Shown piece after piece: positions 1 to 64,000 of a DNA stretch of 64,000 nucleotides. Below the pieces are notes generated by a model. The model was given only the letters and a program-made list of their open reading frames with translations, was not told where the DNA came from and made no database searches. The DNA lies in contig VCJN01001870.1 in the NCBI GenBank assembly GCA_006384855.1, positions 59,587 through 123,586 of the forward strand, in the 5' to 3' direction. A program made the position numbers and the translations under genes. The stretch is from Tetraselmis striata. Taxonomy: Eukaryota; Chlorophyta; Chlorodendrophyceae; Chlorodendrales; Chlorodendraceae. Every line of letters begins with the position of its first letter. Positions within the stretch are counted from its first letter, which is position 1.

Positions 1-538
1 GGGACCGCTACCTCACCGACGAGAAGAAGCACGAGACGCGCAACGAGTATCGCCACATGTTGTCAGTGCTATATATGTGCTCGGATCGGATGCACTCGGA
101 TGCGCTCGGATGCGATGGAGGCTTTACCGCCTCCGCGCACGCGGCGCTCACGGACGTTGTGGCAACGCTTCGCGCGGAAAACGCCACCGCTCGCGACACC
201 GACCGCGGACGCCAACGACCTACCCGACTCCGCGATTCGCACGATCGCGACATGCATGCGGGCATGCTGCTGAAGACCGGCTCACCTACCTCCGGCGATT
301 CAAGTGCGAGAAGGCGCTTACCGGGGAGGAGCGCGAGTCGCCGAGCGCCTCGTCTACTCCCGCTTTTTCGACACCACCGCCGCCGAGCGCTCCAGCAATG
401 GCGTCGACGGCCTCCTCAACGCCCTGGACGACAAACGATTCGAGGTCGGCCTCCACCAGGCGGCCAAGGCGCAGGCTGCCGCGCAGTTCAAGGGCATGCA
501 GCGGCAGCGGAGGGAGCGGAGGCGGCAGCGGCGGCAGC
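1..538 (+). pseudogene. DIRS-1-family gag fragment
   Basis: This is a partial gag-like coding region of a tyrosine-recombinase (DIRS) retrotransposon. In forward frames it reads DEKKHETRNEYRH, then FTASAHAAL, AENATARDT and AAEDRLTYLRRFKCEKAL, matching in order the gag of the complete relative on the minus strand at 20.6-21.6 kb. The pieces sit in different frames and a short GGATGCACTCGGATG-type duplication near 90 bp breaks the reading, so it is a dead copy. It starts before the window and ends abruptly at 538, exactly where the gypsy LTR begins. The simplest reading is that gypsy inserted into this element; terminal repeats of the same family and orientation resume at 8312. The reverse transcriptase and recombinase genes expected in between are missing. 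Confidence 0.7.
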
Positions 539-945
539 TGTTTGGGTTATACCTTCCCCTACACCAAATCCTACACCTAACCCTGCACCATACCCACATA
601 ACCACTTATCTCATATTATTATCATTTCCTATTTCATATCATTACCTGCCGTACTCATGTAACTCGTACTGTAACATGTACGCATATCATTTATCATTAT
701 CAATCCCAATCACCGATGCTACTACTAACATTCCCCGATGCTGCTACTGACATTCCCCGATGCTATATTTCCGCAATGGCCAAGGCTGACCGCTGAACTG
801 CTTTGCCGCTGCCCTGCCTCTGTGCTGCTGGCTGCCGCTAAATAGCTTAACCAACTGATGATCCTGTAACATTTTCGATACTGTTTCCTCATATAACCTT
901 TGCCTTCTTGCCTCTAATTGCATTAGGGCGTTACTGTACCTCACA
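539..945 (+). repeat. 5' LTR of the gypsy element
   Basis: It begins TGTTTGGGTTATACC and ends CTGTACCTCACA. It aligns along its length with 7920-8304, including the shared stretches ACTCGTACTGTAACATGTAC and TAACATTTTCGATACTGTTT. It starts with TG and ends with CA, as LTRs do. Confidence 0.85.
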
Positions 946-946
946 T

Positions 947-966
947 TGGTTTCGCGAATCCTGGTC
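947..966 (+). promoter_or_regulatory. possible tRNA primer-binding site
   Basis: Immediately after the 5' LTR the sequence TGGTTTCGCGAATCCTGG begins with TGG, so its complement would end in CCA as a tRNA 3' end does. Position and ending fit a minus-strand primer site, but the matching tRNA was not identified. Confidence 0.35.
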
Positions 967-1004
967 GCCCCCCCCCCCCCCCCCCCCCCCGCGCTTCTCA
1001 GCTT

Positions 1005-1971
1005 ATGCCCGTATTAACCCGAAGCCAGGCCACCGCTCTCCCTGCTCAACCTTCTACCATGACTCAACCTATGGAAATCGACCCGGTCTCTCGTGCTGTC
1101 CAAGCTGAGCTTTCCAAGTTCGCTATTCGCGCCCCTGCCAACGACATCACTGCCGACCGACGCATCTCTGACCGTCGTGACCCGCCGTCTGCTCTCCACC
1201 GCTTCCTTTCTACCATCGCCGAAACTGTCCACGGCCTCTACTGGACCCCTGCTCTAGAGCAATGGCTGCTCCGCCAGTTCGACTCCGACAACGAGACCGG
1301 CGTCCTCTACCGTGCCCTCATCGACTCCCTGACTCCTATCGACCGTGAAGTGACCACCGGCATCACCCTTGCTACCTACTTCGCCGACTTTTCCGACTTC
1401 ATTAGCAAGCTTATCAAGAAACTGCACGGCTGCGCGACCTTTCACTCCCTCGTCCATAAGCATGTCAATAACCTCAAGATCGCCCCCAGCAACCCGTCTA
1501 TGGCGCGCAACTCGGTCGACCTTGCGTCCAAGATCGTCCGAGCCTTCCAGCTGCTCCCCGAGGCGGACCGCCCCAACGAATATGCTATGGTTGGACTCAT
1601 CTTGTCTCAGCTCCGGAGCAGACCAACGCCCGCGTGGAAGCAGCAGCGATGGTCGCCCGCGAGGAGCTAACAACCCTAGACACCCTTCGTCGCCACCTCG
1701 AGGCTGTCGACGCTGAGTTCGCCGCTATGGCTGCTGTTGCCAAGCGCCGTGCCAGCGGTAATCCTGGTTCTAACCCGCCGAATAAATATATTCGCCCCGG
1801 TGCTGGCCCTTTTCTTCTGCCGCTCTGCCAGGACCGCCCTCTAATCCTCCGCCTAACCCCTCTCAGGCCTCTGGCTCAGGCACTAGGCCGATTCCCGGCT
1901 TGGCCGGATATGGCCGTTATACTGGAATCTGCTATGGCTGTGGTAAAGTAGGCCATTCTATTATGGTCTGC
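1005..1971 (+). pseudogene. gag: gypsy gag polyprotein, frameshifted
   Basis: The first 220 codons run open from the ATG at 1005 and give a hydrophilic capsid-like protein rich in short helices (for example PALEQWLLRQFDSDNETG and FSDFISKLIKKLHG). Near 1640 the frame shifts to one containing LTTLDTLRRHLEAVDAEFAA. A third frame at 1930-1971 encodes a perfect retroviral-type zinc knuckle, CYGCGKVGHSIMVC (CX2CX4HX4C), which binds nucleic acid during packaging. Two frame changes are therefore needed to read the protein through, so this copy is dead. A poly-C run at about 968-990 lies just upstream of the start. Confidence 0.75.
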
Positions 1972-2173
1972 CCGGAGACTAGCCTCACTGACAAAAAAGG
2001 CTTGGCAAGCTAAAGTGGCTGCCACCAAAACCTCTAAGGGTCTTAAGGCCATGAATCTGAATGACCAATGACGGGTTGGGGCGGAGTATGCTGTCAGACG
2101 TTCGAATTGTAATTCAATCGAATTTGTCCCAGCTCCGCCGTGTTATCCCCCGACCTCTGAGGCCCGATCTCCA

Positions 2174-3050
2174 ATGGCACTGCATCCGGACGAGAATAGC
2201 CCAGCTACCGCCGCCCTAGTGGCTGACGCGCACGATGAGGCCTCCTCGGTATTGCCCACCGAGTCGTACGAGCCAGTGGCGCTCACCAGCGAGCAGGTTC
2301 GTAGGTCCTTGTCTGCCGCTGACTTTGCCATCCCTGCGGATAATCCAACCGAGGGCATGTCTCGCACTGAGAAACGTTTTGCTATTCGCCGGTTCCGTCA
2401 ACGCCAGTACGCTAAACAACGGCAGGCTAAAAAGAATATTGACCGGCGAACTGCCTGCCCACCTGACTCTACTCGTTTTGATAAAAGTGAAATATCTCGA
2501 CTAAACTCTGAATATGGTCCCATAACTCTGGACGCTTGTGCCTCTGCGTTTGACGCTTGAGCATGAGTATTGCTCTAAGGATAAACCCTTTATCTCCACT
2601 TCAGCAATTGGTCATACTGTACTAATAAATCCACCGTACGACGAATCAGTATTGCCAATTCTCGAACATTTTGAGACTCAACACCAGGAATCACCCTATG
2701 ACACCCGTGCTATAATCATTTTGCCCCGTTGGTCTTCTGACTTAGGGAAATCTTGGACCCCTATACTGAAAAAGTACAAACGACTCCATTCCTAACCCGC
2801 GGGTACCTATCTGTTCCACACTGCCACATCTGCCACTAAGGACTTGCCGATGCCACCCACAGAGTGGATAGTTGACGTATACCTCGCAGATAGCACTGTC
2901 GAGGAACGTGAGGCTGCTACCATTAATTCTGTCATGGCCACTGAGGACTACAAAGCCCTCGGCTACGCGAATCTCAAGGTAAGACATACATCCCGCGTGC
3001 CCGGTTCAAGTCGCACCAACTCCGCTTTGAAGCAGAAAAGGCGTTTATAA
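2174..3050 (+). pseudogene. Dam-like N6-adenine methyltransferase region of gypsy
   Basis: Between gag and protease lies a region with the layout of phage/transposon Dam-like DNA adenine methyltransferases: an N-terminal FDKSEISRLN, then EYGPITLDACA (the usual fold opening) up to about 2560. After a frame change come PFISTSAIGHTVLINPPYD with the catalytic NPPY at about 2628-2639, a following LEHFETQHQESPYDTRAI, and ILPRWSSDLGKSW. Such domains are known from DIRS elements and some algal gypsy elements; their role in the element is not settled. At least two frame changes (about 2560 and 2795) disrupt it, so activity is not expected. Confidence 0.65.
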
Positions 3051-3059
3051 CGTCTATGA

Positions 3060-3725
3060 ACGACAACGATATGCTATTACTCAAACCGACCCTAACTGAA
3101 CACCCTTCTTTACCGCCCGCTACTATGATGCTCGATAGCGGCGCTACCCTTTGCTTTCTTGATGAACAATCTGTCCGCCTAATTACCCACTAAACCTCTA
3201 AATAATAAAATACGGATCGTCATGGCTGATGGCCGTCTGTCTCTCGCGGCTAAATCATGCACCCTTAAGTTGAATATACACGGTTATACGGCTACAGTTG
3301 AATTTATCGTTACTACATTACAGAACCCGTTCAAGTGTGTTCTGGGCATGTCCTTCCTAAAATCGCACAACCCCGATATTGATTGGCCAACCGGTAAATT
3401 AACTTTTCCCGATGGCAGTGAAATAATCTGCCCTACTCAGTCCCGCGAATCTAACATCGATATCGTTCACGCTAATGCTATGGCTCGCGAGATAAAGCGA
3501 AGAGATCCGAATACTGTATTTTTCTGCGCAATCCTAAAAGAATATGACGCTAATGAAACAACTACCGCGGACCAAATTGACTCCGACATCGCGGCAGTGA
3601 CTACTGACCAAACCACAGAATACACTGAAACGTACAGTCTATACTTCTTAAGCACCGCTCTATTTGCCAACCCCTTGCCTCCCTACCGCAATCACGCCGT
3701 GACCTCGACCTTGAAATACCGCTAA
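3060..3725 (+). pseudogene. gypsy aspartic protease
   Basis: The frame around 3128 reads MMLDSGATLCFLDE, containing the D-S/T-G active site of retropepsins, which cleave the polyprotein. After stops near 3191-3205 a second open stretch from 3222 continues the fold (LNIHGYTATVEFIV, then CVLGMSFLKSHNPDIDW; the 'LGMDFL' block is typical for gypsy proteases). The stops between the two halves make it non-functional as it stands. It ends shortly before the reverse transcriptase. Confidence 0.7.
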
Positions 3726-3759
3726 CCGAAAATGCCTTTGTTCCGGCCGGAAAAGTCTA

Positions 3760-6380
3760 CCGACTGTAACCCGCTGAATTAGAGGAATTAAAGAAACATC
3801 TTAACAGCTTCTTAGAGAAGGGCTTTATCCGTGAGTCTTTCTCTCCCTTTGCCGCTCTTGTCATGTTCGCTCGAAAGGCAAACGGCGGCCTCCGCATGTG
3901 CATCGACTACCGTCAGCTTAACAAATACACCAAACGAATCGAGTTTCATGTACCCAACGCGGACATGCTACTCGATATGCTGCCTGGTGTTGCAGTTTAC
4001 TCTGCTCTCGACCTTGCTCTCGGATACCACCAACTTCGCATCAAAGACTGACGTACAGAAAACTTCGTTTAAATGCCAGTTCGGTCAGTTCGAGTTTCTA
4101 GTAATGCCCTTTGGCCTCACAAACGCCCCCTCTGCCTTCCAACGTTGGATGAACCATATTCTACAGCCTCACAAAAACACCTTTATCCTCGTTTACCTTG
4201 ACGACGTTTTATTAATTTTCAGCAACTCTCGCGACGAACACCTCAACCATCTTGACATCACACTCGGCTTATTGGCGCAGAATGATATACGACTACGGTT
4301 ACCTAAGTGCTTTTTCGGTAAACACGAGCGCTCGAATACTTAGGGCACATGGCCAGCAAAGCTGGCGCCTATGTCCCTCAGATAATAGAGTCTCCGCCGT
4401 TAAGAACTGATCCCCGCCGCGGTCTGTTCAGCAGGTCCAGCAGTTCCTGGGCTTTTGCATTATTTACCGCCGATGCATACACAAACACTCTCACTTAGCT
4501 GCACCCCTTTACGACATTACTCGCAAGAAGAAAAATTTCGAGTGGGGCGTACCGGTACGTCCACACACTGCGTTTAATGCACTGAAACACGCGCTCTATT
4601 CTACCCATGTACTAGTGAGTCCTAAGACCGGTCCTGACGCGGAATTCGTCATTCCCCTACCTCTTTGGGTTGAGCGGAGGAAAAGGAGAGCCGCGTCCGA
4701 AATCGCCTGGAATACGAGAGAATCGATACCGGTTACAATACGGTTTTATCACGGATTTTTAGGCGTCCGTCCTCCGTCCTCCGTCCTCGTGTGCTGCGTC
4801 TTCGTGAATGAACCGTCATACGTTCGATCTGTGCTCGTTTGATTTCTAGGCACTCCTACCACAGTCCGTAAAAATCCTGCGACTAAGACGGATCTATCGT
4901 GAATTATACCGGAAACATCCTGCAAAAATCACGAATGTCCTCCGTCCGTCCTGTCACATACGCGCTTCGCGTATGAACCGTCATACGTTCGGTTTTCGCT
5001 CGTTTGATTTCACGGTACTGGTACGTGTACGGTAACATTCTGAATGGATGCGCGTGTATTCTAGCCCAGGCACGTCATATATTCGTCTAAAACGCCAAAA
5101 TAACGCGGTACCGCAGCGCGTTTTTACTGCTGAATCAGCAAGCGAGACTCGCCCTCTATATTTATACAGCGACTATATACACGGTGGTCCGAGGATATGC
5201 TGTAACATGATGGTGTAAAAAGGGGTCGCCGCGGTGCGGGGGCAGTCCGCCGACCCGGGTATATACGGTGGTGCGAGTATATAATTACACGAGCTAGCAG
5301 CAGAATATATTTGCTGTAAAATGATGCTGTAAAAAGGGGTCGCCGCGGTGCGGGGGCAGTCCGCCGACCCGGGGCCCGGCGTCCGTCGACGGACGGGCGA
5401 CGGTCGAACGACGGCCTCCGGCGTCCGGTGCCGGTACAGGCGGCGGGCGTGGCGATTCGCGCCGTGCCCGCCCCGTAGACCTGACGACCGGCCCGACCTG
5501 CGCGGCCTCGTGCGGGATGCGGGCCGCCTGTAGGCGGCTTGTACTGTATTGCTGATCTTGTAGTGCTGTTTTTTTTTTTTGGGGTAGTACAACTTTTAGC
5601 GGTGGGTTGGGTACCGGCCTTTTTGTAATGCACACCAGTAGTCAGCGGCCCGCTTTTACGCGGCTTGCAGATTTAATCTGTTTTACAAAATAATACGTCT
5701 CTTTTGAAAAATAAATTAGTGACAAATCTAACGCTAAAAGCATTATTACCCGGAAACAACAGTATTACAAGATCAACACGACAAGCCGGCTAAAAGCGGC
5801 CCGCATCCCGCACGGCCGCACCACGCTCAACCCAAGAGGTAGGGGCACCTCCACAGATCCCCGGCGCGAAGCGCCGCTTAGTATCCACGGATGCCAGTAA
5901 ATACGCTTTAGGCGCCGTTCTTTTACAAAAAAGATGATTCGAACAAATTACGCCCGTGCGCTTACGCGCTCACTTTGCCAAAGTACTACAGCCTGCTCAC
6001 ACAAATTATCCTACACACGACCAAGAACTATTGGGGGTTGTCTGCGCGTTTCAAGAATGGCGCTGCTATGTCGAAGGTGCTGCTAGCATTACAGTAACTA
6101 CTCATCATGCCACCTTACGTCATTTACCAACTCAAGATGCCCTCGGCCGCCGCCACGCCCTACGGCTCTCTGACATTTCACCTTATCTTGCCATCTCAAC
6201 CCGCACTCAAAAACCTATATATTCTGTCAATACTTTACCGCAAAGGTAGTCAAAATGAAGCTGGCGCCCTATCCCGCCGACCTAATCTTAAACATGACGT
6301 CCTCGCCGCTGAGAAAAGATTACTTGACTCCGAACTAGAGGATGTGCATGATTTTTTCTCGTCTATGTGTCACCTGCCTG
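3760..6380 (+). pseudogene. gypsy reverse transcriptase-RNase H, split by a 1.2-kb insertion
   Basis: RT blocks appear in order: LKKHLNSFLEKGFIRES, then VMFARKANGGLRMCIDYRQL and YSALDLALGYHQLRI. After a one-base frame change near 4050 come KTSFKCQFGQFEFLVMPFG, NAPSAFQRWMN and FILVYLDDVLLIF with the catalytic YLDD at about 4195. The connection domain runs to EFVI at 4653 and is then cut by an unrelated repeat (4654-5880). RNase H resumes in frame at 5881 with VSTDASKYALGAVL, followed by HDQELLGVV. The third acidic site reads THHATLR, where TDH is usual, so catalysis would be lost even without the insertion. Confidence 0.85.
4654..5880 (+). repeat. 1.2-kb dispersed repeat, copy A (inserted in gypsy RNase H)
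   Basis: This unit recurs inverted at 40044-41164 and direct at 44193-45251. It starts with CCCCTACCTC(T)TTGGGTTGAGCG, and the exact reverse complement of that end lies 36 bp inside the right end. The right end carries a GGCGC-GAA-GCGCC hairpin followed by GCTTA. Removing it restores the RNase H frame (EFVI|VSTDAS) with no target-site duplication. It contains no convincing gene; open frames in it follow from GC-rich composition. Copy A has one extra internal duplication of about 115 bp (around 5222-5340) that the other copies lack. Subterminal inverted repeat plus 3' hairpin without duplication resembles Helentron/Helitron2-type elements; a viral origin is the alternative. Confidence 0.85.
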
Positions 6381-6542
6381 CAAGTTGACCCCTCACTGCT
6401 TAACCGCATTCGCCACGGCTATAGCATTGATGCAAATTATTCAGGCCCCTGTATACCTGTCTGTGTCAACTTTGATTATGCCGACAACCTTTCTTGGATG
6501 GCTGATAAAATCTGCATAGTTACCTGCTGCCGATAAAAGATC

Positions 6543-7880
6543 ATGCACTCTTTAATACACGAATATCATGATACTGTTGGACACCCGGACGTCCGACGCA
6601 CTTTACTCAATATTTCAAAAACGTTCTGGTGGCCACGCATGAACAAAGACATAGAACAATACTGCAAACATTATTGCTCCACCTGTCAACGCATTAAAGC
6701 TTCTACCCAAAAATCACCCGGTATAATATTTCCGTTACCAAAAGCCTCTCGACCTTGGGAGATTATTTCAATGGATTCTATAACAAGTCTCCCTTTGCAA
6801 GACGGCCATGATGCTATTGCAACCTTTGTCTGCACCTTTTCCAAACAAGCCCACTTTATTCCCTGCAACATGTATATTGACGCTCCTCAGTTAGCCAAAC
6901 TGTTTTTTAATAACATCCACCGTCATCACGGCATGTGCCGCACTATCATTTCCGAACGTGATCCCCGCATTTTGTCAATCCTTGTTCCGCTATCTCTCAA
7001 AACAAAATTTATCATATCATCTTCATACCACCCTGAAACTGACTGCCAAACTGAACGCACCCACCGCACTGTTGAACAAATACTTCGCGCTTTTGTCATA
7101 AAAATCATGGTGATGACTGGTTGAATGCCCTATCTCTTGCTGAATTCTCATATGATAACTCCACCCACTCCGCCACAAATCACACTCCCTTTGAAGCCGG
7201 GTATGGCCTAAATCCGTTAACCCCTGCCAGTCTCTTGCGCCAACCCCCGAATACTAACCACCCACACCTTGGCCTCTTACATACTATACATGATACTCAT
7301 GCCCTTATAACCGAACAGCTAAAATTAGCCGACGAATACCAAAAAGCTTATGCAAACAACCGTACCCGACCAAAAGATTTTTTTGAGGGTGATAAGGTGT
7401 GGTTGTCTACTGAACACCTCCTATTACGAAATCAACAAACTATAAAATTCCGTCAACGTTTTATTGGCCCTTATCCCATTGTTCGTAAAATGTCACCTCA
7501 AGCTTACCACATACGTTTACCCCCCCACAATGGAATGCCACCCTGTGTTGCACATTTCCCGCCTTCGTCGCTGTCACTCCCCTGATGTTCCACCCGACAT
7601 TGTCCCCGGTCGAACAGCTCTACCAGCAGATGAATTTATCATAGACAAAACCCAAGACCACCGTATCGAGTATAACAACGATAACCTTGACTACTCCCGC
7701 GGCCCTGCACTTCTGTTCCTAGTGCGTTGGCAAGGCTTTGACGGATCCCATAACTCATAGCAAAGTCTTCGTCGTGTTGATATGCTACACCTATATGCGG
7801 ACAAATCTCAGTCCTTGCGTGACTTATTCCACACACCACACTACCGCAACTTGCATTCCAAATATCCGGCCCGCTTCCCT
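6543..7880 (+). pseudogene. gypsy integrase with C-terminal chromodomain
   Basis: The integrase opens with the HHCC zinc domain (HEYHDTVGH and CKHYCSTCQ). The DDE core follows: D in IISMDSITSLP, D in IISERDPRIL, and the glutamate region QTERTHRTVEQ, spaced as in Ty3/gypsy integrases. A frame change at about 7121 leads into LAEFSYDNSTHSATNHTPFE and the C-terminal domain VWLSTEHLLL to VRKMSPQAYHIRLP. From about 7640 a chromodomain is visible (EFIIDKTQDHRI, then LLFLVRWQGFDGSHNS), where the codon expected for Trp is TAG. Chromodomains direct chromovirus integration to marked chromatin. The stop and frameshifts show the copy is dead. Confidence 0.85.
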
Positions 7881-7905
7881 TAACCTACCGTAGCTATTTT
7901 CTTCC

Positions 7906-7919
7906 GTGAGGGGAAGGCA
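7906..7919 (+). promoter_or_regulatory. polypurine tract of gypsy
   Basis: GTGAGGGGAAGGCA directly abuts the 3' LTR, the expected place and composition for the plus-strand primer. Confidence 0.7.
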
Positions 7920-8304
7920 TGTTCGAGTTACACCTAACCCTACACCAAATCCTACACCTAACCTTGCACTATATACCCACATAACCACTTATATTATTAT
8001 CATTTCCTATATCATATCATTACGTACCTGCCATACTCTTGTAACTCGTACTGTAACATGTACGCATATCATTTATCATTATCAATCCCAATCACCAATG
8101 CTACTACTAACATTCCCCGACGATGCTACCGACATTCCCCGATGCTATATTTCCGCAATGGCCACTGCTCTGCTCTGCCTCTGTGCTGCTGGCTGCCGCT
8201 AAATAGCTGAACCAACTGATGATCCTGTAACATTTTCGATACTGTTTCCTCACAGCCTTTGCCGTCTTGCCTCTAATTGCATGACGGCATCACTGTACCT
8301 CACA
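7920..8304 (+). repeat. 3' LTR of the gypsy element
   Basis: It begins TGTTCGAGTTACACC and ends CTGTACCTCACA, homologous along its length to 539-945, with scattered substitutions and small indels. Confidence 0.85.
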
Positions 8305-8311
8305 GCAACAA

Positions 8312-8592
8312 TGCAGCATCGGGCCAAGTACGACGGGTGTTACCTGACGTTTCGAATTGCGCCGTGCGCGGCTAGGACGCCACTGCCGTTTGCTCACGTC
8401 CATCCCTCCCCCCGATATGACGCCCCGCGACGCGGCGGTGTCTCCACCTTCTGCCTTGGCGCCAGCTTCCAGCTAGCGCAACCCACCCTTCCCAACCCGT
8501 TCATGCGTGCTTTGGGGCCTGAGCCCATGTGCCAAATGTTACAAGATATCTAACACCTTTTTGGCAACACCGCGAGCCCCATGCTTTGCTAA
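8312..8592 (+). repeat. DIRS-1-family terminal repeats (A2 then B2)
   Basis: Bases 8312-8561 match the reverse complement of the A repeats at 17962-18240 and 21754-21961. Bases 8562-8592 match the short B repeat (its reverse complement begins TTAGCAAAGCA). The orientation agrees with the gag fragment at 1-538, so this is probably the 3' end of the element into which gypsy inserted, with its pol and recombinase genes deleted. Confidence 0.7.
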
Positions 8593-8997
8593 TTGCGACT
8601 TACATGCCAGCTGACAGGGATATGATTTTAGAAAGTTATGTGCTGACGATAGTCTCGGGCATCCACGCTGATGCTCTCGGAGCAATGTGTGATGAAAGGT
8701 GTGGTCGTTATACGGGTTCGTGCTATTAGTGCTCGCACCCGCACTCGCATCCTGGTATGCGGCCCGCACCGCGCTTGAGCCGCGTCCCGTAACTGGCTGT
8801 ACGTAACAATACCTCGTCTGGTAAGAGCTCAGCAAGTTTCTGAGTGCGGGTCTGTATTTTGGAAAACCCGGTCGGAACGGAGGAGGTTATTATGATCTCA
8901 AGCCCAAGGAGCCACTCGCGCAGCAGACTTTGCATCTCCGTGCGAGATCCCCTCGCTACCGGCATATCTCCTCAAGGCTTGACGAAGTTACGGGTCA

Positions 8998-9246
8998 GGA
9001 CCACGCGGACTTCGCTCTACGAGGCACCTTAAGGAGGATCAAGCTGCTAGCGCCTAGCGGGCTTGCTTGCCTGTTAATCCAACAGTATATTAGACCTTAC
9101 ACTGGACAATTCGGGGAACATCCCCTGGTTGGACAGTCCCAGAGTATTCCATGCTCGGGTAGCCGTGTATGGCCCATCGTCCGGGCCGGTACTTATTAGA
9201 TTCTGGGTACAGCCATGATAGGACGGGTGTAATGACTGACTGACTG
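8998..9246 (+). repeat. dispersed repeat R1, uninterrupted copy
   Basis: It runs from GACCACGCGGACTTCGCTCT to the GACTGACTGACTGG end. A second copy lies at 45308-46770, but there it is split by a 1.18-kb insertion; this copy therefore shows the empty site. No coding potential is seen. The bases from 8593 to 8997 hold no recognisable gene. Confidence 0.8.
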
Positions 9247-9464
9247 GCGATACCCTTTGAGGACACGAATACACGCGTCGTACCCGGGTGACGGTAATGT
9301 ATGCGATGACGCGCCGCCTGCGTTGCTCATCATTCACTATACCGTACAATTAATTAAGCAATGCGGTTCGCGCGGGGTCAAAAACAATGAATTGTTTTGC
9401 ACCTTCAGGTCGGAGTATTCGTTAAATGTTCGCGTATGTTCTGTAATCTGATGTGTTCCTCCGA

Positions 9465-9712
9465 TTAGCAAAACAGGGGGCTCGCGGTTTTGCCAGCAAG
9501 GTGTTAGATCTCTTATAACGTTTGGCACAGGGGCTCAGGCCCCAAAGCACGCATGAAAGGGTTGGGAAGGGTGGGTTGCGCTAGCTGGAAGCTGGCGCAA
9601 AGGCAGAAGGTGGAGACACCGCCGTGTCGGGGGCGTCATATCGGGGTGAGGGATGGACGTGGGCAAACGGCAGTGGCGTCCTAGCCGCGTATGGCGGAAT
9701 TTGTAAAGGGTT
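9465..9712 (-). repeat. DIRS-1-family terminal repeats (B and A), inverted partner
   Basis: TTAGCAAAACAGGGGGCTCG marks the B repeat, followed by the A repeat with the landmarks CACGCATGAAAGGGTTGGG and GCGCTAGCTGGAAGCTGG. It faces the copy at 8312-8592, so two ends of the same family point at each other across 870 bp. Confidence 0.7.
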
Positions 9713-10637
9713 CCTTGATGCAGGGTTATTTCAACTTCTGCAAATAAAATCCTCTTGCGCTGAATTCATTCAGAGTTGTCAAAGTTTCGAAGACACAGGA
9801 TCGTCGCGGAATTGCAGACGCGAATGATGGGAGCGTCTTGTACCAGAAGGGCTGACGCACGCTGATAGTGCGCGTTAGCTACAAGCCCGGTAAGGTAAAC
9901 ATGCACACACAGTGCGTATGTCTCTGCAAGCGTGGGCTTGGGGTGCTTTTGCCCTCCAGATGCGTGCATGCAATCATATACATACCACTCCAGAAGAGCC
10001 CCGCTTACACATTCTGAGGAGGCTGCCCTCAATATATGAAATGGGGAGGTTGAAAATAGCATTCCCATTTGTATTTGTTGACATATCTGCTATAATATCA
10101 TCTATTCTACCCGGGTTTAACCCTAAAACCCGTTGGAGACCAATGAACGCTTTGGGGCAGAGTATTCACGGCAACACTGTATGAAGGGAACATCATCCGA
10201 AACAGCACAAAAAATTACCCTGTTTTTCACTCACAAACATCAAGACGTTTGCATATTCATATCACAGGGTGTGATTCACACGGTGTGTTTAGGTGTTTCA
10301 AAGGTGAGTAAGGAACGATGCCAAAGCGCGTTCAGCTGGGTTCTCAGAGCTGCCGGACATTAGGGCAGAAAACATGAGAGAATATGGCGTGTTGGTGCAC
10401 GTCAGATGATTTGACTGGTTTCTTGCAGTGTCCTGAACTATTGGGTACTTTGACGACAGATCACAGAGCAGCGCTCTCATCGCAGGACGGGACACGCATC
10501 AGTCATTTGAGTGGTGGATATAGGGGGCCATGGCCACATTATATCTCGGCGGCACAGTGAGGTGTACAAGCTGCTATTGGAATGCTAGTTTGCGGGTACC
10601 CTGCTCGCATGCAGAGTCACTAAACAGGAGTATCTAG
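9713..10637. other. intergenic, nothing recognised
   Basis: No frame with coherent protein features, RNA gene or repeat shared with the rest of the window was seen here. It lies downstream of the 3' end of the cysteine-rich gene and may contain its 3' untranslated region. Confidence 0.5.
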
Positions 10638-12355
10638 CTAGGAGTTATTTCCCATATCCCCAGGCATTATCCACCCCTTCTCGCCGAGTCTGTTCTGTCC
10701 GTGGCCCTTGTTGGTGTTGCTCTCCAAGGCCTGACCGTGCCAGAGAAAACAAATCAATCGAAGGGAAATCACAGCGGAAAGGGAGTGAGGAGCAGAGACA
10801 CGGACTCGCAGCGGAGGATTGTGCGATGTGGCCCTTACCAGGTTTATGATGTGATCATCTGACATCCACTTGTAACCCTGCCTCTTCTTATGGACAATGT
10901 AGATTGCGCCACCCACCAGCACCAGGACTGCAATAGCAGCTACCGCATTAATCCCGAATACAGCGCCAGGAGGCAGGGGGGCACCATCTGAGGAGGACAC
11001 TGTCGGGCTAGCCACCTACACACCACAATCGGCACACACCCTCGTCAGTATGACGGTTGTTAAGGCCCCAGGCCAAGAGGAGGCATTGTGATGCTGCAGG
11101 ATTGTGCGTACCCCGGTGGTGGAGATGGCACGGTTGTAGATGGCCCTAACTTGGCTGCCCGAGTTGTGGCTGCCAACATCGAGGCAGGAGGCAAAGCGGC
11201 TGGAGCAGTGCCGGGCCGTGCACTGGTCACTAGAACTGGCAAGAAACACGTTGCTGATGAAGTTTGGGCAGTTGTTGCCCTGGCAGCACTCGCACTTGCA
11301 GTTGTAGAAGGTAGCAAACACCTGGGCATTCTTGTTGCGCGAGCCAGCATCAGGGCAGGCCGCAAAGTTGGCGCTGCAGACGGGGTTCACGAGAGGGAAG
11401 TATATCAGCGTTTGACATTCACTATCTCAGCGGCCGTGTAGAGTGGCAAACAAGCAGCAGTAGCCGCCACACCTGCACTGCGCCTCGTTACAGGCAGCAG
11501 GGTGGTCTGCGAAGTAGGTGTAGTCAATGAGGCCGCTCGCGCAGCCAGCCTCCCCCATGCAGCAGCTGCACTAGCAGCTGTGGTCCAGTGCGCCAACGTC
11601 GGCGCCGCTGTATATCGCGTTCACTTGGGCGCCATTGTTGTGGCTGCGACACGAAACGAAGTCGCATAAGGCAAAGAAAACATAGCAGCGCGAACCAGCA
11701 AGCTGGCGGCACAGAATAGGGTGTGGATAGCCCTGAGAGAAGACGGGCTGTATTACCGCAATGCGCCTCACCTGCCGACGTCCATGCACCTGTTGTTGGC
11801 CCGGCACGCGTTCGGCGTGCAGCTAAGCTCAGACCCAGCGTAGAAGCGGTTGATGAAGAAGTCATCGGCTTCGCACGACTCGGCGTCGTCGCAGCACTCG
11901 CAGGTGCAGTCGAAATACTTGGCGAAGACGGAGTTAGGCAGGTCGTGGCTCCCGGGGACGGGGCAGTTGCGGAAGCGGGAGCTGCACAGCGCCGCCGTGC
12001 AGCGGTCGCGCGAACCCGAGGGGAACAAGTACCTGGTCATATCGGGGCAGGTGTCGTCGTTGCAGCAGGAGCACTCGCAGTCCAGGAAGGTGGCGTAGAC
12101 CCGTGTGTCGTGATGCGAGCCGACGTCCTTGCACTGAGCGACAGCGGACCGGCAAGCGTTCGCACTGCACTTGTCGCGCCCGCCCGCTAAGAAGGTCGTG
12201 ACGTGCCAATCGTCGTTGGCGCACTCCTCGCCGTCGCAGCACTTGCACGAGCAGTCGTGGTAGTCGGAGCTCTGGACGGCGGCCGGTGTGCAGGCGGCCA
12301 GCTCGAACAGCGCCGCTAGCAGGAGCGCCGCCGATGTTACAGGCCTCGCCATCAT
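10638..12355 (-). CDS. cysteine-rich modular type I membrane protein, five exons, one in-frame TAG
   Basis: Read on the minus strand: exon 1 12355-11772, exon 2 11643-11473, exon 3 11373-11132, exon 4 10987-10839, exon 5 10730-10638; all joins keep phase. The exon 3 donor (GTGCCA) is weak, and the last intron (108 nt) is open in frame, so it could be retained. The product is 412 codons long. It has a signal peptide (SAALLLAALFELAAC), then five modules of about 57 residues patterned DC-x-C-x-CC ... C-x4-C ... C-x-DVGSHN. A transmembrane helix follows (INAVAAIAVLVLVGGAIYIV) and a basic tail starting HKKRQGYKW. In module 4 the expected C-x-C-x-CC reads SC-stop-CSCC (TAG at 11573-11571). I do not recognise the family; an extracellular adhesion or receptor-like role is inference. 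It is either a nonsense allele or an early pseudogene, or exon 2 (171 nt, symmetric) is skipped. Confidence 0.65.
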
Positions 12356-12555
12356 CGAAGTTAAACGGTGTTCCGTTTGCCCGGTTCGATGTCGCCGGGT
12401 GGTGGTCGCGCGAGGGTGCCCCTACAGCGCGCTGTAACAGACCGTTACACACCGTGCTTAGATGAAAGCGTTAGCAAGACAGCGAGCGAGTTAGTAACGC
12501 TCACTGCCAGCCAAGGAGTCGCGATAGGAAGAAGAGGTGGGGAAGTGTAGTTAAT

Positions 12556-15190
12556 CACGTAGAGGATTTCCCGGTGTGAGGCCTGAAATGCTGAGATCTG
12601 ATTATTATCTCCACTGGATTTTCCTATTTATTTTGTAGTGGTGGTTTCCTGATCGCCTTTTGCAGCCAGCTCATGTAACAGAAAAATATATCTCTACTCC
12701 CTTGTGCCGCCGCTTTCATCAAGCGCGCCGGCAAAAGCCCCGACGAAAAGACCAGAATTCGCCGCGCCCGCCGCGTGTTGTGCACAACCGCGGCGGCCGG
12801 CGGCACGCGCGACTGCGGGGCTGCGCGCAAGGCGCCGCTCGAGCGGCGGGCATCACCATATATTTACACGAGCGCTAGCTGCAGCAGAAATAAGGCGATA
12901 TCAGGAAATAATCACCGGGAAATATGCATCTGACTACACTCGTATTACGTACTGACAAGACAGCGCCGCCTGTACGGGTACTCTGCGGATAGCAATTGGG
13001 CCGCTGCGCGCTGCTGCTATAACGACTGGCGACTACTAGCGCTAAGGATATAGTGCTGCGCATACTACGACCGCCTATCCTACGCCTGATAATCGTCGTC
13101 ATTATTATTCTAGGAAATAGTAGCTAGTGGCCGAACAGTAGCGACTACCACTAGTACGGCAGCGACCAGTGTTTAAGGATTATGTACAGACAACACATTT
13201 TTTCGTAAAATCATGATTTCGATTCTCTAATTATGGCCGACAAGTTAGCGGATCAACTCGGGCAGCAAATTAACAGCGCTACAGGGTACCAGTAGGCTCT
13301 ATGCGCTTTTGCATTACGGCAACTTCGAATCTTCCATATGCTGATGATTTTTTCTACCATTTTATTTCCTGCTGTGTTTAGGTCGATTATTATATATACA
13401 CCCCCCACAAAAGTTTAGCCCTGGAGGAATCCGCATGCGAGCGCATCGCTGCGTGCCAGCATGCAGTAAAAACCACACACACTCCACTAACTACACTGAA
13501 GCTTAGCTTGAATGGCCTTGGTTGCAGCGCAGCCTCCAAAATGTCGCGCTAAAGCATCGTTTTACGCAATGGCTTTTTTATGCTCACAATGAGTAAATGT
13601 TGTTTTGACCAGAAAATGGCATAATGCGATTGCATGCGTTTCAGCTTTTTGGGGCTCTGCATGCTCCCAAGCTTTCGCGCACGGAAACTATAATAGATGA
13701 GAAATGAATTGTGTGAGTATTGTGCCAGTTGGATGATGGTGTGGCATCACACCCTTGCATACGCCACTATCCCTACGTTTTTCTCATCGTTCGAAAGGGA
13801 CTGGAAATGCGATCCGTTGGTAGCATAGCACGCGACGCGTCATATGGCCCAAGCTTCACCATGCGAGTAGCCCATATCAAAACCCTTTGATGCGCCACTG
13901 CCATGACGTAGCGCGGGAGGTGTGCATGAAAGATAGGCATTGTGCCAAAACACTCAGTATTGCCAAGTCGCAAAAAACTTTCAGGCATCACCAACAAAAA
14001 GTTGTCTAGAAACATGGGGAAACGCCATAATGCAAAGTTGTTGTTCCACGTTAGAGCATTCATGGACTCGAGTCTGAGGCACAATGGGTTGCATCTAGGT
14101 GCCCGTGACGTGGCCTAACACTGGGCCCCTATGTCTGAAAACACGTTTTTGGGCCCGTAGACCCCTTAAACGCCAGATAATCGCAAATCTGAGCGCAAAA
14201 ATCCGGGCCACATAAACCCCCTGAGAGCGCGTTAGCTATGACTTCTCCAACGCGACCTCGTATGCCTCAATCCGACGCCGTTTCGCAAGATATGCCCCTT
14301 GGCACGCCTCCCAAAACTGCGATTGCATCACAATATTCCCGAAATTGATAGAGCTCGGATTCGTCTACCCTCTCGCGTAGAGACTCGTTTTTACTCAATT
14401 AAAAGCAGGGAGTGGTCGCATGACACCACTATGTCGACGAATCTCGAAGAAAATGTACCTATACTTGGCAACAAACGTTATGTATATGCTCCGAAACCGC
14501 ATACAGTGCTGAAATTGGGGCACTATTGCAGCGCGTCTATCTGCCACTTTGTCTGCTACTTCTCTGCGCCAAAGTAAGCGATATTTCCCGATTAGCGACT
14601 ATACACCCAGCCACGATTGAGCATACTTGCAGTTGGTCGAATGGCATATAGTAACATTGCCATATACTATCACAACGTTGAATTCTCGCGAGTCGTATGT
14701 ATGACTTGGGGGGGGGGGGGGGGGGGGCAAGACTTTTGTGGGGGGGTGTATATATCCGCTTGTTATTTAAAAACAAATGTAGCGATTGATATCCGCCGCA
14801 GTGCAATAGCTAGATTGTTGTATAAATGTACGAGAGCATAAATCTCCGACATATCCAACGACCAAGATTTGTTTCATTATACTTTTTAAAAGTAAAAGTA
14901 AAATTCGCCCCGGGATGTCGGCCGGAGCCGCCCCGCCCGCCAGCACTTGACCTCTTGCACCAGCTGCTGTCTGGCATAGCCCGTAGACCATTGCCTCATT
15001 CGATCCCGAAGGGCTGATGCATCAACCTTTTTTGTTGTCAACCTTTCAAGTTTGTTGTTATTAGTTATGTTTGTAGTGCGCATATGTTAAAGCCTTGATG
15101 TAAAGAAGCTGATCAACCGGGGAAACCCATGACACGCTGGGACGATATTGCCGAAAATGCGTCGGCAAGGAGCGACTAGATACCCGGACC
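12556..15190. other. long noncoding stretch, nothing recognised
   Basis: The sequence has no frame with family-like features. It includes a G homopolymer at about 14709-14727 and an unremarkable AT-richer part around 13.1-14.9 kb. The first few hundred bases probably include the promoter and 5' untranslated region of the cysteine-rich gene. Confidence 0.5.
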
Positions 15191-15646
15191 TCTCGTGTAC
15201 AGTGACAACACCCGTATAGTGAACACACCTGTATTGTTAAGGGGAGGGGGGGGGGGGGGGGGGGGGGGGCGGATTCCTTAACACCGAAGAACACACCCGT
15301 ATGATTAAGATACCCTACAATAAAGATCCCGTATTGTAAAAGAGGGGGGGGCACATTGGCGCACAACACACCGGTATGGTAAATCCCCTGTACTTTACGA
15401 CAGTTTCCGCTCCTGTCGGACGACGCGCGGCGCGGCCGGCCCAAGGATATATGGCGGTCATATACTTTATACAAAGGTTTGTTATGCATACATGCTACTA
15501 TATGTTTGTTATGCACCCGGACATATCGCTTGATCTTTGGGCTCGTCATTCCCGACACTCTAGCTATAAAACGCACTGTCTAGTCGCTACCCAAGACGCC
15601 CACCTTCTGCCAACGGTTCTTCTGCAGGAACGGCTGTCGTAGTGCG

Positions 15647-15686
15647 GTACAATACCTTCGTACATAGTTGTGCGAAGGTATTGTAC
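15647..15686. other. perfect 14-bp stem hairpin
   Basis: GTACAATACCTTCG (15647-15660) is followed after 12 bases by its exact reverse complement (15673-15686); three more pairs form beyond a single mismatch. It lies inside the palindromic cluster and resembles a transposon subterminal structure or a recombination site. Confidence 0.6.
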
Positions 15687-15812
15687 TGCAAAACACAACT
15701 CCGTCCCGCTGGTGCCCCGCCGTAGGCCCGTCTATCTTGCCGCTGGTGGGCTCCATCGGATGAACAGGGCAGCCCGTCAGTTGGCCCATTCTAATCTAGC
15801 GCCTGCGTTGCG

Positions 15813-16304
15813 TTGCCTTGCAGCGCCATAGCGTACGACGACGCAACAAAGCGGTGTGCGTATGGCGAGCAATGCAAGTTTGTTGGACGCGATGGTGGGC
15901 TCCCCAACCTCGTGGCGTGTGGCGCATCGGGATGTGCGAATGTACTACTGCACCACATGTGCCAGGGCGAATACGAGGCGCAATTTCCCGACTTGTTCGG
16001 CAACTTTGGGCTGAGCAAGAGCTGCTTCCCTTGCCGAACACGAGAGGTTCAGGGCAAAGCGCCTGCTCCTGCTCATGGTACTACACATGTAGTAGGGAGA
16101 TCGCCCAAGGGTCGCCTCGTTGGGTTCGCAGGCTCATTTACCCCTCTCGTCAGGCGACCTGGAGCATGGGGGGCTGCTCGCCAACCGTGCCTTGTCGCCC
16201 ACAGCATAGGAAGCATAAACCCATTTGCACACCGCTATACTAAACAATACACCCGTATTGTAAATATTTACTATACGGGTGTGACCATGGGAGGGATATT
16301 GTAA
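15813..16304 (+). pseudogene. zinc-binding-like frame with Cys/His cluster
   Basis: An open frame without an ATG begins near 15813. Residues CAYGEQCKFVGRDGGLP, LVACGASGCANVLLHHMCQ and LSKSCFPC supply paired cysteines and histidines spaced like a zinc ribbon or PHD-like finger, such as those at the N terminus of some protist transposases. Beyond about 16090 the frame runs into simple repeat and is no longer convincing. It may be a captured or terminal exon of the element suggested by the surrounding palindromes. The family was not identified. Confidence 0.35.
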
Positions 16305-16640
16305 ATACCCCTATTGTAAACACACCTGTACAGTAAAGGTGGGTGGGGGGGCGGGGGGACCGAACATTTACTATACGGGTTGTGAGGAAAGGTGCGCGTG
16401 GTGAAGAAGGTGAGTGCTATTCCACTGAGTGATGGTGGAGTATGATCTGGTTACATGCCGTCAGGCGCCGAGCCTGATAGATCAGGCGACGCGATGTGGC
16501 CGACAGGGCGCGAGAGCAGCCCGTCATCAGACGCACGGGCGCGCGCTACGCGCCTAATGTACTATGATCATTAGGGCTAGTGAGGGTATAGGATATATCC
16601 TCACATTCCACCCCGCTCTGATGAATCTGAGTCATCGGAT

Positions 16641-17100
16641 TCACTTTGGAAATGTTTGCGGGTGGCTCGCCTTGGCAGCAATGTATGCTGGCGAGGTCGA
16701 GATTCGTTCAGTCAGCATAAAATGCTGCGTCAGCGGTGAATACCGCATCGTTTCATAAGGCATCCAATCATCTCCGGTTGCCGGGAAATTGTAAAACGTT
16801 ACTTTAAACAGCAAGGCTTTGCCCTTTGCATATAATCTAGGATATAGTGCCAATTTACAGTCTGTGATGTCCGCAATAATTGGGTCATCAGTTTTGCGTC
16901 TTTGTCTGCCAATCAAGGCATCATGAACACCTGTTTGCGCAAATATGGTATCCCAAGGTCTCAATTTAGAGACATAAAATACTGGGTGGCACTGAAGCTC
17001 ATGTGAAAGCTGTATCTTGTAGGCATGAGGATTCACCTATTCTATGACCTCATATGGTCCTACATATCGTTGTTTAAGTTTGGGACACTTCTGTCCGTGT
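16641..17100 (-). pseudogene. gypsy integrase C-terminal/chromodomain fragment
   Basis: On the minus strand the frame reads PKLKQRYVGPYEVIE, an in-frame stop, then VNPHAYKIQLSHELQCHPVF and YVSKLRPWD, the standard end of a Ty3/gypsy integrase. It goes on to a chromodomain-like part (ALLFKVTFYNFPATGDDW). It differs from the gypsy element at 539-8304, so it is a remnant of a second family. No LTR or other pol domain is visible nearby. Confidence 0.7.
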
Positions 17101-17123
17101 ATGATCATATAATCTCATACCAT

Positions 17124-17426
17124 AAATCCCCATGTGGGTACCCAGTGCCTGGTGCGTTTTGCGCGGTATCCTTACAGATGGTGCTTCTACGCACGCATTG
17201 GATCCGGCGGGTTCGATCCCGCGGAGAAACATATAATGTAGCATGATATGATGATATCCCGCAATGTTGGACGACCCGGCCAATGCGGATCGCCACCGAA
17301 TCCAAGCCGAAACGTTGCTGGAGGAGGTCCTCCATCCTATGGGGGGAGGAATGTAAGGATATGTACCACACAAATCCCCATGTGGGTACCAAGTGCCTGG
17401 TGCGTTTTGCGCGGTATCCTTACACG
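17124..17426. repeat. 55-bp direct repeat pair
   Basis: Bases 17124-17178 and 17371-17426 are nearly identical (AAATCCCCATGTGGGTACC through GCGCGGTATCCTTACA). The 190 bp between them has no other copy in the window. Segmental duplication or an insertion flanked by its target are both possible. Confidence 0.7.
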
Positions 17427-17931
17427 GGTGTTGTCACTGTACGAGACGACGGCTCAACCGAGCGGATGTACCTGCAGCGTTGCTCACTACTGCTCACTGA
17501 CGAATATATATTTGACCGTATGACCGTATACATTTTAAAATTGCTCTTATATTGGGTCTTGAATCTTTTTAATGAGGATGTCTGGCGTACTGGTTTGAAC
17601 TAGGTACTGGTACAGGTAGAGTAAAACCCGAGAGGTAGTTGCCCGGCAGGCCGGCAGTAGTCGCTAACAACCGGTAAGGATTGTCGGTACTGCGACGGCG
17701 CCGCGAACGAAAATCGGGCGGGGTCAACTTGACCCACATGACGAACGATATGAATCTGATCCATCATCGGCGGCGCCGGCGCCCTGCCTTCGCGCGTGCT
17801 GAGCGTGCCGGGCGAGGCGCTGGCGTCCTAATTAGGACTACATCCACGCGCCAAAAAAAAAGCGAGTCGCTTGAAGTTGTTTTTTTCACCCCCGGGACAG
17901 GACGCGTGTCGCTTAAAGTTACGTACGGTAG

Positions 17932-18270
17932 TTAGCAAAGCAGGGGGCTCTCAGTTTTGCCAAAAACATGTCAGATCCGTTACATATTTTCGCACGGGAG
18001 GCTCATGCCCCAAAGCACGCATGAAAGGGTTGGGAAGGGTGGGTTGCGCTAGCTGGAAGCTGGCGCAAAGGCAGAAGGCGGAGACACCGCCGCGTCGCGG
18101 GGCGTCATATCGGGGTGAGGGATGGACGTGCGCGTGGGCAAACGGTAGTGGCGTCCAAGCCGCGAAATTTGTAACGTCGGGTACCATCCGTCGTACTTAG
18201 CACCATGCAATTCAAACCTCTATAATTCTCAATATGACCATTAGCAAAGCAGAGGGCTCGCAGTTTTGCC
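17932..18270 (-). repeat. DIRS-1 3' split repeats B1-A2-B2
   Basis: TTAGCAAAGCAG(A/G)GGGCTC occurs at both 17932 and 18241 (B repeats of 30 bp). Between them is the A2 repeat, homologous to 21754-21961 (shared GCGCTAGCTGGAAGCTGG and CGTACTTAGC blocks). Confidence 0.8.
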
Positions 18271-18271
18271 A

Positions 18272-19424
18272 TCATATCGCCACGTGGCGTGGTAGCCTGG
18301 CTGGTTGACCGCCCCAGGGGGTCATCCAACCAAAAAGGTGCCATGCTGCCGGACACGGCAGCACTGTTGGGTCGATGTAGTCGAGCACCACGCTGGACTC
18401 CTTCGCCCAGCCGCCGAAGTACTTGATCTTCTGCAACGTCACGCCGATCACGTACGCGGCCGTAGTGGCCCCCTTTCGGAGGGAGTGAGACGTCCACGCG
18501 AACCCCGCGGGGGGGGGGGGGGGGGTTGCACTCATGTCAGCAATAGTTGCAGCCAGTTGGTGAGGGTCTCCGCCATCCATTTTTGGCATGCCCCTCGCAC
18601 TGGCTGATGGCCCATCGCGCCGCTGGCACGCGGCCGCCGGCGAACACCTGACGGACGGCATCAAAGTAGTGCAGCAGCTCCGCGACGTCGGCATGCGCTG
18701 ACGCTGGCAGCTAACACAACAACTTCTTGCTTGCATCCGCGCCACGCTTGCCTTTCCGGTCTCGATGGTATAGGATGAGGATTCCGCCGTCCGGGTGGCC
18801 GACCGTGAGGTCACCCGTACGACATTCCACCCCCGCTCCTCTGCGGCAGAAAAACCGACAAAGCACGACGACTGCCATGCTGGCGCGGAACATCTCCATG
18901 CGCACCACGGTTGCCAGATCCGTGCCCCAGGTAAGTCCCAGCTCCAGCCGTAAGGCTTTTGCCATGGTCAGGGCTTTCAACACCACACGCGCGGGCATTG
19001 GGGCCCGCATCAGCTCGGGGTGTAGCCTCACTTGCGACGCCGCACGGCCCTTGCGGACCCTGCTCACCAGATCGCCCATAGCCATCGGCTCCCGCCCGTG
19101 GTCCTTGAAGAAGTTGTTGACGGCCGATAGGTAAGGCGGCAAGTTGGAGGCCTTGATCGTCCTCAGGCTTCCCAACCACGTGACGTATCGTGCCATAGTC
19201 CCTGGGTCGGCAGCCAGGGCTGGTCGCCGCTCCGCCTCGCAGAAACGGAAACATGGCTTCATGCAACTGCCGTACGACGCCGCAGTGGCCGGCGCCCACG
19301 CGGCTGATAGGAGCTCCAGGGTTTGGGCGCCAAGGGTGTCAGGCCATAGCACCCGTGTCATGTACGGGCGCATCGAATCAGCCCATGGTGTCGTACAACT
19401 GGTGACCTCGACGCGGTACTTCAC
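18272..19424 (-). pseudogene. DIRS-1 tyrosine recombinase
   Basis: The N-terminal core-binding domain is visible (AAWAPATAASYGSCMKPCF, then TMARYVTWLGSLRTIKASN and YLSAVNNFFKDHG). The catalytic domain follows: first arginine region CRFFCRRGAGVECRTGDL, H-x-x-R box in TSHSLRKGATTAAYVIGV, the GGWAKESS block and the nucleophile in LDYIDPT. Near 18715 the frame must change to join the two halves, and a C/G run at about 18508-18526 is inserted in the linker (PPPPP). All catalytic residues are still present. It would catalyse integration of the circular element DNA. Confidence 0.8.
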
Positions 19425-19479
19425 CGCGGCATTTCATACTGGTGCCGCACGTACAACCGGTAGTTGGTGGCCGTTGCCC

Positions 19480-20620
19480 GGAAACATGGATAGCGTAGCA
19501 CTTACGGCCCACTACTGTAGGTCGCGGCGGAGCTGTGGCGTCATCCGGACGCGCTCGCCCCACCGGTTGTCGACCACGGAGTGGAGCTCCCGCAAGAAGA
19601 ATCTTGCGGGCGGGATCGCCAGAAAGAGGTACGGCGCCTGCCCTGCGAGTGACTGCATCTCGCGCACCGGGAGCCACCTGGCGTTCCACGTGGCGCGGCC
19701 GATGAGCCGGGTGGCCTGCCGGGAGAGCCGGTCTCGCTTGTCTGCCGGTGCGTAGAACATGCCGGACGCCGAGTATATGTCCACGCCCATGTGCCTACTG
19801 AACTGGCAGAGCTCCCAAAAGTCCTTTGTTGGGTTCCGCTGCAGCCCCAAGGCGACGAGGAGGCTGGCGAGCCGTTGACAGAGGTGGAGCGCCTGCTCCA
19901 TCGACGCGGAGAAGAGGAGGAAGTTGTCCACGTAACGTAGGATGCGCGCTCCCCTCCACCTAGTACGCCGGAAGTAGCGCTTGCTCTGCGTGGGCTATGT
20001 AGACGATGAGGGGGGGCTCGGGCTTGGGTTTCCGCAGGTGGGCGATGAAAACTTGGGTGAGCGTGACCAAGTAATAGGGCGAGAGGCTCCAGCGCATTGG
20101 CAGACCCGCGAGCCTGTAGAGCTGACCTTGGACGTCCACGGTGAAATAGTCTCGGTCCGCCTCTGCGATGCCCAGAGCATAGAAGCCGTCTTGGAGGTCG
20201 AAGGAGAAAATGTAGTTTCCCTTTTTGGTGAGGTGTCGCACTCCCAATAGGGTCTCAATCTTGAGCCGCTTGCGCACACGGTAGGAGTTGAGCACGCGGA
20301 TGTCGATGATGCAACGCGTGGTTGACGCCGGGCTTGGGCACTACTGGACACCCACTTGCGGCAAGTGCCAAGCTCCCACGCGCCGGACTCCACGAAGCGG
20401 GCAAGCTCGCCCTCGAGGAAGGTGAGCTGAGCTGGGGTAGCGTCTTGCATGTTGATGCCGTTGTGGAAGTTGGGCAGGGGGCGGTTGTGCTTGAAGGGGA
20501 TCCGGATCCACCGCCTGGATCCACCTTAGGACTTGATCGCTCGCCCCGATGTCTTGCCATTGCCGCCATTGCCGCCGCACGCGGTGTCGCATGTAGCTTA
20601 AATTTGGGTAGCATGACTCG
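19480..20620 (-). pseudogene. DIRS-1 reverse transcriptase-RNase H, with YVDN
   Basis: RT blocks on the minus strand include RLKIETLLGVRHL, YIFSFDLQDGFYALGIAEAD and YRLAGLPMRWSLSPYYLVTL. After a frame change come LRYVDNFLLFSAS, GLQRNPTKDFWEL and the connection part LAGQAPYLFLAIPPARFFL. The catalytic box reads YVDN where an aspartate pair (Y-x-DD) is required, so the polymerase would be dead even with frames repaired. RNase H itself is not clearly recognisable downstream, and the Dam-like methyltransferase found in the neighbouring element is absent. Confidence 0.75.
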
Positions 20621-20639
20621 GAACGGCGGGACACGCCGT

Positions 20640-21649
20640 CATAATGCTCCTCGGTCTGCGGGGTAGTCGTCTTCCTTGCATGGTTGCCGGGCTGAGGCTT
20701 GCCCTTGATCTTGTCTTTGTCCTTGTTCTTGTCCGCCCTCCTTAATGACTCGGTCTGCGTGTTTTGCGCGCTCCTGCTCCTTGATGCGGATGCTGCCGCC
20801 GCTGCCGTCTCCGCTCCTTCCGCTGCCATTGCCCTTGAACTGCGCGGCGGCCTGCGCCTTGGCCGCCTGGTGAAGGCTGACCTCGAATCGTTTGTCGTCC
20901 ATGGCGTTGAGGAGGCCGTCGACGCCATTGTTGGAGCGCTCGGCGGCGGTGGTATCGAAAAAGCGGGAGTAGCCTCGAGCGCCCGGCGACTCGCTCCTCG
21001 CCGGTAAGCGCCTTCTTGCACTTGAAACGCCGGAGGTAGGTGAGCCGGTCTTCAGCAGCCTGCCCACACGTCGCGATCGTGCAAATCGCGGAGGCGAATA
21101 GGTCGTCGGCGTCCGCGGTGTCGCGAGCGGTGGCGTTTTCCGCGGGAAGCGTTGCCACAGCGTCCCTGAGCACCGCGTGCCCGGAGGCGGTAAAGACTCC
21201 ATAGCATAGCAGGTGGCGATACTCGTCGCGCGTGGCGTGCTTCTTCTCGTCGGTGAGGTAGCAGTCCCACTCGTCGTTGCGTGGGTTCCACAGCCCGGGG
21301 TTGTGAGTCCTACGGGAGGCATAGACTTGGCGTATGCCCGCGGCAGGTAGTCGATCCAGTCGCGCGGGTCGATGAACACCGCGTGGCCTAAAGATTTTGC
21401 AGGGAAACCGGGGGGAGGGTCCTCCTCCTCGTCGTCACCCACGAGGCCGTTGGCTTATGTCGCGGGAATAGGTTTCTGCTGAGGTGGTTGCTGAATGGAA
21501 GAGGTGCGGGAGGCTAGCTCGTTGAGTCGCAGCAGCATCCGCTGCACCAACGCAGTGAGGCTAGCGGTGTTGGTTGTCGAACTCGCGGCGTTGCCTCCAC
21601 CGCACCCCTCCGAATCGTACAAGTCGTCAGGCAACCGTGTGTTGTCCAT
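20640..21649 (-). pseudogene. DIRS-1 gag-like protein
   Basis: It starts with MDNTRLPDDLYDSEG at 21649 and reaches a stop at 21455. The frame reopens at 21442 with DPPPGFPAKSLGHAVFIDP and then, after frame changes, GVFTASGHAVL, AENATARDTADADDL and CGQAAEDRLTYLRRFKC. The same protein in the other orientation is found at 1-538. It is a hydrophilic structural protein without zinc knuckle; its C-terminal part has Ser/Gly- and Lys/Arg-rich repeats. Confidence 0.65.
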
Positions 21650-21753
21650 AATACGGCATGATGTCGTTATTGCAGTCGGGGCGAGCGGCTGGCGTCGAAC
21701 GTCGTTGTGAGATCGTGTGTCACCTTGCGAGACTGCGAGAGTCTCGATGCCGG

Positions 21754-21961
21754 AGCGCTAGCTGGAAGCTGGCGCAAAGGCAGAAGGTGAAGACACCGCC
21801 GCGTCGCGGGGCGGCATAACGGGGTGAGGGCTGGACGTGGCCAAACGGCAGTGGCGTAGTGGCGTCCTAGCCGCGTATTTACGGCGGAATTTGGAATGCC
21901 GGGTAACACCCATCGTACTTAGCCCCGTGCAATTTAAATCTCTACAATGGTCAATATGATC
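21754..21961 (-). repeat. DIRS-1 5' A1 repeat
   Basis: Homologous in the same orientation to 17962-18240, ending with CAATATGA next to a G homopolymer (about 21991-22017). Confidence 0.75.
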
Positions 21962-22071
21962 AGTTTGTAATATATTCTTCTCCCTCTTCGCGGGGGGCGG
22001 GGGGGGGGGGGGGGGGGTATTCTATGTTCACGGACTGTTTGTGTTTGCTAGGGTTAATCCTTAGTCGCTAT

Positions 22072-22247
22072 ATGGTCAGATGTAGTCATCTAGAGGTGTA
22101 TATTACATTAGCTATGTTGTACTGCGCACGACCCCCGAGGTCGGCGCACGGACTAAGGCATGCCGGCCCGCACCAGCGCCACGACCTGAGGGATCCACCC
22201 TCGGGCACCGGCACTCTTTGCTTTGCGCTCGCCTCAACCGGCTCGCA
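22072..22247 (+). repeat. DIRS-2 5' A1 repeat
   Basis: It matches 26667-26845 nearly base for base, including GCACGACCCCCGAGGTCGGC, whose central part (CCCCCGAGGTCGG) is partly self-complementary. Confidence 0.85.
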
Positions 22248-22280
22248 CACTAGCAGTCTCGACTCTAGCAGTCGAGCAAA

Positions 22281-23358
22281 GTGTCAGCTTACTCTATGCC
22301 GACTCGGACTCGAGCCTCAGCCTCCCGAGACGCTACACCTTCCCCACCCCGCGACAGCATGATGCCCCCTCGCCATGTACCGGAAGACGCCCTAGACGGC
22401 GCCCCGGGCGGCGCCACAGCGGCATTTGTCGCGGAGATGGAAAAACGCTTGACGACCCAAGCGGAAGCCCTGGAGAAGCGGCTGGCCGGGCAGTTTGAGG
22501 CTGCTACGGCTGCCTTGCTCGCTCGACCCCCCCCCCCCCCCCCCCCCCCCACTAACCCGCCTCCTCCCGAAGGCACCCAGCCAGCCAACCCCGCGGGCGC
22601 GACTGCGCCCGAGGGTGGTGAGCAAGGAGCACGAGAGCCCCTTCCTGCTGAGCTAGACGCACCCGACAACGAGCTCGAGTACGTCGACTTTGCCTGCTAC
22701 GGCCGAGTCACCCCCCCCCCCCCCCCGGTCTGGAGCGCCCCCCGCGCGACGTCGACGAGCCTCGCATGTGGACCATGACCGACGAGACCGCCCGCGCCCT
22801 CGCGCAGAAGCGGATTCAGGCAGCGTACGACGAATACTTGTACCTAGGCTGCTATGCCTTCTTCAGTAGCTGCGCCAACGAGGCAATGTGCGGCGCTCTA
22901 GAGTCGCTTTCGACCGAGTCTACAACGGCGGAAAGCAAGGCTGCGGCCCTTACCTTGCCGATCTCCGACCATGCTACCGCACCCACTTGGCGACGGAGGA
23001 GGCCACCCGTTCCCGGTTGGACTACCTCCAGCTCGCCAAGAATGGACCAACGGCTACATAAGTGGACCGAGTTTTCGCCGAGCTCGCCCACGCAAAGGTC
23101 TGCACCCCACGGCGCATCGCCGTGTTCGGACAACTCGACCAACTCCGCCGAGCGTTCGACGACAAGACCCTCGAGATCAGCCTTTCCGCAGCGGGCAAGG
23201 CCCGTGCCGCGGCCGCGTTCGCCAAGGCCACCGCCGAAAAGCCCGCCGCCACAGGGTCCGCCGAGAGGCGCAAGCAACGCGCGTAAGCCGCAGCAGCGCG
23301 GAAGGCCGCAACGACGGCCGCATCAACCGACAAGGCCAAGGCCAAGGTCACCAAGTGA
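22281..23358 (+). pseudogene. DIRS-2 gag-like protein
   Basis: The first frame carries a coiled-coil-like stretch (AFVAEMEKRLTTQAEALEKR) and a proline run coded by a 22-base C tract (about 22529). After frame changes come MTDETARALAQKRIQAAYDE, YAFFSSCANEAMCGALES and VFGQLDQLRRAFDDKTLEIS, the last matching the LLNALDDKRFEV region of DIRS-1 gag. Length polymorphism of the C tract alone could shift the frame, so some breaks may be recent. Confidence 0.65.
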
Positions 23359-23379
23359 CGGTGTGGCCCGCCGCGCCGA

Positions 23380-25410
23380 ATCCTTTACGCCTACCTCCCT
23401 CTACATGCGACACCGCGTGCGGAGAAGATGGCGCGATTGGGAGAGCATCGGCGCGAGCGGACAAGTCTTGAGCTGGATCCGCCAAGGAGTCCGGATACGC
23501 TTCAAGAACGGGCAACGCCCTCGCCCCTACAACCACGGCGTCTCTATGCGCGACGCCACTCAAGCACAACTATACTTCATGGCAACGGAACTGCCCCGCT
23601 TCGAGGCGGTTGGCGCGTGCGTGGGAGCGAGGACACTGCGACAAGTGGGTATCCAGAATGTTTCTAGTCCCCAAGCCCGGCACCAACAAGTGGCGCCTCA
23701 TCATCGACCTACGGGAGCTCAAGAAGTGGTGCAAGACATTCACAATGTCCTACGAGACGCTCAAGCACATGCGGCACCTGGCGCGTGCGGGAGACTAGTT
23801 CGTTTCGATGGACCTAGCCGATGGCTACTACGCACTCGGGATTCGGGAGGAGGACCGCGACTTCTTCACCGTGAACTACCGAGGAGAGCTGTGACGATTG
23901 GCGTGCCTACCGATGGGTTGGACAGGCTCGTCGTATTACTTCCGCAAGTTGACAGCGGCCTTTACGGACTACCTGCGGACGCCTTTGAAGCGGCGCGACC
24001 CAGCGTTACCTCCCACGGCCCCGTCCAAGCCTACTCGCCGTTTCATGCGCAACACTCGCTGGCGGGGCGAGCAGCTCCTACCCTATATGGACGACTTCGT
24101 TTTCCTCGCGGACTCCCGCGAGGCAGCTTTGGAGCTACGCGTCCGATTGCTGGACCGCATGGGCATGTTGCGCAACCCCAACAAGGGAGACTGGGAGCCC
24201 ACCCAGGTCGGCCCTCACATGGGGCTGATCGTCGACCTGCCTGCAGCGAGGCGAGTTCCGCGCCCCCGAGGAGAAGCTCATCGCGCTAGCCAAGGTCGCA
24301 AGTTCTCTCCTTGGCCGCGCAGCCTCAAACAAGCGCTGGCTCCCGGCCCGGCAGCTGGCGTCCTTTGCGGGGAAAACTCAGTTCCTATACTTGGCAATTA
24401 CGCCGGCCCGCTTCTTTTTGCTAGCGCTGCACTGCGTCCTCGCAACCCGGCAGGGCTGGGGCGGGAGCGTCAAGATGACAAACCAGCTGCGCCGCGATCT
24501 GAAATGGTGGACCCAGGTACATGCGCAGCACAACGGTCGCTCTATGTACAAGCCTGTGGAGACCGCGTATTTGCACGCGGACTCCAGCTCGTAAGGATGG
24601 GGGGCTGTGGTGAACAACAACAGCGCTTACTAGGCGCGTGGCTTCTGGTACGAGGACGATCGCGCGCATCACATCACGTGGAAGGAGCTTCGCGCGGTGC
24701 GTCACACGGTCGAAGCGTTCCTGCCGCAGCTCCGAGGGCGGCGCGTCTTGCGGCACGAGGACAACACGGCCGTGTTGGCAGCGCTGGCCAACCTTACCTC
24801 TCGGTCGCCCGTCATGATGGAGGAGCTCCGCAAGCTATGGCACCTCGTGGACATCCACGACATCTCCATCAGGCCCCGGTACATCCAGTTTGCAGCCAAC
24901 GTTTGGGCGGGCCGACTCAGCAGGGAGCTGGACGACTCCGATTTACAGCTCAATCCGCGGATATTCGCGTACCTGCAGTGCTTGTGGGGTCCCCACACCG
25001 TCGACAGATTTGCGTCGATGGAAAACACGCAGCTTCCACGGTACAATTCCCGCTGGCGCGACCCACGTTGCGAAGCGGTAGATTCTCTCCATTTGCCGGA
25101 CGAGTTGTGGCGCAGAGAACGCGACTATTGCAATCCCCCGTGGGCGTTGTTGGACGATTTGGCGGACATACTGCGACAGTCGGGAGCGGCCGCCACGGTC
25201 ATCGCACCGCACTGGCCGGGACGACGTTGGTACCAGCTGCTGCAAGACCTCAGCACCGAGACGATCGTCTACCCGCCTACCCGCGACCCTTCTTTCCTGG
25301 ACGGCGGGGAACGCGCGCGGGGGTCGGACGGCCCGGCTGGAGCATCGTGGCCTTTCGGCTGCCACGCCGGCCTGGCCGCACCTCCGCCGTGGGTCGCTAG
25401 GCCGGACCAT
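23380..25410 (+). pseudogene. DIRS-2 reverse transcriptase, RNase H and Dam-like methyltransferase
   Basis: RT motifs: FLVPKPGTNKWRLIIDLREL, SMDLADGYYALGIREEDRDF and CLPMGWTGSSYYFRKLTAAF. The catalytic box is LLPYMDDFVFLA, with both aspartates kept. TAG at about 23797 and TGA at about 23893 interrupt the domain. RNase H begins at YLHADSSS, a stop, GWGAV, with HHITWKELRAVRHTVEAF and HEDNTAVLAALANL (the E and D sites). A C-terminal Dam-like methyltransferase follows (WGPHTVDRFASMENTQLPRY, catalytic NPPW at about 25132 in RDYCNPPWALLDDL, then APHWPGRRWYQLL). This domain order is that reported for DIRS elements. Confidence 0.8.
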
Positions 25411-26605
25411 GGCCGTGCAACCGTCACTGCAGTACAGTGTACAATACCCGGGCCGTCTGTCCCACGCTCGGCGCGCGCGCTACCGGCTTGCAGTGCGCCC
25501 CGGCTCTGAAGCGCCCTTGACGGCATCTATGGCGGCCGAGCTCCGGGGTTTGTTGGGGACCGACGACGTTGGTCAAGCGGCGCTCGGTTTGCTTACGGGT
25601 TCGCTGGCTGCCGGCACTTACCGCAACTACGACAGCGGCATGCGCTCTTTCGCTACGTTCAGCGACCAGGAGGGCTTGCGTCCGCTGCAGACTACTACCA
25701 GCACGATCGTCCGCTACACTGCATGGTTGGGCATACCAGGTACCGTCGGCGCGGAGTCCCTTCAGCAGTACTACTTGTCCATCAGCAAGTACTTCCGCGA
25801 CCACCAGCGCCAGCCTGTCGCCCTCGGCGAAATGGTGGCCGACGCGCGCCGCGGCCTGGCCATCCAGCAGAAGCGTCCGGCAGAGGAAGACATCCGCGTC
25901 GCCCTGCCTGCGCCCGTTGCGGCTGACATCCTGGACACCGCGATTGAACTTCGGCGAACATTGGTGTGGGAACCCGCTAATATTGCGGACATCCGCGCTT
26001 TCAGAGCCGCGCTCGCGACGATTACGGCGTACATCTTCATATGCCGCGCGGAGTCCGGCATTAGCTGCGAGACCGGTGATTTACTGGTCAACCGGCCATC
26101 CGGAAGCATTCTGTTGCACGTCCGCAAACAGAAAGGCGACCAGCGTACTTGGGTTTCCGCTAAGCCCATGATGGACCTGCCCATCGCCGACGTTCCGGAC
26201 TTCGCTGACCTGCTGGACTGGTACACCATCAGTCGCGACGCCTATTGCCGCCGTTTCTACGGCGCCAGCCCGCCGCCCAAGTTCTGGAGCATCTCCCCGC
26301 TGGGGTCTTCCGCCACTTGGTTGTCGGTTTCAGCCACTCTCACCGAGCGAGTGGTTGCAGGAAGCCTACCTGGCGGCAGGCGCCCGACCTCCCACCGGTT
26401 TCAAGTGGACATCGCACAGTTTACGCAAGGGCGCCGCCTCCGCAGCAAGCTGCGTCGGCGTCCCCTTAGCAGCCATCAGACACATGGGCGATTGGTCGAA
26501 GAACAGCGCCGTGGTCACAGGGAAGTACATCGACCCGACCATGCGCACGACTTCCGCGGCATGGAGGTTCTTCGGCTGGCTCGTCCCCGTCCGGCCGATG
26601 GACTA
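25409..26605 (+). pseudogene. DIRS-2 tyrosine recombinase
   Basis: The core-binding domain (LLTGSLAAGTYRNYDSGMRS, LQTTTSTIVRYTAWLG) and first catalytic part (AYIFICRAESGISCETGDL) are open from 25409 to about 26340. There one frame change is needed to reach the conserved C-terminal part: TSHSLRKGAASAASCVGVPL, RHMGDWSKNSAVVTGKYIDP with nucleophilic Tyr, and AAWRFFGWL. All catalytic residues are present. The start overlaps the end of the RT-methyltransferase frame, the usual overlapping arrangement. Confidence 0.8.
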
Positions 26606-26636
26606 AGCTACCTGAGTGTGCTAGCCTTTGGATTTC

Positions 26637-26964
26637 TTCTTTGGCAAACAGTGCCTCCCTGGGTGAATGGTCAGATGTAGTCATCTAGAGGTTTACAATG
26701 CATTAGCTATGTTGTACTGCGCACGACCCCCGAGGTCGGCGCACGGACTAAGGCATGCCGGCCCGCACCAGCGCCACGACCTGAGGGATCTACCCTCGGA
26801 CACCGGCACTCTTTGCTTTGCGCTCGCCTCAACCGGCTCGCGCACCCACCCACCCTCAGCCATCTTTTTGCGCTAGGAGACACCCATGCCAAGCCTATGG
26901 TTCTTGTCTTAGCCTTCGATGTAAGCGAGCTGACATTCTTTGGCAAACAGTGCCTCCCTGGGTA
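26637..26964 (+). repeat. DIRS-2 3' split repeats B1-A2-B2
   Basis: CTTTGGCAAACAGTGCCTCC occurs at 26637 and again at about 26937, on either side of the A2 repeat. This is the diagnostic end structure of PAT-like DIRS elements. Confidence 0.85.
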
Positions 26965-27364
26965 AATACTAAAAAAACTTTGCAGGGTACTTACATTTGG
27001 GTCGGTGTCGGGACGCATGGTGGTGTGCCCGTAGGAGTCGCCAACTGCGTGCGGAATGGGTGGGTGAGCCGGATCTTGGAAGTGTGGCGAGAAACAGCGC
27101 ACTACCATGTACGCGTCACTCATGCATTGCATGATACTGAGAGAAATGCAGAAATGCAGAAATGCTACTGAGATGACTTAGATAGTGCTCGAATTTTAAA
27201 TACGTTTGGTGTGTAGTAGTCGCTACGGTATGCTGCTGGAAAGATTCTGCCCGCGAAAGCGTTGCCGGAATATGGCATTTTTCCACCCTTCCTCAGTACT
27301 TTCCGTACACTCTAGACGTCGCGATAATCCGCCCTGCCACTCCGCGCCCGGCGGTACCAGTACC

Positions 27365-27850
27365 CGGGTTTCAAAGGGATGTTGTTGGCAAGGGAGATTA
27401 CCCGAAAAGTGCGCAGGCTTACTTGCACCGAAAGGGCGGGGGGCAAAGAGCCACTGCAAAAGAGGGAGGGAGGGAAGGTTGTGCGGGCAAGAGCAGGCCA
27501 GCACAAACCTTGGACGGTGGTCCCGTCTAGCGGACGATGATGTTTAGGATTCGACGGGTCGCTGCGGTGACCGCGATGTTTTCGCCGAGGCGGGCGGCAC
27601 GCAAAGTGCCATACATCGGCATTTCAGTGCTAAAGCACCAATGAAGACTGCCCCGCGGGCTAATTACGTGCGTCAATTTGGCGTGGCGCGGACGCCGCGG
27701 GCAACCGGTGTCGACACCCGCATAACGTAGGATTAAGGGAGGGAAACCGCCCTTAAAGAAAACCGCCCCAAGAACTCAGCTCTACCCATTTCAAAGGGAG
27801 GTATAGGCAAGGGAGATAAGCCACCTCCGTCTTCATGACCGCAAATAAGG
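27365..27850 (-). repeat. DIRS-3 3' split repeats
   Basis: TTTCAAAGGGA..GGCAAGGGAGAT occurs at about 27367 and 27787 (B repeats). Between them lies an A repeat resembling 30560-30885 and 30900-31250, with GCCAGCACA, TAGCGGACGATGATG and GTGTCGACACC blocks. Confidence 0.6.
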
Positions 27851-28009
27851 GGGTGGGGCGGCGCCCAACGGAGCGGGGCGCTATCGAGAAGGCCGCAAAC
27901 GACCACTGTGGGAGAGAATCAGCCAGACATGAGCGCGGCGGCGCGGTTAGTAAGCGAAGTGGGGCCAATTTAGGTCGTTGATTACCGCAGAATTGCGGAC
28001 TTATTCGCC

Positions 28010-29002
28010 CTAGTGGCGGATTTTATTGTATAGGGGCACGCCAGCCGCTTTAGCGCCTGACGCCGCGCCCTTTCGTAAGCAGTGCGAGAAACCAAACAAA
28101 ACCTTCGGGGGGGGGGGGGGGGGGGGGTCGATTGATGCGGCCGGCGGCCCGCTTGAGCCAGTTGCCGAGGGTAGCGGCCTTTCATGAGGGAGGTGGGGTA
28201 GCACCGTCGCCGGGGACGAGCGCCCACAATCGGTTATTGGGTTGCCTGGCGGCGGGGGGCGCCCGGAACGCCGCGTCGCTGGTAGACGACGAAGCGGCGC
28301 AGAAGGTCTGTCCAAGTCGGCACGGCGATGGCAGGCATTTGAAGTTGGGGCTTGAAACCGTCTCGACGCTTGCGATGTCCCGCCTTCTCGATGTTGACGA
28401 AGAGGCTGATGTTGCGGTCGGCGACGGTGATCACGTCCCGGAGTCTGCAGGAGACGCTAGACTCACCACGGGAATACAACATAAACGTCAAACACACCTT
28501 CGCAACCTCGCGAAGGATGTTGCCGTAGTCGGTAGTGGACGAGATAAGGGCATCAAGGTCGTCGAGGATGTCGGTGACGTCGCACGGCGGGGGACGGGGG
28601 CGCGCCGAGGATCCTCGTTGGTCTTGACCTGCCGCGCTTCGTATCGATGATGGTCGGACCGGTAGCCGGGGCGTAATCCCGACCGATGTAGCGCATGGAG
28701 GTTTTGATGGCGAAAAGGTAGGGCTGCAAAGACACAGCACCGATGGTGCCGCGCTCCGCAATCAAGGCGAGGTAGCGGACGCACGTTACCTCACTGCGGT
28801 CCAGAGGGGAGATGCCTTCCTCGTCGATGCATACCTCGGCGAAGAGGCGGATCTTGCCCTTGTAGTTCGAGTAGGTGATGGCCGTGAGCAATGTAGTCAG
28901 AAAAGTCGAGCACCTTGGCGCCCCAATCATCCGTGACATACAAAGCTTCGATGCTGCTTCGCACGAGCCCGCTCTAAGGGGCCTTCTCCTCGGCGTACGC
29001 AA
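28010..29002 (-). pseudogene. DIRS-3 tyrosine recombinase, decayed
   Basis: Recognisable pieces are ITYSNYKGKIRLFAEVC, AERGTIGAVSLQPYLFAIKT and FMLYSRGESSVSCRLRDVI (first catalytic Arg). The H-x-x-R box is GFSHCLRKGAASGAKAAGVP. Beyond it are stops (IRH, stop, GE, stop, VRNSAV) and the nucleophilic tyrosine region is lost. A 20-base G run (about 28109-28128) sits in the linker, like the homopolymers in the other two recombinases. Confidence 0.7.
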
Positions 29003-29539
29003 TGAAGTACGTCGGCGAATTCGTGGTGCGGCGGACGCGCCAAAATGGGATGTACGCCGCTGCAGGGTTTTGACGATGGTGCTCTCGGGGTGGTGACGAG
29101 GGAGCGAAGTTTAGCGCAAAGATGATGCCATCAAGGTAGGTTGTTGCAGCTGTTGATCTCGTAACGGACGTCGCGCGAGTATCTAGCCCGTCGGGTCTCC
29201 CGCGAGGATCCGTTGTAGGTGCCAGCGACGGGCAGAGAGTTTGCGCGGCATGTAGGGATGGGGGCGCCAGAAAGGGGGAGTCGGTGTAGATTCGTGATGT
29301 ATAGGAGGACGGAATGAAGCCGGAGTGCTTGACTCGAGCTAGGGTAGGAAAAGGACGACGCCCCGGACAGGTGGGTCGGTGGTGAGTGAGCCGTCCCGCC
29401 CATGCCGACGACTCTAGTGCGACGTTACTTGGAAGGCACGCCCGTAGGCGTATGCTCAAAACGTAGCTGTATGGGGTCGGCACGGCGGAGCACCCAATCA
29501 TTCCGCCTTGTCAGCAGTCGGGGCCTTGGCCTTGGCCTT

Positions 29540-30330
29540 GCCCTAAATAGAGTCCTTAGTAACGCCCTTGGCGAAGATGGTGCGCGGCGCCGCCGTCTCG
29601 CGCGCCGGACGCGCGTTATTGAAGCTGTCGCGGTTGCGGCCGCCGCCGTCCCGGTTGCGGTCGTTGCGCCGGGGGGCACCGCCATAGCGCTTGCGGACTG
29701 ATGTCTTCGCAACGCTTGTAGAGCTCACGCAGCTCGGTGAACTCGGGCGGCCGCAAGTTTTTGGTGCTAGGGCGGAACGGAGGTAGCGCTCCCCCACGAC
29801 ATCGCTGAGGGCGAAGGTGTCACCGTTGTGCATTTATTTGCGTGTTCCCGTGCTTGCCAAGGTAGGCCAAGCGAAACCAATGGCCGTCCTTGACGGCCTC
29901 CATGCTGTGGACGACGGCCTCAAGCCGCGGTCCGAAAGCCGTCGGTGACGGACACCGCAGCCAACAGCTTGCGCAACTCGATGGCCAAGCCGGCGATGAA
30001 GGCCCCGTAGCAGCACGCGGCGTAGTAGTACCTGTCTGCTGCCGGCTATAGCTAGAGACGAGGGAAATCAAATCGATACTCGGGCACGCGGTCGAGGGCG
30101 ATGGGGAAGAGCCCCGGGCGTCGCAGACTGTCGCAAAGCATCCCGTTCTCGAAAACGGGCAGAGCAATAATAGCGATGGCGGTTTTAAACCCGATTTGAA
30201 AAATCAAGGTAGTGGAGTTCACTCGAGAAGCGAAGGTCGCAAGGACGTTATGGTCCATACCACTACCGGCGCGGGGCTCGTTCCCACCCGGAATGGCGTC
30301 CTCCTCGCCGGCAATAGCCGGCGGCATAGG
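29540..30330 (-). pseudogene. DIRS-3 gag-like remnant
   Basis: Minus-strand frames give MPPAIAGEEDAIPGGNEP, FGPRLEAVVHSMEAVKDGHW, FTELRELYKRCEDIS and an RPQPGRRRPQPRQL-type basic tail. Order and position upstream of the recombinase, and the ELYKRCEDI region, suggest a DIRS gag, but similarity to the other two gags is weak. Several frame changes are required. Confidence 0.45.
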
Positions 30331-30554
30331 AGTCTCTTGGGTGGCAAAGAACCGAGAGATGCTCCTCCTAGATTAGCTGCCTCGTTCTCGCGTCTTCCGC
30401 CTCGATATGCCCGCCTCGATGCACGCTTGAGCAGTGGCCGACGTCTCGACACCCTCGACATCCGCCGCCTTGCCGGCGTCGACATCTTGGGGTTAGTGGG
30501 GGAGCCGTTGCTAAAGATATCGAAAAGGTCATCCGGGAGAGAGCCGCGGAGAGA

Positions 30555-31260
30555 AGAGAGAGAAGAGCCCCCGCTTCAGCTTGTCATTTAGTAGAAGTGA
30601 GAGCGGAGGGTGAAAGGTTTTGCCACGTTTTCCCGGGGCCGCGGCTGAGAATTATGCACGCTCCAAAACCGCGAGATGGTTTTGTGCCGCGGGCAACAGG
30701 CCAGCACATAACGAAGACAATGGTCCGTGTAGCGGACGATGATGATTTCATAAGATTGGGTATTGGGTATTGGGGTGGCGCCAATGTTTTCGCCGAGGCG
30801 GGCGAAAACATCGGCATATCAGTGCTCAATAAGCACCGAGACTGCTTGGCGGGCGTCCATTGCTGTGTGGCCGCCACGTAATTTACCGCAAAAAGAAGAG
30901 AGAAAAGAGCCTCCGCTTGAGCGGTTGGTCATATAGTGGCAATGACAGCGGAGGGTGGAAGTTTTGCACCGTTTTCCATGGAGATGAGTACTATGCACGG
31001 TCCAAAACCTCGAGTTGATGTTGTGCGGGCAAGAGGCCGGCACACAACTAAGACAATGATCCGTGTAGCGGACGATGATGATTTCATAAGGTAAGTAATG
31101 AGTATGAGGTGGAGCCTATGCTTTCGCCCGCATTGGAGAACACATTGGCATTTCAGCGCTAAAGCACTGAGACTGCCCGGTGGGCGTGGCGCAGAGGCCG
31201 CGAGCAGCGGTGTCGACACCTACATACCTTGGGATCAAGGGAGGGAAAGGAAACCCCCAA
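30555..31260 (-). repeat. DIRS-3 5' terminal repeat, tandemly duplicated
   Basis: Two consecutive copies of about 330-360 bp begin GAAGAGAGA(G)AA(A)AGAGCC, run through GACAGCGGAGGGTG-like and TGTAGCGGACGATGATGATT blocks, and end near GGGAGGGAAA. The tandem arrangement could arise from recombination between element ends. Confidence 0.6.
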
Positions 31261-32480
31261 AACACAACTGTAAACACCACGGTACCACTAAACTGTACCG
31301 AATGAAAAAAAACGATCTGTTATATAAGGATTAATTAAGGGATTGATTATTCTTACCTAATCACAAATAAGAAAACGCAAGTCAGCATTAAGGATTCCCG
31401 GTACCGGGACCGGGACCGGGACCGGTGCAAGTATATGGTAGCGCGATGTTAATGTGCGATGCCACCGCGGGGGTTGTGGTAGGGCTGCTCATTATGATTA
31501 CCAGTGCGCACCCGAGCATTTCCCACTGCCCGCCAATTGGCCTTGATTCAGGCCATGCTTGGGCGGTTATTCGTTCAACACTGCCATGCATATGGCGGAA
31601 AGGAATCTAAGACTATCGAACATATGTTGGTGGAGCGCCAGCGGTGGGGGTACCGTCGTCATAATTTATTGGGGTTATAGTTCCGGAGATGCGGGACTTT
31701 CTTAGTTGTCCGATTTTTGCGTCAACACCCGAGGACTTAATTGCCTTCATTTTACGCGGCGAGGTCCCTCCCTCCCTTCACGGCGCCCTGGATTCCACTA
31801 AAAATGATGGGAATTTTTCCAGATATGGGGTCGGGCCCTCTCTCGCATTGCATTTTTGTTACACATGTAATCCTTATTATTGCACTCCCGAAATGCTTTG
31901 CTACGCGGAAACGGCGGAATGGGGCTTGCCCCAACTCGCATTAGGTTATTTCGAATCAATGTTCTGTTTTATGTGCCCGAACTACTCTCACAGCAAATTT
32001 CCGCTATAATACGCGCGGACGTTTTAATATCGTGCGCGCGCAGGACACGAGTGTAAAAAGCCGCGTCAGCGAGACGCCCCGCCCAACCGCCTCACCCATT
32101 GCCGGGGCATCATGGCCCGGCCCACCGTGCGCACCAGCTACCCGCTCTCGAGAAGCGCACTTCAAGGGTAGTGCACCCATAGCGTTGACCGACATGTAGG
32201 TGGGAGCATAGGCGCCGAGGGCGCCCCATCTGCCTGAGAGACCGGCACCTCCAGTTGGGTTTGGGTTGGGTGTGGCTCGCAACTAACCCACTCACTCACC
32301 CACTCGCTTCCACGGGGATGAACACGCCTCCATCGCCATCCCCGTTCGCGTGGCCGTTTTTCGCCCATCGTGTTTCTTAGGACCAGTTGCATGAACGCAC
32401 ACGGGGTTTGTCGAGTTTCTCCGTGTCAAAGAAAGTACAAGCGTTCTTCTCACTGCCCCTATGTTGCACATGTGCCGCCC
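31261..32480. other. intergenic, with a short ACCGGG tandem repeat
   Basis: Bases 31399-31425 are four to five copies of (G)ACCGGG. No recognisable gene is seen; a 106-codon frame at 31689-32009 has no family features and is probably chance. An approximately 60-bp tract at 32260-32310 is rich in CACTCACTCACC. Confidence 0.4.
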
Positions 32481-32498
32481 GTCACGTAGGGAGGGCTA

Positions 32499-33586
32499 AT
32501 GGCGGCCGTACATCGGCGGAGCCGCGTCCTAGAGGGCGAGTGCCTAGAGTGCCTGGTGGAGGGCGTCGAGGAGGCCTACGCCTCGGAGCCGCAGCGCTAC
32601 AAGAACACCGCTTCCACAACATGCTTCGGCCCTCTCCTGGCCCCGGTGGCGGTTGTGGAGCGGGCAACGTGGGAGGCGCGGTTCCAATTGGCCGCGTGGA
32701 ATGAGCTCGGCCGGGACTGGCGGCTCTCGAATGCCGCCAAGTCCTTCCAGCTTTGCGGCTTCCCCTCGGCGCTGCTTGCAAGTTGGGTCAACGACATTGT
32801 CAAGAAGTGTCGGGAGCCGAGCCTAGAGGCGTGGGACCGGGAGTATCCCTCGGTCAAGTACTGCGAGCGCGGCGATAGCGAGAAGCATAGAGTCGGCCGA
32901 CTCGTGCGTGGCTACGTCTTCTTGACAATGCGCTCGATGGAGCTCCTGTTTGAGCATGCGAAGGTGACGAGGTACCCCCACATCCCCCCATGGGCGTGTG
33001 GCCAGCGCGAGTATGTGCAGTATAAGTTCCAACACTCAGTGTTGGAGGAGCTAGAGATATATAGGGATAAGCTGCAGCTGTCAAACATGGAGCAGCTCAT
33101 CCAGCATGCTGGCACGTGGGGCTTTCCTGAGCTCGTCCTGAGGCCAAATTGGGGTCAGCAAGGGCACAATAATTACTACCCCGGCACTGCAGGAGGTATC
33201 AACACCCGGCGCTGACGAAGGCTGTGGCCGGCTTCGTGACATACGAGGATCACGCGGCGTGGCTGGAGAAGCAAGCTAAGGCTCGTGCTAAGCGGGAGGC
33301 GCAACAAGAGAGGAGGGCGTTGGAGGAGGACTACCTTGCCAAGCGCAATGAGCGTCTTCGGATGCTCGTTGTGCCAGGTTGGCGTGAGAGGCTGGCTGCC
33401 AACGGCAACTATCCCCCCAGCCGCGATCCCATGTTCAATGGGCAGGGTAAGGCAGCTAGCGTTAAATATGCCATGGACCTGTCTGAGGTGCCGCCGACAG
33501 CTAGGGGGGTGTATGATAATGATGCATGCTGGGTGACAGATTTTCTGGGGCAGTTCAGGAAGCCGGGAAAAAGGCGGCGTCGCTAA
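32499..33586 (+). CDS. unrecognised protein, probably two exons or one frameshift
   Basis: A 238-codon frame (32499-33215) with host-like GC-rich codons contains RYKNTASTTCFGPLL, FQLAAWNELGRDWRLSNAAK and VRGYVFLTMRSMELLFEHAK. A second frame overlaps its end and runs to 33586, giving YEDHAAWLEKQAKARAKREA, LRMLVVPGWRERLAANGNYP and a basic end (FRKPGKRRRR). A CAG|G site at about 33190 could be a splice acceptor joining them, but no clear donor was found, so a frameshift is equally possible. The helical, Lys/Arg/Glu-rich C-terminal half looks like a coiled coil. Its position next to decayed transposons suggests a transposon-borne protein. Function unknown. Confidence 0.4.
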
Positions 33587-33741
33587 TAGTCACCGGCATG
33601 CATAGGCGGCATTGCGGGAGGATGACAGCATGTGTGTAATTACGTTTCCAACATATTTCTTTGCCGCATGGGATGTGTTAAAGGTGTGCTCTGGGAACTT
33701 GCGCTTCATGCTGGCATGTGTCTGCTCATGCTTCTCTCGCT

Positions 33742-35070
33742 TCACCTTAGCCACATGCCCAGTGCCCAGACAATCTGCGCAGCCATAACAACACCATCCC
33801 TTTTAGTGACATGTTGTGTAAACACATTGACTATAAATGACATCAAAATACAATCGCAGCATACCTTCAGCACCACAATTGTGCCATTTGTCCTTGTGGC
33901 ATTGAGGATTCCTGTCGCATCAGCAACTAGCTGGATGCTGAGAGACTCCCCGGGTTTGATGAGCCCCTCCTTCAGCAGTAGCCCGGCACGATGCTGAAGC
34001 ACCAGCTTGAGATCCAGTGTGCTTGATATAATGCCCTCCGTAGTGCTGAGCCCCACAGCAGCCAGTTCCTCCCCTTGCCCTTTCAGCATGTCCTCCACTG
34101 ATGGCCACTTGATCATCAAGTTGCCATATGGCAGTACCATATGCACCAGCTTCTACATGTCCGCGTCCCACTCGGAGCTGCTGAGGTTGATGAGACGCTG
34201 AAAGGCATCTTGAGATAGCTTCATGTAAGTGTAGACCTGCACAACATTGTGCTCCCACAACTTTCTAATGGCCAGTAGGGTACGCCTCTCTGTTGCTTTC
34301 AAGTGATGTTTAAACTGCTTAGACTCCAATATGGAGGCCAGCAACTCGGGGTAGTTGGCTAGGAGGGCGCCTAGGATAAAGCGGGGGGTGTGCGCTGCTC
34401 GCACAACCGTTGGCTGGCCCACTAGGTCCGCCTCCTCCACGATGTACGCCTCCTCCCCGTCAGCTCCATGCGCGTCGACACCGCCATGCTGCTGCTGCTG
34501 CTCCGCTCCTTCGTCGCCGCCGGAAAGGGCTCCGAACTGTGGGCCGGGCCCGCCCTCCGCATACACAGACTGCCAGTTGTCGTCGTCTCCGACTGCGTTG
34601 GTGAGCCACGCCTCCAGCTGCTCGGCCTTGCGGCCGATGAACTTGCGCACCGTCTCTCCGGTCGTCGCCTCCCGCAGCTTGTAGGACAGGCCCGCCGGCC
34701 CCTCCCTCCCCGGCTTCTGGCCCCCGCCCTCCTCGTCATTGCCGCTGCCCTCACTGCCAGCTTACTCGGCCTCGCTGCCATTTGACTCAAACATGAGCCG
34801 TATCTTGGCTTTCAGGCGCGCTACCTTCTTGTCGCGCTTCCGGCGCAGGATGTCCGCCTCCACTCGCGCCCTCTCCTCCGCCGCAAGTTGGGACCGCAGC
34901 TCCTTCTCCACTTCTTTCTGCATGTTGACAACCTCCCTCCAGCATGGCTCCGCCTCCTCCGAGGCCGTCGCTCTCTTCAGCAGGTACCTAACCTCTGACT
35001 CGAGGTTTTGCAGCATGGTCGACACACAAGTCGTCGCTGCTGATGCTTGCGACGACGGCCCGGCCGGCAT
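33742..35070 (-). pseudogene. unrecognised transposon-like protein, one frame with two stops
   Basis: A single minus-strand frame stays coherent for about 440 codons but contains TAA at about 34762 and TAG at about 34149. The N-terminal part is a long charged coiled coil (MLQNLESEVRYLLKRATASE, then EERARVEADILRRKRDKKVA). The middle is acidic with a Gln run (EGAEQQQQHGG) and then helical (FILGALLANYPELLASILES). The C-terminal part has SLSIQLVADATGILNATRTN before a possible splice donor (AAG|GTATGC). Two point stops in an otherwise open frame suggest a recently inactivated gene. It converges on the 32.5-33.6 kb gene, so both may belong to one element. No family was recognised. Confidence 0.4.
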
Positions 35071-36230
35071 GTCGCTGCCGTTGGCACCCGCCCGGCTTTC
35101 TCCTCCTCCATCACCACCGGCATCGCCGCGGCTTTCTTAGACTGCCGTTTCTTTGACTTGTAGCCCATGGTACCCGAACGGGGGACGGGGGGAGGGGGCA
35201 AAAGACGTGGCTGTTGTAAGCAAAGATGTTATGCAAGCTGTTGTGACATGCCGTGGAGTGGCAGATGTTGCATCCCGACTATACGCGGCCGCCAGGTCGC
35301 CCCGACTGCCTGCGCACCAGCCGCCACCCAACACCGCATGTACTACCCCCAAAGGGCTTGGCAGAGGTACCTACAAGGTATGTAGACATAGGTCGGGCAC
35401 TATGGTGACTGCCAGTGCGGCCAGAGGTACTGGAGGGCGCGTACGCGTACACGTAAGTTAAAATGTCCGATTCTCGGGCCCGGAACTGCGCTGTGCTGAG
35501 TTTTCAAATCCCGCAGTTGTTTGTTTCGGTAGGTCCAGTACTGCGTTAAGTACTAAAACTACACATGCGCTATTAACCAGCCCGAATACAGAGTTGTTGG
35601 TGCATGCAAGCGCTAAAGCAGTGTTGGAGCAGTGCATGACACGTTTACATGCATCGGAAATGACTGTAGGCAATATAGCACAGTAGTGAGGCCAAAATTA
35701 CATATTGGTGTGGCTACGCCTCTTACCCTCCTGCCGGCCTCACAACCTTCCGTCTATTTATTTGTTGTCATGTTGTCACGCTGTCACGCTTCTATCTCTA
35801 ATTTCACTAGCCTCCCAGACTGTCCCATAATTACACTGTAATGGCCCGTAATCGTGATTTTCCCACGGAATGGGCTTGTAATCGCCGTATATACCGTGTA
35901 ATCGCCACTTTTCTGCTAGACTCGGTAGTTTCACTGGCGTGCCCGGCTGCGCGCGGTCCGTAATTCCTACCAGTATCTAGGCTACTAGTAGCGTGTGCCA
36001 TCCTCACAGTACATTGGGCCCACATCGCGGCTCGCGCGGCAACCCGTAACGTGTGGCACTTCCGCCACACCGTACTTTAACGCCCCAAATATATGCTGCC
36101 TTTCACGGTCCCGCCCTTCCCTATAGTCATCAGTTTCAGTGCTACTGCAACTTGCACTGCAGCCTGCAGTACTGCAGCCTGCATGCAGCATGAAGTACTT
36201 CACTGTAGCCTGCAGTACTGGAAAGTGGAC
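35071..36230. other. noncoding, with CTGCAG-rich palindromic stretch
   Basis: The bulk shows nothing recognisable. At 36140-36235 short direct and inverted copies of CTGCAGCCTGCAGTACTG-like sequence accumulate next to the transposon end that follows. Confidence 0.5.
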
Positions 36231-36440
36231 TGCAGCCCAACCCTAGTCTGGACCAGGGTTGCCCTGAACCCCCCCCCCCCCCCAGAGGTATTCAGTTCAG
36301 CCTGAACTGAATTCAGGCACTTCAGGCTGAATTCAGCTGAAGGGTCTTCAGGCTGAATTCATGCCTGAATTCAGCATGCAGACCCTTCAGTTTAGGTGTT
36401 CAGGTATTGAGACTGAATACCGTGACTGAACCCCCCTCAA
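36231..36440. repeat. left inverted end with TTCAGGCTGAA palindromes
   Basis: CCCAACCCTAGTCTGGACCA is followed by a C run (about 36270-36284) and overlapping copies of TTCAGGCTGAATTCAG. It can fold on itself in many registers. The inverted partner is at 38865-39000. Confidence 0.65.
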
Positions 36441-36549
36441 GGCTTGTACATATTGTGTATGGTGTGGGCATATCAGCGCCTATTCCATCACTACTCCCTA
36501 GCGGCAAGCATGACAACACATGGACCTCCGGAGACATGCATATGGAGTG

Positions 36550-36554
<5 letters not shown>

Positions 36555-36616
<62 letters not shown>
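36555..36616. repeat. (GT)n microsatellite, about 31 units
   Basis: Uninterrupted TG dinucleotides run inside the hAT-like element downstream of the transposase stop. Confidence 0.95.
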
Positions 36617-36618
<2 letters not shown>

Positions 36619-36799
36619 CATGCCGTTCCGCTGAGCAAGAGGTGGTCGGCGAGCCGGCGCGCCTTTGCGCCCCCCCCCCATCCTCCAAGAGACAGTGGCC
36701 AATAAATTACTCAGTGCTTTTGTAAAGAAATTGTTACATGACTTCGATGAAAAAACCCCGACCCTCCCGCCTTCGCAGGCTGCCGGTGTCTTGATAACT

Positions 36800-38452
36800 T
36801 CTTTACGATTCGATGGCTGCGCTGTCGTCCAGCAGTGACTGCACATACTCCGCACAGCTGATGCGGGCTTCCACGGTGCGGCTCGCCGCAATGTCCGCAA
36901 CTACATACGCCACCAACCTAGCACGTCACACGCCTCGTCCGGATTGGGCGCGGCGGTATCCTCGCAGAAGGCTGTCAACTCAATTTCTATCTGGGAAGCA
37001 AACAACTGCCTAGTCTCCTCAGATGTGTCACCGTCATCATCAGGGGCACCGTCACCACTAGCATAATCATCACTATCAAGGTCACACAAGGCAACGCGGC
37101 GCTTGGTAGGGGCGGCCTCGGCACGCATCTGGGTGGATGCATTCTTCTTCTCTCGCTCCATGTGCAGCTTCAGCTCCAGCAGTGTTGGCAACAACGCTTC
37201 CGTCTTGTATTGCCTCATTAGTGCCTTGCTGCTGCGGCGCCGCGCTCTCTCTTCCTCGTCACGGGCAGCCAACACAAAAATGTCCCCAAGAAGAAGCGGG
37301 GGTCCACAGCGTTGCACAGCGTTGCTAGTACCTCATGTCGGCGGTGATGGTCTAAGGTCCCGAAGGGCGCCATCATGTTGTTCACCTCACTCAGAATGGG
37401 GTCGATCATGGCATCGCTCTGTGTCTTCAGATCACTGTTGAACCTGTATGCATACCCACAGGTGCTGCTAAGATTATTGTAGACAAGCAAAGATCATGCA
37501 TGAAAGGGCGCGGGGCGTACTGTTCGTCACCATCATCGTCCTCATCAGCTCTGCCGGGGCGGGTGGCAGAGATAGCCACAGATTGGTTGCGGATCTCAGT
37601 GTATTTGGCCTCCAGCTTGGCGATGGAGTACAAAGCGTCGGACAACAGCCAATGGGAACCGTTGCTCTGTGCCAGCTTGACGAGTTTGCAGGGGTAGGAC
37701 AGCACATCCTCCATGGCCGCTGCCACAGACCATTCCGCGTGGGTGGGCTGCCGCTCTCGCAAGTTTGTGCTGGCGGTCTGCGGCATTGTGCCATACAAGT
37801 GGTCCACCACAGCACGTGCCGTGATAAGGCTCCTCAGCATGCTCCATGTCTAACATGCACATGCAAGCAATACACATGTCAATATGTTGTATTGCAGCAC
37901 GACATGGCATGCACATCAGCTCAAGAGTAATACAAAACAGCACGGCATGTTGTGTAAACTTACGCTGGTGAAGCGCGTCTTCACTGGTGTGATGAACTTG
38001 ACAGCCTTCACCCGCATCTCACGGCATGCGAGGCTCAGCGCGTGCCAGCCCTTGGAGGACTTCTTGATCCAGGTGATGCAAGATTTAAGTTTATTCTGAA
38101 TCTTGCTCAAGGTGAAACTCTGCACGTACACATCCAACACACATGTGGCAGTCAGTAGATAGTGGAGCTGGGCATGTCTACAACATCACATGGGATGCCG
38201 GCTGCTTGCTCATCGTCACTGTCAAGTTCTATCGGTGGTTCAGCGCGGGCACTGTCGGGCCGGGGCAAAGCGGACTGCGACGAGTCGCCAACGTTACGGC
38301 GGTTCGCTTGTATGGCGGGATGGGCCGGGGCGCGAGCATGGTGGCGGCGGCGGCATGCTCTCTCCGTGGCCGGCGGCCTGCATGTCGACTTCGGCCTCCG
38401 CAGCGCCGGCGTAAGATTCGGCGGTATCCGAGGCAACCTGCTCGGCTTCCAT
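36800..38452 (-). pseudogene. hAT-family transposase, multi-exon, decayed
   Basis: From the ATG at 38452 the frame gives an acidic N terminus (MEAEQVASDTAESYAG) and breaks. An exon at about 38122-37968 (SFTLSKIQNKLKSCITWIKK to VKFITPVKTRFTS) joins across an intron (GTAAGT...TTAG) to TWSMLRSLITARAVVDHLYG. This is the conserved hAT region ending in 'TRW/F-x-S..ML'. Further exons give LEAKYTEIRNQSVAI, EVLATLCNAVDPRFFLG (the LDPR block) and the C-terminal dimerisation domain (ELTAFCEDTAAPNPDEACDV, then LGWWR). Frameshifts near 38300, 37290 and 36905 disable it. hAT transposases cut and paste DNA with 8-bp duplications. Confidence 0.6.
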
Positions 38453-38460
38453 AATCAGCT

Positions 38461-38495
<35 letters not shown>

Positions 38496-38864
38496 GGGTG
38501 TAGGGTTGAGACTGGAGACTTGAGAGTGGCTGGAGAGTGTAGTGCTGTGATCGCGCGCCATTTGGTGATGTTGTATTCCGTATTCCTTGGCGGCGGGCGC
38601 CAGCCTGCGTTGCCGCCCCACCAAGGAAGACAGCAAGTGCAGGATGGCGCATTACAGAAACTGAAAACACCGTTTAACACTGCGCAATATACTATTGGCG
38701 CACCATCATGTACTATATGCCGTAAATGTGGGCCTGGTACGGATGCGGCCATGTGCGACACCTAGTAGGGCGATTATAGTACAATTTCTCTGCGGATTCG
38801 GACATATCAGAGCGAATGGATTCTACCGCTAGCCGCTACACTCAAAACTCGTACGTTTAGAGGG

Positions 38865-39000
38865 ACTTCAGGCAGGGGGTATTCATGCCATTTTCGCTAG
38901 GTATTTAGCCTGAACTGAATTCAGCTGAAGTCGGGACTTCAGCCTGAAGTGGTCTGAACTGAAGCCCCTTCAGGGTAACCCTGGTCTGGGCCATGGTTGG
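38865..39000. repeat. right inverted end of the hAT-like element
   Basis: This is the reverse complement of the type seen at 36231-36440: TTCAGCTGAAGTC blocks, then TTCAGGGTAACCCTGGTCTGG and GGTTGGG. It is followed by GGCATAAG repeats that also occur at about 39100-39125, 40014 and, inverted, at 45279. Confidence 0.6.
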
Positions 39001-39302
39001 GCATAAGGCATAAGTTATTCCGGGAAACATATGTTATGACATAACATATTAAGTGGTTACGCTTATGAGGAAGTCCCATCGAAAATCGGCAGAAGTCCCA
39101 GGCATAAGTGCCCGGCATAAGTGCCGATAAAACCCGCAGTTGGCTCCCCCGCAGACTGCGTACTGCTCGTAGATACAGTACCTATGTACGAGGTGTTCAT
39201 TTACGAGGCGATGGTACGAAATTATAAGTAATGTACTCGTGATGCCGGCACACAGACGACCGTCGCAGAGGCAATCTTCCCGCCGGATCGCTATCCAGCA
39301 CC

Positions 39303-39932
39303 TTGCCAGCAGGCGCACAGGCGCCCGCCATGACTACACCAACACCCCCAACGGGCAAGGACGAGGCAACGTTGACGGGCTCCGCCATGTCTACATGCGC
39401 TGGAAGCTCCGTACTGTCGCGCCATACTGCAGTTCGCAGCGAGATTTGCTCCGGTACGGGCGATGGCGGCTCGTCACCCGCCGCTAGTGAGCAGACACCC
39501 GCCGCCGCACCACCCGTTGCGGCTGCTGCCACCACCACCGCCCCAACAGCCGACGATTATTCGAACTTCCCGGCTTTCGATAAGGCTGAACGCGGCGCTT
39601 CGGACACACGAACTGTTGAGGGCATTCGCCGCGGGCGCGCACGGATTGAGCTGGTGAAGAAGAATCGTAAGGCGTCCTGGGGATCGCACGCGACCCGCAG
39701 GAAGTCGCCTTACTGGGGCTTAATCGTCGACAACTCTTCCCGGGAGGCTGACGACTGCGAGGTTGTGGATGGCTCGTCCGCTGGAGAGGCAATATGCTGT
39801 ATTTTGTGTTTCGGCTCGAAAACCAACCAGATGCACCCGAAGTTTCCGAGAGAGGGGCCCTTCTGTGCGACTGTGGAGGAGCTGAACGCCAAGACGTGGG
39901 CTGAGCCGATGGCTGAGCTGGCCCTATCGTAA
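39303..39932 (+). CDS. unrecognised protein with CxxC motif, possibly transposon N-terminal domain
   Basis: A 209-codon open frame starts with a Thr/Pro/Ala-rich segment (TPPTGKDEATLTGSAM). It continues with a basic stretch (IRRGRARIELVKKNRKASWG) and a folded-looking part with EAICCILCFGSKTNQMHPKF and ELNAKTWAEPM. The CC-x-x-C pair and following His recall BED-type zinc fingers at the start of hAT transposases. The frame ends 110 bp before the inverted repeat that borders the viral insert, so the rest of a transposase may have been displaced. Identification is weak. Confidence 0.4.
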   Translation: MPAGAQAPAMTTPTPPTGKDEATLTGSAMSTCAGSSVLSRHTAVRSEICSGTGDGGSSPAASEQTPAAAPPVAAAATTTAPTADDYSNFPAFDKAERGASDTRTVEGIRRGRARIELVKKNRKASWGSHATRRKSPYWGLIVDNSSREADDCEVVDGSSAGEAICCILCFGSKTNQMHPKFPREGPFCATVEELNAKTWAEPMAELALS

Positions 39933-40043
39933 CGGTTCCAAGCTGTTCCCCAAGTACGAGCTGACATACAAAGGTCGCGGTGGCGGTGTATTTCGGCCAC
40001 TTCCTCACTTCTTATGCCATAAATTATGGCATAATTATGTTAC

Positions 40044-41164
40044 TAAGCGGCGCTTCGCGCCGAGGATTTGTGGAGGTGCCCCTACCTCTTGGGTTGAGCG
40101 TGGTGCGGCCGTGCGGGATGCGGGCCGCTTTTAGCCGGCTTGCAGTGTTGATCTTGTAATACTGTTGTTTCCGGGTAATAATGCTTTTAGCGTTAGATTT
40201 GTCAGTAATTTATTTTTCAAAAGAGACGTATTATTTTGTAAAACAGATTAAATCTGCAAGCCGCGTAAAAGCGGGCCGCTGACTACTGGTGTGCATTACA
40301 AAAAGGCCGATACCCAACCCACCGCTAAAAGTTGTACTACCCCCCCCAAAAAAAAAACAGCACTACAAGATCAGCAATACAGTACAAGCCGCCCACAGGC
40401 GGCCCGCATCCCGCACGAGGCCGCGCAGGTCGGGCCGGTCGTCAGGTCTACGGGGCGGGCACGGCGCGAATCGCCACGCCCGCCGCCTGTACCGGCACCG
40501 GACGCCGGACGCCGTCGTTCGACCGTCGCCCGTCCGTCGACGGACGCCGGGCCCCGGGTCGGCGGACTGCCCCCGCACCGCGGCGACCCCTTTTTACACC
40601 ATCATGTTACAGCATATCCTCGGACCACCGTGTATATAGTCGCTGTATAAATATAGAGGGCGAGTCTCGCTTGCTGATTCAGCAGTAAAAACGCGCTGCG
40701 GTACCGCGTTATTTTGGCGTTTTAGACGAATATATGACGTGCCTGGGCTAGAATACACGCGCATCCATTCAGAATGTTACCGTACATGTACCAGTACCGT
40801 GAAATCAAACGAGCGAAAACCGAACGTATGACGGTTCATACGCGAAGCGCGTATGTGACAGGACGGACGGAGGACATTCGTGATTTTTGCAGTATGTTTC
40901 CGGTATAATTCACGATAGACCCATCTTAGTCGCAGGATTTTTACGGACTGTGGTAGGAGTGCCTAGAAATCAAACGAGCACAGATCGAACGTATGACGGT
41001 TCATTCACGAAGACGCAGCACACGAGGACGGAGGACGGAGGACGGAGGACGGACGCCTAAAAATCCGTGATAAAACCGTATTGTAAGCGGTATCGATTCT
41101 CTCGTATTCCAGGCGATTTCGTACGCGGCTCTCCTTTTCCTCCGCTCAACCCAAGAGGTAGGGG
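40044..41164 (-). repeat. 1.1-kb dispersed repeat, copy B (inverted, left flank of viral insert)
   Basis: This is the reverse complement of copy A. It begins TAAGCGGCGCTTCGCGCC (3' hairpin end) and finishes CGCTCAACCCAAGAGGTAGGGG (5' end). It lacks the 115-bp internal duplication of copy A and is otherwise nearly identical. With copy C it forms long inverted repeats around 41165-44192. Internal landmarks are CGAACGTATGACGGTTCAT (twice) and the TCC(GTCCTCC)n tract. Confidence 0.9.
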
Positions 41165-41399
41165 AACTCTTTCTCAGATAATTATGGGACACCCCCAGCC
41201 GCTCCGTATCTTGTAGGCGCGCGCTCGCTTGCGGCGCCGCGAGCGAGCGAGCGTTTTGGACGCGGGGAATAAGACGCGGGCGTAAAGGGACAGCACGCGG
41301 CAGTCACTGCCAATCTCGCCGCGCGTACTTTCCCAGAATGAACGCGTTCTAGAGCGCGGCGACCGCGAGACCTCCAGGCGTCGCCGGAGCGCTGTCTTC

Positions 41400-41778
41400 T
41401 CCAAGGCATCGTCGTCGGTCCAACATCGTGGCGCGCCAGAAAAAGGTGATCAGGAAAAACATGTCGGGCGGCGCCGGCCAGGAGGTGGACCCCAGAATGG
41501 TTTTCATCATGGACGACTGCCTGTTCGACGACCGGTGGGTGCGCGACGTCAACATCCGCTCCATCTTCATGAACGGCAGGCACATGAAGATCATGTTCAT
41601 CTTCACCATGCAGTACCCGCTCGGCGTGCCCCCGGTGCTCCGCGCCAACATCGACTACGTCTTCATCCTGCGCGAGCATATCGTCAGCAACCGCAACCGC
41701 ATCTACGACAACTACTGCGGCATGCTGCCCAGCTTCGACATCTTCTGCACGGTGCTGGACAACACGACGGAGAACAAA
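41400..41778 (+). pseudogene. A32-like viral DNA-packaging ATPase, C-terminal two thirds
   Basis: A32/FtsK-HerA-type ATPases pump viral DNA into capsids. The frame gives IVARQKKVIRKN, a Walker B block VFIMDDCLFDD with the catalytic acidic pair, and IRSIFMNGRHMKIMFIFTMQ. After it come YPLGVPPVLRANIDYVFILR and YCGMLPSFDIFCTVLDNTTE, all hallmarks of the family in Mimiviridae and phycodnaviruses. The Walker A half (about 90 residues) is missing on the left and the reading loses homology after NTTEN at about 41778, where opposite-strand Hint sequence begins. It could not hydrolyse ATP. A host gene is excluded by the family signature. Confidence 0.85.
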
Positions 41779-41786
41779 GCGGGCAC

Positions 41787-41993
41787 GTGGAAGACGTGGT
41801 CCTCGGTGCACCGGACGGAGGTGCCGTCGCTGAGCTGCACCTCGAGGAACTGGACCGGGCGGTCGAGTCTCTGCACGTCGACGAGGGCGAACGCGTCCCC
41901 GTCCCAGAGCTCGACGGCTCGGCGGCCGGCCAGGCGCTTGACGGGCGTGGGCCCGCTCCGGGTGATGACGCGCTGCGTCCCCGCGACGGCCAT
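41787..41993 (-). pseudogene. intein-like Hint domain, N-terminal part
   Basis: On the minus strand from ATG 41993 the frame reads MAVAGTQRVITRSG, VKRLAGRRAVELWDGDAF and FLEVQLSDGTSVRCTEDHVF. The GT-x-V-x-x-x-x-G start (block A) and T-x-x-H (block B) are those of self-splicing inteins, closest in style to those in viral and cellular ribonucleotide reductases. Position 1, normally Cys or Ser, is Met here, the homing-endonuclease and C-terminal splicing blocks are absent, and no extein is recognisable, so splicing is impossible. The 3' edge coincides with the broken end of the ATPase fragment on the other strand. Confidence 0.6.
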
Positions 41994-42084
41994 GTTTGCA
42001 CATATACTCCCCAAAATAATGTCAGGTTGGGGGTAGCCACCGTGATGATGCAGTGAGGTTTCCGCTCTCGACCATGAAACGAGG

Positions 42085-42123
42085 GTTTATCACGGATTTT
42101 TAGGCGGTCCACCTCCGTCCTCG
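42085..42123 (+). promoter_or_regulatory. motif shared with flanking repeats, between viral genes
   Basis: TTTATCACGGATTTTTAGGCG followed by a degenerate CCTCCGTCCTCG tract matches the same block inside copies A (about 4746), B (inverted, about 41055) and C (about 44203). It lies just upstream of the RPB10 fragment. It may be a viral intergenic element, such as a promoter or transcript-end signal. Confidence 0.7.
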
Positions 42124-42139
42124 TTCCAGGCCGAACCAT

Positions 42140-42285
42140 TCCATCGGTTCCATTCCGATCCTCGCAGCCCTCGCCGACCAGCGGGGGCGGCGTCGCGCCG
42201 GCAGGCCATGGACGAGCTGGGCCTGGTCCGCTACTGCTGCCGCCGCCACTTTTTGTCGCAGGTGGACCTGATAGAGCGCATCTAG
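42140..42285 (+). pseudogene. RPB10-like RNA polymerase subunit, C-terminal part
   Basis: RPB10 is a small zinc-binding subunit shared by eukaryotic RNA polymerases and encoded by several giant viruses. The frame SRRQAMDELGLVRYCCRRHF, then LSQVDLIERI and TAG (42283-42285), is the typical second half with the RYCCRR zinc ligands. The N-terminal CFTCG zinc pair is not seen upstream, where the sequence is low-complexity, so the gene is truncated. It is intronless and differs from host codon context only by being slightly richer in Arg. The small size makes homology rest on about 30 residues, but the CCRR signature is distinctive. Confidence 0.75.
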
Positions 42286-42328
42286 CCAGCCAGTCCTTGA
42301 TCGCGGTCCGAAGTCTCGTCGTCGGAAG

Positions 42329-42564
42329 ATGGACGTCGCGAAGGTGGTTCTGACCCACCCCCTCGCGCGCCTCCCGGATCGGGCGGGCGGGCGGGCGGCG
42401 GGATACGATGCGAGGTTCCCCGGGGGCACTACATGCGCGTGGCCCCGCGGTCCGGACTGGCGGTCAACCACGGCGTTCAGACGGGGGCGGGGGTGGTCGA
42501 CGAGGACTACCGCGGAGAGATCAAGGTTCTCTCGTCGCGGTACCATCGTCGAATCATCGCTTAG
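42329..42564 (+). pseudogene. dUTPase, frameshifted and internally deleted
   Basis: dUTPase hydrolyses dUTP to keep uracil out of DNA and is common in large DNA viruses. The start reads [20 protein letters not shown] and motif I (RAAGYD). Near 42412 the frame changes and about 25 residues are missing before [20 protein letters not shown] (motif II, PRSGLA) and [16 protein letters not shown] (motif III). Motifs IV and V are lost; the frame ends RYHRRIIA and TAG at 42562-42564. The usual length is about 145 residues; here about 75 codons remain. Part of the active site is kept but trimer function is not expected. Confidence 0.8.
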
Positions 42565-42607
42565 CTAAGGTACCTTCCCGGATCGGACTCGCCGTGGTAC
42601 CTTAGCT
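42563..42607 (+). terminator. 12-bp perfect hairpin overlapping the dUTPase stop
   Basis: AGCTAAGGTACC (42563-42574) and its exact reverse complement (42596-42607) enclose 21 bases. The stem begins inside the stop codon. Mimivirus-type viruses end transcripts at such gene-terminal palindromes (the hairpin rule), so a viral 3'-end signal is the likely role. Confidence 0.6.
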
Positions 42608-42940
42608 GGTGTACAGACGCGAGGTCGCGGACGGCTACGCGATCACCAAGCGCTTCGAGTGCCCCCACTGGAACGACCTGGTGCGCCTGCCTTCCCCGCC
42701 GGGGGGGTGGTCCTCCTACGGCGGGATGGACTGTCACCACGTCCAAGACGTCCCCAACCTGGGAAAATTCAAAAGGACCGCGCTCACCATGCGGTCGTCC
42801 TTCAAGATGCCGTGATGGGTGGCCAGCAAGCTGGAGACCGTGGTCGACGAGTGGCCGCTCAGCCTGACCCTCGAGTGGGTCCAGGACCTGATGCCCAGGG
42901 CGCGCCGCCCCGGCCTCCGCCGCAGGGCCGCCGAGGCGCC
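42608..42940 (+). pseudogene. unrecognised viral frame
   Basis: The forward frame reads REVADGYAITKRFECPHWND, GWSSYGGMDCHHVQDVPNLG and, after a TGA at about 42814, WVASKLETVVDEWPLSLTLE. Composition is protein-like and it sits in line with the viral genes, but no family was recognised. The reverse frame across it is also open and cannot be excluded. Confidence 0.3.
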
Positions 42941-42984
42941 GTGGTAGGATCATCGGGTCCGTCGGCGGCACTCTCGCTCTCGAC

Positions 42985-43447
42985 CATGAGCTCCGACGAC
43001 CCCGCCGCCCCCGCCGCCGCCGCAGCCGCCCCCCTGGGGATGTCTAGCCTCCAGGTGCGCATCCTGTTTTTCATGGGGCTGAGCCTCCTGAGCAACTTCA
43101 GCGGGGAGCTGCTCCCGTGCGACATCCAGAAGGTGTTCGACACCAACATGTACGCCAAGCACCTGCTCGGCGCGATGCTGATGCTCTTCTTCAACAGGAT
43201 GACGAGGGCGGCGACGATGACGAGGGCGATGGCGACGAGGACGGCGAGGACGAGGGCGATGGCGAGGACGAGGCGGAAGAAGACGAGGAACGGGTTATCG
43301 ACCCGGATCGGTCCTGGCGCAGCCTGTCCAGCGCCGCGCGGCGGTCGTTCGGGGTCAAGAGGGCCTCCGCCGCGCGACACGGCGGCGCGGAGGTGGCGCG
43401 GCGGCGGTTGGGCTGGACGAACGCCCCCGGCGCCCGCCTGCTTCTGA
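42985..43447 (+). pseudogene. viral membrane protein 1 with acidic repeat
   Basis: From the ATG at 42986 the frame encodes an Ala-rich start, a hydrophobic segment (VRILFFMGLSLLSNF), then LLPCDIQKVFDTNMYAKHLL and GAMLMLFF. The CDIQK..NMY-KHLLG block resembles a conserved multi-pass membrane protein of mimivirus-like viruses. At about 43195 the reading should switch to a frame with an Asp/Glu/Gly-rich repeat (DEGDGDEDGEDEGDGEDEAE) and SWRSLSSAARRSF; the original frame becomes Arg/Thr-rich and stops at 43447. A slippage within the GACGAGG repeats explains the shift. Confidence 0.45.
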
Positions 43448-43945
43448 TCGCTGTGCTTCTTCCTCGTGGCCGGCTACGAGGTGTGGCGCGCGGCCGACAC
43501 GTACGATTCGCTAAACACCCGGGAGTACTACCAGGCGCGCGGCATGTCTCTCGCCGTCGAGGGGATAGCCCGCGTCGCGATGCTGTGGTCGGCGGGATAT
43601 ATAGTCCGAAACGTCCCGGAGGGGGTCGCCTCGTCGTCCAACAGCGCCGCCGAGAGCGTCATGTGGGTCGTGATGCTGGTGGTGGGCACGGAGATTCTCG
43701 CCAAGACGTGTCTGCAGTGGGGGATCATCGCCAACGACACCACCCTGTCGAAAGATCAGCTGACGATGGCGACCGAAACGACGATGGCGCAGCAGAGGCT
43801 CTTCGTCTACCCGCTATACATGGGCACGGTCGCCTACTTCATGATTCGCTTCAGGTCGTGGTGGGCGACGGGCGCGCTCGCGCTCGCCAACGGAAATCGC
43901 ACGGGGGCGAGAGCGTCGGTTGCTACCCGGTGTCGTCCAGGGTGA
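43448..43945 (+). pseudogene. viral membrane protein 2, multi-pass
   Basis: In the same frame as the preceding protein, after one TGA, the sequence continues SLCFFLVAGYEVWRAAD, YQARGMSLAVEGIARVAMLW, SVMWVVMLVVGTEILAKTCL and LFVYPLYMGTVAYFMIRF. This gives three to four likely membrane segments. It may be the second half of the preceding protein, separated by a nonsense codon and the acidic repeat. I do not recognise its family. Bases 43946-44160 have further open frames in both directions without a recognisable product. Confidence 0.4.
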
Positions 43946-44192
43946 AGGCCTTGGTGTGCAGCGGGAGCGTCATCATGTACGCGTGCGACGCGCCGACGAT
44001 GAGCATCAACGTCCGGAACGCGCGGTCCGGCCGGGTTGTTTCCAAGCTGTACGGCCACTCGGGCGGCGTGACGTGGTACCGATCGACGGGTGCTTCTCGG
44101 ATCCGACCACCGCTTCGAAACGGTGCTTCGTGGAGACGGATAGCTGCGTGACTAGGCAACTATCAGATAGCTGGATAGACTAAACGAAACTT

Positions 44193-45251
44193 CAATACGG
44201 TTTTATCACGGATTTTTAGGCGTCCGTCCTCCGTCCTCCGTCCTCCGTCCTCCGTCCTCCGTCCTCCGTCCTCGTGTGCTGCGTCTTCGTGAATGAACCG
44301 TCATACGTTCGATCTGTGCTCGTTTGATTTCTAGGCACTCCTACCACAGTCCGTAAAAATCCTGCGACTAAGACGGATCTATCGTGAATTATACCGGAAA
44401 CATACTGCAAAAATCACGAATGTCCTCCGTCCGTCCTGTCACATACGCGCTTCGCGTATGAACCGTCATACGTTCGGTTTTCGCTCGTTTGATTTCACGG
44501 TACTGGTACGTGTACGGTAACATTCTGAATGGATGCGCGTGTATTCTAGCCCAGGCACGTCATATATTCGTCTAAAACGCCAAAATAACGCGGTACCGCA
44601 GCGCGTTTTTACTGCTGAATCAGCAAGCGAGACTCGCCCTCTATATTTATACAGCGACTATATACACGGTGGTCCGAGGATATGCTGTAACATGATGGTG
44701 TAAAAAGGGGTCGTCGCGGTGCGGGGGCAGTCCGCCGACCCGGGGCCCGGCGTCCGTCGACGGACGGGCGACGGTCGAACGACGGCGTCCGGCGTCCGGT
44801 GCCGGTACATGCGGCGGGCGTGGCGATTCGCGCCGTGCCCGCCCCGTAGACCTGACGACCGGCCCGACCTGCGCGGCCTCGTGCGGGATGCGGGCCGCCT
44901 GTAGGCGGCTTGTACTGTATTGCTGATCTTGTAGTGCTGTTTTTTTTTTTTTTTTGGTAGTACAACTTTTGGGTGGGCTGGGTATCGGCCTTTTTGTAAT
45001 GCACACCAGTGGTCAGCGGCCCGCTTTTACGCGGCTTGCAGATTTAATCTGTTTTACAAAATAATACGTCTCTTTTGAAAAATAAATTACTGACAAATCT
45101 AACGCTAAAAGCATTATTACCCGGAAACAACAGTATTACAAGATCAACACTGCAAGCCGGCTAAAAGCGGCCCGCATCCCGCACGGCCGCACCACGCTCA
45201 ACCCAAGAGGTAGGGGCACCTCCACAAATCCCCGGCGCGAAGCGCCGCTTA
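44193..45251 (+). repeat. 1.06-kb dispersed repeat, copy C (right flank of viral insert)
   Basis: It is direct with copy A and inverted to copy B. It lacks the first 80 bp or so of the unit (starting at CAATACGGTTTTATCACGG) and ends with the GGCGCGAAGCGCC hairpin and GCTTA. The TCC(GTCCTCC)n tract is longer here than in A or B. The right flank (TATAAGTACTTATGACAT) does not match the left flank of copy B, so no target duplication brackets the composite. Confidence 0.9.
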
Positions 45252-45307
45252 TATAAGTACTTATGACATACGCGACCCAGGGGTCACTTATGCCCAATCC
45301 TGGTCTG

Positions 45308-46770
45308 GACCACGCGGACTTCGCTCTACAAGGCACACCATCGAGGATCAAGCTGCTAGCGCCTAGGCGCCTAGCGGGCTTGCATGTCAATCTAGCAGTA
45401 CATTAGACCTTATTATGGACCATTCGGGGAACATGATTACATGAGCTAGACGCAACATTCAAGAAATCCACACAGAAATCCAGAAGGAAATCCAGAAGGA
45501 AATCCAGGTACGGGCCAACAGAGGCAGGAACCGCCATGGTAGCCTCCGACCAGGCATCGCCACCAGCCAGCCGCCGCTCCACGCAGTAGGGACGCTCTCC
45601 CCAGCACACAATCCCGGGCCACTCCAATAGCGGCACTAGGCCGAATGTAATGTGAAGGCGCCGACAGGAAAGGAGCTTCGAAGTTGAGGTCTCGCAGCAA
45701 GGAGCGGAAGTGGGGGGGGTCCAACCCAGAACGGGGCGCCACGGGCGTGCAACAGACGCAGGCCACCCAACGCCAGATGCGCCGCCAGCTCGGTCGCGTC
45801 CTTTTCCGCCAAACGTAGAACGCCTTCCCCAGCACAACATCCCGGGCCACTCCAATAGCGGCACTAGGCCGAATGTAATGTGGAGGCGCCGACAGGACAG
45901 GAAGGGAGAAAGTGCTCAACGAGTAGGGAATGCAGAGCCGACCGGGCCAGCAACGACGTATGACGCCGGTGTCCAGCGCGCGTTGTTCCGCCCAGCGCCA
46001 GATCCGCCGCCAGCTCGGTCGCGTCCCCTTCCGCCAAACGTAGAACTCCCTTCCCAGCACAACATCCCGGGCCACTCCAATAGCGGCACTAGGCCGAATG
46101 TAATGTGGAGGCGCCGACAGGACAGGAAGGGAGAGGGTGCTCAAAGAACAGCGAACATGGACTTGACCGGACAAGCAACGACGTAAGACGCCGGTGTCCA
46201 GCGCACGTTGTTCCGCCCAGCGCCAGATCCGCCGCCAGCTCGGTCGCGTCCCCTTCCGCCGAACGTAGAACTCCCTTCCCAGCACAACATCCCGGGCCAC
46301 TCCAATAGCGGCACTAGGCCGAATGTAATGTGGAGGCACCGACAGGACAGGAAGGGAGAGGGTGCTCAAAGAACAGCGAACATGGACTTGACCGGACCAG
46401 CAACGACGTAAGACGCCGGTGTCCAGCTCACACTGCTCCTCCGCGGCAGTGGCAGCACGGGCGGGGCCAAGGCAACCAAGGCGCCACCCGTGCACGATCC
46501 CCGCCCCCATCCCCAGCCGGGGGTGGAGGCGGAGGAAGGGCCCGCGATTCCGAGGGCCGAGGACGGTCGTCGGGCCCGCCCAGGCGGCGAAGGTTGGGTG
46601 GCTAAAAATTTCTGAACATCCCCTGGTTGGACGGTCCCAGAGTATTTCCATGCCCGGGTACAGGGTAGCCGTGCATCGCCCATCGTCCGGGCCGGTACTT
46701 TGATTCTGGGTACCGTACAGCCCTTGTCCCTTGATATGACGGGCGGTGTAGTGACTGACTGACTGTTATT
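45308..46770 (+). repeat. dispersed repeat R1, copy split by an insertion
   Basis: 45308-45434 and 46615-46770 together equal the intact copy at 8998-9246. The two halves repeat GAACAT (45429-45434 and 46615-46620), a 6-bp target duplication created by the inserted 1180 bp. Confidence 0.8.
45435..46614 (-). mobile_element. non-autonomous insertion with a 225-bp tandem array
   Basis: Inside a GAACAT target duplication lie four copies of a unit of 225-228 bp (landmark CCGAATGTAATGTG at 45641, 45869, 46094 and 46319). Because the period is a multiple of three, long frames stay open on both strands. The minus-strand one is about 400 codons with a 75-residue repeat (LDTGVLRRC, HYIRPSAAIGVARDVVLG), and plus-strand frames of up to 158 codons also run through. 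The element has no inverted ends. On the minus strand it finishes CATGTAATC, containing TGTAA, the polyadenylation signal of many green algae, so it may be a retroposed transcript. Whether any protein is made is unknown. Confidence 0.6.
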
Positions 46771-47023
46771 AATCGTTATAAGGATAATGCTACGGCTGCT
46801 TGCTTGCATGCGCCTGCTTTGTCACGGTGATGGCGGCGGCTTGGCGTAGACTTCGTAACCTGCGCCGTCGGTCCGTCCAGCAAAGCAGCGAACCGCTCAT
46901 ATCGCCTTGGCACAACGGAGTGACGCAATCTTCTCCCCTCGGAAACCAACACCTGTGTGCAGATAAACCTCGCTTTCGAAACCTGTACCAGCCACACGCG
47001 CCCGCACTGCTGAACCTGCGGTG

Positions 47024-50000
47024 ATGGAGGGCGAAGAACCTGCAGCGGTGGCGCCCCCCCCGGCAACGGATGGCGAGCCAGAGGCGGCCGCCGCTGCTCC
47101 CGAGGCGCCGGCGGCGGAGCCCTCCCCGGCGGCAACAGAGGAGCGCCCAGCGCGGGAGAAGCGGCGCCGGCGCTGGGGCGCGCCCGCTGCTGCAGCGGAG
47201 GCGGCGGCCCCCGCCGCGGTGTCGCTGCCCCCTGACGCTGTGCCTGTGGATCCAGCGGTGCCGGCCGCGGCCGCAGACCCTACTGCACCCGCGGATTGTG
47301 CCCCGGCGGAGGCGCCCAAGACGCGCAAACGCAAGAGCCGCTGGGAGTCGGGCGACGCACCGCTGCCCGGCCCACCGCCCGGCCCACCGCCGCCTGGCGC
47401 GTTGCCGGGGCCTCCGCCAGGCCCAGGCGCGATCATCGTTCCGGGAAATATGCCCGCAGAACTCGTCTTGCCTGGTGGCTTCAAGGTGCGCCCCGAACGG
47501 GGTAAACCAAACCCCAACTCCCCACCAACCCCCATCGATCGCTCGCCCCTCCTACGCCGCTGGGATCTATGGCCAACCCGCGACCCCTTTACGCAACACC
47601 TGCCAAGCGTCAACTTGTTCACGTACACTCAGCTGTTTGCGTTTTCTTGCTCTTTCGTTCGCGCTCTGTCGCTCCAAAGCTGTCTGATGGATTTCTTGCC
47701 GCAGGATACTTCTCGATTGGGCACATTTTCGTCTAGGGTACATCATGTCATAAGCCACCTCTCCATCCTTCTCTGCATCTTTGCTAATCAGCTGCTGCCT
47801 TTACCTGGGTGCCTCGCGCGCAGGTATCCCTGCCGCCCAAGCTGACGGGTATGCCGGACCCCAACGAGGACCCGGAGGTGAAGAGGCTGAACGAGGAGCT
47901 GGACGACATCAACCGCAAGCTGCTGACAGGCAACCTGGAGATCCCGCCCGAGGGCGACCCGCGGCGCTCCCCCAGCCCCGAGCCGGTGTACAACGCAATG
48001 GGCATCCGGCAGAACACGCGCGAAGTGCGTGCGCGGGACCGGCTCATGCAGCGCCGCTTTGAGCTCATCGAGGAACTGATCAAGAAGAACCCGGCGTACC
48101 GCCCGCCGCCAGACTACCGGCCGCAGAAGAAGTTCAAGAAGATCTTCATCCCCCTGAAGGAGTTCCCGGGCTACAACTTCATCGGCCTCATCATTGGCCC
48201 GCGTGGCAACACGCAGAAGCGCATGCAGAAGGAGACCAACACCAAGATTGCCATCCGCGGCAAGGGCTCCGTCAAGGAGGGCGCCGCACGCGACCCCAAG
48301 TACGACTATGGAGAGGAGGAGGAGCTGCACGTGCTCATCCAGGGCGACACCCAGGATGACGTGAGAGCGCCCCCCCCCCTTCTCCCCCCCAGGATCCTGT
48401 GATTCCTGTAGAAATGTGTTGACGGGGAGGTTCCTTTGACGTTGTGTTCCGCCCACATGCCCCCGGGGTACCTAGCATGTCCAAGATCCCTATACATTAG
48501 CTTATCCACGTGCCCACGCTGTGCCTGCATAGGTCGACAAAGCGGCCATCCTGGTCGAGAAACTGCTGCAGCCGGTGGACGAGGCGCGCAACGAGCACAA
48601 GCGCATGCAGCTGCGCGAGCTGGCATCCCTCAACGGCACCCTGAAGGACGACGAGTACTGCTACCTCTGCGGAGAAGCGGGCCACCGCCAGGTCCCCCCC
48701 CTCCCCCCTTCTAAATGTACTCCTTTCCTGCAGAGCACTGAGCTGCCCTTGCTCTACCTCTGCTTTGTCAAGCAACGCTGAAGGTTTGCATGTGTCTCGT
48801 TCCGGCCCGTCAGTTTGAATGCCCCACGCGCCAGCAAGAGATCTACCAGCTGCCGGACGAGATGAAGACCAAGGTGGACGAGCAATATGCACGTGACGTG
48901 GCGCGCCTCAACCCGGAGGAGGCCGGCAAGATGGACAACGAGTACAACAATTTCCTGAAGGAGCTCGGTGGCGGCCGCGGTGGTGGCCAGGATGGCCCCC
49001 CTCCCCGCCGACCAGGTGATGAGCTCCCCCCCCCCCCCCCCCCCCCCCATCTCCCCCCACCCAAAGCAAAAGCTCCCTTGTGCCCATCTTTCGCTGCCAA
49101 CACACACGCCCTGTGGCTAACAATGCTGTGGATGCGGCAGGCCTCGGCATGGAATCTGGGGGCTCTGGCGGGATGGGCGGCGGGCCCGGCTTTGGCGGGC
49201 CGCCGCGTGGGCCCCCCATGGGCGGCATGGGCGGCGGGCCCGGCCGCGAGGACCGCGACCAGGACCCAAGCAAGCTGTACGTCGCCTACCTGCCGCACTC
49301 CATGGGCGACCCCGAGCTGCGCGGCCTCTTCGCGCCTTATGGCACCGTCGCGGAGGCGCGCGTCATCACGGAGAAGGGCACCGGCGCCTCGCGCGGCTTT
49401 GGCTTTGTCACGATGGGCAACCCGCAGCAGGCGCACGCCGCCGTCCAGGTGCGCAGGGGAGCCTTCTCTCCCCCGTTGTTGGACGGCATGGTACATCATG
49501 TTTTCACTGTTGACACCTGATGTCTGCGAGCTTTGTGTGCCTCCACTCAATTGAGGAAGAGCATCCGTGAAGCGGCCCACTTTCTCCCCATGCCGCTCTA
49601 ACTGCACCCTTGAGTAGTATTGTCACTCTTGAGTGTCACTGTCTTGGGTGTGCCGGCGCCTAACTGAACCGACCAGGCCTTGGCACCTAGCGGCCCCCCA
49701 TCTGTTTGCCGCTGCCCGCTGAGCGGCACACCGCCGGTGCCTTTGTCTTCTGTGTGCCTCGCCATCCTTCCACTGACAGGGCCTGCACCAGTACCGCATC
49801 GAGAACCGCACCATCACGGTGCGCCTGGCAGGCGAGAAGCCAGAGGACCGGCGCGGCGGCCCGCCGCCCGGTGGCTTTGGCGGCCCCCGCGGTCCGCCTG
49901 GCATGCCGCCGCCTGGCGGTCCCCCGCGCCCCGGCTGGGGTGGCCCGCCCCCGGGGCCGTACGGCGGCCCGCCGCCTCCGGGCCCGTACGGTCATCCGCC

Positions 50001-50427
50001 GCCCGGCTACGGCCCGCCGCCCCCGGGCCCCTACGGCCCCCCGCCCCCCGGATATGGCCCGCCGCCCGGCTACGGCCCGCCGCCGGGTTACGGTCCGCCG
50101 CCTGGCTATGGGCCCCCGCCCGGTGCCGACCCCTATGCCGGGTACTACGGGGGGCCGCCGGGTGGGCCACCTCTCGGCGCCCCGCCGCCCGGCGTGCCTG
50201 CCCCGCCGCCCGAGCCCGCGGCCCCGCCGCCGCCGTCGGGCGCCCCGCCTCCTCCGCCCCCTGATTCGGCGGGCGCCCCGCCGCCCCCTGCCGGCGCGCC
50301 ACCGCCGCCATCCGGCGCGCCTCCGCCCCCGTCTGCCCCGGCGCCGCCCGCGGACCCGGCCAATGACGCCGCCAGCGAGTACGAGCGCTTCATGGCAGAG
50401 ATGAACAGTGGCGCACTGCCCAAGTAG
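47024..50427 (+). CDS. SF1: splicing factor 1 / branch-point-binding protein, six exons
   Basis: Exons: 47024-47485, 47824-48360, 48533-48691, 48814-49015, 49141-49448, 49780-50427; all GT-AG and in phase, 771 residues. SF1/BBP binds the intron branch point and U2AF at the start of spliceosome assembly in the nucleus. Visible domains: two U2AF-ligand motifs around Trp51 ([10 protein letters not shown]) and Trp107 ([11 protein letters not shown]); the SF1 helix-hairpin domain (about 165-245, [20 protein letters not shown]); the KH-QUA2 domain (about 258-345, [18 protein letters not shown]). A single zinc knuckle follows (376-389, [14 protein letters not shown], split by intron 3), then an RRM (about 498-575, KLYVAYLP and SRGFGFVTM) and a Pro/Gly-rich tail with PPPGYG repeats, ending [17 protein letters not shown]. 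An RRM downstream of KH is the plant and green-algal form. Plant SF1 usually has two knuckles. Confidence 0.93.
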
Positions 50428-53400
50428 CAAGCGACGGCGTGCGCGGGTGTATGGCTGCACTCGGCAGTGGCTGCCGTCTGTGGATGGTACTAAATCGGAA
50501 ACAAGACACACCACCACCACTCACTCTTTGGGCAACTGACAAAGTGTGGGGGGAGGGGAGCAGCTGACCTGGCATGTCGTGCGGCATCGGGAGCGGTCCG
50601 GAGTGTACCCGTGCTGGCTGTATTGGGTTCCTGTTCGCTCCTTTGTGGGGGCGCCGCAGTGGGCCTCGCTGGTTCTGCGCAGGACACAAGGCTGAAGCGC
50701 GTGGCATGGAGCCGGTACCTGACCTGACGAGGCTGTCTGTGTTCCTGCCCTGGCCCTGTGCCCTGGCGCGGCTGCTACACCTTAGACTAGTTGCCAACGC
50801 CGTTGTGCTGCAGATTGGGGGGGCGGGGAGGCAGACTTAGCTGCTCTGTGTGCTGTTTGCTCTGCTGACTCTTTTCAGAAAGCACGCTGCTGACCATCGG
50901 CTGACTGCTCCTTGCCTTGCCCGCCATGGCCACCCCCCCCCCCCCCCCCCCCTGCCCCCAGCCTGAGCGCATTGCTGCGTGACTACTCTCCCCCCCCCCC
51001 CCCCTCCCCCCACTTCCCCTGGGGTCTCTTTAACCTCCTCTCTCCCCTCTGCTTTGCAGCCAACACTCTATCCTCATGTCAAATACACGGATCACTGCCT
51101 TGAAATTGCGGGCGGACTGATCGCTATGCACTGAGACAAGCACCGCTGTGGCAATGTTTCCGTATGTCGCGCCTTGCCCACTCACGCGATGTGACCACTC
51201 ACCTGCAGCCTGCAGTTAATTGTCCTGGTGTACCTGACATGCTCAACAGGGCGAAATTGTGGCCGATCAATTGCACGGACCGCCTGAATTGTGCGTTATC
51301 GTGCCCTGACGGAAGGACATCTCAACACAGCTATGTATCGGCTTTACTGTGCTGCGCGGGCACACTCGGCTGTATCTGCTGTAGCCCCCCTTCCTGCGCC
51401 TCCTCTCTGACCGTTTCTCTGTCCGCCATGGGATGTATGCATTGTCAATCGCGCGTCCTCAGCCAACTGAGCGTTTCTTTCTATTTATGCGGACTGAATT
51501 CACTGAAGCAGTGCCGATCCCTTTCACTTACTAATACAGCGTGTCAACCTTGCCCGACCCCCCCCCCCCCCCCCCCCCCCCCCCAAAACACACATGGGAC
51601 CTGACCCACCGAACGCCACATCCTGTAGCGCTAGCATCCTACACCCTCGGTATACCTCACTGGGAACAAACTGTTTCACTCCTCTTGCCTAGCATCCCTG
51701 CAGAGCGCTGCTTCTGCCCGGCTGAGGGGCACGGGCGGTTGGCACCCATGTCCCCCCTTCTGGCCCCGCCCTGTTGCGTAGCCGGCCAGAGCCCTGGATG
51801 CCAGGCGACCGAAATCCAGACAACCGCGGCGTCTTTCCAATCGGGACCGGCGCCTCAAGCCCAGCTCGGCAGGTGAGCGAGGGGCAGCCAGTCTAGAGAG
51901 CAGGTAGCTTGGCGTGCGAGCGATGTGGACAAGCGCCTGTAATAAATCGCTGAGAGCGGCCGCCTTGTGATGTAATGCGGATGGGGCTTCCGGTCTAGGC
52001 CAATTTGGACTGCTACTTGTACAGCGGTAGGTACGAAGCTATGGAACCGCAGGCGCGACGGCGTGGCTACCGCGCAGTGGCAGATGCAAGCGCATCGGCA
52101 CAGAGGATAAAAATATACATGTAAGCCGGTTCACTACCATTTATTGGCAGCAGCAGACGTAATGAGTATGAGTACATATACAATGTACATTCGATATTAT
52201 TCATATCATAATAAATATCAAGGCTGATGTTGGTACAACCATATTTCACACACAATGCTGGCATTATCAAGACATAATCACAAGACGATGATTTACGAAC
52301 TCGCATAATCGGCCACATAATTCACATTTTTCAACACCCACATACCGTGATACCGCTAAGGATTACCCCATGTCCCAATCAGTGTCAACTTCTTCGTCGA
52401 CGTGCTGCGTGCACATGCACATCAAGGGTGTGCCACGCGCTGGCAAAAACAATGCATGATAGGCAATGTTAACGTGCTGCAGGTCCGAAGTAACGTTCCT
52501 CCGCAGTTACAGCCGACTCGGCTCACTCTAACAGCGCCCCGTCGCTCGTCAGCTGTGGCAGGCTGGGCACCTGCGGCTCGAGTAGCAGTGTCGCCCGACA
52601 GTGCGCCGTCACCTGCCGCACGAAACTGGGCCACGCCGCGATGGCGGTCTCCACTGCCTGCGACCGCGGCGGCGAGCCTGCGGCGGAGTCGCCGCAAAGC
52701 ACCTGCGACCTGGAAATGAGCGCGACGAGAACAATTGAGGTTTTGGATTACTGTACCAAAAACCATGATACTCGTAGTAGTATGTTGCGTCTATCACATG
52801 TAATCAACATAAATACTCGTAGTAGATGGATCCATCTTAATTAAACGAGAAACGCCCGAGCACTTCAACCAGCTCAGAGAATTTGCGCTCAGAGCAGCCG
52901 CGACAATAATAAAAGATCATCAGCATCATATAAATCATTGTTTGAATTTTCAACGCGAGTTTTATACCGGTGCTGAAGGGCGGGGCGGCGGGCCATCGCA
53001 GGGGAGGCGACACCTGAGCGAGTCCATGAAGAGCAGCACGTTTCGGACGGTCTGCGCCATCAGCGGCCCGCTTTTGGCGCTCACAAGCGCCATACCGCGT
53101 ATCGCGACCGCCGGTATCCCGGTCTCCGGGTCTGTCAGGAGCAGCTGTGGCGGCGGCATTATGGTCGTTGGGGGCGCTGCCCTCGGCCTCGGCCTCTTCG
53201 CCTGATGGGGACGACAGGGTGGGCAGCAGCAGCGGAGAAGGCGCGAACTTAGGCACGAGCTGGCACCCCTATTTCGCCATTCAGGAAACGACACAGATGC
53301 ACAGCGCCTGAATTTTAATCCCCGAAAACACATGTTGCGCCTGTGATCTTCGCTCTGTTGTCGCACACCGTCTAGAAGCGTGTCGCGTGCCCGCCTGCAC

Positions 53401-54059
53401 TTCGACCGGGACCACGCTGCATGCTGGAGCAGCTGTTGGAATTCATCGTCCACACTTGAAAAGATACCGGTACCCGTACATGAACCAATTCCAATACGAG
53501 TAAAGGTACGACGAGCAGGTATATTTATTTCGCTTGAAATCTGCCCCCGACCGCATCGTCGTCGCGCGAGGGAGACCTTTATATTCGTTCCCCGTCGAAT
53601 GAGCGAATTAAGAACGCGCCGCCATGAATGACCGAGTGAGCGCGCGGTTTCGGTTCCGCTGATGTGCATGAAAAACACGATGTAGCGACTAAATACCGGC
53701 GTTGTGGAAAGCCTCGCTGCTATAATCTTGAGTGTTTCTCTAACCCGTGCTAGCTACGAGGAAAGACGAGACTCGCTATTCATTTATTCTCTCGGATGAG
53801 AATTGCTCCATCACATCGCGCACCATGCCGTCTCTACAATTAGTCGCTAATCGCTCTAGGTTACCTGTATCATCATGTAGGTACTACGGCGGGTACGAGC
53901 AAGGATTAGTTAGGTCGCTATACCCCTCCATAGAGCACTCCTTCCCAAGCACCTACCCCGCTGCCTGCAGTTGTAGTGACGGATTTGCACACTCGAGAGC
54001 ACGGGCGGCGACCAGAAGCGAGCAGTGGGGGCAGGAGGTAAGGATCACCTTCTCCGGCG
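50428..54059. other. gene-poor region downstream of SF1
   Basis: The first several hundred bases probably hold the SF1 3' untranslated region; TGTAA occurs at about 51944 and 51972. C homopolymers lie at about 50933, 50991 and 51559. A minus-strand frame at 53160-52980 reads QLLLTDPETGIPAVAIRGMA and looks protein-like, but no family was recognised and no exon structure could be drawn. The remainder shows no gene. Confidence 0.4.
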
Positions 54060-54298
54060 CCACTCTCCGGAGCCGCCCACACGGTGACCGGGACGCCAAG
54101 CCTAGCCGGCACCGCAGCTATGTGGGGCACCCAGCCGCGCGCGGCGACCAGCTCCCGCAGCTTGTCGTCCTCTGCCTTCTTCTCCACCAGCACCCGGTCG
54201 TTCAGGCAGCCCTCGCCCTCCACCGCTGCCGGCCACTCCGCGGGACAGCACCACACCACCGTCCGGCTGCACTCCTCAGCGCTGCTACTGCCCATGAT
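54060..54298 (-). CDS. possible first coding exon, unrecognised
   Basis: From ATG 54298 the minus strand encodes MGSSSAEECSRTVVWCCPAE, NDRVLVEKKAEDDKLRELVA and GWVPHIAAVPARLGVPVTVW. Codon use is host-like and a donor (GAAG|GTGATC) follows at about 54059. No following exon could be recognised upstream of 53.9 kb, so this may be an isolated exon, a fragment or a chance frame. Function unknown. Confidence 0.3.
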
Positions 54299-54498
54299 GG
54301 CCGAGCACTGCCCCACAGCCCCTGATGCTACGGTATTACGGTGCTCGGGGCGGGGAGGGGCGGGGCACGGAGTGTGGGGGAACCTGCGGGGTAGCACGAC
54401 GGTGCTGGGTAGAGCCTGAAGTAAGTTTTCAACGACCGGCGGTAAGTTTAGGTCGTACTCTGTATACTGTATAAGGATTAGGTGTAGCACCGATGGAT

Positions 54499-55290
54499 CA
54501 GTAAACTGATGATGACCTCGTCATCCCCAGTATCAACCGCACGCCAGTAGGCTGCGGGGCATAGAGCGACCTACGTCTGGTGTGAATTACAAAATACGGT
54601 CGGCCAGCAAAAAATCCATCAGCACCGCTAATAAGCTGGCGGTACAGGGTTATATCTCTTTTTACATCAGTGCTTCAACATGTGCACACTACAAACAGAA
54701 CTATAAGCAACTATGAAAGGTTGCCAGTAAAAGAGAGACATTAGCCTGAAACCAAGGTCAAGCAGGAGACCAGGGAGCGAAGAAACAAGGAAGAGCCAAG
54801 GGAACCACGAAATCGCCAAGCTGCCAAGGAACCAAAGGGTCAAGAGAAGCACTGAAGCCAAGGAACGACTAGAAAGACCGAAAGGGAAACATGAAACCAA
54901 TGGGGACTACTGCCCCGGGGTAGGCCATCAGCCCATCAGCAGCGCGGCGAGAACAAGGTATTCACTACACTTATAATAAAAGCTATGACGGACGGGTACG
55001 AAAGAAAACTGCTTGAGCGTTTTCAAGTGCGGTGGATGTAGCTGTACACAACTTGCGGAGTACATGCAAAGAGCGGCATCATTATTTGCAAATGCCGGTT
55101 TTCCGCGCCGCGTAGCCCGCCGCACATAATGCGGCAGCTATCGGTCTGATTGATCATTCTCTCGTCATGCTTACCGGAGCTATCATGATTTACGTTTGTT
55201 CCTTTGAACAATCACGAATCTGAGCACCATGACCCGTGCTTCCATCGGTTGCTGTTACCTGCAACCATATCATCTTACTAGTAACCGCGT
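54499..55290. other. intergenic, nothing recognised
   Basis: The region is AT-richer, with a tract of short AACCAAGG-like repeats around 54740-54900. No gene features were seen. Confidence 0.45.
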
Positions 55291-55299
55291 GCATCTATG

Positions 55300-55860
55300 T
55301 TGCGGAGGAATGATCACGAGACTGGCCCTTCGGAAGGCATGTCCCCGTTCGATAGACGCGTTACTCAAGTAGAGGACGCTATCAAAAAGGCTTCTCGCGG
55401 CATTAAGTCTGCCGAGTGTTGACGAAAAAGCGCCGACAAGGAGCTTTTGCTCGCTATTGAAGGAGAGAGATCTCGTGAGCACTACCGAATGCTCATCGAC
55501 AACTACACCGCCAGCATGATTGCGCTGGAGGCGTAGCTGGACGCTTTCACTCTTAAGGGCGCGAGGAGGCCAAGAAAGTTCCGGAGGAAACCAAAGGCAA
55601 GGTTGAGGCTCCTCGATCGTGCTCCTTCACTCTACTACTGGTCGTTGATAACGCGCGCCGCACAACACATGAGGAGGAGGAGGAGGACTCCGAATCCGAC
55701 TACGAAGAGTTCCGCTGCTTCCCTGGAATATTCCCCAGGCTCGTGATGGTTTCAAGAAGAAGACCACTGATAAAACTCACGTTTTCCGTACCAACAATTA
55801 CAGTTCATGACGCTCTTCTTTTACATTACTTATTGGCAGCAATATAATACTATGACTCGG
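55300..55860 (+). pseudogene. retroelement gag-like remnant
   Basis: The forward frame gives MSPFDRRVTQVEDAIKKASR, a stop, ADKELLLAIEGERSREHYRM and IDNYTASMIALEA, a stop, LDAFTLKG. After a frame change comes REEAKKVPEETKGKVEAP with an acidic stretch (EEEEEDSESDYEEF). The charged coiled-coil character and nearby RT fragment suggest an ORF1 or gag of a retroelement, but no zinc knuckle or family signature is present. Confidence 0.35.
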
Positions 55861-55989
55861 TCACATTCCGATATAAAGAAGGAAATTCCCGCGAAGCGCC
55901 CCGTCCCAGTGGAGGAGATGAAGTCGTCCACTTCAGAGTGAACCGTCCCTCGCTTTCGTAGGAATATTCTTCGTACCACATACGAAGAA

Positions 55990-56735
55990 GCCATTATCTA
56001 TTGCCCCAGCTCCGTGTTGTGCCGCGCCGCATCCCGCACTGCCAACCCTTGTTGTATGCTGCCCAACAGGAAGCGCTCAAAACGATGCATAGCCGTGGCC
56101 CGGGGCACCGCAATATACTCGACCCCGTCCCGCATTGTCTTGAGCTCCAGCACCGTGGGCTTCGAGCTCCGGGGATCATGACTCCCGGTCGTCACGATGT
56201 TGAACGGCGAGTGAGGGAGCTCGACGGATGGGCGTGTCAGATAGGAGCTTGCTCAAGCTGGCGTCCACCTCCTCTTGTAGCTCCTCCGCATGCTTGCCGC
56301 GCATGTAGGCATGCACATATACACAGGTGATCCGAGCGGCATGTTGAGGACCGGGATGCCGTGGTGGCCATCCAGCTCGGGTCATTCGATGTCGGCCAGG
56401 GCCTCACGCCGTGCGGCCTCCATGATGTCTTCGTTGTACGCGTGCATCTTGTCCAAGAAAACCTAAAGCCCCACGGACGCATGGAGGGGCGTGCGGAAGG
56501 CGTGAAAAGCCGGCCAAACGTGTTCCGGCAGGCCCACAAAATATCCATCGTCGGCGTTGAAGTGCACCGCCCCGTTTGTGACATCCAACGTGCCGTCGCA
56601 CTCCTTCACCTGGGGGTGAATCGTGTTGCAGAAGGATATTGTGGCCAACGGCGCGCCATATTGCACGCCGTCCTCCGACCGCAAAAGGGCGGACCGATCC
56701 ACGAGCGGGAACGAATCCGTGGAGAGGGAGGCCAA
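55990..56735 (-). pseudogene. reverse transcriptase fragment (non-LTR-like)
   Basis: The minus strand from about 56735 reads DGVQYGAPLATISFCNTIHP (the G-x-x-QGDPL block with D changed to A). Next are AVHFNADDGYFVGLPEHVWP (the Y/F-x-DD box as NADD), a stop, then HGIPVLNMPLGSPVYVHAYM and EELQEEVDASLSKLLSD. This is the order of palm and thumb blocks in non-LTR-type reverse transcriptases. Two in-frame stops and the altered motifs mark it as dead. Downstream an open stretch (TVLELKTMRDGVEYIAVPRA) has no recognised role. Confidence 0.6.
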
Positions 56736-56759
56736 GAGCGCATGGACGACAAGGTGTAG

Positions 56760-59640
56760 AGGTATACCGATAACTATACTGATGGTATACCGATTATATC
56801 GATATCAGCGCGAAGCAGACAGTCGCTCTAAACACATGCATTAGTACGGCACGTGGTATCCCGGGATACCATAGCATTATCTCGTCACCATATACTATTT
56901 TGCTCCGTATTCTGCTTCTTCTGGGCGGCAAATAATTCCGCCAAGATATAGCAATTACCGGTATACCACCGGATTAAGGCAATGGCGATAATCATTACTT
57001 CGCTACTGGTACTCCATGAGTAATCTACAAGTAGCGACAAAGCAGTTGCCAGCATCGACTCTACTTAATACTTCCCCTTAATCTAGAGTGTACGTTTTGC
57101 CACCTATATGGCTATACCTGCCTAGGACGCTAGGGTGCTCGACACCTGCCATGTTTTCATATCTTCATGCAGGGCCAATTTGGGTCATAAGTAAGGCAGG
57201 GCCGTGCCGCCGTGGGTGCGGTTGTCTCGGCACTTATTATCCATATCGTTTTGTCGAAGCGGGGGCGGCGGAGGTGGACCACCTTAGGTTGTGGGTACGA
57301 TCATTATGATACAGAAATACTTACGTTTTAAATGGTTTGCAGGATTTATTACTTCAAGACACGGGTGGAAGTCGATTACTATAGTAACTTACTAGTAGTA
57401 GTAGTGCCTACCTCTAACGTGGCCGCTGCTCAGCCAATAATAGGAGACATTAGCGAAGCCAATTCGCTGCCGCACATATCGTTCCCGCGCCGATTGTAGA
57501 ATATACATATATTGTCGCTATATACTACATATAGTCCTCGTCGCCACCTACCTGCTACTAACGCTAACAATCTGATATATTATTATACTTGCGTACTATA
57601 TTGTACGAGCGACTCCGGCGAGTACTTTATACACCCCTCTACATGGGATTTGCGGATTCAATAACCCACATAAGTGGCTACATTGAGTAGGCCGTGCGCG
57701 CGTGCAAGCAGGCTGCATCTTTCCAAGGGCCGTACGATTTGGGGGCAGTGCTGTTGTGACAGCGCATTATACCCCTATTGTGCCGCGCTGTACGTAGCCA
57801 TTGCCATCAACACTTTCATTTATGTCAGCAAAGCACATGCGTGTAGGTGGCGCCACCCATGCCCATGCATACCCATGGGCCACACTTGCCGGCTTACTCA
57901 TACCACATCGCCATTGATGTTGAGTGTAGGGCACTGAAACTAGGTCATTCAGGGTTTGGGACGAGCCATATGTATATATATATAGCTGATATTAAAATCA
58001 GCATGGCAGAAATTCTTTATGTAATCACTGCATACGCATGCAGACTACAGAGAGGTTTCTCGCGGCCTTCGTGCCCTGGGGCGAAACTTTTTGTTTAGAA
58101 ATGCATGCCTATATGCCCATATAGCGCATTATCGTGGCCAAAGTGGCACGGACGATAATGAAATGTGTGCCTTTAAATGTCCCTGTTTTGGTAATTTGGT
58201 TGATGGAGCCATGTTGTGAAGTGGGGCGTTATAAGCGTGGCGGCGTTTGTGTGCATCGCGAACGGGTGGAATGCGCATGCACCAAGTATGCTGGGTGGCT
58301 CGTGTGCAGGTACACCCAGCAGACCATCCCACAACCGGGTAGTGTCAGGCTTTAAGACACAATTGGCGCAGTATCACTCGCCCACGTTGTTACTACATGC
58401 TTTCGCCAGCGTCCAACTTCGACCCATTCATCTGTGTGTATTTTTGGAGTGCCTACACGTACTCGGATGGTCCTGAAAATTCGAAATTCATTTCAAAACA
58501 CGGAACTGTAATATCATGTTTTCAGATTTGGTTTTGGAGCAATTCTTGAGCCACTATGAATACCCGCTTGCATCATTAGCGATTGCTCAACGAGGCGGCA
58601 CTGCATTGGTGACGATGGTATTGATACACGCCGTGAAGTAGCTCGCGCTTACATGGCCACACCCCACCCGACAGCGCCCTATCCCCTTCGCTAACATGTT
58701 TCCTCACCCAGTCATGGCCATGCCACCATGCAATGCTCTGTGCATGCGTGGCGGCACGTCAGGCACCAACTCTGTGTTTATTAGAGGGTGCTTTTACACA
58801 GGTTTCAGGTCATACACCCCGGATTCAGCTGCCCTACTGTTTGTAAACCCAGATTCAGCAAAGGGCCTGGGACTTATGTGGAGGGGTCAGGGGTGATGTA
58901 TATAACATAGCATCCATCAGCAGTAGTATAGCGGCGACTACTGGTTGCGGCCGGAAAACTATTGGAGCATATTATGTATGCACGTGGTCGCAACCAACTT
59001 CAGTCGCTACCAAGGGCATCACAGTGTTGTCGCACAAGGTGCTCTCACCGAGGGTGTCGCTACCAAGGGCATCACCAGGTGCTGTCGCCGCACTGCCCAG
59101 TGCGAAGTGTATTCTCGCACAAAGCATGTAGCGACCCATGCTGTGCGCGTAAAGTCGATTTAGAGCGAATGTACATACGAGGAATTTCACTGGGTTCCGT
59201 CCTCAGCTATAGATAGTGTCACAGCGAAGATATTATGAAACAAAAGTAGAGGAATTCATATGCACTTCGGGCGGCGCCCTACGGTGGTGGTGCCAAATGA
59301 CGCTGCCGAGGCGTCTTTGATAAATGTTTTTTACGGAGGAGGGAGAGCACACTGATGGTGCACACTATGGCATGGATTTGGAGCGTCGTATCGGTACAGT
59401 GCGCTCATCGAGTAACAAAATAATTCGCGGGCTGCGATTGCGATTGCGATTGGGCTGTGAATTGCGATTGCGTTTACAGCAATGATCAAGCGGCAGCAAA
59501 ATAAGCCACCTTGGTGGGACACAGTCCCGCAGATTCCTCATTCATGTAATAAACCATCTCGTCGTGACTTTGTTAAACGGGGCACCTAATGCTGGTTGCT
59601 TCGCGATGGCACACCCTACATTGCAGCTGCCCTAGTGCCC
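56760..59640. other. intergenic, nothing recognised
   Basis: AT-rich stretches with short ATACCGAT repeats occur near 56760-56820. Two near-identical TCGCTACCAAGGGCATCAC blocks lie at about 59004 and 59057. No protein or RNA gene could be supported. The part next to 59641 may be the 3' untranslated region of the kinase gene. Confidence 0.45.
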
Positions 59641-60342
59641 CTACTTATCAGCCTTTGCCGGGCCGCCGTTTGCGCCCCCATGGCTAAGCACCTTGCGCGC
59701 CATGCGGCTGTTGGCCCGGCCCACCATGCCCGGCATGCTTAAAGGCGACAGCTGCACGGCGTCGCTGAAGTCGGGTACGGCAGTCTGGACCGCGCTCGGG
59801 CGGCGGCGGCTCAGTTGCCGCTCGCAGGGTCCGAGCTCGCCCACTTCATCCTCCGCGTCGGTATCTCCCCGCACGATGACGTGCCAAAACTTGTAGAACT
59901 CGTCAAAGGAGATGCACCCGTTGCCGTCGGTGTCGACTGCCCGAAACACGGCGTCCAGCTCCTCCGACATTGTGTCTTCCGACGCCTCCAGAGCCTGAGC
60001 AGTAGGTGGAAACGGAACTTAGATCCCACGACGACCACCCGCATTGGGCTGTCTATGCCGGCTCACCCGTATAGGAATCCATATTCAAAAGTCGGCCGTG
60101 GCCTCCGTTCCTGCCTTTCATTCAATAAAGCGCAGCCGTTTCGCTTCCAAATCAACCCCGAGGAGCGTGGCGTGGAACACTTTAAGACAACTATTCAAAT
60201 CTGTAGAGTACGTCATGCTGTTAGCCCACAGCCGCTGACGACGATTGCTTGCGACGTAACACGGCGACCGCTCAGAGGGTAGGCGGAACGCACAGTCCCA
60301 CTCTATAAAACACACTCGGTATTCACGTGTGTGGGTGGGTGG

Positions 60343-60373
<31 letters not shown>

Positions 60374-63300
60374 GGGGGGATAAACGGGGAAGTTGTGGCC
60401 TAAGTACACGCGCTAAGAGCCCTGCGTTAACCCCCTCGACATAAATAAAGACATAAACCACATAGATTTAAGATGATTTATACTCACACTACCACGCAAG
60501 AATTGTTTAATCGCGCATCTTTTGTGGAATGGTGTATTGGCAGCGCCTCCTATATTGCATATACTTATTGATACTTAAACTTATAAACCTAATTCTGCCC
60601 CTTACATATACTTATTTCTGAACATTAAGATGTATGGTCCATATAGCTATGTAATTTGTATTATCTTGTGTATATATGTAAATCCGTGTTCATATACTCT
60701 GTCGCTTGACGATGCATGTTTTTGAAAATATTGCTCACACGCCACTGCCACTCACAAGCGGCAGTGAGCGCGTGTCCGGAATAGACTGCGGCATTTCACG
60801 GCGCCGCACCATCTGCAGGTCCTCTCGCCCGATCCGCCCGTCCCCGTCCCTGTCCATCAGCTGGAAGGCGCGGCGCATCAGCGCGTCGTCCACCTGCGCG
60901 CGGAAGTAGATCTCCGTCGCCACAAACTCCTCAAAGTCAAGCTCGCCAGAGCCGTCCGTGTCCAGCTTGGCGAAGAGCGCCTCCACCTCCACCTCGCTCG
61001 CGTGGTAGCCGCAGTCAAACATGAACTTCCTCAGCTCGTTGCAGCTTATCTGCGCGCGGGGCAGGACACTGGCGTGTCACTCACATTGGGGGCCGCCACA
61101 ACCTACACGGTCAAACTGGTCCACACCGTGACTCCTCACTGAGGTTACTCGCCAAAACATGGCCAGGCAGGGCTCACCGTTCCGTCCCCGTCCAAGTCGT
61201 GCTTTGAAAACTCCGTCCTGAGGTGCTTCGCCTCCTGGCTGTGAGCAAACGCCTTTGCCAGAAGCATGATGACCATCTGGCCGAGGGTCGGGTGCAGGGG
61301 GCGTCAGCAACCCCACATGATGCAGTTGCACGCGGAGCTCCAATAGAGCAGGATTGGCATCGTATCCACACTAGTCGCTGGATGCACCTACGCCGTTTTC
61401 TAATCCCGAGAATACACGAACGCTGTTGCACATCACGCAATCGCATCAATGGATGGGTGATACAATGTACTAGCGCGTAGTTGGCGGAAAGTTTAAACGG
61501 CGGGGCCTGGCCGCCATGCTTATGTTGCCACCCTCCTAGCGTTTTTTCCATTTCTATTGTATGTCGCTACGGATGTTCTCTTATTCTTGTTGCGAAAGTT
61601 GTTCCATCGTTGTAGATTGTTCATACGCGGTAGTAAGCATTATGTGCATGATCATTGATGTCCACAGCAGCGCTTGATTGATACTCGTACAAGCACGGCG
61701 TACATTGCAGTCCTTACCAGTATATACGCGCGGTATCGGCGTTAAGTGTACCTGGGTACCCGGTAATTTACGCTGTAATTCCCGACAATTTACGAATGAT
61801 TCCGGATTAGCCGCTACGACGACACGATACGCGTATAAATTGTTGACCCAATATTATCGTGGTGCGTCTGTCAGCATTCATGAAATGCTATCTTATCTAA
61901 ATGCTATCTTATCTTTAAAACAATGTACGTAGTAGACTTTTTTCGGAGAAAATGGGCAACACAAAAACATTGTAATTGGTCGCTAGTGCTTTCCGAAACC
62001 GATTCGCAATATATGACTTAAAATGTACCAGTTATATTTCTTTCAAGAAAAGGCAAATTATCGACATTTATGCTATTCTATTCCTATTCTGATTGCCGAC
62101 CGTGCATCCTAATAGACTGGAGAGTCTAGGGGGTCTGCATTTTATCATTTAACGCTAGATATGCGTATCACCGGCAATACCTAATATAGGCCTGATGTAA
62201 TACCGTGTGCCCCTCCGCCAAATACTGGTAATATGCGACTGTCCACACGGGCGAGGATTAATCATGTAGTACCTGGATACCCGTGTCCCCGCAGTACGGC
62301 GCGCGCAGTAAACCGGCACAGCTATGGTACTGTAAAAGCAGCCAATTCAGCGTGCGGCAGCACCACCATTGCAGAGCGGGAAGCCCTGCCGGGGTTCGTG
62401 CGCAGCGCGGGGGGGTGGGGGGGGGGGGGGGGGGGGGGGGGGTTCACCTGGTGCAGGCGGCCCATGTTGAGGATGTTCAGCACGCCGTGGACGACATTCT
62501 TCGTGAGGGAGGTGGTTGGCGCCGTGCCGCCCTCTACCACCCATGGGTGCGTGAGCACCTGCCGCCGCCGCACATGCAGCCGCGCGGCGTGAGACGGCCC
62601 GCGAGACAGGCGCGCCGCCTGCAGTGTATGGCTAAAGGGGGCAATTACGTACAGAGGCATACACACACTATAACATAATACCCCGTATGGTATAGTGATG
62701 TCCTCTACCTACTAATGGCTGCTGCAGAAGCAGTTGCACGCCACTGAATTGCTGTTCGCCCCTTTCTTCTCTGCACCCATACGGTCGAGCCCTCCTGTGT
62801 GTACGTGGCCCAGGGCAATTGCCGCATCTCAATCAGGCATTGACTGTGCGACATCTATCGTATTCAATGTGTATTTTTGCTGGATGACTGCATCGTTTAT
62901 TGTCCACTTTCGTGTTTTATATTTAATTTTAGTGTATATTGTGTAGACTGCTAGCTGTGTTTAGCTATTTTAATTGGTATGCATTCGTTTTTGGTCGAGA
63001 CATGTTATTTGTTTTATAATGTTGATTGACTAGCTATAAAGTGTATTTTGTATTTCAGGAGTGGGTGAGGGGGGGGGGGGGGGGCGAGAGATACTGAGAC
63101 ACATACATGTTCCACTTTGTGGGTGGGATGGAGAGGGGGGGGGGGGGGGGTGGCTGCTTTGACCGGATCCTCACCTCCTCCAGCTTGATCCGCTCCTGCG
63201 GGTCCTTGCACAGCATGCGGGAGGCCAGGTCGCGTGCGCCCTGAGAGAGGAACCTGACCGCACAGCTGCGCGTGTCAGCACCAGACACACACAGGCAAAC

Positions 63301-63646
63301 GCACACACACGAGTGGCATCCCGCACAGGGGACGACACGCAGGCAATGCACCTCGCCCTGTACAGGTGCCCCCCCCCCCCCCTGCCTCCCCCGTGCCTTC
63401 GACCTTCCGTTTTCGCACACGAGCGCTCACCCCCAGGGGAAACCGTCCATGTCCAGCTCCGTGTTGCAGATGTCATGCGATATTCTCCTCCAGGGACTTC
63501 CCGCGGAAGGGGTAGGTGCCGGTGAGCAGCACGGTGAGCACGCAGCCGAGGGCCCAAATGTCCGGCTCGGTGGTGTACGGCTTCTCCAGCCAGACCTCCG
63601 GCGCAATGTAGGGCGGCGTGCCTGTCTTCTCCGTGAGCGGCTCATC
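59641..63646 (-). CDS. calcium-dependent protein kinase (CDPK), 5' part outside window, one frameshift
   Basis: Minus-strand exons: 63646-63431, 63253-63175, 62558-62448, 61276-61178, 61049-60810, 59994-59641; 365 residues visible. CDPKs join a Ser/Thr kinase to a calmodulin-like regulator so that Ca2+ relieves self-inhibition. Seen here: kinase activation segment and C lobe (TGTPPYIAPEVWLEKPYTTE, DIWALGCVLTVLLTGTYPFR, ASRMLCKDPQERI, THPW); junction region (SLTKNVVHGVLNILNMGRLH, then MVIMLLAKAFAHSQEAKHL); four EF-hands (DLDGDGTISCNE, split by an intron; DTDGSGELDFEE; DRDGDGRIGRED; DTDGNGCISFDE). A 70-residue tail follows. The ATP-binding lobe lies upstream of 64000. The first visible exon is 216 nt where phase needs 215: an extra base near 63474-63478 (after SLEENIA) shifts the frame. 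It is otherwise intact, so sequencing error or a recent lesion is likely. Confidence 0.88.
61277..62447 (-). other. large third intron of the CDPK gene
   Basis: At about 1.17 kb this intron is several times longer than its neighbours. It starts GTGAAC followed by a C run of about 30 on the sense strand (G run at about 62408-62442 on the plus strand). Apart from AT-rich sequence nothing else was recognised in it. Confidence 0.6.
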
Positions 63647-63710
63647 CTGACAGCGTCGCACGTCGGCAGGAAAGTCAGCGCTCTGCGGCACTTTGCAAAC
63701 AATGTTTACG

Positions 63711-63964
63711 CAGTATATGTATGTGTATATATGTATATGTATATGTGTATGTATATTCATATCATATGTATATGTATATGTATATGTTATGTATATGTAA
63801 TATGGTATATTGTATATGTAAGTATTATGTATTAGTATATGTATATGGTATTATGTAATGGATATTATGTATGTATATGTATATGTTATTGTATATGTTA
63901 ATGTATAATGTATATGTATATTATATTGTATATGGTATAATGGTATTAGATATTGTATATGTAT

Positions 63965-64000
<36 letters not shown>
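63711..64000. repeat. TATG/TATATG microsatellite
   Basis: Imperfect TATATG and TATG repeats fill the last 290 bases and continue beyond the window. They lie in an upstream intron of the CDPK gene. Confidence 0.9.

Follow-up and report, generated by a model that had tools for sequence, protein, structure and literature searches.

The locus at 40044-45251 of the window, the 64,000-nucleotide stretch of Tetraselmis striata contig VCJN01001870.1 that was analysed, looks like neither a virus nor a new kind of mobile element. With a probability of about one half, it is a DNA repair scar in which viral DNA serves as filler between two head-to-head transposon insertions. This reading draws on the identity of the flanking repeats, on the host sequence that they interrupt, and on the mosaic composition of the DNA between them.

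The flanking repeats are rolling-circle transposons

The “1.1-kb inverted repeats” of the preliminary description are copies of a high-copy rolling-circle transposon of the Helitron2/Helentron type. The window contains three of them:

40044-41166, minus strand: copy B, a complete non-autonomous Helitron2/Helentron-type element with exact ends, 96-97% identical to full-length genomic copies; its 3' end points outward (left) and its 5' end inward
44190-45251, plus strand: copy C, the same element as B, 98.3% identical to it over the common part, the first ~80 bp being absent (5' end lost); its 3' end points outward (right)
~4650-5880, plus strand (direction of C): copy A, a third and more distant copy in the window, which contains an internal duplication spaced 114 bp

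The near-identity of the two inverted copies was thus correctly described, and the third copy adds to it. The repeat is not confined to this cluster: 870 transposon 5' ends were counted genome-wide, against 0 in a control with the reversed pattern. Viral terminal repeats are ruled out by this genome-wide distribution. Pairwise identities are 98.27% for B-C, 98.45% for C-A and 98.21% for B-A, and B and C are separate copies, not each other's sisters. On both grounds, the defective palindrome of viral replication that the preliminary description also suggested, bounded by terminal inverted repeats, is not supported. A Pack-type transposon bounded by long terminal inverted repeats was rejected, as the ends are of the rolling-circle type and the arms are separate copies. 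B and C have the minority base in common at four sites, two of them rare (found in 1/11 and 0/11 other copies), a sequence pattern that hints weakly at common descent; apart from these two rare bases, an origin of the pair by inverted duplication of one copy is not supported.

The sub-terminal inverted repeats are 22 nt long and asymmetrically placed, at 1-2 nt from the 5' end but ~40 nt inside the 3' end. In the copies read, the hairpin GGCGCGAAGCGCC is located a few nucleotides upstream of the 3' end. Head-to-tail arrays are present, in which the tandem joint runs from a 3' end directly into a 5' end. A T adjoins both ends in most of the copies read, which might reflect insertion between two T residues with no duplication of the target; the two 5' ends at L083 deviate. 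The terminus of copy C is CTTA-T, without the G.

A partner that shares the transposon ends and has Rep-type and helicase-type domains is represented by two stretches. In L082, a 2,434-residue Rep-like ORF lies upstream of the same 3' end as that of the transposon, its own 5' end being beyond the stretch; its Pfam scores are 26.3 bits for Helitron_like_N (below the cut-off), 21.8 for AAA_19 (below 25.1) and 27.8 for DUF6570 (above 24.3). L081 harbors broken ORFs that score 29.5 bits for Helitron_like_N, the cut-off being 28.9, and they are bounded by the same 5' end and the same 3' end as the transposon. Since Pfam at E 0.01 detects no endonuclease domain, the strict Helentron trait, in the 2,434-residue ORF, the label is limited to “Helitron2/Helentron-type”.

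The composite sits inside a single host-repeat copy

Outside B and C lie the two parts of a host repeat of ~1.2 kb:

38991-40042: left part of the host repeat, 96% identical to copies L063-L066
45261-45305: right part of the same repeat, matched at 92-96% identity by three of the four copies that were read

The composite running from B to C therefore interrupts a single copy of this repeat, of which ~85 bp are missing, and the host-chromosome setting initially proposed is supported. Both parts occur in three of the four copies read, 90-98 bp apart (blastn); in the fourth, the sequence between the two parts was recognized by eye, along with a short stretch of the right one. A search with the joined flanks returned 1,476 candidate places, of which 40 were scored; among the matches listed, 33 of the other 38 places with a left part also have a right-part match on the same contig. 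Both outer joints coincide with transposon 3' ends.

The insert is a mosaic of gene fragments

The insert between B and C is 3,020 bp long, of which ~1.8 kb could be assigned; the other 1,208 bp could be traced to no source. It is a mosaic that includes virus-type pieces, the relatives of which lie far apart. The assigned part comprises fragments of five genes whose relatives are ORFs of two contigs bearing giant-virus DNA (A32 ATPase, the end of RPB10 and three unnamed ones), together with the membrane part of an M48 peptidase, a dUTPase piece, an acidic low-complexity stretch and a 40-bp transposon scrap:

41170-41417: unassigned stretch adjoining the 5' end of B, containing an inverted repeat of 36 bp (41218-41253, self-inverted match); no source found
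41418-41775, plus strand: internal fragment of a packaging ATPase gene of the giant-virus A32 type; DNA 91% identical to C613 and 88% to C2605
41775-41994, minus strand: piece of an unnamed giant-virus-contig ORF; DNA 73% to C2605, 55% over 73 aa; no Pfam family
42083-42122, plus strand: 40-bp transposon scrap oriented like C; it matches positions 44199-44238 of C, and copies in L030, at 90%
42166-42282, plus strand: C-terminal piece of RPB10; 82% over 39 aa to a C2605 ORF with PF01194, with a match on C1947 too
42403-42531, plus strand: dUTPase piece, which may derive from a virus or from the host; matches C1899/C810 at 63% over 43 aa
42995-43204, plus strand: N-terminal piece of an unnamed membrane-like ORF; DNA 74% to C2605, 61% over 70 aa; no Pfam family
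43195-43307, plus strand: acidic low-complexity stretch, with repetitive matches on several contigs including C613
43454-43906, plus strand: N-terminal membrane region of an M48-peptidase-like gene; DNA 65% to C1590; an ORF with PF01435 matches at 46% over 127 aa
43900-44089, plus strand: piece of a large unnamed giant-virus-contig ORF; DNA 80% to C613, 74% over 58 aa; no Pfam family

Giant-virus-type pieces do lie between the repeats, as first described. The A32 piece is 89% identical over 119 residues to an intact A32 ORF on C613; no relative of the piece or of the intact A32 was confirmed among viral contigs, a set that may omit records near this genome. The C2605 ORF matched by the RPB10 piece exhibits PF01194 at 82 bits. 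The dUTPase identification holds (window 42301-42561, PF00692 at 43.4 bits, cut-off 22), while its source may be viral or host: its best match in the genome is on C1899 and C810, two near-copy contigs of 56-57% GC. The 41775-41994 piece is Hint-like by motif only, and the proposed intein-like domain finds no Pfam support in the window piece or in its longer relative. All seven assignable gene pieces are incomplete, in agreement with the truncation noted earlier. The mixture of strands is reduced to one antisense piece (41775-41994), the best-scoring frames of the other six being all on the plus strand. These pieces are broken genes, and no present function is proposed for them.

A 69-residue piece at 42606-42812 matched nothing but itself in the genome search, ten other ORFs of the window returned no Pfam family at E 0.01, and Rfam and tRNA scans of the window returned nothing. 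The motif GCTCTCGACCATGA, which occurs twice in the insert (42064 and 42976), was considered as a viral leader, which is not supported, its 10-base core being absent from the ten viral-type or related stretches scanned.

The order of the pieces is not that of their relatives on a viral contig. Relatives of four of them are located on C2605 at, in insert order, 166, 323, 244 and 419 kb; they are thus 77-253 kb apart and differently ordered. A simple relic of one endogenous virus is not supported by this arrangement, which is that of a related virus and not of the source itself. Similarity is lost abruptly at piece ends, and three pairs of neighbours overlap or meet within a few bases. There seem to be two giant endogenous virus regions in this genome, and the direct viral source of the insert is absent from the assembly as far as searched. 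A decayed A32 scrap of ~100 bp is found at C1531/C1695, the transposon being absent from the flanking 0.8-1.5 kb on either side; viral scraps thus arise away from the transposon too.

Origin of the locus

If the locus is a repair scar, two Helitron2/Helentron-type copies would have inserted independently, head to head, in one host-repeat copy. A break would have followed between them, caused by a Rep nick at the 5' end of B or by a hairpin formed by the inverted pair. Until the ends were joined, end joining or template-switching synthesis may have taken up small giant-virus DNA fragments that were in the nucleus, and transposon sequence next to the broken end of C would also have been picked up as scrap. 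The donor was probably a virus related to, yet distinct from, the two in this genome. The transposon scrap within the mosaic favors this history, together with the independence of B and C, the single interrupted host-repeat copy and the transposon 3' ends at both outer joints. Head-to-head pairs without filler, found at C764 and C1540 (spacers of ~138 and ~66 bp), speak for it and also against it, as they indicate that filler is not the usual outcome. The exact 5' end of B, rarely left by a random break, weighs against it, as do the 1,208 bp without source, the absence of the viral source from the assembly as searched, the minority-base sites of B and C, and the transposon-free A32 scrap.

The same mosaic replaces the 5' part of C and leaves its 3' end intact, and C or a longer form of it might instead have acquired the viral filler at another site while it was transposing, either at once or stepwise like maize Helitrons, before landing beside B. 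Filler DNA and stepwise capture are described for Helitrons in the available parts of PMC6544945 and PMC3288121. This is a real, if doubtful, possibility: the genome search with the whole insert matched only itself, so that no second copy of a captured unit was found, no 5' end in the direction of C lies ahead of the mosaic, and ~85 bp of the target are missing. The composite element with captured viral DNA of the preliminary description is the nearest of its readings, although a single mobile unit is unsupported; such an element would be marked by repeated occurrence of the complete unit or by a duplicated target site, and a loss of target was found instead. The exact 5' end of B, preceded by a T as if inserted into its present flank, would also fit a scrambled viral relic invaded later by transposons at both edges. 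This order of events is unlikely, as the other flank of B and the outer flank of C are one host-repeat copy and not viral DNA, and exact hits would be needed at both edges. Delivery of the composite by a virus that carried the transposon copies could account for the transposon scrap among viral pieces, and a giant virus is reported to carry DNA transposons (PMC4495683, in the part available); the transposon is, however, a genome-wide host family with no match in seven giant-virus stretches of ~3 kb each (L010, L011, L012, L015, L016, L018, L019), and we consider this route very improbable. Still less credit is given to an assembly or library chimera. The single-copy state of the insert would fit a chimera, but its outer flanks are two parts of one host-repeat copy in the right order and orientation, which argues against a chimera, as this would hardly restore them.

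Comparison with known systems

The non-autonomous elements of the Helitron2/Helentron group are known as HINE and DINE-1 (PMC4067079, PMC5148889). As described in the accessible parts of these papers, they have in common with the present transposon the sub-terminal inverted repeats near the 5' end and ~40 nt from the 3' end, the 3' hairpin, a T-rich target, tandem copies and a larger relative with a Rep-like ORF. B and C are ordinary members of this group, whereas the viral mosaic between them is unusual. Filler-DNA and stepwise capture at Helitrons likewise gather several short gene fragments at a rolling-circle transposon, as far as the consulted portions of PMC6544945 and PMC3288121 go; here, in contrast, most of the source DNA is that of giant viruses, and the pieces are enclosed by two inverted copies, not demonstrably inside one mobile copy. 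Viral pieces amid repeats of an algal chromosome are also described in Ectocarpus (PMC2373305, partial text), but those measure ~0.9-5.4 kb and are virus-ordered in region B, while those of the insert are 75-430 bp long and disordered. Giant endogenous viral elements, contiguous regions with many viral genes, involve the same kind of virus, whereas this locus holds gene fragments only, seven in 3 kb. No account of giant-virus pieces at Helitrons was found in the literature as covered by titles and the openings of abstracts, a coverage that mostly leaves subscription papers outside.

Biological significance

The locus conveys a warning: A32, RPB10 and dUTPase signatures within 3 kb are insufficient alone to call an endogenous virus. 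A role in antiviral memory, in which a transcript of B, mosaic and C would form a long hairpin RNA whose loop of giant-virus gene pieces feeds RNA silencing, with transposon-linked breaks as the capture step, is barely more than conjecture. If the locus is indeed a repair scar, giant-virus DNA would enter the algal nucleus as small fragments, and such fragments would be built into chromosomes at transposon-linked breaks in surviving cells. The alga would thereby gain viral DNA by a route unlike whole-genome integration.

Transposons at both ends of an insert with viral-type pieces

The inverted repeats that enclose the viral gene pieces, copies B and C, belong by sequence comparison to one family together with copy A. 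The window spans 59587-123586 of contig C1507, and the locus is laid out in it as follows.

About 4650-5880, + strand: transposon copy A
38991-40042: left part of a high-copy host repeat of ~1.2 kb
40044-41166, - strand: copy B
41170-44192: insert with giant-virus-type gene pieces
44190-45251, + strand: copy C, 5' end lost
45261-45305: right part of the host repeat

A pattern search of the whole assembly (G000, 224 Mb, 2,903 contigs) with the family 5' end, TTCCCCTACCTCTTGGGTTGAGCGGA, allowing two mismatches, yields 870 occurrences (466 + 404), and the reversed control pattern yields none. At the 3' end, the copies read possess an inverted repeat ~40 nt before the end, a GGCGCGAAGCGCC hairpin, GCTTAG (without its G in copy C) and a T. 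A T also precedes most 5' ends, the exceptions being both ends in L083, a stretch of contig C764. The 1.1-kb transposon occurs in head-to-tail arrays on C1052 (L006), C138 (L030), C2000, C1540 and C2354; in L006 the 3' end of one copy abuts the 5' end of the next without a gap.

These end features match those of HINE/Helentron and Helitron2 elements as set out in parts of PMC4067079 and PMC5148889. The Helitron_like_N profile finds 10 places in the genome, 7 above cut-off. On C187 (L082), a 2,434-residue open frame is followed by the family 3' end, the 5' end lying outside the stretch examined; on C1791 (L081), broken ORFs for the same protein lie between family 5' and 3' ends. The long ORF scores 26.3 bits with Helitron_like_N (cut-off 28.9), 21.8 with AAA_19 (cut-off 25.1) and 27.8 with DUF6570 (cut-off 24.3), and the L081 protein piece scores 29.5 with Helitron_like_N. 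Such scores are modest, and the case for a putative Rep-type relative rests on the shared ends. Pfam analysis reveals no endonuclease domain in this partner protein, and the name Helentron in the strict sense is therefore withheld.

In an alignment of 13 copies, B and C are 98.27% identical, against 98.45% for C-A, 98.21% for B-A and 97.95% for B-L002, which speaks against B and C as sister copies. B and C carry the same non-majority base at four sites, two of them rare elsewhere (1/11 and 0/11 of the other copies). On balance, B and C seem to have inserted separately, as members of a young family.

The insertion site

A query fusing 300 bp of the left flank to 301 bp of the right flank pointed to 1,476 candidate places; scoring covered 40 of these. 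The left flank stops exactly where the composite of B, insert and C begins. Among the matches listed, the right part is found on the same contig at 33 of the 38 left-part places outside the window. Four host-repeat copies (L063-L066) are 96% identical to window 38991-40042 (39003-40042 for L063). In three of these the right part lies 90-98 bp beyond the left (blastn), while in the fourth, L065, inspection by eye shows a short right part as well as the sequence in between. Measured as far as the position at which the window and the copies match once more, the composite lacks ~85 bp of host repeat relative to L063-L065, and less relative to L066. Both its outer ends are transposon 3' ends, inside one host-repeat copy.

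On C11, a transposon 5' end lies ~7 bp from the equivalent point of another host-repeat copy; this second case suggests that the AT-rich spot of the repeat may be a preferred target. Other head-to-head pairs occur on C764 (L083) and C1540 (L084), with spacers of ~138 and 66 bp, and neither harbors viral-type filler. By eye, the B 5' flank has no more than the 8-base ATAATTAT in common with the host repeat, so it could be a remnant of that repeat or unrelated to it. A short way to the right of the composite, window 45592-46437 holds a 225-bp tandem repeat in three full copies and a partial fourth.

A mosaic of gene pieces

The full-length insert has a single genome match, itself. Its pieces find separate relatives.

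Pieces of the insert and their relatives in the assembly
41418-41775: A32 (packaging ATPase) piece, 91% to C613, 88% to C2605
41781-41994: piece with a C2605 relative, 73%
RPB10 piece: 83% over 75 bp to C2605, 78% to C1947
dUTPase piece: 75% to C1899 and to its near-copy C810
43014-43196: piece with a C2605 relative, 74%
43195-43289: acidic low-complexity sequence, matches on several contigs
43454-43882: piece with a C1590 relative, 65%
43901-44089: piece with a C613 relative, 80%

Following the order of the insert, the relatives on C2605 sit at 166, 323, 244 and 419 kb. Similarity stops abruptly at piece ends, and three neighbour pairs touch within a few bases or slightly overlap (41775/41781, 43196/43195 and 43906/43900, the last as judged from protein matches). 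Matches cover 1,812 of 3,020 bp; the other 1,208 bp have none in the genome searches. Six of the seven gene pieces read in sense on the + strand (best-scoring frame), an excess that may be chance. A 14-base string precedes two ATG codons in the insert (window 42064 and 42976) and is absent from ten stretches scanned.

Pfam identifies RPB10, dUTPase and an M48 peptidase, either in the piece from the insert or in its longer relatives. The intact A32 protein scores 16.5 bits, below the cut-off of 22.8; among the matches listed, PF04665 is named on 8 of 120 A32 homologs, those 8 at 53-62% identity. The A32-type protein of C2605 is identical over 249 residues to a protein labelled eukprot:jgi/Tetstr1, which would stand for the green alga Tetraselmis striata.

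Viral sequence elsewhere in the genome

Two genome places match the late transcription factor VLTF3, on C613 and C2605, and the two intact A32 genes lie on these contigs too. These large contigs measure 536 and 653 kb (L010, L011, L012, L015, L016, L018, L077-L080). Their matched stretches have a GC content of 62-71%, their ends 43-57% in 1-kb steps, apart from a single step at 63%. They probably carry two large endogenous giant viruses with putative host flanks. Neither contig yielded a major capsid protein in searches with PF04451 and PF16903; PF04451 has no match anywhere in this genome or in any control genome, and PF16903 has one broken match, on C2306. Both viruses were rejected as direct source of the mosaic, whose pieces differ from them by 9-27% in DNA.

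PF04665 also marks 84 genome places above cut-off (e.g. L033-L052), with matches in 2 of 14 genomes in the profile control; many are open frames of ~240-275 residues, which by size would fit packaging ATPases of Polinton-like viruses.

A decayed A32 scrap of ~100 bp, 94% identical to the window piece, lies in host-like sequence on C1531 (L014) and C1695 (L013), two places that are near-copies. No copy of the transposon is found within the 0.8-1.5 kb examined on each side. Small viral scraps thus occur away from this locus and this transposon as well, and a capture driven strictly by the transposon becomes less likely.

Origin of the composite

Directly seen here are the element type, the outer 3' ends in one host-repeat copy, the losses and the mosaic. 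In the preferred account, two transposons would have inserted first, a break would have fallen between them, and its repair would have taken in viral DNA as filler. The first ~80 bp of C are lost, as is host sequence, and a 40-bp scrap in the mosaic (42083-42122, + strand) repeats, in the same direction, the transposon sequence beside this broken end, which fits templated repair. The exact 5' end of B speaks against a random break; a nick by the transposon's own putative enzyme would account for it. Since two fifths of the insert have no source found, confidence in repair with viral filler is slightly lowered.

Capture of filler DNA by Helitrons is described for host sequence in part of PMC6544945, and stepwise capture in maize Helitrons in part of PMC3288121. 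Among the titles and abstract openings of the literature searched, no report of giant-virus fragments at Helitron ends was found. The nearest case is Ectocarpus, with viral pieces amid repeats; those described in the relevant portion of PMC2373305 are longer than those of the window. We rate the locus as transposon-associated filler DNA, of a known type and with an unusual source.
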